Below are positions 1 to 64,000 of a DNA stretch of 64,000 bases, one piece after another. How positions within the stretch are numbered: position 1 is the stretch's first letter; every line of letters begins with the position of its first letter. Both the position numbers and the translations under genes were made by a program. The DNA is from Branchiostoma floridae. Taxonomy: Eukaryota; Chordata; Leptocardii; Amphioxiformes; Branchiostomatidae. The notes under the pieces were generated by a model that had not been told where the DNA came from, searched no databases, and worked only from the letters and a program-made list of their open reading frames with translations. The stretch spans positions 24,143,710-24,207,709 of the forward strand of contig NC_049983.1 in NCBI RefSeq assembly GCF_000003815.2, in the 5' to 3' direction.

Positions 1-1305
1 GGCAAACTGCCGCTAGGTGCCACTAATGCCTACTCATGCGTTGATGATTATTACTTCTATAACAATACCTTTCAGACTACTAAGTCTGTATATATAACTC
101 TATAGCAGTCCGACTAGTCTCAGTATCCGGTGCTCCGGCCATATAACTGTGTCGATCATGCCCATATTTGCATAAATCATCCGTTTAGTCGTTCTAAAGT
201 GAAGTATATTTGGCCTTGACCAAGATGTGGCCATTGTGGGTCAAACGCAGGTGAATAAAACTGCCTTGCCCGGGTTTTAATAGTGTACCCTTAAGGTGAC
301 TATTCGACAATACATAGGATTGGCTATATCTGGATGTCCTTTCGCGATTTTAGTATTTAGTTTGGTTGGAAATTCGCTTCTTGATGCCTATGTCCACATA
401 ACACTACCGTTGTAAAAAAGAAGTCGGCGTCACAGAGTAGCTAAATAGATCGATAGGCGAGTTTTCGAGCTTAATTGTACAGTTTCGGCCGCAACAAGAA
501 GACTTAATCACTTAAGGATGACCCAATTAACTGCAGATCACCTAGCAACCAAGCCGCGTCAGTGACACAGCGTATACATACTTTACAGCGTATGTTTACT
601 ACTTATAGTATACTCACGTATATAGCTTTAGAAAAACCAGCGTATAACCAGGAATTAAACGCGTTATCTCTCGATCTCGGTCCGACAGATACGTTATTGG
701 TTCTTCTTTGTCCGGCAAAAACTTATGAAATGCTTGGCATGCATATGTATATTTGTAATTGAAATGTTGCTTTATATATAGGTTTATGATTTTGCTTAGT
801 CCCGCTAAAAGGTACATACACCGAGCGTGCGTACACACACACACATCCACACACACACATCCACACACACGTGCTCTCACGATCACACACACACACACTT
901 GTATGCACATGCACACACTAAGAGAGGCCCACTGTGACAGAAAGAGAGACAGATAGAAAGAGAGAGGGGGACGAGAGCGACAAACGGCAGCGAAAACTTA
1001 ACCTTCTTGGGGAAAGTAAAATACATCCTTCCTTAGCCATGAATGAATCGTCAAGTTGGCTCCATTGCCCATTTGGCAAAACGCCATAAAATATGACCCC
1101 AAATAACCCCTGACGTCACAAACCCACAGCAAGGGGTCCGGCGGATCGTGTTCGCGGGATCGCATAACGGCTTCACGCTATTCTGAGCGCACCAGCGTCG
1201 GCTGCTTCCGAACGGCAGTCGCCGGTCGCACATCGGTTTCTTACATGAAACTCTACAAGGTACCGTCTATCAAGGTGTTTTGGGACATTTTCTAGCCGAG
1301 CGAAA
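1..1305. other. 5' flank of SLC6 gene
   Basis: No gene is recognised. It holds a CA-rich microsatellite at 831-920 and a moderately CpG-rich stretch from about 1130 to 1305 that is the likely promoter and 5' UTR. I see no convincing TATA box. Confidence 0.5.
831..920. repeat. CA-rich microsatellite
   Basis: Interrupted (CA)n with ATCC interruptions, followed by AG-rich sequence. Confidence 0.95.
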
Positions 1306-1519
1306 ATGGCGGGAAAAGAGGAAAGCTACACCAGACACCCCTTGCAAGACCAAGGGGTCGACATGACAACCGTGAACGCTGACGAGAAGAGGGATGAAGC
1401 CGAGAACGAGCGACCCACATGGGGACACAAGGTGGATTTCATCCTGTCGTGTGTAGGCTTTGCCGTGGGTCTGGGAAACGTGTGGAGGTTTCCCTATCTT
1501 TGCTACAGGAACGGCGGAG
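1306..1519 (+). CDS. SLC6 exon 1 (N-terminus, TM1)
   Basis: ATG follows GCGAAA, giving a purine at -3. It encodes aa 1-71: an acidic cytosolic N-tail, then the TM1 motif with the GLGN sodium-site asparagine. Ends in phase 1 at GGCGGAG|gtaagg. The next exon completes the NGGGAF motif. Confidence 0.95.
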
Positions 1520-4500
1520 GTAAGGATTCAACGTTAAGTACACATAACGTACGTGTAACCCGATATGCTAACGTTAACTCGCGCACGTAACACTCTCAAA
1601 GGGGTGGGACGCACAAAGTATGTCAGAGCAAAGTCCAAGTTTAAAAACAGCTCCATTAAATGGCAATTACTTTTGTATGGATCCAATGCTAGCAATGCAT
1701 TATTTCCGTAAAGGCTTTAGTCTGAGAATTGCTACATCGTGAGGCAGTTGTTGCAGCTGCTACATTGGTTCTGCTACAAGCGCGGCTGTGGCAAAATATC
1801 ATGAATGTAGCAGCTATGTCAGCAACATGGTTCCTCTGACATAATACAAAGTGCTGCCCGCATAGCGGCGTTGTGTATGATATTGGGTCCAGTCACTAGC
1901 AAACACTTTTCAAAACCCCAGTCACGTTTATTACGATAAATGATCCTACCTCTTCGCCATGTGCGATTTTAAGATACACGCATTCCCTATAAAACCCCAA
2001 GGACGCCAACCGCATGCTTGAATCCTTGGTGGTACACTGCGATTTGGCTTTCTAACGAAACAGCCTTCAACTTAAAGCGTGTCTTGCTTCTACGTCTTTC
2101 AATTGACCCTGACCCTGGCCCGGCCTTCGGAAAAGTTCAACGCAGCCGTTTTCTTTCATGCTTGTTCGCGTCTGGCACTTAATCTGTTTACTTTGCACTG
2201 AAAATGAGAGAGTATAGTGTTACAAACGTTTACATAATGGACATTGTGCGACTTTCTCTTAGTAACATTATGCTGTTGGGGCGAAATATATTATGTTTAT
2301 AATACACGTAGCATATGGGCACAAAACTCGGAAGGGTGAATGGAGATAAATGTTGCTGCATATAATCGTAGAAAACTTCTTGTGTTAGATTTCAGGTAAG
2401 TCAAACATGAAAAGACCATGGATTGTAACTTACACCGCTCTAAATATTATTCACTACCAGGGGTATAATGTGAGCCTTTTGGGGATGTAACAGCACGATT
2501 TGTGCCCATATACTACATTTGTACATGTTACGGATTGGTTAATGTCCAAGGTGTATGGGGTGACAAAAGCTTTGGTCCGTTCTTACCAAGTTAGCCAGTG
2601 ACAAAAGACCTGAGGGTTACGCTTTCAGCATGAAATGTAAAGTTCTCTCCCTACCAAATATAACGCCCTATTACTGTCTATGGTAGCCACCGTTTGTGTA
2701 CTTAACCTTCTAGAAGGCAGTCCATATACCTGGCTCAGGTGTGAGGTGAGACTCCTTTGTTGACAAGTAAACAAGGTGAACAATAGGATGTTGACACACA
2801 AGCAGGTGGGAGTACTACTAGGACTGTTCCATTGTGGACAATTGGGAGGGGTGAACATAAGTGATGTCAACTAAATGTATCCAATATGTAGGGCTTACAA
2901 ATTTGATAACTTAGTAACCTTTGATGACCTTTTATTCATTGCTACATCATGCATATATGGACCACCTTTGTAAGGACCACCTATAATATAGTATCAAAGT
3001 TCAAAAGCTGTCACAGTGCTGATGTAACCATTAACCTTGGAATGACCTTGGGGTCAGACCTTGAAGTGGCCTGCAGGTCTTGTTGAGTGGTGACCATTGA
3101 CTATAAAAAGATGTATAAAACCTAATAATATGATATATTATACTGTAATTGATATAATATGATATATTATACTGTAATTGATATAATATGATATATTATA
3201 CTGTAATTGATATAATATGATATAAAATCTATACTGTAACATTATCTGATATAGAACTGGGGTGGGTTGATATACAATCTGTAGAGCAGTTAATGCTATA
3301 TTCACTATCTGGGACACCTTTTAAACCAAGGAGCATTGACAGTATGTTCTATGTATAATTGGTCTTTATGGATAGTTTGTGTTGAGACTTGCCCTTAAGT
3401 CATCTGTCATCTCTAGTTTGTTGTAACTGTGTTTATTACTAGTATACTGCAATATAGTAAAGGCACTCGTTGGTCTTCAGGACCATGAGTAGTACTAACG
3501 CAAGTTCACCTTTATCCGGGTGGTAACCTATATCCGTTGTTTGGAAAAATAGTGTATTTAGGCACATCAATTCGACGGGTGGTAGTTTTAAACTGCAATG
3601 TACTGAAAATATTGAAATTTTAAACCAACGTCTGTCAACGCGTATGTGATATCCCCAAATACCCTGTTTTTAAAAGCAATGGATATAGGTTACCCAACGG
3701 ATAAAGGTGAACTAGCGTTACATATAAAACAACACTTTTGGCAGAATTTGCAAGGATGATGTCTGTGATTTTGAAGTATAACTTGTCATCAAATTTGCTT
3801 TGTGGTTATCCTAATGAAGAAATCTATATAAAATGAATTGATTTTGGCCCTCTAGCAACTCTCCTTTGTATTGCAGCAAAACTTTCTTGGCTGGAAATCA
3901 CCATTATTGTTTGTTCTAAAAAGGGAATGCTTATCAATGCCACCAGTCTGTTTCTGATCCTCTATTCTACAGGGAGTATATTATTAGTGTCCCAGTACTG
4001 AGACACTCAATACTTGGGGCATGTCATCAATGTGTTGGAAATGGTCCCATCTGACCCAGTGGTACTCAGCTGTCTGTTGGGCTGGGTGGGAATTCTGGAT
4101 ATCTACATAGACATGTAGGCTGTACCAAATTATTTCATTGTTCTGAGACATGTTATTAGAAGAATGGGAACAGGTTAGGTCTGGGAAAACTAGCATTTGT
4201 TCACTACCTAATTAAACTGTGTGACTTCATTTCAGCTGTCTGTATGACTGTCCAGGAGTTTTATACATCCACATATAGGCAGTGCTGAGTTATTTTTTGT
4301 TCTCCGAGTTTTAGATGTTACACTGTATAAGCAAGATGGGGACTGGCTGGGTCCACATAAAATGGCATCTTTCTACATTCACTGCCAAAAATTGTGCGTA
4401 CCATGGTTTCAGCTGTCTGCAGGTTTGTGCAGAAATTTTGACTATGCCCTGGTATTTATAGCTTGGAAAGTGAGTTTACAATATTATGCTAGCATTATCG

Positions 4501-7500
4501 GTATCAAGTTGGATATAGATAACACAAGGCAGGACTCGGATATAGTTAGCTGGTAATTTTGGTGTAATACTCTGGTATTTTTGCTATCATGCCCACACAT
4601 GCCATGTGTTGTGATGTCCTCATGGTGACAAGTGCAAGAGTCAAATTTCGTCTCTGGGGACATTTATGTACCCTCTGGCCTCTCAAATTACAGTTGAGAA
4701 GTATTACCTTGTTTATTGCTAACTTAAATTAATATTAGTTCACTTGATATGGTAAATAACTGGCCAATATATAAAAGGAGAGAACAGAAAATGGCGGAAA
4801 GACTACATGAAACACAATAAATATCCTTACAGTATACTGTAAATGCAGAAATGTTCGCGGTGGATTAATGTTCGCGGTTTTCATGGTGACCACTTTACCG
4901 CGAACTTAAAACCACCGCGAACATTTTTCTATTACGTTATTAGACTGCAGTCGATGGTGTTACCGCGAACTTAAATCCACTGCGAAAAGCCCCTTTTTCC
5001 TGCTACCCCGAAATTAAATCCCTGCAAACTTAAAATGCATTTACAGTAATTTGTCCAAGAAATATTGTGAAAATCAAAATCTGCCCATGAAGACCACTCA
5101 AGTCTATACGAACAGGTGGTCACAATACACCTGTCGTGTCAATGGGGAGAGCCACATTAGTCAGGTGGGACTTATGTAGATGTAGAGGTGGTAATAATAT
5201 ACAGGTTTGACTGTACATTGTACTTTTAAAAGATCCCATTACTTAACTTTCTTAATATCATTGAAAACCACATCTAAACACAATAAAATGCATCATGGGT
5301 AAACATTTTTATATTGTACAATGCAGATCTGTTAAAAATCTGAACACTTTCAACATGATCTTCAAATGCAGTGCCCATGTTTGTTTGCATCCATTAAAAG
5401 TCTGACTGACAAGGTCATTGTTTGGAGTTGTTGACAACTTTCTCTGGAGCTGAGTAGAATAAGAATGTCAGGGCCGTTACCTGATATCTTGTTTTGGAGA
5501 GTCGGAAAGAACAACTTGGCATTGTTTAAAAAGGTAACATCTTTAGTGAGTTTGCAAAGTCTGCGTGACACTAGACAGAAAATGAACCTTTCGAACTCTT
5601 GACATTTACTGTAGAAATGCAGATTGTTTTTCAACTTTCAGCATGCTGAGGCGTGGGCTTGTGTGACATTTGATATTGTAGAGGTCCAGCAGGGCTCGAA
5701 ATACCACCTGTATATGCAGGTTAGTGCAGGTACAATTGGAGCTGTGCAGGTATTTCTGGTGTCTACCTGCACCTAACCTGCACTATGTGCATGTGCTGGG
5801 TTTTAGACATAAATGTCCTATGATGTTACATGTATGTGAATCGTTATTAGCTGCATTGACTGTTAACACCTAGTATTAGGTATGAAAAAAAAAAAAGCAA
5901 TGGTTCCTCAACAATTCCAGTATGATCCATACTTCCTAAATTCAGAGTGGAGCAGGTAATATTTGTCTGGTGCATGCAGGTAATTTTCAATGTTACCTGC
6001 ACCAGTGCAGGTAATACTATGCAGAAAAAAGTATTTCGAGCCTTGGTAGCATGACAGGATTTGAATCCAGGACCTCTACAATATTACCTTTTGAACTCTT
6101 GACATTTACTGTAGAAATGCAGATTGTTTTTAACTTTCAGCATGCTGGGGCGTGGGCTTGTGTGACATTTGATATATCTTTATTGAGACACGACAAAAGT
6201 ACAGCGACTACATGTATAACAGCTACTTACAGTACAACTTAACACACATATATGGATGAATAGGTATGAATGAATCAACATATAGGGTCTAGCTTGTCAT
6301 TACACCATTGATTCTATGGTATAAACATTTGTGGATATATTTGCCTACTTGTACACAGTGTGGATTATCGCCTCCCAGAATATAGTTGAGTTTATCTATC
6401 GAACAGAGAGTAGCAAATTCATTAGAGCAAGCAGAAAGTAATGTGAACAGCTCTGTGCGTTTGTAATATTGTAGAGGTCAAGCTACCAATTTTGTACCCA
6501 TGGGAATAGCATTCAACACAACATATGTCACTTCACTCAGTTGAACATGAGTACCAAGCTTGGGGTTAAGGAACATCCCTCAGATAGAGCATTGATGGAG
6601 ATCTCAAATTTTGATAAGAGCCACATCTAGAGCATGTTAAAGAACCCACCACACTTATCGAAAAGAGGAGGGGTCCTTCCCAGTTTGAGTGGATCAATTA
6701 AATCTGTCCGGATATGTAGCTTGTATGGTTTACTTACAAACCCAGAGTGTTACACCATAAGTTATCACAAGGCAGTTTACCAGGCATGCGGTACAAGCAA
6801 ACAAAAATATTGGCACTGACAGAGTAAGGTCCTGAGTTCAAATTCTGATATGCAATTATATCAACTAATGTTATCTCACTTCACTCAGGTGAAAATGAGT
6901 ACCAAAGGGTCACTAATAGGAGCATCCCTCCAATTGGACGTTTATTGAGGTCCCAAATTTTGAAGAGAGACACATCTCAAGCACGTTAAGAACCCACCAC
7001 ACTAGTCTTGTATTATAGAGTTAAAGGGTCCTTCCTGGTTCGAGAGTATCAATTAAATCTGTCGGGATATGCAACTTGACAATGTATGCAGGGATAAACA
7101 AGTCCACTAGCCCTATTGTCCAGGGCAAGTGAAAGTGCTGTTCGGGCAAGTGCATGTCCTACCCCACTTGTCCGATTGGGCAAGTAAGATTTTCCATTGA
7201 TTTTAGTGCAATTTTGATATACTTGTTACTTTTTACAGTCATGACATCAAGCAATTGTCTACACTCAGTCAGAGAATTCCAATGCTGGAAGTGAAAATGC
7301 ATATACTAGTAACAGTGACATTTGAATTTTGGGCAAGTGGATTTTAGAAAACTTGTTCAACCCTGGTATGGTTTACTACAAACCCAGAGTGTTACACCAT
7401 AAGTTATCATAAGGCATTTTACCAGGTATGCAGTGCAAGCAAACAAAGATATTGGCACTGACTATATTAGAGTGAGTCAGCAGGGAGTCTCAGGGTTAAG

Positions 7501-10500
7501 ATCACACTGGGTCATCGACCTCTGGTGGTAATGAACCCCACCTGGCTGGCACACTTCCAAATATGGGGAGCCTTCTCAGAAGAAAACAGATCACTGTGAA
7601 TGTCAAGTTCAGCGCCCTTCTTAGTTCATGACAGCTGGTGATGAAGGCCTTGCCAGTTTAATTTGTAGGTTCTGCAGTTTTGAAAAAGATAATGCTAAGC
7701 AGGTGCTGAAAGATGATAATAGATTAGAGTCTGACAGAAAATTCTGGGTTATCAAGTCAGGAACAGGTCCGGGCTTCAAACTGCAATATTTTCAAAACAA
7801 AAATACGGCTATTTTCAAAACATTGCAATGTCCGTCAACGTCAACCCAAAGTACTGTTTTTAAAAACAATGGATTATTATACATGTACAAGTAGGTTAAC
7901 CCGTGGATAAATGTGAACTAGCATTGAATTTTAATCTTAATCTCCTACAGTAGCATGAAAAGCTGGCAAAGGAGTTTAGGAGTGCCAGCTGGCCTACTGT
8001 CCGTAGCCAGTGCACACTGCGTCTTCTAGGCCGGCTAAACTTCTTCGCCAGCTTTTGATACTATCTTATGGTACCAGGAAACAAAATACTACAAAAAACT
8101 GTACAATGGACTTCCCCCGATCTCTAGATCTATTCAGAAAAGAAGACTGGCCCTTGCTGGCCATGTAGCATGCCATGAGGAGATGGCCTCCAAAGTTGTC
8201 TTCTGGCAACCCGAGGAGAAAAGAAGAAGGGGACGACCGAACCTGACACTTAAGAATGTACTGGAGAGTGAGGTTGGAGTGAAGGACCGCAACCTGCTAG
8301 CCGCCATGCTAGACAGAGATGCATGGTCTGATATTATTAGTGGCACCTCTTATGAATATGAGGATGAACTGAACTGAACTGAACTATGGTACCATTGGAT
8401 CTGCTTGGATATTAGCATTATCTTGGGGGGGGGGGGTAGGTGGGCGCTGGTTCGCGATTTTGAACGGTTCTCTTATGCTGGATTTCATTTATTTATGTAC
8501 TGTTATGTTCTATTCATATGATTATTGCTGTGATGAGTCTTGTAATTAATGACTTTGAGTTGTTTTTATGTTGGGCTAATCGCATTTAAGTTACTATCCT
8601 AATTTTTGATTAGTCACGTTTTATGTTATACGATTATTGTTATGTTTATGTTTATGTTCATTATGTTGATTTGGGCTCCCTTGGAAATCAGTTTTATCAA
8701 AACTGTAGGGACTACCCTGAAAGATTAATAAATAAATAAAAAATGCTGGTAAAGGGAGTTTACCAAGGAAGGGAGTTTGTCGTGGAAACCAGCCCGGCTG
8801 GAAGACTGCAGCAGACGCTTCTGGTACAATGTAGGGTCATGACCTTTCCTGTCTGCATCAGCTAAACCACCTGTCGACCCTCCATTTCTCACCTGGACAG
8901 GTGCAAAGAACAGGTAGCACAGCGAACGTGCCTTAAGCAGGGGAGGGGCCATTTCCTTTGTTTACAACCTAGATAACGCGAAATGTGTGCTTTGCGGGTG
9001 GTGTGTACTGTCACGGAAGAAATACTCTGCAAACAACATGCCGGGTTTACACTGTCAGACTTTACAGTGTAAACAAAGCAGTCTGTTCACTTACGAGTCA
9101 TTTCACTTTTGTCACTGATTTCATTTGCACTGCATTTTACACTGTACTATAAGTACAGTTGCCAAATCAGCTGATTGTTGCCTTTGTTCACAAACTTTAA
9201 ACAACCTTTGGTTACAAAATATTTTTTGTGATTGCATCAATCTACATAAACCAAGACTGCACCATGCAACTTTCACCACATCGTACCTAGTAACACATGT
9301 TTGTACTTGGTACAACTTGTTGCTTTTGCCATACTTTGTTACTAAGACAATGGTTCGAGTAAATTTCAGAGAATAAAGTTCATGTATGTTGCAACGCAAC
9401 TTTAATGCCAACCGCTAGCAGCACAATTTTAGTCAGCCTTAGTTCTAGGAAATTTACAGATATTTGAACACATCTATCCTTAAAGCTTGGTTGATAACTT
9501 TGAAGGCATGACTATTTCTTGTTCTTGTCTGAACTGGCATTAGATACTCAGTAGTCGGGACAGCTACCAGTAAGACCTGGCGAACCTCTGTCTCATATCA
9601 GCCATACGGTGATTAATATCATTCACCCAGAGGGAGACCTGGTGCATCCCCAGGGCCATCTTGTATTCAGCTATTCGAAAGGGTATGTCACCCCGTAAGG
9701 GGCGGTATAACCCCGTCCTGTGTAATCACGTCGACCGATGAAATGAGACCAGTTTATTACTACATCTATTAGACTAAGTCAAAGTACGTTGCACCTACTT
9801 GCTGATTGTGCAGTAAAGTTGATGTGCCTGTCTGTTGATGTGTCTGTCTCATCCCAGGAGCGTTCCTGATCCCGTACTTCATCTGCCTGGTGGCAGGGGG
9901 CGTTCCTGTCTTCTTCCTGGAGATCTTCCTGGGCCAGTTCATGAGCCAGGGCGGCATCGGCTGCTGGAAGATATGCCCCATATTCCAAGGTGAGGCCACT
10001 TCAATTTACAGTGTAATTTGTTGGCTCAACATTTTTACATAAATTTTAGGGCATTAGGAGCCACCAAATCAGCGGTCTGGGACCAAAGCTTGCATTTGAC
10101 TCTGTTCACCGCCTCAAACTGTGCACCAAGGTACCGACTTTGCCTTCGGACTGCATTTCATACTATACATTGTATGCAGCATTATTTTTTTTACATCAGC
10201 TGACAACCAAGAAATCAATTTGTTGTGGCCTAAGGTTTATAAGTTAAAGAAAATCATATTTTCTATGACTTCATAGCATACGAATCAGAAAAAAATTCTT
10301 TTCTTTTTGACATTAGTTCATTTATGGTGGCCTTGCGTTTTCAATCTGAGATTTCGAAATTCCAAGGTAAAGTAACTACCCTGTACAAACCTGTGCCTTT
10401 CCGTTGATAAAATGAACTCCTTTTCCCATTTTAACGTTGGCTGTTTTTCAGGCATCGGGTTTGCGACCACCGTGATCTGCTTCCTCCTAAACATCTACTA

Positions 10501-13500
10501 CATCATCATCCTGAACTGGGCGGCGTACTTCTTCGGCCGCTCCTTCACTTCTCTGCTGCCCTGGTCACACTGTGAGAACCCATGGAACACGGAATAGTAA
10601 GAAAAACTTAAATTACAAAACTTTTAAACATAGCCCATGGAACAATGGAATAGTATAAGACAGACATTTTCTTTTACTCCTAATGAATCATATGTAGACA
10701 AATATTAAATCCTCACACTCTGAGAATATTATCCATGTAACACAGACAGCAAACATTACATATCATATTCATACATTTATCTCATAAACAATTTGCTTGT
10801 GGAACACAGAATAAAAGAAGAATTACTTTTAACTCTTAACCTCTTACACTGTACACTGAATTAACCATTTGTCACCAAATTCTCTATTGTTCATAGAGTT
10901 AAGGGGCAGCGATAATAATCAATCCATGTAACACAAAACAGTAAACTCAATAAACCCAGAATAAATAGTGGACACAAAGAGGTACCTACTTTCATATGCT
11001 TGGGTTAATAAGGATATGTTCCCATCTCCAGTTGTACCACCAACTTCACCAAGCCAGATGCCGGCGCTGCGAACATGACCAATGCCACCATGGACGGCAA
11101 CATGACAGCCTTCAACACCACCAACACAACCTTACAGATCTCTCCAGTGGTCGAGTTCTGGGAGTGAGTTTTCAAACACTGATTGTTTAATGCACTGTGT
11201 CATACCAGGGCTGCGATGTAATTTGATACAGGTGTTCAGAACTGGGTGATAACTTGGGTTATCACACAGTTTTTTATAGAATCATCCGAATGCACTTCAA
11301 GTGTGCCATTGTCGTTAATTCAAATACCGGATTTAGACATTGGAATTGCTGTTGTTACATGTTTTTTGTTTCAGGACACCAGATTTTCTCAAATTCTAGA
11401 GTATTTTGCATGGAAAAGTGTAATTATGGAGGAATCAATGTACTACTGAATAATTGATCTGCCAATCAGAAAGAGGTACCTTACCTGAGTCAAATTCAAA
11501 TGGATTTGAGAATTGGGGATCCAAAAGTTAATTTTTGTTGCCTGAACTTCCTTAAAGTTTAAAGAACCAAATTACATTGCCTGCTTCTGAAGTAAGTGCT
11601 ATGTTTTTTTCAGAAACAATGTAGTGAAGATGCCTTGTCCAAGACCTTTCAGTGTGTTCTAGAAGTTTAATATCCTGCCCCTTTAAACAGTTAATGTTTT
11701 GTAGCCAGTCCCTTTGAAGAATCAGAACCTGTTACCTGTTTCTTTCATCTTCTCCTTACAGTCTATCCCCATAACCAATACAAATTTGCCGCTATAAACG
11801 GCTACCTTAGCAGGCTTAAGGTTAAGTAGTGTTCCTTTTGCTCCTGCAGGAACAAAGTATTGAACATGTCTGAGGGAGTGGGAGACCTCGGGGAGGTGCA
11901 GTGGGAGCTGGCCGTGTGTCTGCTGTGTGTCTGGATCGTGGTCTACTTCTGCGTCTTCAAGGGGGTCAAGTCCACGGGCAAGGTAGGGTCACGGTCTGCT
12001 TCTTGAAAGGGGCGATCACTAACATTACTAAGAGAAGGGTTAAGCTTGCCAATGGGTCATGGTCAAGTCCACGGACAAGGTAGAGTCACGGTCTGCCTCA
12101 ACGTCTTAAAGGGGTAAAGTCCATGGGCAAGGTGGGTACAAGGTCTGCCTTGGCGTCTTTAAGGCTTAGGGGGTCATGTCCACAGGCAAGGAAGGTATAA
12201 GGTCTGCCTCAGAATCTTAAAGGGTCCATGTAAGAGAATGGTTAGTGTCACTGCTTGTGGACCTAAAGGTTCAGAGTTCACATCCCAGCTGTCTCACATG
12301 TCCCTTGCTTTTGTATAGAGGTGTACATGTATTCTTTGGACAGATTTTATTATCTCTCTCAGTCTCTGAAGGAGATGTAATTCTAGTTTAATTCTAATAT
12401 TGTATAATTACTTTGGCCACTGTAACTCAAGCCCTTCTAGATGCATCATGATGACATTTGGTACTACTATGTGGTTCTTTGGGGAAGAAAAGGTCAAGGG
12501 CAATTTGGCAGGTACTCTTTGTACTGCAGCGCAAATTTCTTTTTTTGTTTATTTGTACGTGCCAAGAAGGTGCACTCTCTGACTCTCATTGATATGTGTG
12601 ATGGATTCTTACTGTTGAGCTTTCCTAAAAGATGCATGTAAAATCATTAGGCTGCAATTGTGTCTGCAGACTGTGATGGCCACTTAAGGCCTTCCAGCCT
12701 TTTTTCTCATACAAAACTTTGTGGATTCTGTGTTCTGTGTTCTTGGGGTCATTGTCCTGCTGGAATGTTCAATGATATCTATCATGCTTTAAGTTTAACT
12801 GTACATACATATGACTGAAAGTCTATTGTTCCCTCCTTATGTTCCCTTTCCCAGGTAGTGTACTTCACCGCTACCTTCCCCTACGTGATGCTGACTGTCC
12901 TGCTGATCCGGGGCGTCACGCTAGAGGGCGCTGGTGACGGGCTCTTCTTCTACCTGAACCCAGACTGGGAGAGGCTGAAGGACCACAAGGTGGGTAACTC
13001 ACCTGTAGTTTCACCTGTCCCTTCACCTATCAACACACCTGTCTTTACACTGAGACAACCCAAACAGTTTAGAGCAGTGGGTAGTCCAGAAATGGTACTT
13101 TTAGTACCATGGACAGAGCCATTTGGTGGGCTAAGTATTGGAAGGAGGAGTAAATGGAAAGCTTTTCTTGGGCAATGGATAGAACCACTTTGATTGATAG
13201 CAAGATGGACAGAGCCATTGCACAATTAAGAGGGGTGGATATGCTAGAACAAGTGCTATAAGCACCATGGGCAGTACCATTGTACACTTTAGGGGGTGAG
13301 TAGGCCATTAGAAGTACTTTCAGCACCATGGACAGAACCATTGTACAGTTAAGAGGGGTGGTGGCTAGGCTAGAACAGGTACTATTAGCACCATGGACAG
13401 TACCATGGAAAGCCTTTCTAGGACAACAGATAGAACCCCTTTGGTTGATAGGAACATGGGCAGAGCCATTTTACAGTTAAGGGGTAGTGGCTAGGCTGGA

Positions 13501-16500
13501 GCAAGTGTTATTAGCACTATGGACAGTACCATTGTACACTTTAGGGGGTGAGTAGGCAATAAGAAATACTTTCAGCACCAAGGACAAAACCATTAAAGGT
13601 ACTTCAAACTATGTGCAGTTTAGAGGATGGCTAGCCAACAGCAAGTACTATTAGCACCATGGACAGTACCATTGTACATTTTAGGGGGTGAGTAGGCCAT
13701 GAGAAGTAACCTTTAGCACAATGGACAGAACCATTGTACAGTTTAATGAGGCGGCTACGCTAGAACACCATAGACAGTACCATTGTACACTTTAAGGGCT
13801 TAGTAGGCCATGAGAAGTACTTTCAGCACCATGGACAAAACCATTGTACAGTTAAGAGGGGTGGCTATGCTAGGACAAGTGCTATAAGCACCATAAGATT
13901 GTACAGTTTAGGGGGTGAGTAGGCTATAAGAAGTACTTTTAGAACCATGGACAGAACCATCATACAGTCAGAAAGAAGAAGAGGGAGAGTATTGGAGGCC
14001 TTTCTGGGATTAAAGACAGATCCATTGTACAGTTTAGGGGGTGGCTGGGATTTAGAAAATACATTTATCACCATGAACAGAATCAGTAACTAAAGTTTGA
14101 CTTTTAAGTCTATAAGTAACTTAATATGTTTTTCAGTGTCTGGAAAATGAAGTTTGAAGTGACTCTTTTAGCCAGTAGCTGTTACTGTTTGCCACACATT
14201 GTACCCTGTGCGATTGTTGAGCATCCATTCATTGTCTTTGATTACCTCAATGCAGGTCTGGATTGATGCAGGGACCCAGATTTTCTTCTCCTACGCCATC
14301 GGCCTGGGCTGCATGACAGCTCTGGGCAGCTACAACAAGTTCCACAACGACTCCTACAAGTAGGTGGTGTGCCTGTCACATATGGATGCAGTCATTTGTT
14401 TAGACTCTTGTAGTGCCTTGTGGTAATTAGTGCAGCAAGTTCCCTGGCTGTTTCAGTTGTAGGGTCAAATTTTCACAAATATTTTACACAAAGATAGTGA
14501 TCCTAAATCTAATGAAAGTTATTGGTTTGCTTTTTTTATGACTGTCTGTAGTCAGAGTATACACTGACAATGGGTTACTGTAAATTCATTTAAGTTCACA
14601 TGGATTTACTTTTGCGGAGTGTCTGCGGTAGTTTTTAAGTTCCTAGTAGAGCCTTTGTGTGTGGTGGTTTTAAGTTCGTGGTGAAGTGGCCACTGCAAAA
14701 ACCGTGAACATAAAATTACCGCAAACATTTCTGCATTTGCAGTACAGGCAGAGTACAAGTCTCTACCAGAGCATGCTAACAATATAATATAAATGGTTTG
14801 TTTTTTCCGTCTGTAGACAGAGCATCCTGATAGCCTGTGTGAACAGCTTCACCAGCCTGTACTCCGGCCTGGTGGTGTTCTCTGTTCTCGGCTTCATGGC
14901 CAACGAACAGGGGCTGGCCATCAAGGATGTGGCTGCTTCAGGTAATGTTAATACTATCAAATGTGCTCCAGCAAGGAGATTGATGTGTCACTGGTGTTAC
15001 TGTAAGGAGGGAAATGTTCACAGATACTTTTTTGGTAGGGAGAAAATAAATCTGATTCATTAGTAGTGGGTCTACGTTTGCGTGCATAACGTTGTTTTAG
15101 AATTAGCACATGAAGATGTTGTTTTTGCCCAATATGCCTGAGTTTGGAAATGGGTCTGTTAAGCCACAGCACAAATGTTATTTATAGAAATGACAAATGT
15201 TGCTACTGTGGCCTTCAGTAAATCAAACCTTACTTCTCTGCAGGACCAGGCCTGGTGTTCATCGCGTACCCGCGAGCGCTGTCGCTGATGCCGCTCGCCC
15301 CGCTGTGGTCCTGTCTCTTCTTCTTCATGATCATTCTGGTCGGACTGGACAGCCAGGTGAGGGAGGCATCAGGTCCAGGCATGCGTCCATGCGTTCTTTG
15401 GATACGCTGGTCTAAAAATAATAAGAAATTGGACCACCGACTTTCATGATTATTCTGGTTGGGCTGGACAGTCAGCTGAGGGAGACATCAACATTTTTAG
15501 CCAGGCATGCGTCCATGCGTCCTTTGGACACGCTGGTCTAAAAATAATAAGAAATTGGACCACTGAATTTTAGGCAAGACACATGAAAATGCCATGGGGA
15601 GCAGATTCTCTGACAAGCATTGACTACTAGGTCACATGTGGCCTGTNNNNNNNNNNNNNNNNNNNNNNNNNNNNNNNNNNNNNNNNNNNNNNNNNNNNNN
15701 NNNNNNNNNNNNNNNNNNNNNNNNNNNNNNNNNNNNNNNNNNNNNNNNNNNNNNNNNNNNNNNNNNNNNNNNNNNNNNNNNNNNNNNNNNTACGGAGATT
15801 TTAAAACTATAGAGTGACTAGTATTTCAAAGCCTTTCTTTTCCTTTTACCTCCCAGTTCGTAGGTGTGGAGGGTTTTGTGACGGCTGTAGTGGACATGAT
15901 TCCATACCTGCGCCGCGGCTACAACCGCGAGCTCTTCATCGCCGGCCTCTGTGTCTTCAACTTCCTGCTGGGACTCACCATGGTCACTAATGTAGGTATC
16001 AGAGACAGCTACAATTTTATGGGTTGGCCCCTAGATTTAACAGAGGGATGCTATGCTGAAGATCAAATTGGAAAACAGCCAGAAAGCCAAATTCAGGCCT
16101 CTGTATACGAATTATATAATAATTACATGGTTTCAGGAAGAGGATAATGTAGTCAGATGCAAGTTTTCTGTAAATATTGTACATCTAAAGCAGTGGGAGA
16201 CGAGACACACTTCATTTCCAAATGTTCATTCAACGAAACAGAAAGAATCACTCTGTTTAGAGAAGTCACAAAGACGTATTATCCCAACTTCCCCACATTG
16301 ACAGACGAACAGAAAGCTACTTTTCTCTTGAAATCGCAGAACCCACAAATTCTAGAAAATGTGGGGCTTTTCGTCTCCCTCTGCTTCCAAAAAAGAAGTC
16401 AAACCCAACCTGTTTAGAAATAGCCAACACTAGTATTAGATTAGAATATTATTTATGGCTGTCCATTGTCACTATGTGTATACCATGTACATGTACTTGC

Positions 16501-19111
16501 AATTAGCCCTCGGGCACGAACTTGCAAATAAACTTCTTTCTTCTCAGGCTAGCCTAGTTTGAATCTTGTCTAATAGTATATACGATACTTACATTTTTAG
16601 AGAACAAGAAAATGGGCAATGAGAACCCTTGTCTCTATCACTGACACTACTGTTAAACTTTCAGGGAAAATTCTTGATCAGAAATCCTTTAATTTGATAA
16701 CTGGTATTCTAGGAACAAGTCGTACAAACAAATGTAAAACTTCCGAAAATAATTTCATCAGGTTGGTAGAATATAGGATATATGAGAATTCTTATGCACA
16801 ACCAAAATNNNNNNNNNNNNNNNNNNNNNNNNNNNNNNNNNNNNNNNNNNNNNNNNNNNNNNNNNNNNNNNNNNNNNNNNNNNNNNNNNNNNNNNNNNNN
16901 NNNNNNNNACAAAAATGCTAACATCCATTGGCATATACCGGTCGGTTTACTGCAATTTCTCAAGCAATGCTAATTTGGCAAATGATCAACGTATCATTTT
17001 CTCCAGTTACATGTTGCTGTTACAGCTTACCTTTGCCACTTCTTCTGTGTAAATTATTTTGTCTCTCTGGTCCTGCTAAAAACATAATATCGTAATTGGA
17101 ACACACCGCGGAATTGCACGGAGAACGGGCGCATGGTTGGAAGGGGGTGCACTATACCGGCCGAACGAAACACGGCACAATTAACCTCCGCTATGTATCT
17201 TTATACATCCTCTGTTGTTCCTTTCTTTCCTGTTAGTAGTTGCACAAAACAAAAATCTGCATGAGCATACAAAAAGTCATGAGAAAATGGGCGTATACTG
17301 ACAAGAATTTTCATTTAATTTTGGTCCATCACCACCGCTATGACGTAAAACTTTACTGCTGGCCGTAGCATTAAAAATGGCGGGAAAATGGCGGCGTACG
17401 TTCAATTTGACCCATTCAGCCTTAGATCCGGGCGATAATGCAACGGTTCCTCACACTTTTACACGAGTTGTAGGTCACCAAAAGAAATTCAAGATTGCTG
17501 TTGAATCATGCTCGTCTTGTGCCGTGAGCACATATGATTATTATCTACAGATCTGGCGATGAACGTGACAGTGTGTTTGTCCCACGACGAGCTCGCCTGC
17601 CCCGAAAATGACCTGAAAACTTTTGGCCTTGTTGTCTTTGAATGCATTGTTATCGATGCTTTGTAAATGATGTATTGGACACCTAGATGTCTGAAGTGTG
17701 CATACCTCAGAAATAACTATTGTTGCATGTGTAGATCTCTTTAAGTTCCACTATTTTTAATCGACCGGTATAAGGCTTATGACCGGTATTATGCCAATGC
17801 ATGTTAACAATTTTGTCAGAGTCTATATTGTTTCCACATTTCATAGGAAGCAAATAGATAGAAATTTTGAGTTTTAAATTTGTAACTATTTTGTTTCAGG
17901 AGTGAACCGTTTCTATGACAGTATTGAGATCATGATCGGCTACAAGCCGCTGCCGTGGTTCAAAATCTGCTGGACAGTTCTCACTCCTCTCATTGCTGTG
18001 GTAAGTCATATAGTAATCTTAAAATATCCAGGCATGCAAATCTTTCTAATCAGAGTCCAGTGGTAAGCAACTATGGGCATGTATCTGGACTGAAAGGTGA
18101 GCTGTGATTGTACTTACTAAGTGTAATGGATATTCGTCACCCGAAAATTGACAGTGCCACTTGAAAGTGAAATTGATATTGATCCAGTTTATATCGCTGT
18201 CAAGACAGAGAAGCTATTAAACGTTATTTACAGGTTCATTGGGCCAGGAAAATTCCCTTTGCTCTTTTTGACAAGCACAATGAACAGTGAACCACGGCTG
18301 GTAGCCCTTTCTGGTAGGGTGCATGTCGATTGAACAACACAGTCAGGACTAGAACTCACGGCTTCTTGGTCCAGACTGAGGCAGTACCACTAACCAGTCT
18401 GAAGTATGCATGCTGTTTCTTTCCAGTTTTCCACAAAAACGTTTGCTAAAGATAATCGAAATTTCCCAGATTTGCAGGCCTGCTTGTCATTTTCCATTGG
18501 TTCTGATAATCTAAAAGGAATAGATTACGTAGCACAGCTTAAATAAGAATGGAACTCACATTTCTGTTCTCTGCTCAGGGCATTTTCCTGTTCATGTGCG
18601 TGACGTGGTCTCCGATGGAGTTCAAGCACTTCACGGGGACCTACTACTTTCCCACCTGGGCGGAGGGTATCGGGTGGGCCATGGTCGTCATCGTCATCCT
18701 CTGTGTACCTGTCACAGCCGTGGTCAAGCTCTGCCAGGCCAAGGGCACATTCCGGGAGGTGAGGGAGGATGGATTGATATTGGTTGAAGCATTAAGTAGC
18801 TGTTGTGCATGTGTTTTCAAATCAGTTTGAACAGATAGACATACTTGTCTAAAAGTTGCATGCAGACTGTCATGTCATAAAAATACAAAAACTAGCTATA
18901 GTAAGGTACTCTACTAAAGTCACATTTCTTGAACTTTTCGAAGCCAAAATTAGACAATTGCAATAAGGAAACACTAAGGAAAACAGCTGCAAATGTATGT
19001 CACTGTGCACAATTTTATTTAATAATGCACTTATGTCTAATAGGTTACAGTCTGATAATTATATTTCAGCCATACCATAGGTATGGGGAAATATATTGTA
19101 TTCGTAATGTT

Positions 19112-19146
<35 letters not shown>

Positions 19147-22100
19147 CCTGTCAAATCTTCAGAACACGGTATCTCCGTTGTTCCTCAACCGAATGACTTG
19201 AAATTTGGCGCAAGAGTAGAGTGGGCCAATACCCTCGGACGTTTTTTTCATTTTTTCCATATCTGTCTCTTAAATGATTTTATTAAGGTTTTTTGGTCAT
19301 CTTAAGACCAAAACTGTATATTTGGGCCCCCTGTACCCTGGTATTATAACCGAATGAGCTGAAATTTGGCACAGATGTGCCTTGATAAGTCCCCCATATA
19401 GATTCAATATCAGTTTTGGTGTACAGTATAAGGAAATGCATATTTATATTTCAGCCATACATAGTATGGTGAAATATATTGTATTTTCGTAATGTTTCTT
19501 TCTTCTTTCTCCTGTCAAATCTTCAAAGTGATTCATCTCCGCCGTTCCTGGACCGAATGACCTGAAATTTGGCACAAGGATAGAATGGGCCAATACCTTG
19601 ATGCTTTTTTCTCAGTTTTTTCATATCTGCCTCTAAAATGATTTTATTGAGATTTTTTGGTCAATTTTAGACCAAAACTGTATATTTTGGCCCCTGTACC
19701 CTGGTATTACAACCAAATGAGCTGAAATTTGACAGAGATGTGCCTTGATAATGCCCCCATATAAATTCGATAACACTTTTGGTGTACAGTACAACAAAAT
19801 GCTTATTTTTGCGATTTTTTGACCAATTTTTGACCAAAAAGGGACACTTTTGGCTCCTGTACCTTGGTATTGCAACCGAATGAGCTGAAATTTGACACAG
19901 ATGTGCCTTGATAATCCCTTCATATAAATTCAATAACACTTTTGGTGTACAGTGCAACAAAATGCTTATTTTTTGCGATTTTTGGCCCATTTTTGACCAA
20001 AAAAGGACACTTTTGGCTCCTGTACCCTGGTATTACAATTAAATGACCTGAAATTTGGTATAGATAGGCATTAGATACTTGGTAACAAGATTCAAGTAAA
20101 ATTTTTGACATAAACAACTTTAAAATGATTAATTTTGGCACTTTTCTGAGGGGAAATTTGTTTTCTTTTGGCCTCCTGACGTGACCTTCCGTGACCCCGC
20201 ACAGAGCCACACCTGTGCGCGTCAGCCGGAGAGTTAATTGAATCAAAGACCTAGCCAATCAGCGAAGAGGAGGCCAAAGGCTAATTAATATTCATAAGCG
20301 GGGCCTCATGATCCCGTATATAGCAGTGTTCCCGCCAGGGGGAGCGAAGCCCGCCTAAGGCTCTCGCATTTTAGACTATTCAGAAGGCTTCATATTGTAT
20401 CAGTTCTTAGGGGCATATCTATGATAATCGCAGCAGTCACTTAACTTCTCTTCAGGAGTTTAGCGTAACACTATTTCAGGTCAAACCGTCAAAGGCAACT
20501 AAAAACAAACTTTAACATTACTGAGTTCAACAGTACTTATAACTTGTTATCCGAAGAGCTTTTTCCTCAGTTTTTTTCATATCTGCCTCTAAAATCATGT
20601 TTTAAAGGTCATGTTTTGACCAAAACGGTATATTTTGGCCCCCCTGTACCCTGGTCTTACAATGGAATGGCCTGAAATTTGGTGTAGATAGGCATTAGAT
20701 AGTTGGTAAAATGATCCAAGTAAAAGTTTTGACATACACTACTTTAAAATGATTAATTTTGGCACTTTTCTGAGGGGAAATTTGTTTTCTTTTGGCCTCC
20801 TGACGTGACCTTCCGTGACCCCGCACAGAGCCCACACCTGTGCGCGAAGAGGGCGAAGGCTAATTAATATTCATAAGCGGGGCCCCACGATTCCGTATAC
20901 ACTGCAGTGTTCCCGACAGAATTTTTTTCGGGGGGCGCCGAAGAACGCCGAAGGCCCCGGCCCGGCAGGGTCCAGGGGCAGAGCCCCGTTGGGGGTCCCA
21001 GTGGAGCGAAGCCCGCCTGAAACTCTTGCACTTTAGGCTATTCAGAAGGCTTATTGTATCAGTTTTTAGGGGCATTTCTGTGATAATCGCAGCAGTCACT
21101 TAACTTCTCTTCAGGAGTTTAGCGTAACAGTATTTCAGGTCAAACCGTCAAAGGCAACTAAAAACAAACTTTACCGTTAATGACTTCAACAGTACTTATA
21201 ACTTTTGTCCGGTTTGCCATCCGAAGTTGAATCGCTAGCGATGGTATTTTCGTTGCGCTGTTAGCTCCGTACGTTTTTAGAAGGTTCCGTTTATCACGGA
21301 ACTGCTGACGTTTCAGAAATCTCACGGACGTATCCTTACAAACACGTAAATTCCTGACTTGCAACCAGCGCTTTACTACGGTATTCTCGGCACTCAACGC
21401 GTTCCTACGTTTCACCATTTGTGGTAAACAAAGAGCAGAGCCCCGCACGTGCAAGTTAATTGAATTTAACGAGCCAGCCAATCAGCGAAGAGAAAGACGA
21501 AGTCTAATTAATATTCAATAGCGGGGCCTTCCAACCCCGTGTATATAGAAACACGTGCATATCTTGACAACACAGCGGACGAATGTCACCTTACGCCCGG
21601 TTTTATATATACACATTATAAAATAGTTCTTTTGCGATGATTTGAAGTTAACGACAAGGTCATTTGGACGGTAGCAGAAGGTACGCGTTCCTTGAACGTC
21701 AGAGTACATGATCTTTGTTGATGAATTTGCCAACATTCCGCGAAGCAATATCAATCATTTTCGGCAGATTTGACTTTGGCAGGGTAAGTTGAGACAATCG
21801 AGGAAATGATACTTGGCGGAAATCGCGGGAAAATTGGCCAGTTTAGTTTTGATAAGTAAGTTTAACAATGGCGAGAATGATTATTTCCTCATCAATATTT
21901 ATCGTTAGAATGTTTTGAACTGTAAATCTAAACAATTGTGTTACCTGTGCAATGTTTATATGAATAAACATACATTTTGCCAGCACAATGTTGCAGCAAC
22001 ATGTTAACTTTATGTCTGTATTATGCCACTTTTATTGTTGAAGGTGCGTAAGCAAATGAACAAGCATGTCAAAAGAAATATTATGATACTATTTATTCGG

Positions 22101-25100
22101 TAACATTCACTTTTATTCACGATCCTAATTTGCAATGCCTGCAAACTCCGATCGGAATCACCCGGACCTTGTACTAGGCACAACTTCATGTAAAGAAACA
22201 CAAATAGCAGAGCTTAATTACAAACTACTTCATCAAATTTTACCATGTGGTGAGAAATTAAGCAAATGGAGAATACAAGATGAAGATGGTCAAGTAATTG
22301 ATCCTGTATGTAAATTATGTGACAGTGGTCATGTTGACAATTATAAACATATGTTCCTGGAATGTAAAAGGCTAACTAACCTGTGGAATGTGGTACATAC
22401 TTCTGTACCATTTAGCCCCGGTAACCCTTATATTGATTTTGAAGAGATGATACTGGGAAAGGTAAACCAGCCAATAAACGAAAATATCCTGAAGAAAAGA
22501 ATACGAATAATATCTATAGCAAAGTGGGTTATCTTTAAAACATGGATTTTTTCTAGAAAGTGCCCACGGCCAATTTCAGGCCATAACTTATCTAACATCT
22601 TCAATTGTGAACTCAAAAACAGGCTTCATGTTCTGTAATGTTTACTTCTATGTACTTGATTTTTAAGCTCATAAAAAGCAACAACAACTGTCAAACCCAT
22701 AGTATGTAAACTATAGTTCTAGTCCAGTCTAGATCTACTGTGTTATAACATACTGTAAACTATACATTGTTATGAAAGAAAAGTCCCGAATGTTAAAAGT
22801 AACTTGTTGTTTTTGATAACCATCTACATGTATCATAATTATTCCATGCCAATTGTGGCAACCATGTGGTGTATATAGGTTATACATAATAGCCTGTATA
22901 AGTACATGAGAGAAATGCTTATATAGACAATGATACTTCTTCCATGCGCATTACCTAGTGAATTGTGTATTTCACTAGTACTTCAAATTACTCCATGTAC
23001 AATAGTAGCTTAGACACTCTGTTGTTGACAAATGTATTATTTGTTTTACTAATAAAGCCATGAAAAAAAATATATTATGATGCTATTTATTCGGTAACAT
23101 TCACTTTTATTCACGATCCTAATTTGCAATGCCTGCAAACTCCGATCGGAATCACCCGGACCTTGTACGATTTAAAATGCATTTAACGTGAAATTGGAAT
23201 TTATGACGAATCCGACACGTTAGTTCAAGGAGCTTTTATCAGATAAAAGCTCCTTGGTTAGTTCACATTCTTTTCTCAGTAGTCACGCTTCCTATTTTCA
23301 CAGTTTAAAAACTATCGACAAAGGAATCGTTAAAGGATGTTTTTCTCCTGGTGCAAACTGTAAACACACGTCACACACCACTCGTCTCCGATGTGACGAA
23401 GCCACTGCCGCCTTTCGCGCCATTTTCTTGGATTTTAGACGGACTCGACAGTCGAGCCGTCCACCGCAGCCTTGGCATCGTTTCCTCGCGATTGGAGCCC
23501 TGACTGCACCGCTGCCCCTTGTTCTTGCCCCTCAACAGTTGTAGTAGAAGCAATAGTTTCCGCGTCGTCCACTTCTTGACAGGCCGGCGCCTTAGCGAGA
23601 TACTTGTGTATGTTATCCAGTCCCAAACATCGCAGTTTCTCGGTTTATTTTCGAAAAGTTTCGTGCCTCTTCTTGATTGACGTTATGTTACCTCCTTTGT
23701 TGGAGCCGCTGCTGGCTGTGATTGGTCGCAAGTTAATTCGATTTTTCGCATTAAGTGGCACGCCCTGTCTAATCGGTATATCTAAAGACTACAGCCAAGG
23801 CTGTTGTCATGGTAACGACACGTATAACAACATTTCCCACATGCAAATCGGGTTGGACACGTCTTGTACTGCGTGCGTTTGAAGTCTCACCGTCGGTTTC
23901 ACAGACAGCACGTGCACTTACTTTGCCACCAGTCGTCTTCCAGAGCGTTCAAAATTATGAAAGAAATGAGACTTTTTCCTGTCATTTTTTCTGTAAAATC
24001 TTAGGAAAATACCGACATGTGTTGGTGCACAGATGTTGGCAAGATATGCACATTTTTCTAAGGTGCTGAATTTTGTCACCGTGACTGAATGGTGGCATTG
24101 CAAACCGGAAGTACACTTTTTTACGTCGCATTTTGGTAACTTTATCGAGAACTTATTATACCGTACAGTAGAACTCTGAGAATAGTCTACCACGTCCGGT
24201 ATGAACTTCTGCTTCATGTCTTTGCCACGCCAGCTTCAAAAGAAAGGTAAACAAATTTGACTGATATTTTCTCCGCCCACCTTTATACCAGCGTTAAAAC
24301 GGTAAATACTTTTGTAACATCAATAGTTTTACAACGTTGTAGCGGTGTTTAACAGAGATAGAATCAAAGGCGCGGCAGGAAAATATTACTGAGTGAATAC
24401 TGAGCAAATTTTCAGCATGTGGAGCGCGAGGCGTCTCAAGCTTGTTGAGGCCAGGGGAAATTTTGAAATCTTGACCCTCTGAAACGCCATTTCCGGCATT
24501 TTGACGAACAAATTTCACTGATAGTCCGAGCAAAAAATTTTCCTAGGCCCTTCCCCCCGCTCAAAATTTGTTTCCTAGGCCCTCCCCCTGGCTCAATTTT
24601 TTTTCCTAGACCCATACCATTTTGTCGACACATCTTGGCTTCCGGGTATCGCTCCGAGGACGCAAACAGTGAAGCGCCCCGGGCAGCTTGACCGATAATG
24701 TCATCGCTACGGGCTTTCGAAATTCATTAGGATATTGTGAGATTTTAGGTCCTACAATTTTCTTTTGCAAATCAGATATGTTAGACCAGATGGTACATTT
24801 TTACTTCCTGTATACTGTATAGGTGTAGTTCCCGGGGACAATTTTGTTGAAAATAGTCTCTTAATGTCGTTTCAATGGGGGCGAGAAACTGGGGTGTGCC
24901 CCGAAATGTTCCATTTTCGAGCAGGGGTTATTTGAGACAGTTAAATGTTGTATGGGAAAAGCTATGGCTGAAATATGCTGTATTTGCTCCTAAGCAAATG
25001 TCGGCCTTTCTAGTTTTATGATTTTTTGATCATTTGTTGACCAAAAAAGGACACTTTTGGCTCCTGTACCCTGGTTTTAGAACCGGATGACCTGAAATTT

Positions 25101-26681
25101 AGTATAGGAGTACCCTAGACATATGCACACATGGATTCATTAACACTTGAGGCATACTGTACAACAAAATGCTTAATTTTGCGATTATTTGGCCATTTTA
25201 TGACCAAAAACGTACACTTTTGGCTCTGGTGCTCTGGTTTTAAAACCAAATGACCTAAATTTTGGTAAAAGGGTGCACTAGATATTTATTCAAATGACAC
25301 ATTTTTATTTTTTGTCATAAACTACTTCAAAATGATATATTTGGGGATTTTTTTTGTCATTTTCCAATAGCCAGAGGGGTCAATGACTTTAAGGTCATTG
25401 ACCCCCAGCTGCAGATTGCACCTACTGGCATCTATGTCTATTTAATCTAATTATATAGGTAACCAATCACTTAGCCTGAATCTATATCCTAAAAAGGGGG
25501 AGGTGGCAGCCAATCAGCGAGCCCGGTGTTATCTGGAAGAGTTCATTCTTACACGGAGGGGTTCATTTTTTTTCAAATTCATCATTTTACTGGTGAAGTC
25601 TTTCAGTGGGTGTATTTTTGGACAGGTCTATTTCGCAATTTTACAGAAAGTGTGCTGGAAGAGTCTATTCTCACACGGAGGGTTTTTTTTTTAAATTCAT
25701 ATTTTGGACTTTGGTGACTTCTAGTTTGTCAAAGTCTTTCAGTAGGGTTATTTTTGGACTGGTCTAATTTGCAATTTTACTTGGATGTGCTGGAAGAGTC
25801 CATTCTTGCATTGAGGGGGGCTTTTTTAAAAATCCTTTTTTTTGGACTTCAGTGATTATGTCAAAGTCCTATTTTAACGGATTTATTTTTGGACTGCTCT
25901 GCTTTACATGGAAGAGTCCATTTTTGCACACGGAAGGGAGATTTTTTCAAATTCAGTTTTGGACGGGTGATGATTCAAAATTCAATTTTTAGTGGAAGTG
26001 TTTTTAGACTGGTCTATCATACCTTTTCATGCACTGGGACCTTTTTTGCTGAATTCAATTTTGGATTTGGTTTCTTATTCAAAACGCCAAGGTTTCAGTG
26101 TGAGTATTTCTGCACTGGTCTATTGTGCAAATTCACATAGGGTGCACTGGAGTCCATTCTTGAACGGGGGAATTTTGTAAGATTCATTTTTGGGTTAAAT
26201 CGTCATCAGTAAAAGTGATTTTTCAAATGGGTGATTTTGAAATAGTCTATTGTTGCATGGGGAGGGAGATGGCTGAAATATGCTGTATTTGCTCTCAAGC
26301 AAATGTCGGCCTTTCTAGTATTTGCACTAACTTCACTCCTGGTATGGTAACTTTCTGGAAGAACTTGAAGTTTTTCTGGCACAACTTTCTCACCTGCTGT
26401 CCTGTTCCCTGCAGCCTTCAACAGCACAATGCCAACCTTTAGGCTGGAGCTTAGTCAAGAAAATGTGGTTAAACATAGACACATAAACATGTAACAGTTA
26501 CAATTTACTCACCTGTTGTCCTGTTTCCCCGCAGCGTTGGCGAGAGGTGACCACGCCACAGCTTCAGTACCACCAGCTGAGAAGCAAGGACAAGCTGGCG
26601 CGGGGACTCAGCATCGACTCCGACCCCTCTACACCCCCTCCCCCCTACTCCAGTCACGAGCAGTACGACACTGCGCTGTAG
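1306..26681 (+). CDS. SLC6A8-like: SLC6 Na+/Cl- dependent transporter, creatine/taurine-like (13 of 14 exons visible)
   Basis: Twelve-TM neurotransmitter:sodium symporter of the plasma membrane. Coding exons: 1306-1519, 9858-9989, 10452-10596, 11032-11163, 11850-11982, 12855-12989, 14256-14359, 14817-14941, 15244-15356, 15857-15991, one missing exon, 17900-18000, 18579-18758, 26535-26681. All joins keep frame and use GT-AG, except across the missing exon. About 632 aa are expected, normal for SLC6. Diagnostic motifs are [18 protein letters not shown] in TM1, the EL2 glycosylation loop, [33 protein letters not shown] and [14 protein letters not shown]1 reads [10 protein letters not shown] and EL2 ends [12 protein letters not shown], both as in creatine transporters; other stretches look taurine-like. 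The substrate is therefore inferred. TM10 (about 34 codons) is not in the sequence and probably lies in the N gap at 16809-16908. The protein ends DTAL, a possible class I PDZ ligand. Confidence 0.95.
3125..3240. repeat. 29-bp AT-rich tandem repeat, 3 full copies plus a degenerate one
   Basis: Units start at 3125, 3154, 3183 and 3212, each beginning ATAATATGATATATTATACT. The first three are essentially identical. Confidence 0.95.
3496..3720. mobile_element. Inverted-repeat MITE (TAACGC..AGTTCACC family)
   Basis: Left end TAACGCAAGTTCACCTTTAT and right end (reverse complement) TAACGCTAGTTCACCTTTAT form terminal inverted repeats of about 45 bp. The right half recurs at 7833-7925. No coding capacity. 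Confidence 0.85.
4835..5048. mobile_element. TACTGTAAATGCA MITE, copy 1
   Basis: Ends TACTGTAAATGCAGAAATGT and (reverse) TACTGTAAATGCATTTTAAG, with internal GTTCGCGGT / ACCGCGAAC inverted motifs. One of four copies here. Confidence 0.9.
5586..6175. mobile_element. Insertion 5677-6085 flanked by a 90-bp direct duplication
   Basis: 5586-5676 and 6086-6175 are near-identical direct repeats. The insert begins TGTAGAGGTCC and ends GGACCTCTACA. Inside it a CAGGGCTCGAAATAC / GTATTTCGAGCCTTG inverted-repeat unit (about 5691-6044) contains many CCTGCA/TGCAGG motifs. Near its right end GGATTTGAATCC resembles a Pol III B box. Confidence 0.75.
6540..7480. repeat. Two direct copies of a 290-bp dispersed repeat, the second split by an insertion
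   Basis: 6540-6830 and 6885-7480 share GAGTACCAA, AAGAACCCACCACACT, ATCAATTAAATCTGTC and GTTACACCATAAGTTATCA blocks. The second copy is interrupted at 7092-7368. Confidence 0.8.
7092..7368. mobile_element. CAGGG-type inverted-repeat element inside the second 290-bp repeat
   Basis: Left CAGGGATAAACAAGTCCACT and right end (reverse) CAGGGTTGAACAAGTTTTCT. The uninterrupted sister copy near 6720 gives the empty site. Confidence 0.8.
7833..7925. mobile_element. Truncated second copy of the 3496-3720 MITE
   Basis: Matches the right half of the full element (TGTTTTTAAAAACAATGGAT, then GGTTAACCCGTGGATAAATG). The left end is not recognisable. Confidence 0.7.
7950..8430. mobile_element. Old repeat carrying a nested LINE insertion
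   Basis: CTAGGCCGGCTAAAC..GATACTATCTTATGG then (after the LINE) TTGGATCTGCTTGGA. The same sequence, uninterrupted, is at 47827-47905. Confidence 0.75.
8077..8384 (+). mobile_element. 5'-truncated non-LTR retrotransposon 3' end with 10-bp TSD
   Basis: Flanked by TATGGTACCA at 8067-8076 and 8385-8394. The plus strand encodes [16 protein letters not shown], then [20 protein letters not shown] and [11 protein letters not shown], the conserved tail of reverse-transcriptase ORFs (GHV.R, RRRGRP.., DR..W). The 3' end is a short (TGAAC)n-type tail, GAACTGAACTGAACT. Confidence 0.88.
9858..9989 (+). CDS. SLC6 exon 2 (TM2)
   Basis: Acceptor atcccag and donor CAAG|gtgagg. Encodes [19 protein letters not shown], the TM2 core, then [20 protein letters not shown]. 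The LGQF and CWKICP signatures are typical SLC6. Confidence 0.95.
10452..10596 (+). CDS. SLC6 exon 3 (TM3, start of EL2)
   Basis: Acceptor tttttcag, donor GAATA|gtaaga. Encodes [20 protein letters not shown] (TM3, with the conserved tyrosine pair) through [14 protein letters not shown]. The C...C pair of the EL2 disulfide is split with exon 4. Confidence 0.95.
10632..10820 (+). pseudogene. Two degenerate copies of the SLC6 exon 3 donor end
   Basis: 10632-10660 (CCCATGGAACAATGGAATAG) and about 10797-10820 (GTGGAACACAGAATAAAAGA) echo the true boundary CCCATGGAACACGGAATA|gtaaga at 10579-10602. Confidence 0.6.
11032..11163 (+). CDS. SLC6 exon 4 (EL2, N-glycosylation cluster)
   Basis: Acceptor catctccag, donor GGGA|gtgagt. 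Starts with CTTNFT and holds six N-X-S/T sequons (NFT, NMT, NAT, NMT, NTT, NTT) within about 30 residues, then [10 protein letters not shown]2 is the normal glycosylated loop, but this one is unusually dense in sequons. Confidence 0.92.
11850..11982 (+). CDS. SLC6 exon 5 (TM4)
   Basis: Acceptor ctcctgcag, donor GGCAAG|gtaggg. Encodes [20 protein letters not shown], then TM4 ([16 protein letters not shown]) and VKSTGK. Degenerate copies of its donor end follow at about 12061, 12111 and 12170. Confidence 0.95.
12061..12215 (+). pseudogene. Three degenerate copies of the SLC6 exon 5 donor end
   Basis: Each repeats GTCAAGTCCACGGGCAAG|gtagggtcac..GGTCTGC with changes. Copies 1 and 2 keep a GT after the AAG; copy 3 has GA. 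Missense changes (G to D, T to M, K to M) are present. Confidence 0.8.
12855..12989 (+). CDS. SLC6 exon 6 (TM5)
   Basis: Acceptor tttcccag, donor CACAAG|gtgggt. Encodes [20 protein letters not shown] (TM5) and the EL3 segment ending [10 protein letters not shown], whose PDW resembles creatine transporters. Confidence 0.95.
13060..14080. repeat. Degenerate tandem array in SLC6 intron 6
   Basis: About nine to eleven imperfect units with core GCACCATGGACAGAACCATT, TGTACA, GTTTAGGGGGTGAGTAGGC and AAGTACT. Period is irregular, roughly 100 bp. Apparent ORFs here are by-products of the repeat. Confidence 0.85.
14256..14359 (+). CDS. SLC6 exon 7 (TM6)
   Basis: Acceptor ctcaatgcag, donor TACAA|gtaggt. 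Encodes [20 protein letters not shown], the unwound TM6 with the substrate/chloride-site serine, then [14 protein letters not shown]. Confidence 0.95.
14576..14744. mobile_element. TACTGTAAATGCA MITE, copy 2
   Basis: Same family as 4835-5048, inside an SLC6 intron. CpGs of the GTTCGCGGT motifs are mostly decayed, so it looks older. Confidence 0.85.
14817..14941 (+). CDS. SLC6 exon 8 (TM7)
   Basis: Acceptor gtctgtag, donor TTCAG|gtaatg. Encodes [20 protein letters not shown] (TM7 with the NSxTS chloride/sodium-site residues) and [20 protein letters not shown]. Confidence 0.95.
15244..15356 (+). CDS. SLC6 exon 9 (TM8)
   Basis: Acceptor cttctctgcag, donor AGCCAG|gtgagg. Encodes [20 protein letters not shown], then TM8 ending LVGLDSQ, where D and S are the Na2-site residues. 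A partial copy lies at 15443-15489. Confidence 0.95.
15443..15570 (+). pseudogene. Tandem copy of the SLC6 exon 9 donor end plus 95 bp of intron
   Basis: Duplicates 15324-15442. The exon part (TTCATGATTATTCTGGTTGG..) differs from the true exon at four sites, all synonymous. The donor is lost: CAG|ctgagg instead of CAG|gtgagg. The intron part (GCATGCGTCCATGCG..) is also copied. Confidence 0.9.
15647..15790. other. Assembly gap, 144 N
   Basis: Run of N in the intron between SLC6 exons 9 and 10. Confidence 1.
15857..15991 (+). CDS. SLC6 exon 10 (TM9)
   Basis: Acceptor acctcccag, donor ACTAAT|gtaggt. Encodes [20 protein letters not shown], then the TM9 segment [20 protein letters not shown] and VTN. 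It ends in phase 0 where relatives continue with GGMYVFQLFD, and that exon is not present. Confidence 0.93.
16000..16545 (+). mobile_element. Non-LTR retrotransposon 3' end (CR1-like) in SLC6 intron 10
   Basis: The plus strand encodes [20 protein letters not shown], a C-x2-C-x9-H-x4-C zinc motif found at the end of CR1-type reverse-transcriptase ORFs, followed by a stop and 3' UTR ending TTGCAATTAGCCCTCGGGCA..AATAAACTTCTTTCTTCT. The 5' boundary is uncertain and the frame is broken upstream. The same 3' end recurs at 63215-63262. Confidence 0.8.
16809..16908. other. Assembly gap, 100 N, likely hides SLC6 exon 11
   Basis: 100 N, typical of a gap of unknown size. It lies between exon 10 (ends phase 0 at TMVTN) and exon 12 (enters phase 1), where the TM10 exon belongs. 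Confidence 0.8.
17900..18000 (+). CDS. SLC6 exon 12 (TM11)
   Basis: Acceptor ttgtttcag, donor GCTGTG|gtaagt. It enters in phase 1, encoding [20 protein letters not shown] and TM11 [14 protein letters not shown]. The phase requires an upstream exon ending one base into a Gly codon. Exon 10 ends in phase 0, which confirms that one exon is missing. Confidence 0.93.
18579..18758 (+). CDS. SLC6 exon 13 (end of TM11, TM12)
   Basis: Acceptor ctgctcag, donor CGGGAG|gtgagg. Encodes [34 protein letters not shown] and TM12 ([17 protein letters not shown]), then QAKGTFRE. Confidence 0.94.
19106..19147. repeat. (TTTC)n microsatellite
   Basis: About ten TTTC units. A shorter version recurs at 19496-19511 with the same flanks. 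Confidence 0.95.
19148..20160. repeat. Degenerate tandem array (TGACCAAAA..GGCTCCTGTACCCTGG)
   Basis: Units of roughly 160-360 bp sharing CCTGTACCCTGGTATTA, CCGAATGAGCTGAAATTTGG, TGTGCCTTGATAA and TTTTGGTGTACAGTA. Further units are at about 20600-20760 and 25020-25340. Confidence 0.85.
20020..21215. repeat. Direct duplication of a ~560-bp block containing a promoter-like module
   Basis: 20020-20560 and 20640-21215 are homologous (TTTTCTGAGGGGAAATTTGT, GACGTGACCTTCCGTGACCC, TAATTAATATTCATAAGCGG, CAGGAGTTTAGCGTAAC). The second has about 85 extra GC-rich bases near 20920-21005 and a deletion that removes the CCAAT box. Confidence 0.85.
21420..21560. repeat. Third copy of the CCAAT/TATA-like module
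   Basis: AGCCAATCAGCGAAGAG at about 21476, TAATTAATATTCAATAGCGG, and CCCGTGTATATAG at about 21536-21548. The arrangement matches 20250-20323. Confidence 0.75.
22078..23168 (+). mobile_element. 5'-truncated L1/Tx1-like LINE (22175-23071) with a 97-bp target duplication
   Basis: Flanking repeats 22078-22174 and 23072-23168 are 97 bp with a single mismatch. The 897-bp insert encodes, from about 22175 to 22638, [20 protein letters not shown] and [20 protein letters not shown], the C-terminal part of a reverse-transcriptase ORF with its C-x2-C-x8-H-x4-C motif. The reading frame is intact to its stop. The 3' end is AATAAAGCCATGAAAAAAAA at the TSD junction. Confidence 0.92.
23226..23256. repeat. 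Perfect short palindrome
   Basis: AAGGAGCTTTTATC, one spacer base, GATAAAAGCTCCTT: 14-bp arms. The same motif recurs at 50782-50810. Confidence 0.95.
24430..24620. mobile_element. Fragment resembling the interior of the CAGGGTTGTAGCC MITEs
   Basis: GGCCAGGGGAAATTTTGAAA, TTGACCCTCTGAAACGCCAT and repeated TTTCCTAGGCCC(T)TCCCCC units resemble, in reverse orientation, the body of the elements at 28867 and 35255. Boundaries are unclear. Confidence 0.45.
24931..26319. repeat. 1.3-kb segment bounded by ~80-bp direct repeats
   Basis: 24931-25014 and 26237-26319 share GGCTGAAATATGCTGTATTT, GCAAATGTCGGCCTTTCTAG. Between them lie tandem units of the 19148 array and the 25535-26215 array. Confidence 0.8.
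25535..26215. repeat. ~125-bp degenerate tandem array
   Basis: About five units starting at GGAAGAGTCCATTCTTGCA-like sequence (25535, 25658, 25791, 25911, about 26150), each followed by AAATTCATTTTTGGAC and TATTTTTGGACTGGTCTA. Confidence 0.8.
26389..26414 (+). pseudogene. Copy of the acceptor of SLC6 exon 14
   Basis: CTCACCTGCTGTCCTGTTCC..GCAG mirrors the real polypyrimidine tract and acceptor at 26509-26534. The sequence after it does not continue the tail reading frame convincingly. Confidence 0.6.
26535..26681 (+). CDS. SLC6 exon 14 (cytosolic C-tail)
   Basis: Acceptor ttccccgcag. Encodes [20 protein letters not shown] and a Ser/Pro-rich tail with PPPPY, ending QYDTAL and [16 protein letters not shown] joins as in creatine transporters. 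The last 40-60 bases are repeated downstream to about 26950. Confidence 0.9.
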   Translation, partial: RWREVTTPQLQYHQLRSKDKLARGLSIDSDPSTPPPPYSSHEQYDTAL

Positions 26682-26950
26682 ACTCTGAGCCTTCCACACA
26701 CACACACCCCTACTCCAGCTACGAGCAGTACGACACTGCGCTGTAGTCTCCGACCCTTCAACTCCCCCTCCCGAAACAGCACTGTAGTCTCCGACCCTTC
26801 CACACCCCCGCCCCCCTACTCCAGTCACGAGCAGTACGACACTGTGCTGTAGGCTACTCCACTCCCACTCCCCGACACAGCATCGACTCTGACCCTTCCA
26901 CTCCCCCACACCCCTACTCCAGTCACGAGCAGTACGACACTGCGCTGTAG
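26682..26950 (+). repeat. Three downstream repeats of the SLC6 C-terminal coding segment
   Basis: TACTCCAG..ACGAGCAGTACGACACT(G/T)(C/G)GCTGTAG recurs at about 26711, 26816 and 26923 after the true stop at 26681. Each copy carries a TAG in the same place, and CTCCGACCCTTCCAC-type spacers are also repeated. Confidence 0.9.
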
Positions 26951-27985
26951 ACTCCTCAAAAAAGTCCAAGTCAATGTCTTCCAAAGATCGTTTTACTTCT
27001 TCATAGATTGTAACCACATCAGTTTGCTTAGTAACCAGGTATTTTGAACAGAAGACAAAGAAAGAGAGCACAAGAGTACGTTAAGTCACATACAAGGGGG
27101 GCCAAAATTAACACCATACCGAAAATATTGTAGGCTACTCCAAGTCAACATCTTCCAAAGATTGTTCTTAACTTCTTAAAGACTGTAACCATATCACTGT
27201 GCTTGCTTCGCAGACATTCTAAAGGGAAGACAAAGCTAGACACAAGACCATTGCATGTCTGGGACAAAAGAGGCAAAAACCAGACGTTCTGCTGCAGTAC
27301 CAAACTCACACACTGGAGGGTTATTACAATCCAACCAGAGGGTCTGAAGTTATGCTGACCACAAATACACACAAGTACACTAAGAGACACACACAGACAT
27401 ACTTGTACCAAAAACAAAACCTCCATTTTTCATGGAGGTAAAAGCTGAAGAGCTGGGAACTGTACCCAGCTAGACTTTCCTTACAAACTCTGCTTTGAAA
27501 AAATGTTCATATTGAAGTTATGCATAATTTTTTCTGAAAACCAACGAACTGAATTAATGTGGCCAAAATACTGGTGATCTTCAAAATAGACATGTCAAAT
27601 GCCATAATTTGTTTCATCACTCACACACACTATATTTTCTTAAGTAGGAAATTATGCGCAATGCTCTGTATATACTTGCTGCTTACTGCTGCTTAATATA
27701 GATATTCACTATTATTCTATCATGTTAGACTAATACAAAATACTTTTTGGTTTTGTGTGTGTGTGTGTGTATTGCATTACTAAAAAACTGCTTTAAGACT
27801 TCTAAGGAGACAAAGTCAGATGTTTTCGTTAAGTATAGCATTGTTCACAGTCTATTCTTATAAGTCTTCTTTATTCAGCAAACCAGTTCCTAATATAGTC
27901 AACTAACAATAGATCGATACACTCCAAAATTGTGTACCATTCAGAAGTGCATAAGGGAAAGTGTCCAAGACACTTGTGTTGTAAC

Positions 27986-28393
27986 TAGGGGTGGGTACCG
28001 GTACAGAAAATTCAGGTCCAGTTCCGGTTTAGGTCCAGAGGATCAGGTCCAGGTCCGGACCTGAACCTGGACCTGATTCAGTCTGAATCATACCAATGGT
28101 CCATTTTACTACAAAGAAATCAGTTTGGTGGAGTATTAGACTCCTACAACGCTAACTGCACCTGTACGAAAAACTTGGTAGAAATGGCTATAAATTATAA
28201 TCTGCTTCGCTCGTTATTTTCTTCCACCTATAAGCGCGAAAACGTGTGAATGCCTGATAAAAAAATCTGTTGATTTTCTAAAAGGTCCAACGTCTGGTCC
28301 ACCTACTTTTTTCAGGTCCGTTTTTTCTGGACCGGTCCAATAAGAAAAACCACTTTTATACCGTACCGTACACTGTACCGATACCCAGCCCTA
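27986..28393. mobile_element. hAT-like MITE, 408 bp, 8-bp TSD
   Basis: TSD GTTGTAAC at 27978-27985 and 28394-28401. Termini TAGGGGTGGGTACCGGTACA and (reverse) TAGGGCTGGGTATCGGTACA. Interior rich in CAGGTCC motifs; no ORF. Confidence 0.92.
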
Positions 28394-28866
28394 GTTGTAA
28401 CTGTTTTGTAATCTGTTCAACTTCAAGACAAGAGTTAGAAACACTCTACACTATACTGCCAAATTTTGTCATGACTTGAAACTTTCTGTATAAAATTGTG
28501 AAACTCTGCACTGAGAGACTTTTGTAAGTACTTGTGTGTTAAAGCAGAGAAATTGTGTTTTATTGGGTACTCCTTTGGGTTTTTGCAAGATAGTTTACAT
28601 TTTGGTATGGTTGTGAGATTCTTTTCAGAAAGTCAGATGTAAAATATATTGTCACAATCATGTCTGTTTTCATTGACTTGAAATTTGGTTGACTTTCGTA
28701 TAAGGAGCTGTTGAAGGAAGGTTAAATATCAGTCTGTGGTAAACATTTTTTTTCTGAAAAGCTTGCCTACTAGATAAAGGTTTTTATGCATGATTGTGTT
28801 TTCTGCATGCTTTCTAGTATGCCTTGTATTTTGTCTTTGAGGTAAGAAATTTTTTGAGCTTCAAAC

Positions 28867-29195
28867 CAGGGTTGTAGCCAGCACCTGTCCTTCAGTCCTT
28901 TGAAGGAATTCTGCAGTTGGGACTGAAAAAACGTTTTCCCCATTCCGTCCCCTGGGACAGACAAAATTGATATGTAAAGATATAAAAAAAACTGAAACCC
29001 ATGTGTTCTTCTTCACCAAAAGAGGTGCCATTGAACAGCTTAGTCTACAAGCAAAATGCAGGAAATAGTGTTTCAGAGGGTCTGGATTTAAAAATTTTCT
29101 GGGACCCAGACCCCCTAGAAATGCCTTCGGTGCTCGATAGGATTCCCATTAAAATCAAGGGGACTGAAAATGATTTCGGGCTGGCTACAACCCTA
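28867..29195. mobile_element. hAT-like MITE, CAGGGTTGTAGCC family, 8-bp TSD
   Basis: TSD CTTCAAAC at 28859-28866 and 29196-29203. Termini CAGGGTTGTAGCCAGC and (reverse) TAGGGTTGTAGCCAGC. Contains CATTCCGTCCC and TTTCAGAGGGTCT blocks shared with 35255-35538. Confidence 0.92.
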
Positions 29196-29522
29196 CTTCA
29201 AACTGTAGCTATCAATAGCTGAATGTACACCTCTTGTTGGTGCATTTGAACTTGCCAGAGGTATTTTCGAGTGAACTATTTTTTTAATGGTGGGGTGCAT
29301 AGGTTGGAGGGCTTTAAGCCAAATTGCACTATTTTGTTGTGTATCCAAATATTGACAATCATGACTTTGCAATATAAATTTATGTTACTATGGTCTCGGG
29401 TGCCAACCATATACATGTAATGCTACTATCCACAGCAGCTTTCCTATATTTGATATGAACAACTCAAGAATAAACTTTATCCTCAGAGTCTTCTGACTAT
29501 CGTGTTCATTTCTTTGCCGTTG

Positions 29523-29715
29523 CGGATCTGATCGTACGCTCGGGACAGGAAACACCCCCCCCCCCACACACTCTCTCTCTCTCTAACATGTCTAAAGGGT
29601 GTCCTTTCCACAGCAACACTTACCGATGGACACACCAACATGCGAGCCAGACAGATTGACATTGCTCTGTGAGATGGCGGCCATTCGGATTTGATCGTAA
29701 GCTCGGGACAGGAAA
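29523..29715 (-). pseudogene. Two TKT exon 10 donor-side fragments beyond the TKT 3' end
   Basis: 29624-29715 matches the last ~90 nt of exon 10 including the CGATG|GTAAG-type donor (minus strand). 29523-29553 is a shorter piece. Differences in the longer copy are about six, all synonymous. They lie 1.2 kb past the stop codon, near C-tracts and CA/CT repeats like the in-gene copies. Confidence 0.9.
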
Positions 29716-29935
29716 CACCCCCCCACACACACACACAAACATGTCTAAAGGCTGTCCTTTCCACTATCTGACTATCGTGTTCATTTCTTTGCCGTTGATG
29801 TGATGTGCTCCCCAGCGACCCGGAGTCTGGTAGAGACTAGCTCATTGGGAAGAAAAGGTTTTAGATATTCTGGGATAGCTTTGATGGCTAACAAAACAAA
29901 AGACAGACAAGGTGTAGAGTTGCATACTGTATTCA

Positions 29936-29941
29936 TTTATT
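29936..29941 (-). terminator. Candidate poly(A) signal for TKT
   Basis: AATAAA on the minus strand about 985 bases past the TKT stop. I saw no nearer one by eye. Transcript data would be needed to confirm it. Confidence 0.25.
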
Positions 29942-30925
29942 TGAGGATATCATTTTTTGCTAGCACTGGTGCATGTACCTACAAAATGTCCAACTCTCTT
30001 CTATCTCTAGAATCCTTCCTACCACATGTCCAGATAGTTTACTCTGATCCTAAAGCTCTGTGAGCCATGACTGACAAATTCTCTAACGTATAATCAGTTG
30101 TTTAATTTCAAATAACACTTTGTTGACGATCATTATAAAGTCACTGACTTTGCCAATCTTTCATAATCATTTCAATCATTTCATGACTTCTGATGGTAAT
30201 AGGAAGATCCGACATACGAGGTTTTTTTTGCGCCACCCAAATGCAATAAAGGGCAGAAAAGAAAGGATTGCATGGAAGGTACAAATTGCGAACTTTGTGG
30301 CAAACCTTGTCGTTTTTGTGATTCTCAGTATTTGCATACCAATTTTTTCAGTCTCTCTGCCAGTACAGATCTTTTTCACACTTTCCTACACCCCATTCCT
30401 GTCTGACCCTAAGCTGTTTAAGTTTTAAACCTCCACCTGAAACATTATATGCTACACAGAATTAAGAAAAGGGTTATTGTGACTCGACCTATATACTTTG
30501 TTGTCGATAAGCCATGTTCAATGATTTAACTGTGCATGCAATGCAAGATACATTGTGGTCAATATGTCAAAAAGATGAAGGCCCCTGAAACATAAACAAA
30601 ACACATCTGGACAATGTATCAAGCATAGTTGTGACAAGAACTGTTTACAAGGTAGGGGCCTTAACCTTTGACACGTTACCCACAATGCATCTCGGTATGC
30701 ATGCACAGTCTAAACCTTGAATAGGCTTAATTTGGAAACCTGACTTTTAACTAGCATCTTTTGTACAGAATTCAATGGTTAGTGAGAAATTGGGAGAAAT
30801 ACATTCCAAATGTCTCCAAGATGATTACTATAAGACAGTGAATTTCCTTGTGTTGGGAGAAAGTTTACCCCTGGCCTACCTTAACGTCTTAGCAGTGAGT
30901 TCACGTCTTAAAGGAGGATGTGTCC

Positions 30926-31092
30926 TCACAGCATCTCCTGGACTGCCTTCTTGATGCAGCCAGCGGAGATGCCGAACTTCTCAAGCAGCACCGCGGAAGG
31001 TCCGCTGCGGGGAACCTCCCTCACGGCCAGCTTCTTCACCGTGATGTTGGGGAACTCGGACAGGCCGGCACTCACAGCTTCACCAATACCTC
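30926..31092 (-). CDS. TKT exon 13 (C-terminus, stop)
   Basis: Acceptor tataatag. Encodes [40 protein letters not shown] and ends KKAVQEML with TGA. Confidence 0.96.
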
Positions 31093-34000
31093 CTATTATA
31101 CAAAACAAGTAGTTTATTTAGTATATAGCAGATAATATATTATTGACTCTTCTTAAACTGTTACGTAAGAATCTACTACAGTTGAGCTCCTGATTGCCAA
31201 TAGACAAGGTGAACAACAACCAAAGTCATCATTCTGCACATTTGGGGAACTCAGACAGGCAGGTGCTTGACTAAGAATTCTTGATGCAAGAAACAAGTAG
31301 GTTTTAAGTCTATAGAAGACAACATATTATTGACTCTTCTTAAACTGTTACATGACAATCTACTACAGCCTCACAGTTGAGCTCCTGGTTGCCACTAGAC
31401 ACTACAAGGTGAACAACAACACCAAAGTCATTATTCTGCACATTTGGGGAACTCGGACATGTATGAAACAAGTTTTTTTTTGGTATAATTAAGAGATATT
31501 AGTGACCCGGGTTCTAGCCAGCATCCGTCCTTCTGTCTACGTCCAGCAGCTTCAGGGTAAATGGGTCAACAAACAAACAAATAAATAAACAACGTACTCA
31601 CCGTGAGGACCCTCCAGCGGCTTCAGGGTGGACGGACCAAAAATGCAACAAACAAATAAACAAACAAATAAACAAACAAACAAACCTTCAGGGTAGTGAT
31701 CCTCTACTGTGAGGACCCTCCCGCCGGTTGCCTCTGCGCTTGCCCGCAGGGTGTCTACATCCAGTGGCTTGATGGTGAACGGGTCCACGATGCAACAAAC
31801 AAATAAACAAACCTTCAGGGTAGTGATCCTCCACCGTGAGGACCCTCCCGCCGGTCGCCTCAGCACTCGCTCGCAGGGTGTCCACATCCAGCGGCTTGAT
31901 GGTGAACGGGTCGATGATGCGCACGTTGATGCCATCCTTCGCGAGTTCATCCGCTGCTTTCGTCGCTTCCACCAGGGTCACGGCGGCGCCCACGATGGTC
32001 ACCTGATCACTGTCGCTCTTACGGACAACCTGAAGTATAGTAAAAAATTACAGGGTTTATTTTAGATTAAAAAATCGTGCACATTGATTGGCATCTTTCT
32101 CTAGCTCGCCGGCTGGTTTTGTCGCTTCCACCAGGGTCACGGCGGCACCCACGATGGTCACCTGATCACTGTCGCTCTTACGGACAACCTGAGGATGTAG
32201 TAAAAAAATGAAAGGATTCATTTTGAAATTACAAAAATTGATGCGCACATTGATCAAGTCCTTTGCCGGCTCATTTGCTAGTTTTGTCACTTCCACTATG
32301 GTCACCTGACCACTGTCATTCTTACGGACAACCTGCGGACATCAATACAGGGTTTTCAACTTTCAAGTTAAATGGTTTAACTTTTAAAATCCTTCCCAGG
32401 TCCTTAACTACTTTTGGCCCTTGATAATGGCCTCCAACTAGTTGGGCAGCCCTGGCTGAATCTTCTAAAAACCAAATAAATCAAATTAAATTAAATCACT
32501 ACTTTCAGTGCATATGGGGCAGGCCAAACAGTAGGGGGCAAGTTCACATTCCATATATTCTTTCTTATTAGTGCTAAATATGCTATGCAGAGAAAACCAT
32601 GGATGTGCCAATTTCAAGAATGAACATCCAAACACTCCACCCCCACATGTAGGTCTTTGCACCAGTTGTAGGGTTTGTGGGAGTAGAGATACAACAAATT
32701 TAGGGAAGTCTTACAGGGAGCATTTCAGTTGTTAGTCTTTTACAGTTCAGTTCAATTCATCCTCATTGTACGAGATGCCATGGATGATACCATCTCTTCC
32801 CCCTTACAATAAAAAAAATAGACAAACAAACCACAGACCTTCGCCTTGCCGGCCTCGAACACCTCGTCGCTGCCGTAGATGACGGGCGTGGCGGGACGGC
32901 TGGTGCGGATGTAACAGATCCCCTTGGTGTTGGCGGCCAGTTCACAGGCGCGCTCGCACGACACGGCGTCGCTGGGATAGAACACCGTCGCCCCGGGGAT
33001 GGCACGGAACATGGCGAGGTCCTCCAACGCCATCTGGGAGGGGCCGTCCTCCCCTGGGGTGGGGAATAGTTCAGATTAGACTCAGGATGATCCCTAAAAT
33101 TGGTCTATCATCCTCTCGCACAATCCTGTATCAGACACATTGGCTTGTTCTGTCATAGCCTTGCTGAAATGCATCTGAAATAGTAAATTTTACGTAAAGC
33201 AAAGCAAGTTTGCTTACATCAGCAAAAAGAAATTTTAAACCACTGTCTCCTGTATCTCTGAATAACACAATAACTAAAAAGTTTCCACCTTTCTTTCTCA
33301 ATCAACTTAACCTGACCTCAAATGTTACTAAAAGTTTCTCAACGTTAAAACCGTCCTCCCCGGGGTAGGGAACAGTGAGGTTAGATATGTCAATGAAGGT
33401 TAGACATCCAGGTAATAAGATACGCCCAAAGCAACTGGTTATGATTTGGGAAACGGTCAGACGTTTCAGACAAACTCTCTCCAACAAGATTTCTCCAGCG
33501 TCACTGACGAAAGACACCGGATGGTTGTCTGGAAAGTCTGACCATTTCCAAAATCATATCCAGTTGCTTGAGTAACTGCTATTTGGTGTAGTAAAATCAA
33601 ACTTTGAATTTCTCAGATATTTTGAAGACTGTACTTGTGAGATGATCTATATCTTACAAAATTTTGTCTTGGTCAATGGCTTGTTTGGTCAAACTCATAG
33701 CCTTGATCAATGCATCTGATACAGCAAAGTTTGCATACAGTTGTTTACCGTTGCTTACAGTTACATGAGCAAAAAGAAAACCACTGTCTAACCCTGAGAA
33801 ACACAAAATAGTGCTGAAAAAAAAAGACGTTTCCACACTGTTCTCCAATTACACACATTAGGGTGTCTCAACTTTAGAAATACACCACCCTACAAACACG
33901 TTCGAAAGCTGTCCTTTCCACAGCAACACTTACCAATGGACGCGCCAACATGCAACAGATGTGGTAAAGACTGCAATTCTCTTATAGAGCTGTACAATAA

Positions 34001-37000
34001 GACTTTGTCAACATTCACCAATGAAGGCCATGAATCTCACTTACCGATGGACACACCGACATGTGACCCCGACAGGTTGACGTTGCTCTGCGAGATGGCA
34101 GCCATGCGGATCTGGTCGTATGCTCGGGACAGAATGCACCCCCCCACACACACACACACACAAACACATCTAAAGGCTGTCCTTTCCACAGCAACACTTA
34201 CCGATGGACACACCGACATGTGACCCCGACAGGTTGACATTGCTCTGTGAGATGGCAGCCATACGGATCTGATCGTACGCTCGGGACAGGAAACACCCCT
34301 CCTCCCCACACACACACAAACATGTCTAAATGCTGTCCTTTCCACAGCAACACTTACCGATGGACACACCGACATGGGAGCCCGACAGGTTGACGTTGCT
34401 CTGTGAGATGGCGGCCATTCGTACGCTCGGGACAGGAAGCACGCAAATTTCTAGCTATACATACAACCTCCCCCTACAAATGCGTCAGAAGGCTGTCCTT
34501 TTCACAGCAACACTTACCGATGGACACACCAACATGCGAGCCAGACAGGTTGACGTTGCTCTGCGAGATGGCGGCCATGCGGATTTGATCGTACGCTCGA
34601 GACAGGAAGCACGCGAAGGTGCTGCAGAACACCACAGCACGGTCCCGCGTGGCAGCGCCGATTCCAACGCCCACCTGTTGGTACCAAAAACAAGTGCCAT
34701 GAAAAAACTATTCATATGGAACAGTCTGCCACAGGACATTCAGTCAGCTAGCAAGTACAAGTTTAGACAGGAGCTTCCTATGCATGCAAATAAGTACTAA
34801 TTAAATTTTGGTTTGCAAATACCAGTTGTTTAAATTTCATGTAATTTGTACGTCTTGTATCTTTGTATGTTTTAATGTCCCGAAGTCCAGGAAGACTATC
34901 TACCTACAAATTTTGCATAATAGCTAATGAGCTAAATAAAGTATACACATATCCAAGTAACTATCATGAACAGGTCCATATCTACATGAAACTAAGATGT
35001 AAGCTAACACAGGAAGCACGCAAATGTGCTGCAGAACACGACGGCGCGGTCCCTTGTGGCAGCGCCGATGCCGACACCCACCTGTTGGAACCAAAAACTC
35101 ATGCCGTGAAAATACTTACATAAACAGGGCCATATCTACATGGAACGGCTTCCCTAATGTTATGAAATCTGCTGCAGAACACGACAGCGTGGTCCCGCGT
35201 GGCGGCACCCATCCCAATGCCCACCTGTTGGTACCAAAAACTAATGCAGTAAAACAGGGTTCTAGCCCTTAGCTGCTGGGGATGGACAAAAATTTTTCCA
35301 TTCCGTCCCGTGAGGGACAAAAATCAGCATGAAAAGATTCTAATTGAACCAAGCTGAGTCTAACAGCAAAATTTTCCCCCAGAATAAAGGAAATAGCATT
35401 TCAGAGGGTCTAGGTTTCAAAATTTTCCCGGATAGCATATCCCCGGCCCCCCTAGGATCGTCACACCTTTGACAGGACTTCCATTCAAAATCCAGGGTAC
35501 GGAACAAAAGGGAAGATTTCAGGCTGACTAGAACACTGCCGTGAAAAATACTATCTATACAGTATGTACTAACTGTTTCCCTAATGTCATACAATCTATT
35601 ACTCTGTCCAAGTTTCGGCAGGGACTTTTAATGTAAATAATCAGTAATTTATAATTTTGCTTGTAGTATGCTAATATAAGCCAAGCAATATAATTTTTAT
35701 GTAAGTTTGTATGCCTATGTTTTGAGTACAGGAAGATTATCTACTTCCAATTTATGTGTGTAAGCTAATGGACTCAATTAAGTATCCAACGGACCCACCA
35801 TGTTCTGCTCGGCAATGAAACACTCCACGAACTGCTCTGGTTTCGCCTTCTTCAGCTTCTCAGAGAAGGTGGAGTTCTTCACGTCGGCGTCGAAGGCCAC
35901 GACGCGATCGCTGGCCTGGCCGAGTTTTGCTAGGCCGGTGCCGTAAGCAGCACGTGTGGCAACCTGCACAGCAACACAGATCTTACTTAATTCATATTTC
36001 CCAGATACAAATTGGATATATAAAGCTTTAAAACACAGCTGAGGCTCTTTTAAATGTTGTTGTAAACTTTCAAACTGTATTATCAAAAACTTTGTTGACA
36101 GGTGAAGAGACTGAAGTTATACTTCTATAAGAGAATTTACTGATCTGATATAGCTATTCACAGAATTTACACATGGATCAGGACTGTTATGCAAGGAAAA
36201 GTAAAACCTTTACCAACCATATGCACATAGCTGTAAATTATGATGTGGGATTGTTGCCACAGTAAGATTTGAAAACAAATGACCTAACTTGTAACGACTC
36301 TTTTGAAACAGATCTAAACATACTGTGACGGTGTTGATGTTCAGGACATAAAATAAACTACCTTAACATTCTCCTGCTAACCCTGCAACAACTGCATATT
36401 CAGAACCAAAGAAGAACATTGACACAACATTGACGTGTGGCACTTCCTCCAGAGTGGAAGTATGATGAGAATTAACTGTACTGACTCATCCAAACCAAAT
36501 CCATAACAAACATATGCTGTGTTTTTCTGCCCTGATCTATCGTAAATTTCTCCCTAGTGCCTAGCCCTGTAACCCAAACTGTGAGAAAAAGGCTTCATCT
36601 GCAGGAAGCAGTTTAAATAAAAGTACAGAAAACAAAGCACAGCCCTACCTTATCCCCCAGACTGTAGCTGGGAGGCTGGGTCATCTTGATGTTGGAGAGG
36701 TCGACCTTCGGCGCGTCGTCTGTCATGGGCTGCGGACCCACGTTGTTCTCCCCCACAATGAGACCCTCAATTGCCTTGATGGCGCCGTCCGTCTTGTCAC
36801 CCATGGGCTTCCCGTGGAAGTTCTCTTCATCCTCCACACCTGCAGATAGACATGTTCACATCTCAATCATAACAAGAATTTTATCAATATTCAAAACGTT
36901 GTTGTTCTCTTCCACGATGAGATCCTCGATCGCCTTGATGGCGCCGTCCGTACGGTCGCCCATGGGCTTCCCGTGGAAGTTCTCTTCATCCTCCACACCT

Positions 37001-40000
37001 GCAGATGAAGGTGTTCACATCTTAACGTCAACAAGACTTTCCTCCAAATTACCATCACACTTTCATTAATTCAGTAATCAAAATACCCTCTTGCACACTT
37101 GCTAAGTGACCACATTTTGCTTGGCGCAACTTAATTTTGCACTGTGTACAACCTGAAATTTTGCAGTTGGAACACAGCTTTTGCTCCACCTACGTGCATA
37201 AGCTTTTGTATTTTGTAACAATGGGTACCTGACTTCGGTTTAAAAAGCAAAGGGAGGCGAGGGATGGGCTCTGCCCCCTAATTTGCAACTCATTGCCCCT
37301 CTGGCATCACACAGGCTATGGATTACCATTTAGGTAACACTTAAATGGGGAAACTAGAAGTAGAGATGATGACTCAATCAAGTCACTAGTTCACTCTTAG
37401 AAGAAGTGGATCAAACCTATTAGTCTTGGCTTAAGTAGCTTGTACAAAACTGTTGATACAGTTAAAACGGTTATGGAAAGTCTTCTACATGTAGAATATA
37501 GAAGCTGCTGACTGACCAGGGATGCCCTTGCCCTTGTAGGTCTTGGCGATGATACAGCTGGGTTTGCCCTTGACAGAGGACGCCTCGTGCAGAACCTTAC
37601 ACAGAGCCTCTACGTCATGGCCGTCAACCACATACGTGTTCCAGCTGAGGGGGGAAAGTCAGTCCTCAGTTAACATCATCATCATCAGGGTTCGAAATAC
37701 ACATACTTAACTTGCAATTTGCATGTAATTTTCGAGATTTGCACGTAAAAATATTCTAAACTTGCAATCTTGCATGTTGAAAATACCTGGCCCATAGTAA
37801 AAATACTGAGGAATTAGACACCCTACTCTTAGACAGAACGACATATGGGCATCTTTCTTTTTCCTTCCTTGTTTTTGCCGCCAAAGGACAGAATGATGGA
37901 TGCCGGCTAGATTATTGCAGTATAGACTAGTTGTATTTTGCATGTAAATTTTCCAAATTGCACGTAAAATTTTTGCCAACTTGCAAATTTCGATCCCTGA
38001 TCATCATCATATTCATTGTTTGGTTATACTGCTGCTGGGATCCTTGACACGGAGGTAGGCAACAGTCGGCTAGTCTTCACACCACGCTTCCATGCTGTTC
38101 TGTCCAGTGGATCTGGCAGTGTGTCTTAGACAGACTTATCTGTAAGGCCTGCAAAAATAATTGTTGTCTTTTCTGTTCCCAGACCTACCCTAGAAAAACC
38201 TGCCGACCCTAGCCTTTTTTTGGGTGAGCAATGGAGTTTCCAGTGAGAATTCTTATTTAGCCTGCTTGCAATTTAAGAAAGAGATTGCTTGTATCCACAG
38301 ATTTGTAACCATTTATAACCAAGACATTGAAAGTATAAGTGTCTTCATGCATTTCATTTTTACTTTGTTTAACTGTATCTTAATTCTTATGAGTTTTGGC
38401 CAAAGTCTAAAAAATAAAGAAAAAAAAAAGATCCCACCTACGGACCCTAATTTTTTCAGGGTTAAAACAGGAAACCTTTTTCCCTAGGCCTAACAAGAGT
38501 TTTGTACAGCATATGCACAACTATGCCCAAATGCCAGTTTGCTATTGTACAACAGATACATTGTATATAACCAGCTGCAAGACAAGGCAAAAACTAACAA
38601 AGCAACAAAGGGAATCCCCTACTCATATAAAAGTTTTTTTATTTTATCTTTTTTTGTACTAAGAATATTGTTATTGACAGGTATCCTGTCCAAATCCATT
38701 TGTAGTATCTCTGTTTTTGTCACCAGGGCTAGTCCTTGGATAAAACCAGAGGCTAGTTGGGCAGCCCTGGCTGTGCGTTTTGAACAGCCAAACAAATAAA
38801 CAAGTAAATAAGAATCCCTACCCGAATGCCTCCGCCCTCTTGCGGTACGTGTCCATCTCGTGCTGCAGCGCGGTGGGCTCGCTCTGTCCCAGACGGTTCA
38901 CGTCGAAGATGGCCACCAGATTGTCCAGGTTGTAGTGGCTGCCCCACGCCATGGCCTCCCACACGGAGCCCTCGGCCGACTCACCGTCACCCAGCATGCA
39001 GTACACACGGTAACTGTAAACAACAATAAAAATAAACAATTACTACATGCCCCACACCCCAAACAAACAAGCAAACAAACAGTTACATGTCCTCAAAACA
39101 AACCCTATGCCATCTCTCTGTATCAGAGCATAGCATACAGACAGTAAACAGATTCAATAACTACAACTTATTTTACAACTGCAACACCATGGCAGGGTTA
39201 GAAAACCATCTTTGTCTCTATTTAACCACTCATATACACTTCTGCAAGGTTTTAATAGCAGATAGAAAATGGTTTGTCACTAGTACTACAACTACTCTTT
39301 CAAAAATTCCTTAGCCAGATATTTGCCAAAATATAATTGCTTGGGCCCAAATCCATGTAGCATATTGATTTGAATTGATTCGCTAAGTTATTTGGACATA
39401 CGATTATCTTCAAGGAGTTTTTTTAACACCAATATGGTGTTTAAGGTTTATGGAGTAGTTCCTCACCTCGCCTTGTCCCAGTACTTGCCGGTGTAAGCCA
39501 TCCCACAGGCCACACTCAGGCCCTGGCCCAGGGACCCGGTACCAACGTCGATGAAGTTCAGTCTCTGAAACACAAAAAAACAAGGCAAACTTGTTACCGA
39601 TGAGGGTCAGAAGTCTTCACTACTGACAACTGTACCAATATAGCATTCAAATGTTAAATGCTAGCTTGTATTGCAAACTTTTAAGGCCTCTTCATTGAAT
39701 AATCTTATCAGTGCATGGAGCAACAAAGCTACAGTGTCATAAATTATGCAGATATGAAACAAGACTCGGCAGACTATAGGTTACAGAACGTTTATTGCTT
39801 TGCCCCTCTTTATAGAGGTATGAACTTTTCAGCTATCATGTGTTCAAAGTAATGCAGCTTCTAACAAAGTAGATACAATTTCATGAAGTTTCCTGCATGC
39901 ACTATAAGTACTCTGGTGAGTTACCACAGCTTCTTAAAACATTCCAACAAGGATGAGATGTCCTTCCAAATCTGGGGGCTTAGGTGTGACAAGCTGTGCA

Positions 40001-43000
40001 TGTTATAATATTGTATAACTGGGAATTTCTGTTGTGTTGTAATGACACACACTTGTGAGAAATAGTACAGGATGAAACATTCCTACTGGGGTGGGGTGTC
40101 TTTCCAGTCTGAAGGGCTTAGGTGTGACAAGCTGTCCATACAATACCATGTGACTAATGATACACAATGTCATGTACTTCATTTTGAACCACCACACCTG
40201 TAAGATACAGTACTACACTTAAAAACATCCTTACCGGAGTGGGGTGTCCCTCCAAGTCACTGTCGATCTTCCTCAGGTTGAGCAGGTCCTCCCTGGGGAA
40301 TAGACCGGCCTGGGCCCAGGCAGCGTACAGCACTGGGGCAGCATGGCCCTGGGGAGGGGGAGAAGAAACATGTTAGAACAGGCAGCGTACAGCACTGGAG
40401 CAGCATGGCCCTGGGGAGGGGAAGAACATTACACTGAAACTACGGCACATAAAGCAGTGGCTACTATACAAATGGATTGCTTAAAACAACACTTTTCACT
40501 GAGTGGTACATGGCCCCTATTGGGACTGAGAGTATGTGGTGAAGGTTTGGAAAACCCTGTTCAAATTCTTATTAGAGTATTATGACCACCTCACATCTAT
40601 ACAGTACTGCAGTGGAATTTCAGGGTTTGATATGTTAATCTTGACATGCTAGGATTTTTCTGTGGCACATACAAAATGGTACAAACAGTATGTTTTGTAC
40701 AGAAGTTTGACCAAACTTTGGGCTACCTAGTTTCTTTTATTTGTTAGTTTGCTTACCTTGGACAGCACGAACCGATCGCTGGAGGGGTGGCGAGGCTCGG
40801 ACAGGGTGTACCTCATGGTGTTGTAGAACAGGACAGAGATGATGTCTGCTGCACTGCAGCATGATGTAGGGTGGCTGCAGGAAAAAGTTATCACTCAATC
40901 AAATAGAGGTATCTACAAACTCAATGTAGTTCGGTATTATATTGACTGCAATGAAATGACTTTTGAAAGTCTCTGAGACCATCATGCCCTCAAGTTGTAG
41001 CTCAAAGTGGAGTCGAATTATTTTGCTGCAATTTCTTGTCCGTTTGAACATTCAAAAGCAGCTCAACCAGCCTGCAGTGAGGGTGTCATGGAAAGTCAGC
41101 AAACTTCTTTTGCCAAATTTTACTTTGTCTTTCCAAAGAAGTCCCTTGATTTATTATCCCCAACATCATATGATGCTGGGATCCCAGCTTAAAGACTGGT
41201 GCTATAAATGGTTCAACTACCAAACTTAATGTGTCTTAAAGTACAACAAATAGCCAAGCAAAAGCCTGACACAATCATAGCAGCCTACTACAACATGTAT
41301 CCTACATGACATGAAAAGATACTGATCAAATTTACAAGTAGGGCAGTAATTAGAATGCAGATCACAGCTTATCTATGGTCAGTCGGTCACCTTGAGAGCG
41401 CATGTTCTGGCATTGTTTCCTGTACATAAAAGCACATGAATAGTCGTCTATTGAAAGAAATGCCTCCCTAAGTCTAACAATGCATATATTTATTTGAATG
41501 TCATTCTTAACATACATTTGTTTCTAAAGTTGCAAAGAAAGCATTTTTGCACAATATTGCCGCATGCATACGAATTATTTAATGTGTATATCTTAAGACC
41601 CAGTTAGCAAATAGTTACATGTACATCTTATGATCAATTGTTGACGTTCTGACATGTTTTTCATAGGTAGGGTCAATCCTGGGTTCAACCAAGAAGCCAC
41701 CCCCTCAGGCTGGCAAGTGGTGAGCCGTTGTGGTTTAGTCCTTCAGAATGCAAGTGCCCGGGGCAAGAAGGTGCTAACAATAACACTAATGGTGACACTG
41801 CGGTTTTAGTTTCCGCAACACAGCAAAGAAACAGTGTAGTGATTCATTTTTTTTTCCTCTCCTGGTATAATTCAACTACTAGTTAAGTACTAGTACATGT
41901 ATGCCCCAAAGTAAAACTATTGGAAACCAAACGTACTGTCTGTCAAGATGACAAACATAACATTGCTTTGTCGCAAGTAACATGCACTGTACAGTTGTCC
42001 CTTCTTGTGACAAATAAATGTATTTTATATAATAGTATAAGAAAACTAGTGCTACTGTCAAATATGTTATCATTACAAATGAATTGCTCTTACAATCCGC
42101 ACTGCACTTCCTCTTCGTTATTACGTGATTTTCTTCAGTAGTTTGGCAAGCATGTTATGTTAGACATACACCTACATGGCTAGAAAAACTCTGCTCTGCC
42201 ACTGCCGGTAACTTAAATCTGCTTTGAGGTTATCAGTGTGGTGGGTTCTTTTAAGTTTTACGTACGTGCTTGAAGCTAGGTACTTATTTTCACCTGATTC
42301 AAGTGGGGTAATGCCTTTACCTACACAACTTTGGGGGATGGATTCGAACCCAGAACCTTTTCTCAAAGTCAACAACCAAGCCACAAAATTATGCACAAGA
42401 CCACCTTGCCACCTTTCTTATCAACTTAACATCAGTGACGGTGAATCAAACGGTGAAGGAAGTGTAAAAACCCAACGAAATGCCTAACAAGTTCACCGAC
42501 ACAGAAACAGCTGAGTCAGTGGAAAAGCCTGACAATGTCATAACCTGACCTAACATGTGGGTCGGTAACGCCATATTTGATTTCCCGCCTAAACCAAAAT
42601 CACACCCCTGACTTTACCCCCTCCAAAATCGCTCTAAAAACGAAAAACTGCCCTCCTTACCCTGATTTTGAGGCGCTGGTAGCCTTGATGCTGTCTATGC
42701 GGAGCCGGTTTGCGGCGTCCTTCAGAGTTTGGAGAGTTTTGGCGTCGGGTTTGCGGTAGTCAGCCATGGCAGACGTGATGTCCTGAAACACATGCACGGA
42801 AAGGGACGGACTGAGCGGTGAACTTTAACCCTTACCGGCGGGATCGTCCACTATTTACAGGGGTCATGAAATTTATTATAAACGATAAGAATGTATCAGA
42901 CAAACAAAACATTTCTTAAATATTACCAATTAATTTGGAATTACAAAACATATCTGTATCTAGATTGTCTCTATAGACTTTGCAAAATATTGCGTTTATT

Positions 43001-44454
43001 ATAAACTATAAACACCCCTGTGAATCGTATAGTCTGAACCCTAGACATGTGCGAATCTAACGTCGCTGATTGGACGTTCTAGGTCCAGGAATATAGCAGG
43101 AAGTATTAAAAACATTTAAACTAAAAGAAAAACTAGAGTTGAAACAATAATCCCGGTGACTAACGTTCAGTTTTCCTACAGTAAACATACAGTTTATTGT
43201 CTACAGAGTGAATATTAGAAGGAAGGAAGCTGACGAAGGATGACAAAGCACATTTCCCCAAGACCTAAGAAAATGACAGTCATCTGGCTGAGTTTCCCAG
43301 TTCCCGGTCCTCCTATATGATTCGACAAAAATTTCCCCCTATTTTACGAACGCTGGGGAAAAAAGGTATCAAAAATACATTGGAAACTAAAAAATACTAT
43401 CTTTGTTGAAGAATTGCACAGATAAAACGTAAAGTAACGTCCTACGCCAAAAATTGAATTTATCTTTGTGACTTTGATAGTATGCGTAAGTATGGCATCT
43501 TGAATTGCCTGAAACCGGGCAGAAGAAAAAAAATGAGCTGTCTTCATGAACCAGACACAAATAAGGGCACATTTATTGTAACCACAGGGGTAGTCACAAG
43601 TAGCGTCGAAACTATCGGGCGTGACGGGGGCGTGACGCGTTAGCGCGTCGTCCAGGCGCCTCAACACGTGCGTAACGTTACCGAACCGTCTGTCTAGCCT
43701 GACAGTCCTGACAGAATGGGGTTCATAAAGACGACAGGACACTCCTCTGAATAACTCGACTGGATATACAAGGTCATACAAACGTGACATTATGATAATA
43801 CTAAAGCCTGGAGGGGGAAATGTGCAGAAATGGCTGGACGAGACTACAGTACAGTTCGGAGATCAGGCCATCCTTTGAAGGGGGCGTTATGCAAATCCTT
43901 CAGTCCCGTGTATATAGACCACAGGTGTCATAACACTGAACTCGAAAGAGTCAAGACAGTAGTAGAACGGCTTGATGTGCTCTGGGACACCACAGGCCAT
44001 TACACTACAGGTCCATGCCTTCTCTCCACACACGACTCCAGTCAGCTGTGACTATCGGCATGCAGTAAATATGGGCTTCAACGAAAACTACCACATGTAC
44101 ACCTGTCAACATGTGACTATGCACGGTCCAGGGCTTGTACATTTCCACTCAACCGCAAATCCAGAGTCTTACAACTGTCTAAACTATTACAATACTCCTA
44201 GATCCGGTGGAGGGGTGGGGTCATAAAGGTAGAGACTCGAGTAGTCTATTAAATAAAATGCTCGGAGGGAGGTATCTTCCGCCGTTGTTTCTCTAGCTCT
44301 TAATTGATTAAGAGTCGGACTAGACAGACACGCAAACACATACAGACGCGCCAAAACCAATACTTCAGTCCCTCAGGGGTAAAGTTACCACTACACACAC
44401 CTTGTCAGCAGCGCTGTTGGCTCCGTCTGTCTTCTGTCTCTTGTTGGACGACAT
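30926..44454 (-). CDS. TKT: Transketolase, 13 coding exons, complete
   Basis: Thiamine-diphosphate enzyme of the non-oxidative pentose phosphate pathway in the cytosol; it moves two-carbon units between ketose and aldose phosphates. Minus-strand exons in order: 44401-44454, 42661-42782, 40757-40874, 40235-40348, 39467-39564, 38822-39013, 37517-37644, 36649-36839, 35799-35963, 34518-34674, 32839-33053, 31813-32029, 30926-31092. They sum to 1938 nt in one frame, 645 aa (human TKT has 623). Conserved sites: GHPTS (His60), KGHAAP (His100), EGHPTP (His133), GSLGQGL, LGDGE (Asp178), NRLGQ, FHGKP (His284), IAEQNM (Glu391, catalytic) and [11 protein letters not shown]. The start in exon 1 gives MSSNKRQK; an in-frame ATG in exon 2 (MADYRKPD) aligns with the usual TKT start and could serve a shorter isoform. 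Introns are full of partial exon copies. Confidence 0.97.
31508..31545. mobile_element. Left-end fragment of the CAGGGTTCTAGCC MITE
   Basis: CGGGTTCTAGCCAGCATCCG and TCCTTCTGTC only; the rest is absent. Confidence 0.6.
31595..31791 (-). pseudogene. Two TKT exon 12 donor-side copies
   Basis: 31686-31791 copies the last 35 codons with the same TGAAG|gtttgt donor. It shows nine synonymous changes and one I to V. 31595-31640 is a shorter, internally deleted copy. Confidence 0.9.
31813..32029 (-). CDS. TKT exon 12 (C-terminal domain)
   Basis: Acceptor atacttcag, donor TGAAG|gtttgt, where a GTTT repeat forms the donor region. Encodes [20 protein letters not shown] and [20 protein letters not shown] to VEDHYPEG. 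Partial copies flank both ends. Confidence 0.95.
32074..32332 (-). pseudogene. Two TKT exon 12 acceptor-side copies
   Basis: 32074-32188 and 32241-32332 copy the first part of exon 12 with acceptors cctcag/ccgcag. The nearer one carries A to P plus several synonymous changes; the farther one has an internal deletion of the GGCGCCGCCGTGACCCTG region. Confidence 0.88.
32839..33053 (-). CDS. TKT exon 11
   Basis: Acceptor ccaccccag, donor GCGAAG|gtctgt, a weak donor. Encodes [20 protein letters not shown] and the segment to EVFEAGKAK, including [13 protein letters not shown]. Confidence 0.95.
33346..33384 (-). pseudogene. Copy of TKT exon 11 acceptor boundary
   Basis: CCGTCCTCCCCGGGGTAGGG and AACAGTGAGGTTAGA mirror 33046-33080. 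Its acceptor AG is mutated (CCCCGG in place of CTGG on the plus strand). Confidence 0.7.
33907..34440 (-). pseudogene. Tandem array of four TKT exon 10 donor-side copies, ~157-bp period
   Basis: Exon-like parts at 33934-33952, 34045-34131, 34202-34298 and 34358-34438, each with the donor sequence CATCG|GTAAGT (the first has a changed base) and then intron with CA repeats and GGACAG. In the three longer copies I count roughly 24 differences from the true exon, all synonymous. Confidence 0.92.
34518..34674 (-). CDS. TKT exon 10
   Basis: Acceptor gtaccaacag, donor CATCG|gtaagt. Encodes [20 protein letters not shown] through FDQIRMAAI-type sequence ([13 protein letters not shown]) to GSHVGVSIG. 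It is the centre of an array of at least seven partial copies. Confidence 0.95.
34690..34935 (+). mobile_element. LINE 3'-end fragment within TKT intron 9
   Basis: The plus strand encodes [20 protein letters not shown] and ELPMHANKY then a stop, the WNSLP..I...S...F+..L tail of reverse-transcriptase ORFs, followed by AT-rich 3' UTR and AATAAAGTATACAC. Related decayed pieces are at about 35110-35160 and 35560-35790. Confidence 0.7.
35012..35240 (-). pseudogene. Two TKT exon 10 acceptor-side copies
   Basis: 35012-35081 and 35168-35222 match the first 55-70 nt of exon 10, each with the upstream GTACCAACAG/GTTCCAACAG acceptor. The first has about ten synonymous differences and no replacement; the second has three replacements (V to I, I to M, R to H). 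Confidence 0.9.
35255..35538. mobile_element. Second CAGGGTT(G/C)TAGCC hAT-like MITE in TKT intron 9
   Basis: Left CAGGGTTCTAGCCC, right GACTAGAACACTG, with CATTCCGTCCCGTGAGGGAC and AGCATTTCAGAGGGTCT inside. It split one acceptor-side copy of exon 10 from its downstream repeat sequence, so it is younger than that duplication. Confidence 0.85.
35799..35963 (-). CDS. TKT exon 9 (Pyr domain start)
   Basis: Acceptor gctgtgcag, donor AACATG|gtgggt. Encodes [20 protein letters not shown] and the stretch to ECFIAEQNM. Glu391 is the proton-relay glutamate that activates ThDP. Confidence 0.96.
36649..36839 (-). CDS. TKT exon 8 (interdomain)
   Basis: Acceptor atctgcag, donor GATAAG|gtaggg. Encodes [20 protein letters not shown] and the linker to PPSYSLGDK, with the active-site FHGKP histidine. 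A second copy of its first half lies upstream at 36898-36998. Confidence 0.95.
36898..36998 (-). pseudogene. Second, ORF-retaining copy of TKT exon 8's 5' half
   Basis: It has an intact ctgcag acceptor and encodes [20 protein letters not shown] and [13 protein letters not shown]. Relative to exon 8 there are four synonymous changes and K to R, G to D, G to E, plus one inserted Asn codon at the end. The 3' end meets AACAAC|gttttg, a poor donor. The copied block extends into the flanking intron (36897-37045 against 36742-36890). Confidence 0.88.
37517..37644 (-). CDS. TKT exon 7
   Basis: Acceptor ccccctcag, donor CCCTG|gtcagt. Encodes [20 protein letters not shown] and [17 protein letters not shown]. 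Confidence 0.95.
37686..37999. mobile_element. hAT-like MITE (CAGGGTTCGAAATA family)
   Basis: Flanked by ATCATCAT at 37678-37685 and 38000-38007, although the site is itself a TCA repeat. Ends CAGGGTTCGAAAT and (reverse) CAGGGATCGAAAT; internal TTGCATGTAA / TTGCACGTAA motifs. The core of the 5677-6085 insert belongs to the same terminal type. Confidence 0.85.
38822..39013 (-). CDS. TKT exon 6 (ThDP/Mg2+ motif)
   Basis: Acceptor gtttacag, donor TTCGG|gtaggg. Encodes [20 protein letters not shown] and [24 protein letters not shown]...N is the thiamine-pyrophosphate and metal binding signature. Confidence 0.97.
39467..39564 (-). CDS. TKT exon 5
   Basis: Acceptor gtgtttcag, donor GGCGAG|gtgagg. 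Encodes [20 protein letters not shown] and [12 protein letters not shown], the glycine-rich ThDP contact loop. Confidence 0.95.
39937..40112 (-). pseudogene. Two degenerate copies of TKT exon 4 donor side
   Basis: 40075-40112 (ACATTCCTACTGGGGTGGGG, TGTCTTTCCAGTC) and 39937-39975 (ACATTCCAACAAGGATGAGA) repeat the true boundary ACATCCTTACCGGAGTGGGG at 40225. A linked GGGCTTAGGTGTGACAAGCT block is shared between the two. Confidence 0.75.
40235..40348 (-). CDS. TKT exon 4
   Basis: Acceptor cctccccag, donor ACTCCG|gtaagg. Encodes [20 protein letters not shown] through [14 protein letters not shown], with two active-site histidines. Partial copies lie on both sides. Confidence 0.96.
40381..40421 (-). 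pseudogene. Copy of TKT exon 4 acceptor side
   Basis: First 30 nt of exon 4 plus cctccccag acceptor, 62 bases upstream of the true boundary. One difference, synonymous (GCC to GCT). Confidence 0.9.
40757..40874 (-). CDS. TKT exon 3 (ThDP-binding start)
   Basis: Acceptor ttcctgcag, donor TCCAAG|gtaagc. Encodes [20 protein letters not shown] and the segment to DRFVLSK. His60 corresponds to a catalytic histidine of the family. Confidence 0.96.
40875..42660 (-). other. TKT intron 2 (1.8 kb)
   Basis: No exon, ORF or repeat that I can name. Confidence 0.5.
42661..42782 (-). CDS. TKT exon 2
   Basis: Acceptor gtgtttcag, donor TCAGG|gtaagg. Encodes [20 protein letters not shown] and [20 protein letters not shown], matching the usual TKT N-terminal helix. 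Met24 is the alternative start. Confidence 0.95.
42783..44400 (-). other. TKT intron 1 (1.6 kb)
   Basis: Contains a minus-strand ORF 43344-43790 without recognisable domains and, at 43886-43918, an ATGCAAAT octamer 15 bp before TGTATATA. Nothing else is identified. Confidence 0.5.
44401..44454 (-). CDS. TKT exon 1 (N-terminal extension)
   Basis: ATG in AACATGT context, purine at -3. Encodes the hydrophilic [18 protein letters not shown], donor GACAAG|gtgtgt. It joins in frame to exon 2 upstream of that exon's own ATG. No family domain is encoded; it was accepted on frame, donor and Kozak context. Confidence 0.75.
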
Positions 44455-44585
44455 GTTGGGAACTTCCTCGTGCGAGTCGGGTTGGGCCGAGCTGTATAGA
44501 GTTTAGAGGAAGTGAAAGTGGGTTCCAAGAACACGTGCCTACGCACGGGAAGTGTCACCGGAAGACACGCACACAGGAGTCTTTG

Positions 44586-44816
44586 TAGCCTCTACCAGGC
44601 TCAACAGGTCGCTTTCGGAAACAGTAGACGTTGCCCAAATAGCCACTGCCGCAGATAACAAACATGCCATAGGAGTAAGTTGAACGAGGAGTATAACGTT
44701 AATTCTCTGCACTGGGTCGCAAACTATACTCCTCGCCACCAGCTAACTCCTATGGCGTGTTATCGTCTATACCTGTACCTTTTCTCAGCGACTTCTGTGG
44801 AGCCTGGTAGAGGCTA
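44586..44816. mobile_element. TAGCCTCTACCAGGCT MITE, copy 1
   Basis: Starts TAGCCTCTACCAGGCTC and ends GAGCCTGGTAGAGGCTA, immediately upstream of TKT exon 1. Confidence 0.85.
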
Positions 44817-45101
44817 AATGGATAATAACCAGTGTATCCAACGTAATATTAAGGGAAGCGAGTGGGTGTGGAGGTACCTGTCAGTCCGTGTCTACGCTCT
44901 GTGTCGTGACGCTTCGGAACCAGACCCGGGAGGTTAAAGGTCAGCGTTCGGAAGGGTTCGGCGCCAGACGAGGATTACCTGTTGAGCCGCTCCTGAGTCA
45001 TTGTGACGGCTGGACGAGTCCACTGGGAGGACGTTTGGAGGGGCGATGCTCGTATTTTTTTTTCCATGTCGCCTTTATTAAGTATTTCATTGTCTTATAA
45101 A

Positions 45102-45656
45102 CTTAGGCCACAGCAAGTAAATTTTATGGATGACATCCTCTGCAGACTGCAAAAATAGTGCGATAGGGCGAAAAAAAACAACATGGGTAAAAAAAAACAA
45201 GATGGCTAAATTTTAAAAGATAGGCACATAAAGTTGTGATGACTGTTGTAAAAATAATTAAAAGGACAAAACATGGTATCAGAGCCAACACGGCATTCAT
45301 TCCTGTATTTAAGACATGTACTGGTATGGTAAAAGTGACACTAGTGTGGTAGACTGGCATCACCATCAAAGTTGGTAACCACACTCATGGCTTCCATATT
45401 GGTGTTACTTTTACAACTATCCAATAAGTTTCATTTCTACAACTACAGCCCTGGGTACCTCGCAAGTGTCACTTCTACAAGTACAATTATTAGGCTACAA
45501 CACAATATATTTGCTCATTTTGGTACTTTATTAAAAAATTTATCATGTTGACGATTCCTGCAGAAGAAAAAAAATCTTGTTTTTTTTTTCTGAAATCAGG
45601 CGAAAATTAATGCGCGCGCGGATGTCATCCATAAAATTTACTTGCTGTGGCCTTAG
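45102..45656. mobile_element. Inverted-repeat element abutting an N gap
   Basis: CTTAGGCCACAGCAAGTAAA..GGATGACATCC at 45102-45138 is matched in reverse at 45620-45656, right up to the gap. Arms may extend further as degenerate A/T-rich sequence. Confidence 0.8.
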
Positions 45657-45756
45657 NNNNNNNNNNNNNNNNNNNNNNNNNNNNNNNNNNNNNNNNNNNN
45701 NNNNNNNNNNNNNNNNNNNNNNNNNNNNNNNNNNNNNNNNNNNNNNNNNNNNNNNN
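45657..45756. other. Assembly gap, 100 N
   Basis: Begins exactly at the outer end of an inverted repeat, so assembly probably failed on repeat structure. Confidence 1.
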
Positions 45757-47584
45757 AAAGCTATGGAGGTGATTTTTATGATTGTTTCGTTGCGTTCGTG
45801 GCTTGACTGAAAGTAAAAGTAGGCCAAGATTCAGCTCATGCCGTCATACATGTCTGATCGTGTAAGGGGTCGGGGTGCAGGGATTTTGTTAGATTTGACT
45901 GGATTTGTGAAAAGTGTCAAACTAAGGGCACATCACAGGGCAGCATACAGAGGGAAGTAGGTCAATTGGCACTGGAAGATTATTATGATGGGGAAGACGG
46001 CAATGTGATAGATGTGTGATTCCGTAGGTATCGGCTGTATACCTTTTCGCCTAGTTTCCTTCAAAATAAAAAGCTGTACATGTATGTGTAAGTCTCCTAG
46101 CAGCCGTGTCAGCTGGATGGGAAAAAAGAGAAGAATTTGATCAAATATGGACCAATTTGGTGCAATGGGATTTCAGTCAGTCAGACTCAGTCTTTTGCAG
46201 TACTCCAGATATCCGCCGGTCGGCCAGTTCACTCCTAGGCTACTGCTACTAATAGTACTAGGATTTTATTCCTAATTTGGTCAAAGTCCCCTATTACTAT
46301 TCGCCCAGGCGGGAGTCTGGTACATGTGTATATGTGTGTAAGAGCTACGACTTGATTTTTCGCAGTTTTGTCTTCTCCCAAACAGAGGCCGGGTGGGAAG
46401 ATTATGACCATCTTCGATCTGCCCGTTTTCTAAAGCTTGTAAGGCTCATTGGATTATTTTCCAATCATATGTTGATGGAGGCAAAATTGTTACTTGTTAC
46501 AGGACCACGGGCAGTGAGGAAAACGTGACAAGATTCCCCTCCAATTATTTGCTTGAAGCAAGGAGGTTAAAGAAAGAGAAGATTGTCATTGGAAGGGGGT
46601 GGTAGTGTCCGAAAATGGTAATCTCAAAGCAGATGTAGCATTTTGTCTTGATGGTATGAAAGGTCCCGTCAGATACCGGGATAGTCGGGTATGTGGAAAA
46701 ATACGCGCGACTCCCAAAGAAAAGAAAAAAAGTGCAAAGCAACTTAAAAACGTAATTTTTTTCCGAAATTGTACTTTAAAGGTAAAGAATGCCCTGATCC
46801 GTTGACTGCTGATAAACTGCTGTTATGCTCTCACAGGGAGGAGGAATAAATGAATGAATGAATGAATATCCCGTCAGCTTTCGGGAACAAATAGTTTGAT
46901 ATGAAAGACACCAAACTTCACAAGACACTAAGAGAATAGCCGTGGGCATTATTTGTGTGTACAAATTTTGTATACATTTCTATTTTTCCTTTCCACAAAC
47001 GCCCCGGCCCGGTTTGAAAATGTGACGTTAGCATAATACAGGTAAATCATGCATCCGGAAACATAAACAAACAGACGCTTCGAAACAATACCTCCGATCA
47101 CGGAGGTAACAGTACAATACATCACAATGATCATACCCCACACGATGTTGTAACTTGAAACGTCAGCTTAACAAAAATCGAATTAGGCGCCTCCAACGTA
47201 TTGTCAATTCATGATGCAGCTACAAGATAGTCTGTCGGCAGGCTGTTTGAACGAAATATCTTGTTTCTGAGGATGAACAATAAAGGGACCACCCTAAAGA
47301 CTCATATATAAATAAGTAATGAAATTGTTCAATGAATAGCGTCAAATTTGTCAGGTTTGTAAGTCTTCTGAAATGAAAGGTAACGGTCGTTTCAAAAACA
47401 ATTCTTTCTCACTTGTTAACGTTTCATACAACTGTTTGGCTAACGATATCGATAAGAAGTAGAAAAGTTCATTACTCCCTGATGATAATTGTTAGCCTGG
47501 TAAAAAGCAAAGGTAAAGGGATTCCCATATCCTTTTTGAGACCAGAGGGGCAGTGGGTTGTTATCCTAGTACTGACATAATCTC

Positions 47585-47796
47585 GAACCAGATCCACGGT
47601 GCGTAATGTATAGTATCAAACATCCCGTACCAGATCCACGGTGCGTAATGTATAGTATCAAACATCCCGTACCAGATCCACGGTGCGTAATGTATAGTAT
47701 CAAACATCCCGTACCAGATCCACGGTGCGTAATGTATAGTATCAAACATCCCGTACCAGATCCACGGTGCGTAATGTATAGTATCAAACTTCCCGT
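47585..47796. repeat. 42-bp minisatellite, 5 copies
   Basis: Unit CCAGATCCACGGTGCGTAAT, GTATAGTATCAAACATCCCGTA, nearly identical in all five copies. Because 42 is a multiple of three, repetitive ORFs appear on both strands; they are artefacts. Confidence 0.97.
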
Positions 47797-47804
47797 AGGT
47801 GCCC

Positions 47805-47910
47805 GTTTGACTCCCTTCAGTCCCTAGGCCGGCTACACTCCTTGGCCAGCTTTGATACTATCTTATGGCACCGTAGGATCTGCTTGGAGATTAGTGCTGA
47901 CACTGTATGT
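47805..47910. repeat. Uninterrupted relative of the 7950-8430 repeat
   Basis: CTAGGCCGGCTACACTCCTT, GATACTATCTTATGGCACCG, TAGGATCTGCTTGGAGATTA. Serves as the empty-site form of the LINE insertion at 8077. Confidence 0.8.
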
Positions 47911-48187
47911 AGCGCACGGAATTGGAAGGCGTAGCCCAATATAGTCTCCTTACACCGCCTTTTACCTCCCCAACAGAAGTCAGGTCCTTATTTTATACCT
48001 GCGGTGTGGAGATGGGAAAGTCGTGTATATAAAAGGTATCTTTCCTTAGAACCAATAGTGTAAATGATACACTAGACTCAACATATTGATATATAGATAC
48101 TTATTAATAGACATTCATGTAGGTAACTTATTGTATACACTTTTTTTGTTTGTTCACACATTTAGTTGTAGCAGACCTTACAAAAAG

Positions 48188-48498
48188 TAGCCTCCATAGC
48201 AGGCTCTCTGGGGCCTTTTTTGGGCTTATTCGGTAATACACTTTTGCTGGCCCTTTCTGTTTGTGTCTCGGCCGCCGGTTGCTGGCCTTTCCCGGTTGCG
48301 CTCNNNNNNNNNNNNNNNNNNNNNNNNNNNNNNNNNNNNNNNNNNNNNNNNNNNNNNNNNNNNNNNNNNNNNNNNNNNNNNNNNNNNNNNNNNNNNNNNN
48401 NNNGGCCAGCAATCAGCGACCGAGTACAAATAGAAATGGCCAGCAAAAGTGTATTATGAGCCCCAAAAAAGGCCCCAGAGAGCCTGCTATGGAGGCTA
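48188..48498. mobile_element. hAT-like foldback MITE with 8-bp TSD and central gap
   Basis: TSD ACAAAAAG at 48180-48187 and 48499-48506. Arms of about 100 bp begin TAGCCTCCATAGCAGGCTCT on both ends (reverse on the right). The 100-N gap 48304-48403 sits in the centre. Confidence 0.92.
48304..48403. other. Assembly gap, 100 N
   Basis: Located at the loop of the foldback element 48188-48498. Confidence 1.
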
Positions 48499-48859
48499 AC
48501 AAAAAGTCGCTGTACCTTTGTTGTGTTGATACAGATGTTATATAATAGGTTTGGATACCAGACTAGATAAAAAAAGGCAGCCGACTAGCTGTGAAAACCT
48601 ACACAGCTGAGAAAACTCTGGTTGCGCCTTTAAAGGGAATTTGAAATGTTACCTTCAATGGCTTCAAACCACGAAGCGGTTGAAGTACGGTCTGTGTAAT
48701 TCACGACAAAGCCTATTGTGTGGGGCAGGTGGTGCCATTGTTTACTTCTGCAGGACGTTTCAAGGCTGGGAACACAAAGACGACGCACGCATTCTTCACG
48801 CGTTAGTTGGTTCTTGAGTCACGCTAGCGAAGTAGCGGTGTTGGTGCTCTATTCTATCC

Positions 48860-49048
48860 AGTTGCCAAGCAGGGGCTAAGCTCCGGCCGTTTTTTGACGT
48901 GTCTAAGGGCGTTTTTATCGAGCTTTCTATTTTGTGCTCTTTTCTCCGTGTTTAGTAGGAAGACATAATGAAAATAGCACGCAAAAAACGATAAAACACA
49001 GAAAACACGTTAAAAAAACAGCCGGAGACGAACCTCTGCTTGGAGAGT
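48860..49048. mobile_element. ACTCTCCAAGCAGAGG foldback MITE, copy A (diverged)
   Basis: GCCAAGCAGGGGCTAAGCTC start, CGGAGACGAACCTCTGCTTG and GAGAGT end, with the GTTTTTATCG / CGATAAAA-type interior. Confidence 0.85.
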
Positions 49049-49067
49049 AGGCGCTGTATGCCACTAG

Positions 49068-49249
49068 TACAGTCAAACCTGTATTAGGGGCCACCTCTAC
49101 AGAGGGGCCACCTGTCCATAGTGGCCACTTTTTGTCGGTCCCTTGGGTATTTTATCTAAAAGTTGCCACCTCTATACAGAGCCCACCTGTCTATAGTGGC
49201 CAAATTTGTCCGGTCCCTTGAGTGGCCGCTATAGACAGATTTGACTGTA
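49068..49249. mobile_element. TACAGTCAAACCTGT inverted-repeat MITE
   Basis: Left TACAGTCAAACCTGTATTAG, right (reverse) TACAGTCAAATCTGTCTATA, internal GTGGCCACCTCTA and GTCCCTTGAG motifs, CTAG on both flanks. It starts 19 bp after copy A of the foldback MITE. Confidence 0.88.
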
Positions 49250-50248
49250 CTAGATTCTATTGGAAGTAAAGTGACACTAGTACTAGAAATCAACAAAATG
49301 GGTTGTAAATGTGCAATTCTGTAGCTAATTACAGCTCCCTAAATCATGCATACCCTTACGGGCCCCTATTCGTCAATTGCTCAAGGCGTCTGGTGGAGGC
49401 TATACCATATTATGCGTCAAATCATTATATTATTACTAGAGACATGAGAGATCCGCTGATGTTCACAGGTCCACGCCAGAGGATAAGCTATGCCGTATTC
49501 TACTTGTTGATCACATTGGCCGTACTCTCCTCTGACTTTTTGTATGTTTTCTAATATTTTTTTTTCGGGATTTCTAGTTTGTATTCAACGGTTTTCGTCA
49601 TATCGTCTAGCCGAACCTCTGCTTGGAGATTGGACGGGTCTCGGTGTCCTGCGAACATCGACCGATCAAGGAGCTTTCATCCTTCGACTGATCTCTAAAA
49701 GAAATCAAGCGATGATCAAGAGAACATCGAGCGTACTGCACCTGAATACCATTAAAGCTTGCAGAGTCGTTGACCGATCGATTTTCTTGCTATGTGACAG
49801 GCCTAGGGGCATGCATTACTGTGAATACTTTTTCTAGGAAAACGCGTATATTTATACATGTACGTTTGTTCCTAAACACGTGTGTCGATATCCTTTGGAC
49901 TCCCGACAACTACCGGTGGTACTGTGTATTACTCTCGGACTCCATGCAGAGGTTGATGAGGAAAATCGTGACCTTTTTCTTACGTGCCGTATTTTTCTAT
50001 GAAGGTCACGGTTTTCCCATCAGCTTTACTTCAATGGAGTGTACTGTATATGGTGTAGGCCGGAATTTTCCTCTAATCTTTGCTCCGATAAGTTCCGATC
50101 AGATATCGGAAGGCAAAACGTTACGTTTTTTTTTTCTTGCTTTTTACTGTGTCCGCGTCAAACGGCCCTCCTAGAAATGGAAAACAAAACAAAGCTAGAA
50201 AGCGTAACGATTTTGGTTTTTAACATCTGCTTGGAGATCAGCAGTGCT

Positions 50249-50404
50249 GGCCTCTACCAGGCTCCGCGGATCGGTGGTCTATTTATATAATTAAACTGTA
50301 GAAATTGGACAAATAGAGTCTATAGTACGCTAGGGGAGTCGGCCGGCAAAGGAGTACGTTTCCTCACCGTCCGACCCGCGAAGCCTGGTACATGGTAGAG
50401 GCTA
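50249..50404. mobile_element. TAGCCTCTACCAGGCT MITE, copy 2 (reverse orientation)
   Basis: Interior is the reverse complement of 52204-52353 (AATTGGACAAATAGAGTCTA, TAGTACGCTAGGGGAGT). Confidence 0.85.
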
Positions 50405-50781
50405 TAGTGCACAATACTAGTGAATGCCCCTTCATTCTAATCTATGTCCATTGTGACATTGCTCTATAATCGGTCAAATCAAAAGCTCCTTGGTCCTATT
50501 CGGCTACAGCCCCCTGGGCTTGTAACACAGGCTACCTTGGGGCTATCACCAACTACGTGATTGACGTACGCAAAACCGTAGTTTGTGGACCTTTTGTATC
50601 AAATATCTGCTTGAGGCTCAGGGACGTTTGGCCTGGCATCTAAATTTTCAAGCAGACGTTTTAATGCAAATTTTCCGTTTTTTTTTCCCAGTCTAGGTAC
50701 CCGTCTCTGTGAAAACTACCTTCCCAAGATAACAAAACAGAGAGCTACAGAGAAGCTCAACCACTAGTACTAGTACTCCCA

Positions 50782-50810
50782 AAGGAGCTTTTATCAGGTA
50801 AAAGCTCCTT
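50782..50810. repeat. Second copy of the AAGGAGCTTTTATC palindrome
   Basis: AAGGAGCTTTTA-TCAGG-TAAAAGCTCCTT, 12-bp arms. A half motif (AAAAGCTCCTTGG) is also at about 50480-50492. Confidence 0.95.
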
Positions 50811-50837
50811 GGTGTCCCAACATCTACAAGGTCCGAC

Positions 50838-50965
50838 TAGTCTCTACCAGACTCCCGCCTGGCCGAAACCGTGTACTCCTCGGCCATCTAACTCCTCTAG
50901 TGCGTTTTCTGTCTTATTTGGCCAATTTCTACTATTTTTCCAGCGACCTATGGAGCCTGGTAGTG
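50838..50965. mobile_element. TAGCCTCTACCAGGCT MITE, copy 3 (diverged)
   Basis: TAGTCTCTACCAGACTCC start, TGGAGCCTGGTAGTGTCC end. Confidence 0.7.
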
Positions 50966-51427
50966 TCCGACACTCGTGTATGTCCCTCCATTCTTATCTA
51001 TCCCCATTGGGACATTTGTTCTGTAATCGGTCCTCTTCGGTTACCGCTCCCTGTGGGCTACTCAATTATTACCGGCGACTTGATCGGCGTATTGTTCCCT
51101 GGGGATTCTAACTGGACTTTACCGGGCAGCGAGATCATATTACTTAGCAAATAATTGCTAATTTCTTACAATTCTAACCTCCCCTAAAGACGTTTGCAAA
51201 CGACAGTTGTTTCTTCCTTATTCTACATGTATACTGCAGAAGGCGCACAAACAAATACACAAACCACAAGGAAGAGGCTCCGATAATGAATGTAGAAACT
51301 TATAGACATTATTTTTCTCCTCTGCTGTACCAAGCTATGAGCTTTTGGTTGTACACACTACCGGTACCAAATACATGTTCTTTTGTTCTTACAATTTGAG
51401 CCCCAATCTGCGTTTCTGAATAAGGGA

Positions 51428-51639
51428 TACTGTAAATGTATCTAAGTTCGCGGGGATTTAATTTCGCGGTAGCGGGAAAAAGGACTTTTCGCGGTGGATT
51501 TAAGTTCGCGGTATTACCATAGACTGCAATTTAATATCATAATAGAAAAATGTTCGCGGTGGTTTTAAACTCGCGGTAAAGTGGTCACCGCGAAAACCGC
51601 GATCATTAACCCACCGCGAACATTTCTGCATTTACAGTA
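51428..51639. mobile_element. TACTGTAAATGCA MITE, copy 3
   Basis: Well preserved: TACTGTAAATG start, CGCGAACATTTCTGCATTTA end, CpG motifs intact. Confidence 0.9.
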
Positions 51640-52203
51640 CTTAATAACAGTGACGGCCATCCTTTACGTTTTGCCAGAAATAATGTGTACCTTTCGCATC
51701 AGTGCCGCAGTAGATAACGTAATGTGTATACATGTAAGTATAAACCCTTGATCCAAAAATGATGTATGAGGCATGCAGTCGACCACACAAACAGCGACTT
51801 GTCAATACAGTCATGGCAGCTATTGAGTGACGCGGCGGCTCCACATACACTAGGTATTTTCTCCTCTGCTGTACCAAGCTAGGAGCTTATAAAATATCCC
51901 TTATTAGGAGTTTCTGAATAAGGGATATTTAATTACAGTGAAGGCCATCCTTTGCCAGAAATAATGTGTGCCTTTAGCATCAGTGCTGAAGTAGATAACG
52001 CGGTTTGTTTAACTTTATAAACCCTCGATCCAAAAATGATGTATCAGGCATCCAGTAGACAACACAAACAGAGACTTGTCGATACAGTCATGGCAGCTAT
52101 AGATGATATAGATCTATTGATGGACACGGCGACTCCACATACACTCTGGTTTGAAACTACCTGATCAGATGAGTGATATACCGGTAAAGCTAAGGGCACA
52201 ACC

Positions 52204-52353
52204 TAGCCTCTACCAGGCTCCGTGGATCGGTAGAATCATTATCCTCACCACGTACGTACTCGTCTGGCCGGCTAACTCCCTTAGCGTACTATAGACTCTA
52301 TTTGTCCAATTCCTACAATAAGACCAACGATCCACGAAGCCTGGTAGAGGCTA
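52204..52353. mobile_element. TAGCCTCTACCAGGCT MITE, copy 4
   Basis: TAGCCTCTACCAGGCTCCGT start and CGAAGCCTGGTAGAGGCTA end, with GATCGGT/ACGATCC extending the inverted repeat. Confidence 0.88.
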
Positions 52354-53700
52354 GGCACAACCCGCCGTACGTGCAAATACTAGTTGTCTACGTGTCCAAA
52401 CGTGAGCAATCTTTTGGGATCCGTAAGTGGTAAGTACCGCCCCCGTACGAACACGTAGGGAATTCGACCGATTTTGGAGCACGCAGTCATGCCGTAGAAC
52501 TTTACGTGCAGGCAAACAGTGACTTTGTGTGCCATCGGGCTGCGGATTCGCTCCCCATACGTGTCAGTGCGGGCGACGCGCCTGCCCTGTACAGCCTGAG
52601 CGTTTTCAGAAATACGTGGCGGGCGTGGCCTCCCAAAAAACGTACGGACAAATTGCACGTACGGCGGGATGTGCCCTTGTTTACAAGTTACATCAAGCAA
52701 AGGCTCCGGACCTTTCTGCACTTTCGATCGCGAAGTTCAACCTAAGCAGAAGACGGAAGGTTTAGATGAGAATTCGTTTTGGATGAAAATTTTGGATTTC
52801 AAACATGTGCGATACTCGATAAGGATCCGGACCTATCGGACCAATGGCAGCTAGCCGACGGTTTCGTGCGTCGCATGTAAGATGTCGGCCTGCGCACTAT
52901 TGAATGATTGATTGCATCTGCTGTTTTTATTCCGGAAAAGTATTTCAGTTTTTTTTTACGAATACTGCTTTTTAGTAAAAGAATATTCTGAAGAAGACTG
53001 ACGGTAAACCAGCGACGCAAGTTCTTGAAATCGCCTGGCCGTTATTAGCCTAATGGTCTTTAATGTCATAAATAGGGCAAAACGAACAAGTTTCCGGAGA
53101 ATACAAATAGTAGAAATTTGATGAAAATGTGTAACGTTACGGGAGTCTAACCTCTCTGGCACACTTTTGGCTAATGTCTAATTCTAATGTCATTTTAAGC
53201 GAACATCTAATTCTGATTACTAGTTGTGTTCGACATTGAACTCAGACTCTACTTTTGTGGCGGTACAAAAAATGTGATTTTTTTTTTGTACGCACAACTC
53301 AATACACAAAGTCTTTCTTTTTCTACCAACAATTCGAGGTATACACGGGGTTGACTGATGAATAAACACAAGAAAAACGGAGTCCTGCGACCAATAAGAC
53401 CGGTCCCTAAGCATGAGTGACAGGTAGTTTACCCTTGATCATTATCGGCCCGTTTCCCGTCAAGTAAAAAACGGAAAGAAAAACACTTTCGGAGCGATCT
53501 TTCAAAAAACGCGATCGGGTGTGTCGCGCGGGGAAAAGAAATCGTGCCAATTATCGCATTTGTTCCAGCATTTGCACAGGCAGTGAGTCACGGCGCGTGT
53601 TTTGATAACCCGATGACTAAACAAGTCTCCCTCCCTCACACACACACAGTGCGCCTATACAGCCTACAGGCAGTTCAGTTCCCCCATTGATGGATCCAAC

Positions 53701-53963
53701 ATGGCGGCGGCCCGCGAAGCAGTGAGCCTCCAGACCAAACTAACGGACGATTTCTTGGTCTGTGCCATCTGTATGGACACGTTCGTCCGCCCGAAAGTGT
53801 TACCGTGCCAGCACCGATTCTGTGCGGCGTGTCTGACGAGCTACGCGGCCGGGAGAAGCCAGTTCCCGTGCCCGCTGTGCCAGCAGTGGGTAGACCTGCC
53901 GTGGGGAGGGGTGGACGCTCTGCCCGTAGACTTCCTCGTCAACAGCCTCGTTGAAGCCGTGCG
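53701..53963 (+). CDS. TRIM-type exon 1 (RING finger)
   Basis: Encodes aa 1-87 with the full RING. Donor GTGCG|gtaagt, phase 2. Starts MAAAREAV, with only 20 residues before the first RING cysteine. Confidence 0.95.
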
Positions 53964-56900
53964 GTAAGTGTATAACCGACCGGCTAGGCTTGCCGGTTGT
54001 AATGTCCGCATAGATCTGTGAATTTTCGGCGTATTCTAAGCGTTAAAACGGTAGATTTGGGCCCCAAATGAGACAAATTGTCCACATTTCTCAAACCAAA
54101 TAGGCGCAGTTCCGGTCCTATCGTCTATTTAAACCCCTTAGTTAAATACCGGCTTCTTCGTGCATGTAACCTGTTCCCAATGTCTTAAAATCTTTAATTC
54201 CTGTGTGCTTGTGTCTTACATATGTAGAAATCGTCAGAAAAAGTGTAGAAATGGGTGAAAACGTGCCGGTTTTTGTACGGTTTCTGTCGGCCCTTGAAAA
54301 ATCAATCTTGTTCAATGACACTTCCGCATACCCTGGGGCTGCGGGATTTGCATATGTTTATATTTCATCAGGTTGTACCATTGCAAAAAATAGGGGGTGG
54401 CAGGGAAAATCCTTTTTAACGCAAACTTAATTATAGGTACTTTGGGCAGAAGACAGAAAGTAAAAAATCAATTGTTATTGATAGGTAACAATTATTGATG
54501 GATGAATATTTTTTTGAAGGAATTGTAGCTTGAAATTCTGCATATTTACTACCGAGGACTGTACCATTTCAATGTTGACAGGGCCCTGGGCATTTTTCAA
54601 ATAAGGGGAGTGGGGTGAAATAAATGAGGACGGTACATAAATGTGTCGTTTATTGAAACCAAAAGGGGCTGTTGGGTGGCAACTGCTTTACCTTTTACCT
54701 ACAAACCTGTTTGCAAGGCAAAATAATCCAAGACACCACCAAAGCATGCCCACATTAAAGCGAAAACAGATCCATACATGCTTGGAGGTAACCTTTGCAG
54801 AGGAGGTGGTCACTACATTTGGTTTGACTGTCTTTATCATGGATGTCCCTGTAGCTGAATTGGTAGCAACTTCAGTTGAGCACCTGTTTCCAATTATAAT
54901 ATTCAGGGAACGACATCTGAAGCTTCACCATCTTTAGGAAGGGATGTATAATACTCTCCAAGCAGAGGTTAGGCTTCGGCTGTTTTTTCAACGTTTTTTT
55001 AGTTGCTTTTATCAGGCTTTCTATTTCAACCTACATTGGACACAGCAAAAAAAAGAAAGACAAAATAGAAAGCCCAATAAAAACGACGAAAAAAAAAAAC
55101 GTTGAAAAAAACAGCCTCTGCTTGGAGCGTATGTATAATAGGTACCCCGAGGACGTCGCAACAGCCTCATTACTCAAAATGGCTACCTACTGGATGCAAT
55201 AATACAACAAGGTGAATAAACTGTGACAGCTGTTTTAATGATGCCTCTCCAGGGAATCTGAAGATGCAGAGTCTCGTAAGGGGTGTGAAATCCATGGCGA
55301 AGCGGTGTCATTATACTATCAAGACTGTGAGGCCGCGGTGTGCCCCACATTTTCCAACTGGAAAAACTGTTACGCATTTATTTTGTTTTTGTGACTCCTC
55401 TCCAGGGAATCTGAAGATGCGGAATCCCGGAAAGGATGCGACGTCCACGGCGAAGCAGTGTCGTTATACTGTCGAGACTGCGAGGCCACTGTGTGCCCCA
55501 CATTTTCCAACTGGAAAAACTGCTATACATTTATTTTGTTTGTTTGAATTCTTTGCAGGGAATCTGAAGATGCAGAGGCCCGTAAGGGTGTGACGTCCAC
55601 GGGGAAGCTGTTTCGTTGTACTGTCGAGACTGTGAGGCCACCATGTGCGCCACCTATTTTCCAGTAAATCAGTAACATCTGAAACAAAAAAAAACTGTAA
55701 TAGTTTTGTTTGACTCCTTTGCAGGGAATCTGAAGATGCTGAGTCTCGGAAAGGATGCGACGTTCACGGCGAAGCGGTGTCGTTATACTGTCAAGACTGT
55801 GAGGCCGCGGTGTGCCCCACGTGTCTGGTGGAGGAACACAACGGACACACCATGGCCAAACTGTCGGAGGTAGCGGAACAGAAACGTGCCAAGATGAAGG
55901 CCTCCTTAAGCAGCATACAGGAGGAATGTCAGGAGTGGAAAGCCTCAGGTAAGAACTTTCACCTTCACTGTTACAAACAAAAAAACTTTCACCAAAAGGT
56001 TACTAGTACTTTGTATGTCTTTGGTTTGGCAATGGTAAACTGGCTGTATAACTGAAGGAGCTGTGAATGGATCTTCATGATATTTGGTAGGTAGGTAGGT
56101 GAGAGGGAGACAAAGGTTTAAATGGGCCTACTAGCTGTGTCCTAAGATACTGCAGCAGAACTTTGAAGAAGTTTCACACCTTGTAAAAACTTTCATCAGT
56201 TGAATTACTAATACCTTGCAAAGAGCCTCTGTACTGTAAGAGATGCGTTGTGTCGTCACAAGCTTGGGATGAATTTATGCAGATAGAAATTTGAGAGTTA
56301 TGTACTATTGTATGGATGATATGTGTGGCAACGTCAATATTTGTACATGCACATGTGCAGAGTTGTGAGAGATGTATGTTTTGGAGTGTGATGCAGCCTT
56401 AAAGGACCCTCAAGTACACTGTGTATGTGAAAGGTGGTAAGACAAAGGCCACAACAAGGTAAATGTTCACAACTAAGCTAAGTCTGACTCATTGCAGGGG
56501 AAAAGTACTGGGGTGAGATTCAGGCAGGCCTGACTGCAGAGAAAGACCACGCAGCAAGGGACATCAATGCAGCAGCCAGGAGGATAATCGAGCAGGTACG
56601 CTGATGATATGGCCATGTTTGTTGTACACCTCATAATCTACATGTATACCTTAGTTCTCCACACATTTTGAAACAGTCCAACCCTTGTAAGACAGGGAAC
56701 ACTGGATGCTAAACCGGTTAGTGAGTGAGTGGACTAAAGGTTTCCATTCAATATTGTACGCACTGGCTTGACTGTCGTCACATTTGATTTAGTGGTAAAG
56801 GGTTTGCTTCTGGATCACAATGCAAGGAGTTGAGAGACTGACAAGGCCAAGCTAGCAATATAGGTTTTAAACTACTTGTAACTGTAATACTGATCACTAC

Positions 56901-57729
56901 ATACTGGAAGGGGTTGCTGTCATTAGAAAAGTGTGTGTTTAAAAGACTAAGCCTCTTTGCCCATACATGTACGTTAACACACAGGTGACCCTTGACAAGG
57001 AGGCAAGACTGGAAGAGCAATATATATAGGTTTTAGATTAAAACTGTAGAAGTATAATCACTACATACTGGAAGGTATGTCTAAAAGACTGAGCCAAGCC
57101 TTTTTTGCCCACACATCAACACACAGGTGACCCATGACAAGGAGGCGAGACTGCGTGAGCTGCACACGACGTTCACGTCCCTCTCCGACGCGGTGGAGAA
57201 AAAGAAGCAACAGTTCCTCAACTCTTCCAAACAGCGCGAAAAGACTCTGGACAGCATCGCGGACGACATCTCCAAGGGCCATGTGGTCGACCTGGTCCGT
57301 CAAGAGGACGAGGTCTATAGCAAAATCACCCAACAGAAGAGGGAGGGCTTCCCCACGCTCCCGTGGAGTAACCCCAAACCCTCCATCCGGTTCCAGCCCT
57401 TCCCTCCCCACCCGAACACGACCATGGTGGGTTACCTCTTCTCCATGAACCCCTGGTTGCAGAATCAGCAGCCGTTCGACTACAGCCAGCACCATCAACA
57501 CCAGCCGAGGTTCCCGGGCGCCGGCCCGCTGAACGTCTCGTCCGCGAATGTCCTCCCGGTCGCCGGCCCGTCGTTCGCCGACCCTTTCTCAGGTTCACAG
57601 TCGTTGTTCTACTCAGGGCAGCCCCCGCCGCATCCGCCGCACCAGTTCCACACGTTCCAGGAGCAGTTTTCGGGCGCCAGCGGGTCCAGGTCAGCCTTCG
57701 TGCAATACCCGACAACACAGTCCCACTGA
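53701..57729 (+). CDS. RING / B-box / coiled-coil (TRIM-type) protein
   Basis: Probable E3 ubiquitin ligase of the TRIM class. Exons 53701-53963, 55725-55948, 56498-56595 and 57127-57729 are in frame and encode 395 aa. A C3HC4 RING has ligands C21, C24, C36, H38, C41, C44, C57, C60. A B-box type 2 follows with C99, H102, C110, C113, C118, C121, H126, H129. Charged helical sequence from about 130 to 245 is the coiled-coil, and the tail is rich in Pro, Gln, Ser and His. There is no B30.2/SPRY, NHL or filamin domain, so this is a short TRIM whose orthology I cannot name. ATG lies in CAACATGGCG, a strong Kozak context, in a CpG-rich stretch. Intron 1 holds three copies of the B-box exon's 5' part, intron 3 one copy of the last exon's 5' part. 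Confidence 0.93.
54953..55131. mobile_element. ACTCTCCAAGCAGAGG foldback MITE, copy B, 9-bp TSD
   Basis: TSD ATGTATAAT at 54944-54952 and 55132-55140. Lies in intron 1 of the TRIM-type gene. Arms of about 80 bp with GGCTTTCTATTT / AAATAGAAAGCC. Confidence 0.9.
55253..55653 (+). pseudogene. Three partial copies of the TRIM-type B-box exon
   Basis: 55253-55349, 55406-55502 and 55559-55653, each with an acceptor (tctccag or tttgcag) and the first ~97 nt, stopping inside the B-box and running into TTTTCCAACTGGAAAAACTG. Copy 1 changes a zinc-ligand Cys to Tyr; copy 2 is intact but has Q to R and A to T; copy 3 has a one-base deletion. Confidence 0.93.
55725..55948 (+). CDS. TRIM-type exon 2 (B-box)
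   Basis: Acceptor ctttgcag, donor CTCAG|gtaaga. Encodes ESEDAESRKGCDVHGEAVSL, the complete B-box to EEHNGHTMAKL, then helical sequence. Of four similar acceptor-linked copies only this one runs through the whole B-box to a good donor. Confidence 0.95.
56498..56595 (+). CDS. TRIM-type exon 3 (coiled-coil)
   Basis: Acceptor cattgcag, donor GAGCAG|gtacgc. Encodes GEKYWGEIQAGLTAEKDHAA and RDINAAARRIIEQ, an amphipathic helix in frame with both neighbours. Confidence 0.92.
56985..57018 (+). pseudogene. Copy of the TRIM-type exon 4 acceptor side
   Basis: AACACACAG|GTGACCCTTGACAAGGAGGC mirrors the true boundary at 57127. The copied block includes upstream intron (CTACATACTGGAAGG). Confidence 0.9.
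57127..57729 (+). CDS. TRIM-type exon 4 (coiled-coil end, low-complexity tail)
   Basis: Acceptor cacacag. Starts VTHDKEARLRELHTTFTSLS, continues as coiled-coil to about KITQQKREG, then a disordered Pro/Gln/Ser/His tail ending YPTTQSH and TGA. Confidence 0.93.
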   Translation: MTHDKEARLRELHTTFTSLSDAVEKKKQQFLNSSKQREKTLDSIADDISKGHVVDLVRQEDEVYSKITQQKREGFPTLPWSNPKPSIRFQPFPPHPNTTMVGYLFSMNPWLQNQQPFDYSQHHQHQPRFPGAGPLNVSSANVLPVAGPSFADPFSGSQSLFYSGQPPPHPPHQFHTFQEQFSGASGSRSAFVQYPTTQSH

Positions 57730-57790
57730 TCAATGTAGATTAATAACGTTAACACTGGTCACTTTTGATTTGGAAAGTCAATGAAAATTA

Positions 57791-57896
57791 GCCTGGGTAC
57801 CATCCTATTTCTACCAAGGCTCCTTACACTCAGTTCCCTAAAAAAATAGGGAAGTGAGTGTAAGGAGCCCCGGTAGAAATAGGATGGTACCCAGGC
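57791..57896. repeat. Near-perfect hairpin 60 bp past the TRIM-type stop
   Basis: GCCTGGGTACCATCCTATTT, CTACCAAGGCTCCTTACACTCA pairs with TGAGTGTAAGGAGCCCCGGT, AGAAATAGGATGGTACCCAGGC around a ~22-nt loop. About 42-bp stem with few mismatches; probably a small foldback element in the 3' UTR. Confidence 0.95.
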
Positions 57897-59040
57897 CTGG
57901 TTGAATTGTGCTCATAGTGGCAGGAGTGCCAACATCCAGCCAGTGGGAGGGGCCAGATACTAGCCTGAAGACCATCTTCCGCAGTGACCACTGGCTCAAT
58001 GGACTGATCCTGATTCTGTACTTTTTTAAAGAATAATATTTCGCTGAGTCAGACATAGACATGTCATGGAAAGAAAAATGCTACTAGAAATCAATGCTTG
58101 AATCTTTCAACACAAGTTGATATTTAGGATATTTGTAGTCCTTGAATTTGGGTAAAAAATGACTTTCCAAACCAAAAGTGGTCATTGCCCGATGACAGAC
58201 AAAAAACAATCTTGTCTGCAGGAAGAAAATAACTTTTAGAAGAAAACAGTTGTCTCCCTCTTTGATACAAGTTACTGTTTAATCCAAGTGTTTACCTCTA
58301 TCTAATAGAATATCTCTAGCTAATGGATTGTCATTAAGTTTTTATCAAACATATTGTTAATGTTGTTGATAGGTAGATAGCTGAACTTCTTCCCAACACA
58401 TGAGATACAAAGCTGCAGTAGGTCAGCAAAAATTTTCAAATTGGTTCATGTATTTCTATGTGTTGGAGGTTCAGCTATTTACTGACTCAGAGAATTGTTT
58501 TGTGTTTGTATTGAGTAGTTTAAGTTAGATGTTTTGAGGCCTGGTGGTGATCACAGCACCAAAATGATTAAGCAATCCAGGTGTACTGAATTTGCATATA
58601 TACCAAAGTTATAGCAATATTGCAGGTGACCACAGGTGGGCATACCTGCCGGATCAGGTGTTTTGCCACCTGCTGAGCAATTGTCTTTGATGTTTGTTCC
58701 TTCTTAAATATACGTCTTAAAGTAAGGATAAGACCAGAAAAGTGCTTTTTCTGTTATTTGTTATAAGAATCCAACACCTTTTTATATAACCTCAAGTGCT
58801 TTTATTTGTAAGAAAGAAAATAAGGAAAACGAGTGTGAGGCTAAAAGGTAGCGTAGTGATGCCAATGTTAGTACATGTGTGGTTGCATTTTCCAAGATAT
58901 GTGGATAGAAAAAGCCATTGTGAGAATGTATTGTACCATACATTGTATGTTTGAAAACTGTCGCTTGTGACTAACAAATTCCTCACATTGTACATGTGAG
59001 TTGTCAAGAGCTTTTAAACAATGGTGATATGCCTTTGATT

Positions 59041-59076
59041 TTTAAACATGCCTTTAAATTAAAGGCATGTTTTAAA
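59041..59076. repeat. Short palindrome
   Basis: TTTAAACATGCCTTTAA followed directly by TTAAAGGCATGTTTTAAA, almost perfect. Confidence 0.9.
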
Positions 59077-59397
59077 CGACCACTTCTGACCCAAATATGT
59101 TTTGGTCAGTTAGGAAAAAGGGCACCAAAATGTCAAGCAAACTTTTTTTAACGAGTTTGCTCAGTGCAAGGCCATTGACCACTTCTAGGCACTGAACTAC
59201 GCTCACTGTGGCAGCATTTCTTTTCCCCAAGTCAGAAATATCGAGCTTCGGCAAGTTCAAATAACTGACTCAATAGGTGAAGCAGGGGTTGGCAGGCTAC
59301 AATGTATATAAGAGTGACCACTCAAGGCATTGCAAGGAAATGAACTGTAGTCAGGATCTTTAAAACTCTCGTCCTGTTGAGGGATGCACATAATACT

Positions 59398-59592
59398 ACT
59401 CTCCAAGCAGAGGTTAGGCTCCGGCTGTTTTTTTTTAGTCGTTTTTATCGGGTTTTTATTTCATCTTGCTGTGTCAAAAACTAACTTGGCTGGCGTACTT
59501 CAAGAAAAATGACAAAATAGAAAGCCCAATAAAAACGACTAAAAAAAACGTTTAAAAAAACCCAGCCGAAGACTAAACTCTGCTTGGAGAGT
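59398..59592. mobile_element. ACTCTCCAAGCAGAGG foldback MITE, copy C
   Basis: ACTCTCCAAGCAGAGGTTAG start, CTCTGCTTGGAGAGT end. No clear TSD. Confidence 0.9.
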
Positions 59593-61780
59593 ACACTTTT
59601 ACATGATGCCTGTATGTAGGTCCAGTTTCTTTATGGGTTTGGGTCATTTCTCACTTAAATCTGGCATACCGCAGCAAACTGCATCGATTGGGGACGTAAA
59701 TCTGCAGCACCAGCACGGAACAGGCTTTACTGATCTGACTAATTAACCAGCTTAGAGGGTTTAATTGGCAAAAAAAAATCTACAGGACAAGGGTTAATGC
59801 TTGATTAATGGAGAAAAATAATCCATGGGACCACCCAAAAGTAGTGGTCACCCAAACATAGTGGTCCTGACAAAATGGTAACTTTGACTGTCCATGCTCT
59901 GCTATATGCTTACTGTTACAGTAACAGTATTTAGTACATCTGTCCTGTTGTATAGGAATTATATATAAGTGTTTGACGTTTGTCTTATATATTATGACAA
60001 TAGTCTCAGACTAAACTGTAGTTTTCTTTCATTGTAAGTTTACAGCTTTTTATTCAATGCCTTTATCTAGACCTGATTGCTAGCCATGCATATAAAGCTA
60101 TCATGTTCAGAGGAAACAATTTTATCATTTTTCATGTTTTGATAAATCTTATAAACTGTACATACTGTCATGAGAGTGTAGTAGTTACAAAACTGTATGT
60201 TAGTGTATGTTACTGTGATCTAGTCCAAAGTGCTTCAGAATGATGTTTTAAGTGTACCAAAATCAGAGGCTATACAAATGTGGTATTACAAATTATGTCT
60301 TTTTATTATTTCAACATAGAGATATCTTTACAATAGATGATTATTTCAGTCACATACCATGCACACATCATAGTAACTGTAACATTAAAAACTGAGAAGA
60401 TATGTAAACTGTATCTTTGGTGACTTGAATAGCATACTGATACATGTGTACTTTGTTTCTTACTTTCTACTTGTCATACTGTTCATGCGATATGATACAT
60501 GTACATGCATAGAATGATTGTTGAGATAATAATGATTTGTTTTTTTAATGTTGCATAAAAGTTGAAAGCAGCACAATACTATCAATAACAATTCCAACAT
60601 TTGTGTTCAAGTTGTGATAATTGTAAATTCTTTTTGTATTTGCATGCTTTGCATGTTGCAATTCTGTTGAGAAATCATTTCTGCTTTGGGAGCCAGCCCC
60701 TGTTGCATACATGTACTAAGTATTGGGAAAATATTCATGTGCCTTTAATATCTTGATTTGTATTAAAATTGTAAAACATTACATTATAGATAGGCAACCA
60801 TCTTGGCAAGAACAGAGGGTGCACAAATTTCTGTGCAACAATTTTTCTTAAATTTCCTTTCTTCAAGGTTTATAACTTTAAAGTAACTATATCTCCAAGC
60901 AATTTTAACGTGCAAATCTTTTCATACCTTGATGCACAGATTCTTAATTCCGTATCTTCCCATTATACTACTACTACAATACAATATGGAATCCATTGGA
61001 TATACACCTGAATCCAGTTCCAAACTTACTTGCTACTTCAATGTTGTCACAATTTATAACAAACTTGCAATTTTTACACTTTAACAGTTGCAAAGGCACT
61101 TCACACAAGTTTCATCTTGCTGTAAACTTCAACTTGAAGCTAAATTTCTATCATAAACTTCACAGTATAACATATTGGATATTCTCTGAGTCCTTGCAAT
61201 TGAGTTTAGGAATCTAGAATTTAATTTTACATGATATTTTTTTTTGTACAAGTTCTCCATTAAATGTCACAGTCTTTTACAATTTTTAAAACTATCAAGA
61301 AACTTCTTTAAGTGTATTGAATTTGGAATGAATAGAAAGATAAAAAATTGAAAGACAACAAAACCAACTTTGTACATGTCATCATAATTGTACCTCTGTC
61401 TTGATAACAATATTGAGAGTAATCAAGCTGATTTACATGAATGTTGTTTCATGGCTTTCGCACCATTTACTGACAATAAGATTCTGAAGTTAATCTTTGT
61501 AAGTGTACGCAGTTGGGGACCTGAATAGCATTATTGTTTAGAGATTTTGGAGATTGTATTGTATAGATTCATCAGTTTTGTTATGCAACAGCAAGATTCT
61601 GTGTGATAAGAGTTTTCAATATCAGCCTGATTGTAAGATAGTTTTTTTTTTTAAATTTGCAACCTCTGCAAATATCTTCAGCTTACCTCTCCGAAAAACC
61701 TATTACAAGGCTTGGCTAAACTTGTTTTACAGAGTCTGACGTTCACTCTGTACTTTGAAGCTGTTGTTTTAAAGTGCGTG

Positions 61781-61817
61781 TTACAACACAGTAGCGTTCA
61801 TCATGGCTGCCACCCAC
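61781..61817 (-). CDS. FGD-like last exon (37 nt coding)
   Basis: Acceptor tattttgcag. Completes a Lys codon, then encodes WVAAMMNATVL and TAA, matching the W-containing terminal helix of PH domains and the position of the family's last exon. Phase fits the upstream donor exactly. Confidence 0.8.
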
Positions 61818-64000
61818 CTGCAAAATAAACAAACAAACATAAACAACAGTTTTGCCACATTTCTTCTATGCAGTGTGTTTAGTAAGCTAAGCAACACTGT
61901 TTTTTTTGTTGTGAAGTTGTTTGAGACATTTGCATATGTCTTGGTGCCAGATATAATTTAAAAAGTGTGTCAACATGCAAATCGAGTACCACTATAGTTA
62001 TGCACTTCTATTTTCAGGAATTATGCAATACCGGTGCCTTTCTTTCTGGTAATGTTACTTCAATTCATTAAAAACTACAGTAACTACTGTACCATGATGC
62101 TGAAAACGGCTGTATGGCTGAACACTACAGTATGAAGAAAAATGTTTAGATGCATTGCAATGTTCTGCGTTTGCTGTTCTTTATTGTGATAGTTTATACT
62201 AATGGTTAGAAGTACTTTCCAAGCAGAGGTTAGGCTCCGGCTGTTTTTTTAACGTTTTTTTAAGTCGTTTTTGTTGGGCTTTCTATTTCGTATTGTATCT
62301 GGCGTACTTCAAGAAAAATGACAAAATAGAAAGCCCGATAAAAATGACTAAAAAAACAGCCGGAGCCTAACCTCTGCTTGGAGAGTAGGTTAGAAGTTCA
62401 AATTGGACTGATGGCTGTGATGTGACAGAATGCTATGATTGTGTGTCTTGACGTTGTGTGTGCTGACATTGTCCACTTTTGACCGGTGTTTGAATAACAA
62501 AGTCTGTGTGTATCCAAGCTGGAATTAAGTTTTTGCAATAGAGTTGAAGAGAGGCATTCAAAAGAAACCAATCTGATCTGTTCGTTAGTAATTAAGCACA
62601 CACATGTACAATTATATTATATCTCAGGTTGTATCATTCCAGTCAGATATCTAGAACTTACTTAATACTCATATAACACCATTACTATTTCTTGTATTTT
62701 CCACCTCTCTGACTGGTGTATTTTGTTTCTCACAGTTTCCCTAACAATATCTTTTACAGTATGTCCAATCTACATGAATGTAGATGCCACATGTAGGACT
62801 TCACATAAGACTTCATTTTCTTTATAGAGATGGTTGGCAATTTTTACCCCAATTTTGCTTCCATGGTTTGTCTGGTCTGCTCAACATAATATTATGTAAA
62901 AGCAATTGATGAGGAAAAGCTGACATAAAGACACTCTGTTTTGTATTGTTACAAATAAATGAAAAAAAAATAAAGGAGATGGTTTCTCACTTCTTGCTGG
63001 CTGCCTTGTCGTCACTGCGGAAGTAGACGTCAGGACGTCCCTGATGGGCCAACTTGAAGATCAGGTCTGGGGGCGTGTCTTCTTGGGCCTGGGTTAGTCA
63101 AGAATTTAAAAGAAAAGCTTTCATGCAACTTTGAAACACACAGATTGTACACAAGTTAACAGTAACTCAAGTTACAGCCATGGATTGATTTGGAAACCCT
63201 GACTGACGTGTTGTCTGTACTTGCAATTAGCCATCAGGCATGAAAATGCAATAAACATCCAACATTCATCGGAACTAGCCAAAATTACATGTGGCATGCA
63301 AGGAACAACAGGGAGGAAAAAAGAGGTAAGCAATGAAAAAGATGGCAGGATGATATCAGAGAGTGGACTGGCATGACAATAAGTAAACCATTAAGTATAG
63401 AAAAGTGGCTAGGGTGGAAAAAAAATTGATAGCTGCAACAGTCAAACAGGAATGCTGTAAAATGCATTTAAGTTTGCTGGGATTTAATTTCGCGTTAGCG
63501 GGAAAGTGGAGTGTTCACGGTAGTTTTAAGTTTGAGTTAGTGCCATACACTGTAGTCACATGATGTAATGAAATAATGTTCGCGGTGGTTTTAGATTTGC
63601 GGTAATACTTCCTCGCGAAAACTGCGAACATAAAACCACCGCAAATATTTCTGCATTTACAGTAGAGATGAGTGAATTTCATACCTCTGTGAAGGTGGTA
63701 ACAGTGAACCCCAGAAGAGGAAGACTCTCGAGTGCGGCTACGTCTTCGCTGGCCTTGTAGGTGTACAGAACCTTATCCTTCAGCACGAACCACAGCTTCC
63801 TCCAGCCTTCACGCTTTGTTTTCCTTTGTAGGTAGCCGCTCATGTCTGAGTTCAGATTATTAGCTGTCACCTAGAAACAGGAATGGGTAAGACAACATTA
63901 TAGCAGAAGATTCCTCCAGCCTTGAAGGTGTACAGAACCTTGTCTTCAGTACAAACCACAGCTTCCTCCAGCCTTCACGCTTTGTTTTCCTCTGTAGGTA
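61781..64000 (-). CDS. FGD6: FGD5/6-like RhoGEF, 3' end (C-terminal PH domain), partial
   Basis: Three minus-strand exons, 63685-63870, 62991-63088 and 61781-61817, are in frame with GT-AG joins and encode the last 106 aa. The sequence DMSGYLQRKTKREGWRKLWF, then VLKDKVLYTYKASEDVAALE and SLPLLGFTV, is the start of the C-terminal PH domain of FGD5/FGD6. The next exon gives the later strands (LIFKLAHQGRPDVYFRSDD) and the tiny last exon gives the terminal helix KWVAAMMNATVL, closely placed like KWIEAFQ in FGD6. The family activates Cdc42 through a DH domain that lies outside the window. FARP-type PH domains are the main alternative, but the VLYTY..SEDVAALES.PLLGF run favours FGD5/6. Confidence 0.88.
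62214..62386. mobile_element. ACTCTCCAAGCAGAGG foldback MITE, copy D
   Basis: Lies in the FGD-like last intron. GGTTAGAAGT flanks at 62204-62213 and 62388-62397. Shares the interior GGCGTACTTCAAGAAAAATG with copy C. Confidence 0.9.
62991..63088 (-). CDS. FGD-like exon, second half of PH domain
   Basis: Acceptor ctaacccag, donor AAGAA|gtgaga. Encodes AQEDTPPDLIFKLAHQGRPD and VYFRSDDKAASK. Read through, the frame stops at once (AAG TGA); the donor at that point lets the protein continue into 61817. Confidence 0.85.
63215..63262 (+). mobile_element. Short 3'-end fragment of the same CR1-like LINE
   Basis: TGTACTTGCAATTAGCCATC, AGGCATGAAAATGCAATAAA and CATCC match the tail of the element at 16000-16545. 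Confidence 0.65.
63453..63664. mobile_element. TACTGTAAATGCA MITE, copy 4
   Basis: Lies in the FGD-like intron between 63088 and 63685, with a slightly degraded left end (TGCTGTAAAATGCATTT). Confidence 0.88.
63685..63870 (-). CDS. FGD-like exon, first half of C-terminal PH domain
   Basis: Acceptor ctgtttctag, donor ACAGAG|gtatga. 62 codons in phase 0. Contains the GYLxRK start and the basic KRxGWRKLW strand typical of PH domains. Confidence 0.93.
63916..64000 (-). pseudogene. Partial copy of the FGD-like PH exon, runs off the window
   Basis: Matches 63759-63840. Has three synonymous changes, Y to F and a one-base deletion at the GAT codon, so it cannot encode the PH domain. Confidence 0.88.

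Follow-up and report, generated by a model that had tools for sequence, protein, structure and literature searches.

Several partial copies of exon 10 of the TKT gene of Branchiostoma floridae are constrained at the coding level rather than neutral, and the TKT pieces belong to the amphioxus repeats known as mirages. The explanation that we favour, with a probability of about one half (0.52), is that mirage copies have been cleaned by exchange with functional TKT exons, fed by a pool of divergent alleles.

Anatomy of the exon copies

The window is the whole stretch of DNA that was analysed, 64,000 nucleotides of contig NC_049983.1. TKT, which encodes an enzyme of sugar metabolism, lies on its minus strand; a single locus was found in the 513-Mb genome, and the assembly represents it by one haplotype. 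The exon 10 array comprises 3.7 copies of a 156-bp unit (34038-34612), each made up of the 3′ half of the exon, a GTAAGT donor and the start of the intron. Feature positions and codon counts are reported in Table 1. The coordinates given in the original prediction for D1-D4 and A1 are good to a base or two. It had described the fragments as intronic, which is incorrect for D4, located about 1.2 kb beyond the TKT stop codon, and it had overlooked the frameshift in D1.

Table 1. Exons, exon copies and flanking repeats at the TKT locus (window positions; syn, synonymous; rep, replacement differences from the exon)
Feature	Position	Strand	Description
True exon 10	34518-34674	-	157 nt, phase 0 start, both splice sites
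D1	34359-34447	-	exon 10 donor-side copy, donor GTAAGT, frame-breaking 10-nt deletion; 5 syn / 0 rep
D2	34203-34296	-	exon 10 donor-side copy; 11 syn / 0 rep
D3	34046-34139	-	exon 10 donor-side copy; 10 syn / 1 rep (junction codon)
D5	33908-33953	-	short exon 10 donor-side copy, 6 full codons and intron start; 2 syn / 1 rep
D4	29625-29718	-	exon 10 donor-side copy displaced beyond the stop codon; 7 syn / 0 rep
D6	29521-29555	-	35-nt partial exon 10 donor-side copy adjoining D4; 3 syn / 0 rep
31-bp direct repeat, left	29492-29522	.	perfect; bounds the displaced 244-bp array piece
31-bp direct repeat, right	29767-29797	.	other border of the displaced piece
A1	35009-35081	-	exon 10 acceptor-side copy; 10 syn / 0 rep, then in-frame stop
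A2	35170-35224	-	exon 10 acceptor-side copy; 5 syn / 3 rep
True exon 12	31813-32029	-	217 nt
Exon 12 donor-side copy	31687-31793	-	9 syn / 0 rep over 33 codons; 9.5/1.5 with junction codons
Exon 12 acceptor-side copy	32079-32188	-	8 syn / 4 rep and a 1-nt gap
Older exon 12 acceptor-side copy	32239-32332	-	two alignments; 10 syn / 11 rep
Exon 8 acceptor-side copy	36901-36999	-	5.5 syn / 4.5 rep
Exon 4 acceptor-side copy	40379-40410	-	1 syn / 0 rep, 10 codons

Mirages are known from Adh3, the globins BflGb6 and BflGb9, TnC and PGBD5 (PMC3087553, PMC3902484), and have been described as tandem repeats that leave splicing undisturbed. The TKT pieces resemble them in forming tandem units of ~100-160 bp across a splice site, at either the acceptor or the donor end of a real exon, with the splice signals often kept (PMC3087553, PMC3902484). 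Tandem units cross an exon-intron boundary in the exon 10 array, A1 and A2, and units lie beside a complete exon of the same gene at exons 10 and 12, with D4 and D6 as the exception. In contrast to the published descriptions, several TKT copies are deeply diverged almost only at synonymous sites, copies are present at five of the twelve exons, and one array piece is displaced beyond the gene. A codon-level comparison of mirage copies is absent from the available text of PMC3087553 and PMC3902484.

Synonymous excess in the copies

Over all TKT exon-to-copy alignments (18 rows, 12 exons; S = 269, N = 805), we counted 88.5 synonymous and 36.5 replacement differences, or a pS of 0.33 and a pN of 0.045; these totals include an exon 8 row (35790-35825) and very short exon 13 rows that are possibly chance matches. 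Relating exon 10 to D1-D4 takes a minimum of 18 synonymous changes and one replacement (P = 1.3e-7, with the probability of a synonymous change set to 0.36, the value obtained with CpG transitions at 50-fold). The excess is also present in A1 (P = 4e-5) and in the exon 12 donor copy (P = 1e-4). Several exon 10 pieces are thus coding-constrained, in line with the original prediction that they are not neutral.

About thirty differences had been predicted in D1-D4, none changing an amino acid. The number holds, with 33 synonymous differences counted, whereas one residue does change: in D3, TTC>ATT, where the copy meets a flanking G-run. The ten or so differences expected in A1, all synonymous, are borne out by the codon count. 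The wider expectation of purely synonymous change applies to D1, D2, D4, D6 and A1, but not to A2, which lies inside the range predicted, nor to D5 or the exon 8 and exon 12 copies. Over a slightly longer alignment D1 has 6 synonymous and no replacement differences, and with its ragged end A2 has seven of each.

Mosaic copies and the search for a donor

Two copies of other exons are mosaic. The exon 12 acceptor copy has one difference in its first 68 nt and 10 in the next 30 (P = 1.9e-5), and the exon 8 acceptor copy has none in its first 41 nt and 10 in 58 (P = 0.003), the break point having been picked post hoc in both. Among exon 10 and D1-D4, excess parsimony steps revealed no mosaic, with three extra steps that fall within homoplasy (P 0.11-0.14). 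We also considered a paralogous gene as the donor. When the exon 10-12 peptides were compared with the whole assembly, 10 matches were obtained among the best candidates scored, all inside the window, and a second TKT locus was not found in this protein search.

Size of the divergence

The clean exon 10 copies differ from the exon with a pS of 0.24-0.52, and from one another by up to 0.59. Synonymous diversity has been published as 0.0397 for B. floridae (taken as 0.04; PMC12862219) and is 0.070-0.075 for B. belcheri; the distance to the exon is 6-13 times the former value. Among D1, D2 and D4, the intron part differs at only 2-3 of 31 positions, less than the synonymous sites do.

We simulated intrachromosomal and mostly interchromosomal conversion, using 80-100 haplotypes, scaled rates, lethal replacements, equal-length copies and autocorrelated samples, and scored a joint criterion of pS of at least 0.33 with at most one replacement; the parameters were not fitted, and the simulations serve to bound the argument. 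With diversity at 0.04 or 0.075, none of the sampled haplotypes reached this combination in any of the 12 settings, and with diversity at 0.15-0.30 the fraction that did was only 0-0.119. Simulated one-way refresh from functional exons resulted in a pN/pS of 0.02-0.10 at 2Ng 20-100, which speaks for exchange. Either the alleles of these TKT exons diverge unusually far, or the copies are themselves under selection, possibly via somatic exchange.

Occurrence in other genes

In a 200-kb sample (7,825 N), taken as 20 stretches of 10 kb at even spacing, the only local repeats with mostly synonymous divergence were a domain-exon array and a low-complexity match. For ADH, none of the 13 exons fetched (of 25 matches) has a copy of at least 35 nt. 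By eye, no same-segment pairs within 1 kb were present among 60 chaperonin matches, and two were present among the best 150 of 376 Ras-like candidates, both alignable over the exon; 111 mitochondrial-carrier matches were left out because this domain recurs inside the gene. Globins have local repeats of at least 35 nt at five of nine loci. Codons were counted at two globin loci only, L032 (similar to the published BflGb9) and L036 (similar to BflGb6), and both display the same synonymous excess as TKT. These outcomes suggest that clean half-exon copies are uncommon in genes that have no mirages.

The Rab-like tandem exon pairs (L054 and L055) resemble TKT in having neighbouring copies of the same exon with mostly silent differences (24 synonymous and nine replacement in L054). 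However, both L054 copies have both splice sites and are translatable, whereas the TKT copies keep one site. Pseudogene-templated conversion, as in chicken immunoglobulin V genes and antigenic variation, is similar in that partial silent copies could exchange with one expressed copy, but the clean TKT copies encode the same peptide and carry no protein variety.

Proposed exchange with functional exons and its alternatives

Under the favoured explanation, tandem duplications reaching from within an exon into the adjacent intron would have generated mirage minisatellites, the exonic parts of which would be untranslated. Short-tract gene conversion and unequal exchange with functional TKT exons would keep the copies coding-clean. 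Relative to the pace of mutation, each clean copy would thus have belonged to a working exon until recently, and copies that leave the exchange (A2 and the older exon 12 copy) would decay. Because the synonymous divergence of the copies is so large, the alleles feeding them would need a synonymous divergence of ~0.15-0.4 per site in these exons, which clearly exceeds the species average.

Rewriting from functional alleles, one of the two options in the original prediction, is favoured because the exon 8 and exon 12 acceptor copies are mosaic and no paralogous donor was found. We also count for it the 18:1 ratio in the donor array, the clean A1 and exon 12 donor copies, and the nearest copy at the L036 globin locus, which has the same last 40 intron bases as its exon and yet three synonymous and no replacement differences. 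Published work is consistent with such exchange: globin mirages differ in copy number between haplotypes and evolve in concert (PMC3087553), and numerous short non-crossover conversions occur in B. floridae (PMC12500494), for which a pedigree with phased parental assemblies is in print (PMC12862219, PMC12500494). Against it stand the failure of the simulated models to reach the observed pS at published diversity, the lack of a demonstrable mosaic among exon 10 and D1-D4, and the low divergence of the D1, D2 and D4 intron part, since plain joint turnover predicts otherwise. The anatomy, the coding constraint on several copies, the mosaics in two other copies and the absence of a paralogue among the matches are observed; that exchange cleaned the exon 10 copies, the direction in which it ran and the divergent allele pool are inferred.

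It is much less likely that the copies are old and owe their clean state to selection acting on them directly. Putative somatic exchange between array and exon would, in some somatic cells, write the sequence of a copy into the exon. A replacement or frameshift in a copy would then cost a little fitness, and silent differences would accumulate without germline homogenisation. This accounts for deep silent divergence with few replacements, unlike the simulated germline models; by hand calculation, a cost of ~6e-7 per copy is enough at an Ne of 1.7 million (PMC12862219), and the Adh3 mirage is somatically unstable (PMC3087553). However, D1, which adjoins the exon, is frameshifted, D4 is clean despite being remote from the array, and replacements are present in A2 and in the exon 8 and exon 12 copies. 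That untranslated exon fragments are under purifying selection, exposed in body cells by somatic exchange with the neighbouring exon, seems to us somewhat less likely still; if true, mirages would be DNA with amino-acid meaning that is maintained without translation in place.

Hybridisation with a diverged lineage, or an ancient haplotype that does not recombine, for instance an inversion, is an improbable source of the divergent alleles. Copies would have sampled both lineages, the rest being ordinary mirage turnover. A pS of 0.24-0.59, far above the mean allelic value, fits this, and B. floridae has large heterozygous inversions (PMC12500494). Yet the five sequences require no fewer than four different silent states, the two globin loci also show the excess, and the inversions named in the available text of PMC12500494 are on chromosomes 3 and 7, with none for C5 at 24 Mb.

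Translation of some copies as alternative parts of exon 10, the other option in the original prediction, is very unlikely because D1 is frameshifted, a stop codon immediately follows the exonic part of A1, and no acceptor lies at a constant, frame-preserving spacing from the D copies. D2, D3 and D4 do keep open frames and donor sites, and a TTTAG acceptor-like site precedes D2 by 33 nt and D4 by 30 nt, in frame with both, but at D3 (34 nt) and D6 (40 nt) this site falls outside the frame, and D1 has none. A half-exon product would probably miss a conserved stretch of the enzyme. Nor are these mutually exclusive exons, as the A copies are without the 3′ half and donor and the D copies without the 5′ half and acceptor.

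Neutral decay, with the excess due to chance or to the CpG mutability named at the outset as a possible refutation, can be dismissed for the clean copies on the synonymous and replacement counts: CpG contexts hold several silent changes and TKT does contain decayed copies with replacements, but the probability of a synonymous change is at most 0.36 even with CpG transitions at 50-fold, and CpG C>T changes in B. floridae occur at only about twice the rate elsewhere (PMC12862219).

Exchange with functional exons thus remains our preferred reading. If coding constraint does hold the exonic parts even though their divergence far exceeds that of alleles, they would either record functional alleles that are unusually divergent over short stretches of exon, or be DNA under selection for the amino acids it encodes while remaining untranslated. 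Both possibilities would bear on sequence exchange between repeats and exons where genomes are highly polymorphic, and on the published idea that new introns are seeded by mirages.

The transketolase gene and the anatomy of its arrays

The minus-strand gene, which we take from its exon peptides to be animal transketolase (TKT), is a new member of the amphioxus mirages, minisatellites whose tandem units span an exon-intron boundary. On the coding strand, true exon 10 (EX) is preceded by its acceptor-side copies A2 and A1 and followed by the donor-side copies D1, D2, D3 and D5, then by exons 11-13, the stop codon and a displaced piece bearing D4 and D6; exon 12 too is flanked by copies of itself, on either side. 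The D copies repeat, in units of ~156 bp, the exon's 3′ part together with the GGTAAGTG donor and the first stretch of intron 10. Nearby matches were present for exons 4, 8, 10, 12 and 13 (12 exons examined), those of exon 13 being very short. Searching the genome (513,431,437 bases, 431 contigs; window at C5:24143710-24207709) gave 7 DNA matches to one array stretch and 10 protein matches to the exon 10-12 peptides; all lay within the window, and thus no second TKT locus or second TKT haplotype was found.

The D copies of exon 10 begin at exon nt 58-63, with A1 ending at nt 73 and A2 at nt 55; for exon 12, the D copy begins at nt 110 and the A-copy alignments end at nt 109 (nearer) and 115 (older). 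Acceptor- and donor-side ends therefore nearly coincide, as if breakage recurred at one place inside the exon, two exons being too few for proof. D4, originally predicted to be an intronic fragment, sits with D6 outside the gene, ~1.2 kb beyond the stop codon. Their displaced stretch amounts to ~1.5 array units, out of register, and resembles either a patch put in at a staggered break or a small mobile circle made of such units; the identity of its flanks points to a recent origin. Elsewhere, the window holds a 42-bp tandem repeat and gaps or masked stretches, where bases are unread and translations show X.

Features in the window and comparison loci, with synonymous/replacement differences from the true exon
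Feature	Position	Syn./repl.	pS	Remark
EX	34518-34674 (-)			true exon 10
D1	34359-34447	5/0	0.24	
D2	34203-34296	11/0	0.47	
D3	34046-34139	10/1	0.43	
D5	33908-33953			
D4	29625-29718	7/0	0.30	
D6	29521-29555	3/0	0.38	
A1	35009-35081	10/0	0.52	
A2	35170-35224			
Displaced array piece	29492-29797			244 bp between perfect 31-bp direct repeats at 29492 and 29767
Exon-12 copy, donor-side	31687-31793			
Exon-12 copy, nearer acceptor-side	32079-32188			
Exon-12 copy, older acceptor-side	32239-32332			
Exon-8 copy, acceptor-side	36901-36999			
42-bp tandem repeat	47580-47797			5.2 copies, 98% alike
Unread bases	around 45643-45760 and 48230-48400			
153-bp tandem repeat	55244-55820			
Rab-like exon pair	L054 330-664			
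Rab-like exon pair	L055 173-803			locus minus strand
Domain exon array	L017 53-9628			

Silent divergence between exons and copies

Synonymous and replacement differences from the true exon were counted by a Nei-Gojobori type method. The predicted restriction to silent change holds for D1, D2, D4 and A1, but D3 carries one replacement; across 29624-35222, the prediction had also overlooked a frameshift in D1 and replacements in A2 and D5. Copies differ likewise from one another (synonymous/replacement: D3-D4 14/1, D2-D4 9/0, D1-D2 5/0). EX and D1-D4 require a minimum of 18 synonymous changes and 1 replacement (P = 1.3e-7 at a synonymous share of 0.36), bearing out an excess beyond neutral expectation; A1 shows it as well (P = 4e-5). 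CpG mutability alone fails as the cause, as random change in exon-10 codons gives a synonymous share of only 25-36% (kappa 1-4) even with CpG up to 50-fold. The exon-12 donor copy has 9 synonymous and 0 replacement differences over 33 codons (P = 1e-4), counted from GACCCG on with junction codons dropped, or 9.5/1.5 with them.

Decayed copies are present beside clean ones: exon 12 has acceptor copies with 4 and with 11 replacements, and the exon-8 copy has 3 altered residues. Pooling 18 TKT exon-to-copy alignments gave 88.5 synonymous differences over 269 sites (pS 0.33) and 36.5 replacements over 805 (pN 0.045).

Proposed exchange and the size of the divergence

In the nearer exon-12 acceptor copy, a single difference over the initial 68 nt is followed by 10 over the 30 nt after them (P = 1.9e-5), and the exon-8 copy has 0 over 41 nt, then 10 in 58 (P = 0.003), P values that overstate the case as break points were chosen post hoc. 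The intron next to the exon-8 copy differs at 9/30. The likeliest reading of these mosaics is that exon and copy exchanged short tracts by conversion, whichever of the two was the donor. No mosaic was demonstrable in the D array itself. Non-crossover conversions in B. floridae are frequent and mostly <200 bp (PMC12500494).

The mosaics agree with the proposal that copies are rewritten by conversion, but simulations at diversity 0.04-0.075 miss the size of pS. B. floridae has a synonymous diversity of 0.0397 (Ne ~1.7 million, mutation rate 5.89e-9; PMC12862219), and B. belcheri alleles differ by 0.070-0.075 at synonymous sites (PMC4284660). Copies that started out the same as an ordinary allele and aged from there should show pS climbing with pN from near 0.04-0.075; TKT copies of at least 18 codons have pS 0.27-0.52 regardless of pN (0 or 0.18). 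With the exon allowed no replacement, simulated within-chromosome conversion always gave pN/pS of at least 0.30 (8 settings), and, of 16 settings of between-chromosome exchange at diversity 0.05 or 0.10, those with pN/pS ≤0.10 all had pS ≤0.137. With diversity set to 0.04 or 0.075 (12 settings), no sample combined pS of at least 0.33 with at most one replacement; at 0.15-0.30 (12 settings), 0-0.119 of samples did. In the intron part of the unit, EX differs from D1, D2 and D4 at 6-7 of 31 positions and these differ among themselves at 2-3 of 31, so their silent divergence is unmatched by the intron.

The simulations and intron comparison thus leave two readings: either alleles of the copied exons are several-fold above average divergence, or copies age and selection keeps them clean, perhaps through somatic exchange. 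Exposure to selection by germline conversion would, by hand calculation, need ~6e-7 or more per generation, which would wipe silent differences in a million or so generations, whereas their build-up needs some thirty million; somatic exchange would leave them intact. Somatic instability has been published for the Adh3 mirage (as told in PMC3087553). Against somatic selection, D1, adjoining the exon, has the frameshift, and distant D4 is clean.

As for translation, the remaining proposal, the copies are most likely not translated: the D1 frame is broken, A1 reads CFLC then stop, and a TTTAG acceptor-like site 33, 34, 30 and 40 nt upstream of the first shared codon in D2, D3, D4 and D6 is in frame for 2/4. 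D1 is without this site and has another AG, in frame, 12 nt upstream. By contrast, the Rab-like exon pair at L054 is a translatable duplicate, both copies retaining both splice sites; these whole exons, 204 bp apart with 24 synonymous and 9 replacement differences, are likely mutually exclusive. Another same-segment exon pair, in the Rab-like gene at L055, has 86% identity over 101 nt.

The pattern in other genes

The synonymous excess extends beyond TKT, and half-exon copies in general are not common. Codons were counted at 2 of 9 globin loci. L032, resembling the published globin mirage BflGb9, has a copy with 9 synonymous and 2 replacement differences (pS 0.39); L036, resembling BflGb6, has copies with 3/0, 3/0 and 7/3, and there the final 40 intron bases are identical between exon and nearest copy, the exonic parts being silently different. 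At L017, exons of a presumably WSC-like domain (GCWKDTGNRA...) are arrayed over 10 kb with mainly silent differences. The 153-bp repeat of the window is coding-looking, its peptide presumably B-box-like, and unit pairs in parts differ mainly silently.

Mirages are already described (PMC3087553, PMC3902484), haplotype copy-number differences and concerted evolution of units included. Codon-level constraint on mirage copies was not found in the accessible portions of the amphioxus minisatellite, exon-duplication and gene-conversion literature, the founding Canestro 2002 lying outside this search. The deep, almost silent-only divergence of several TKT copies is a property in need of explanation.
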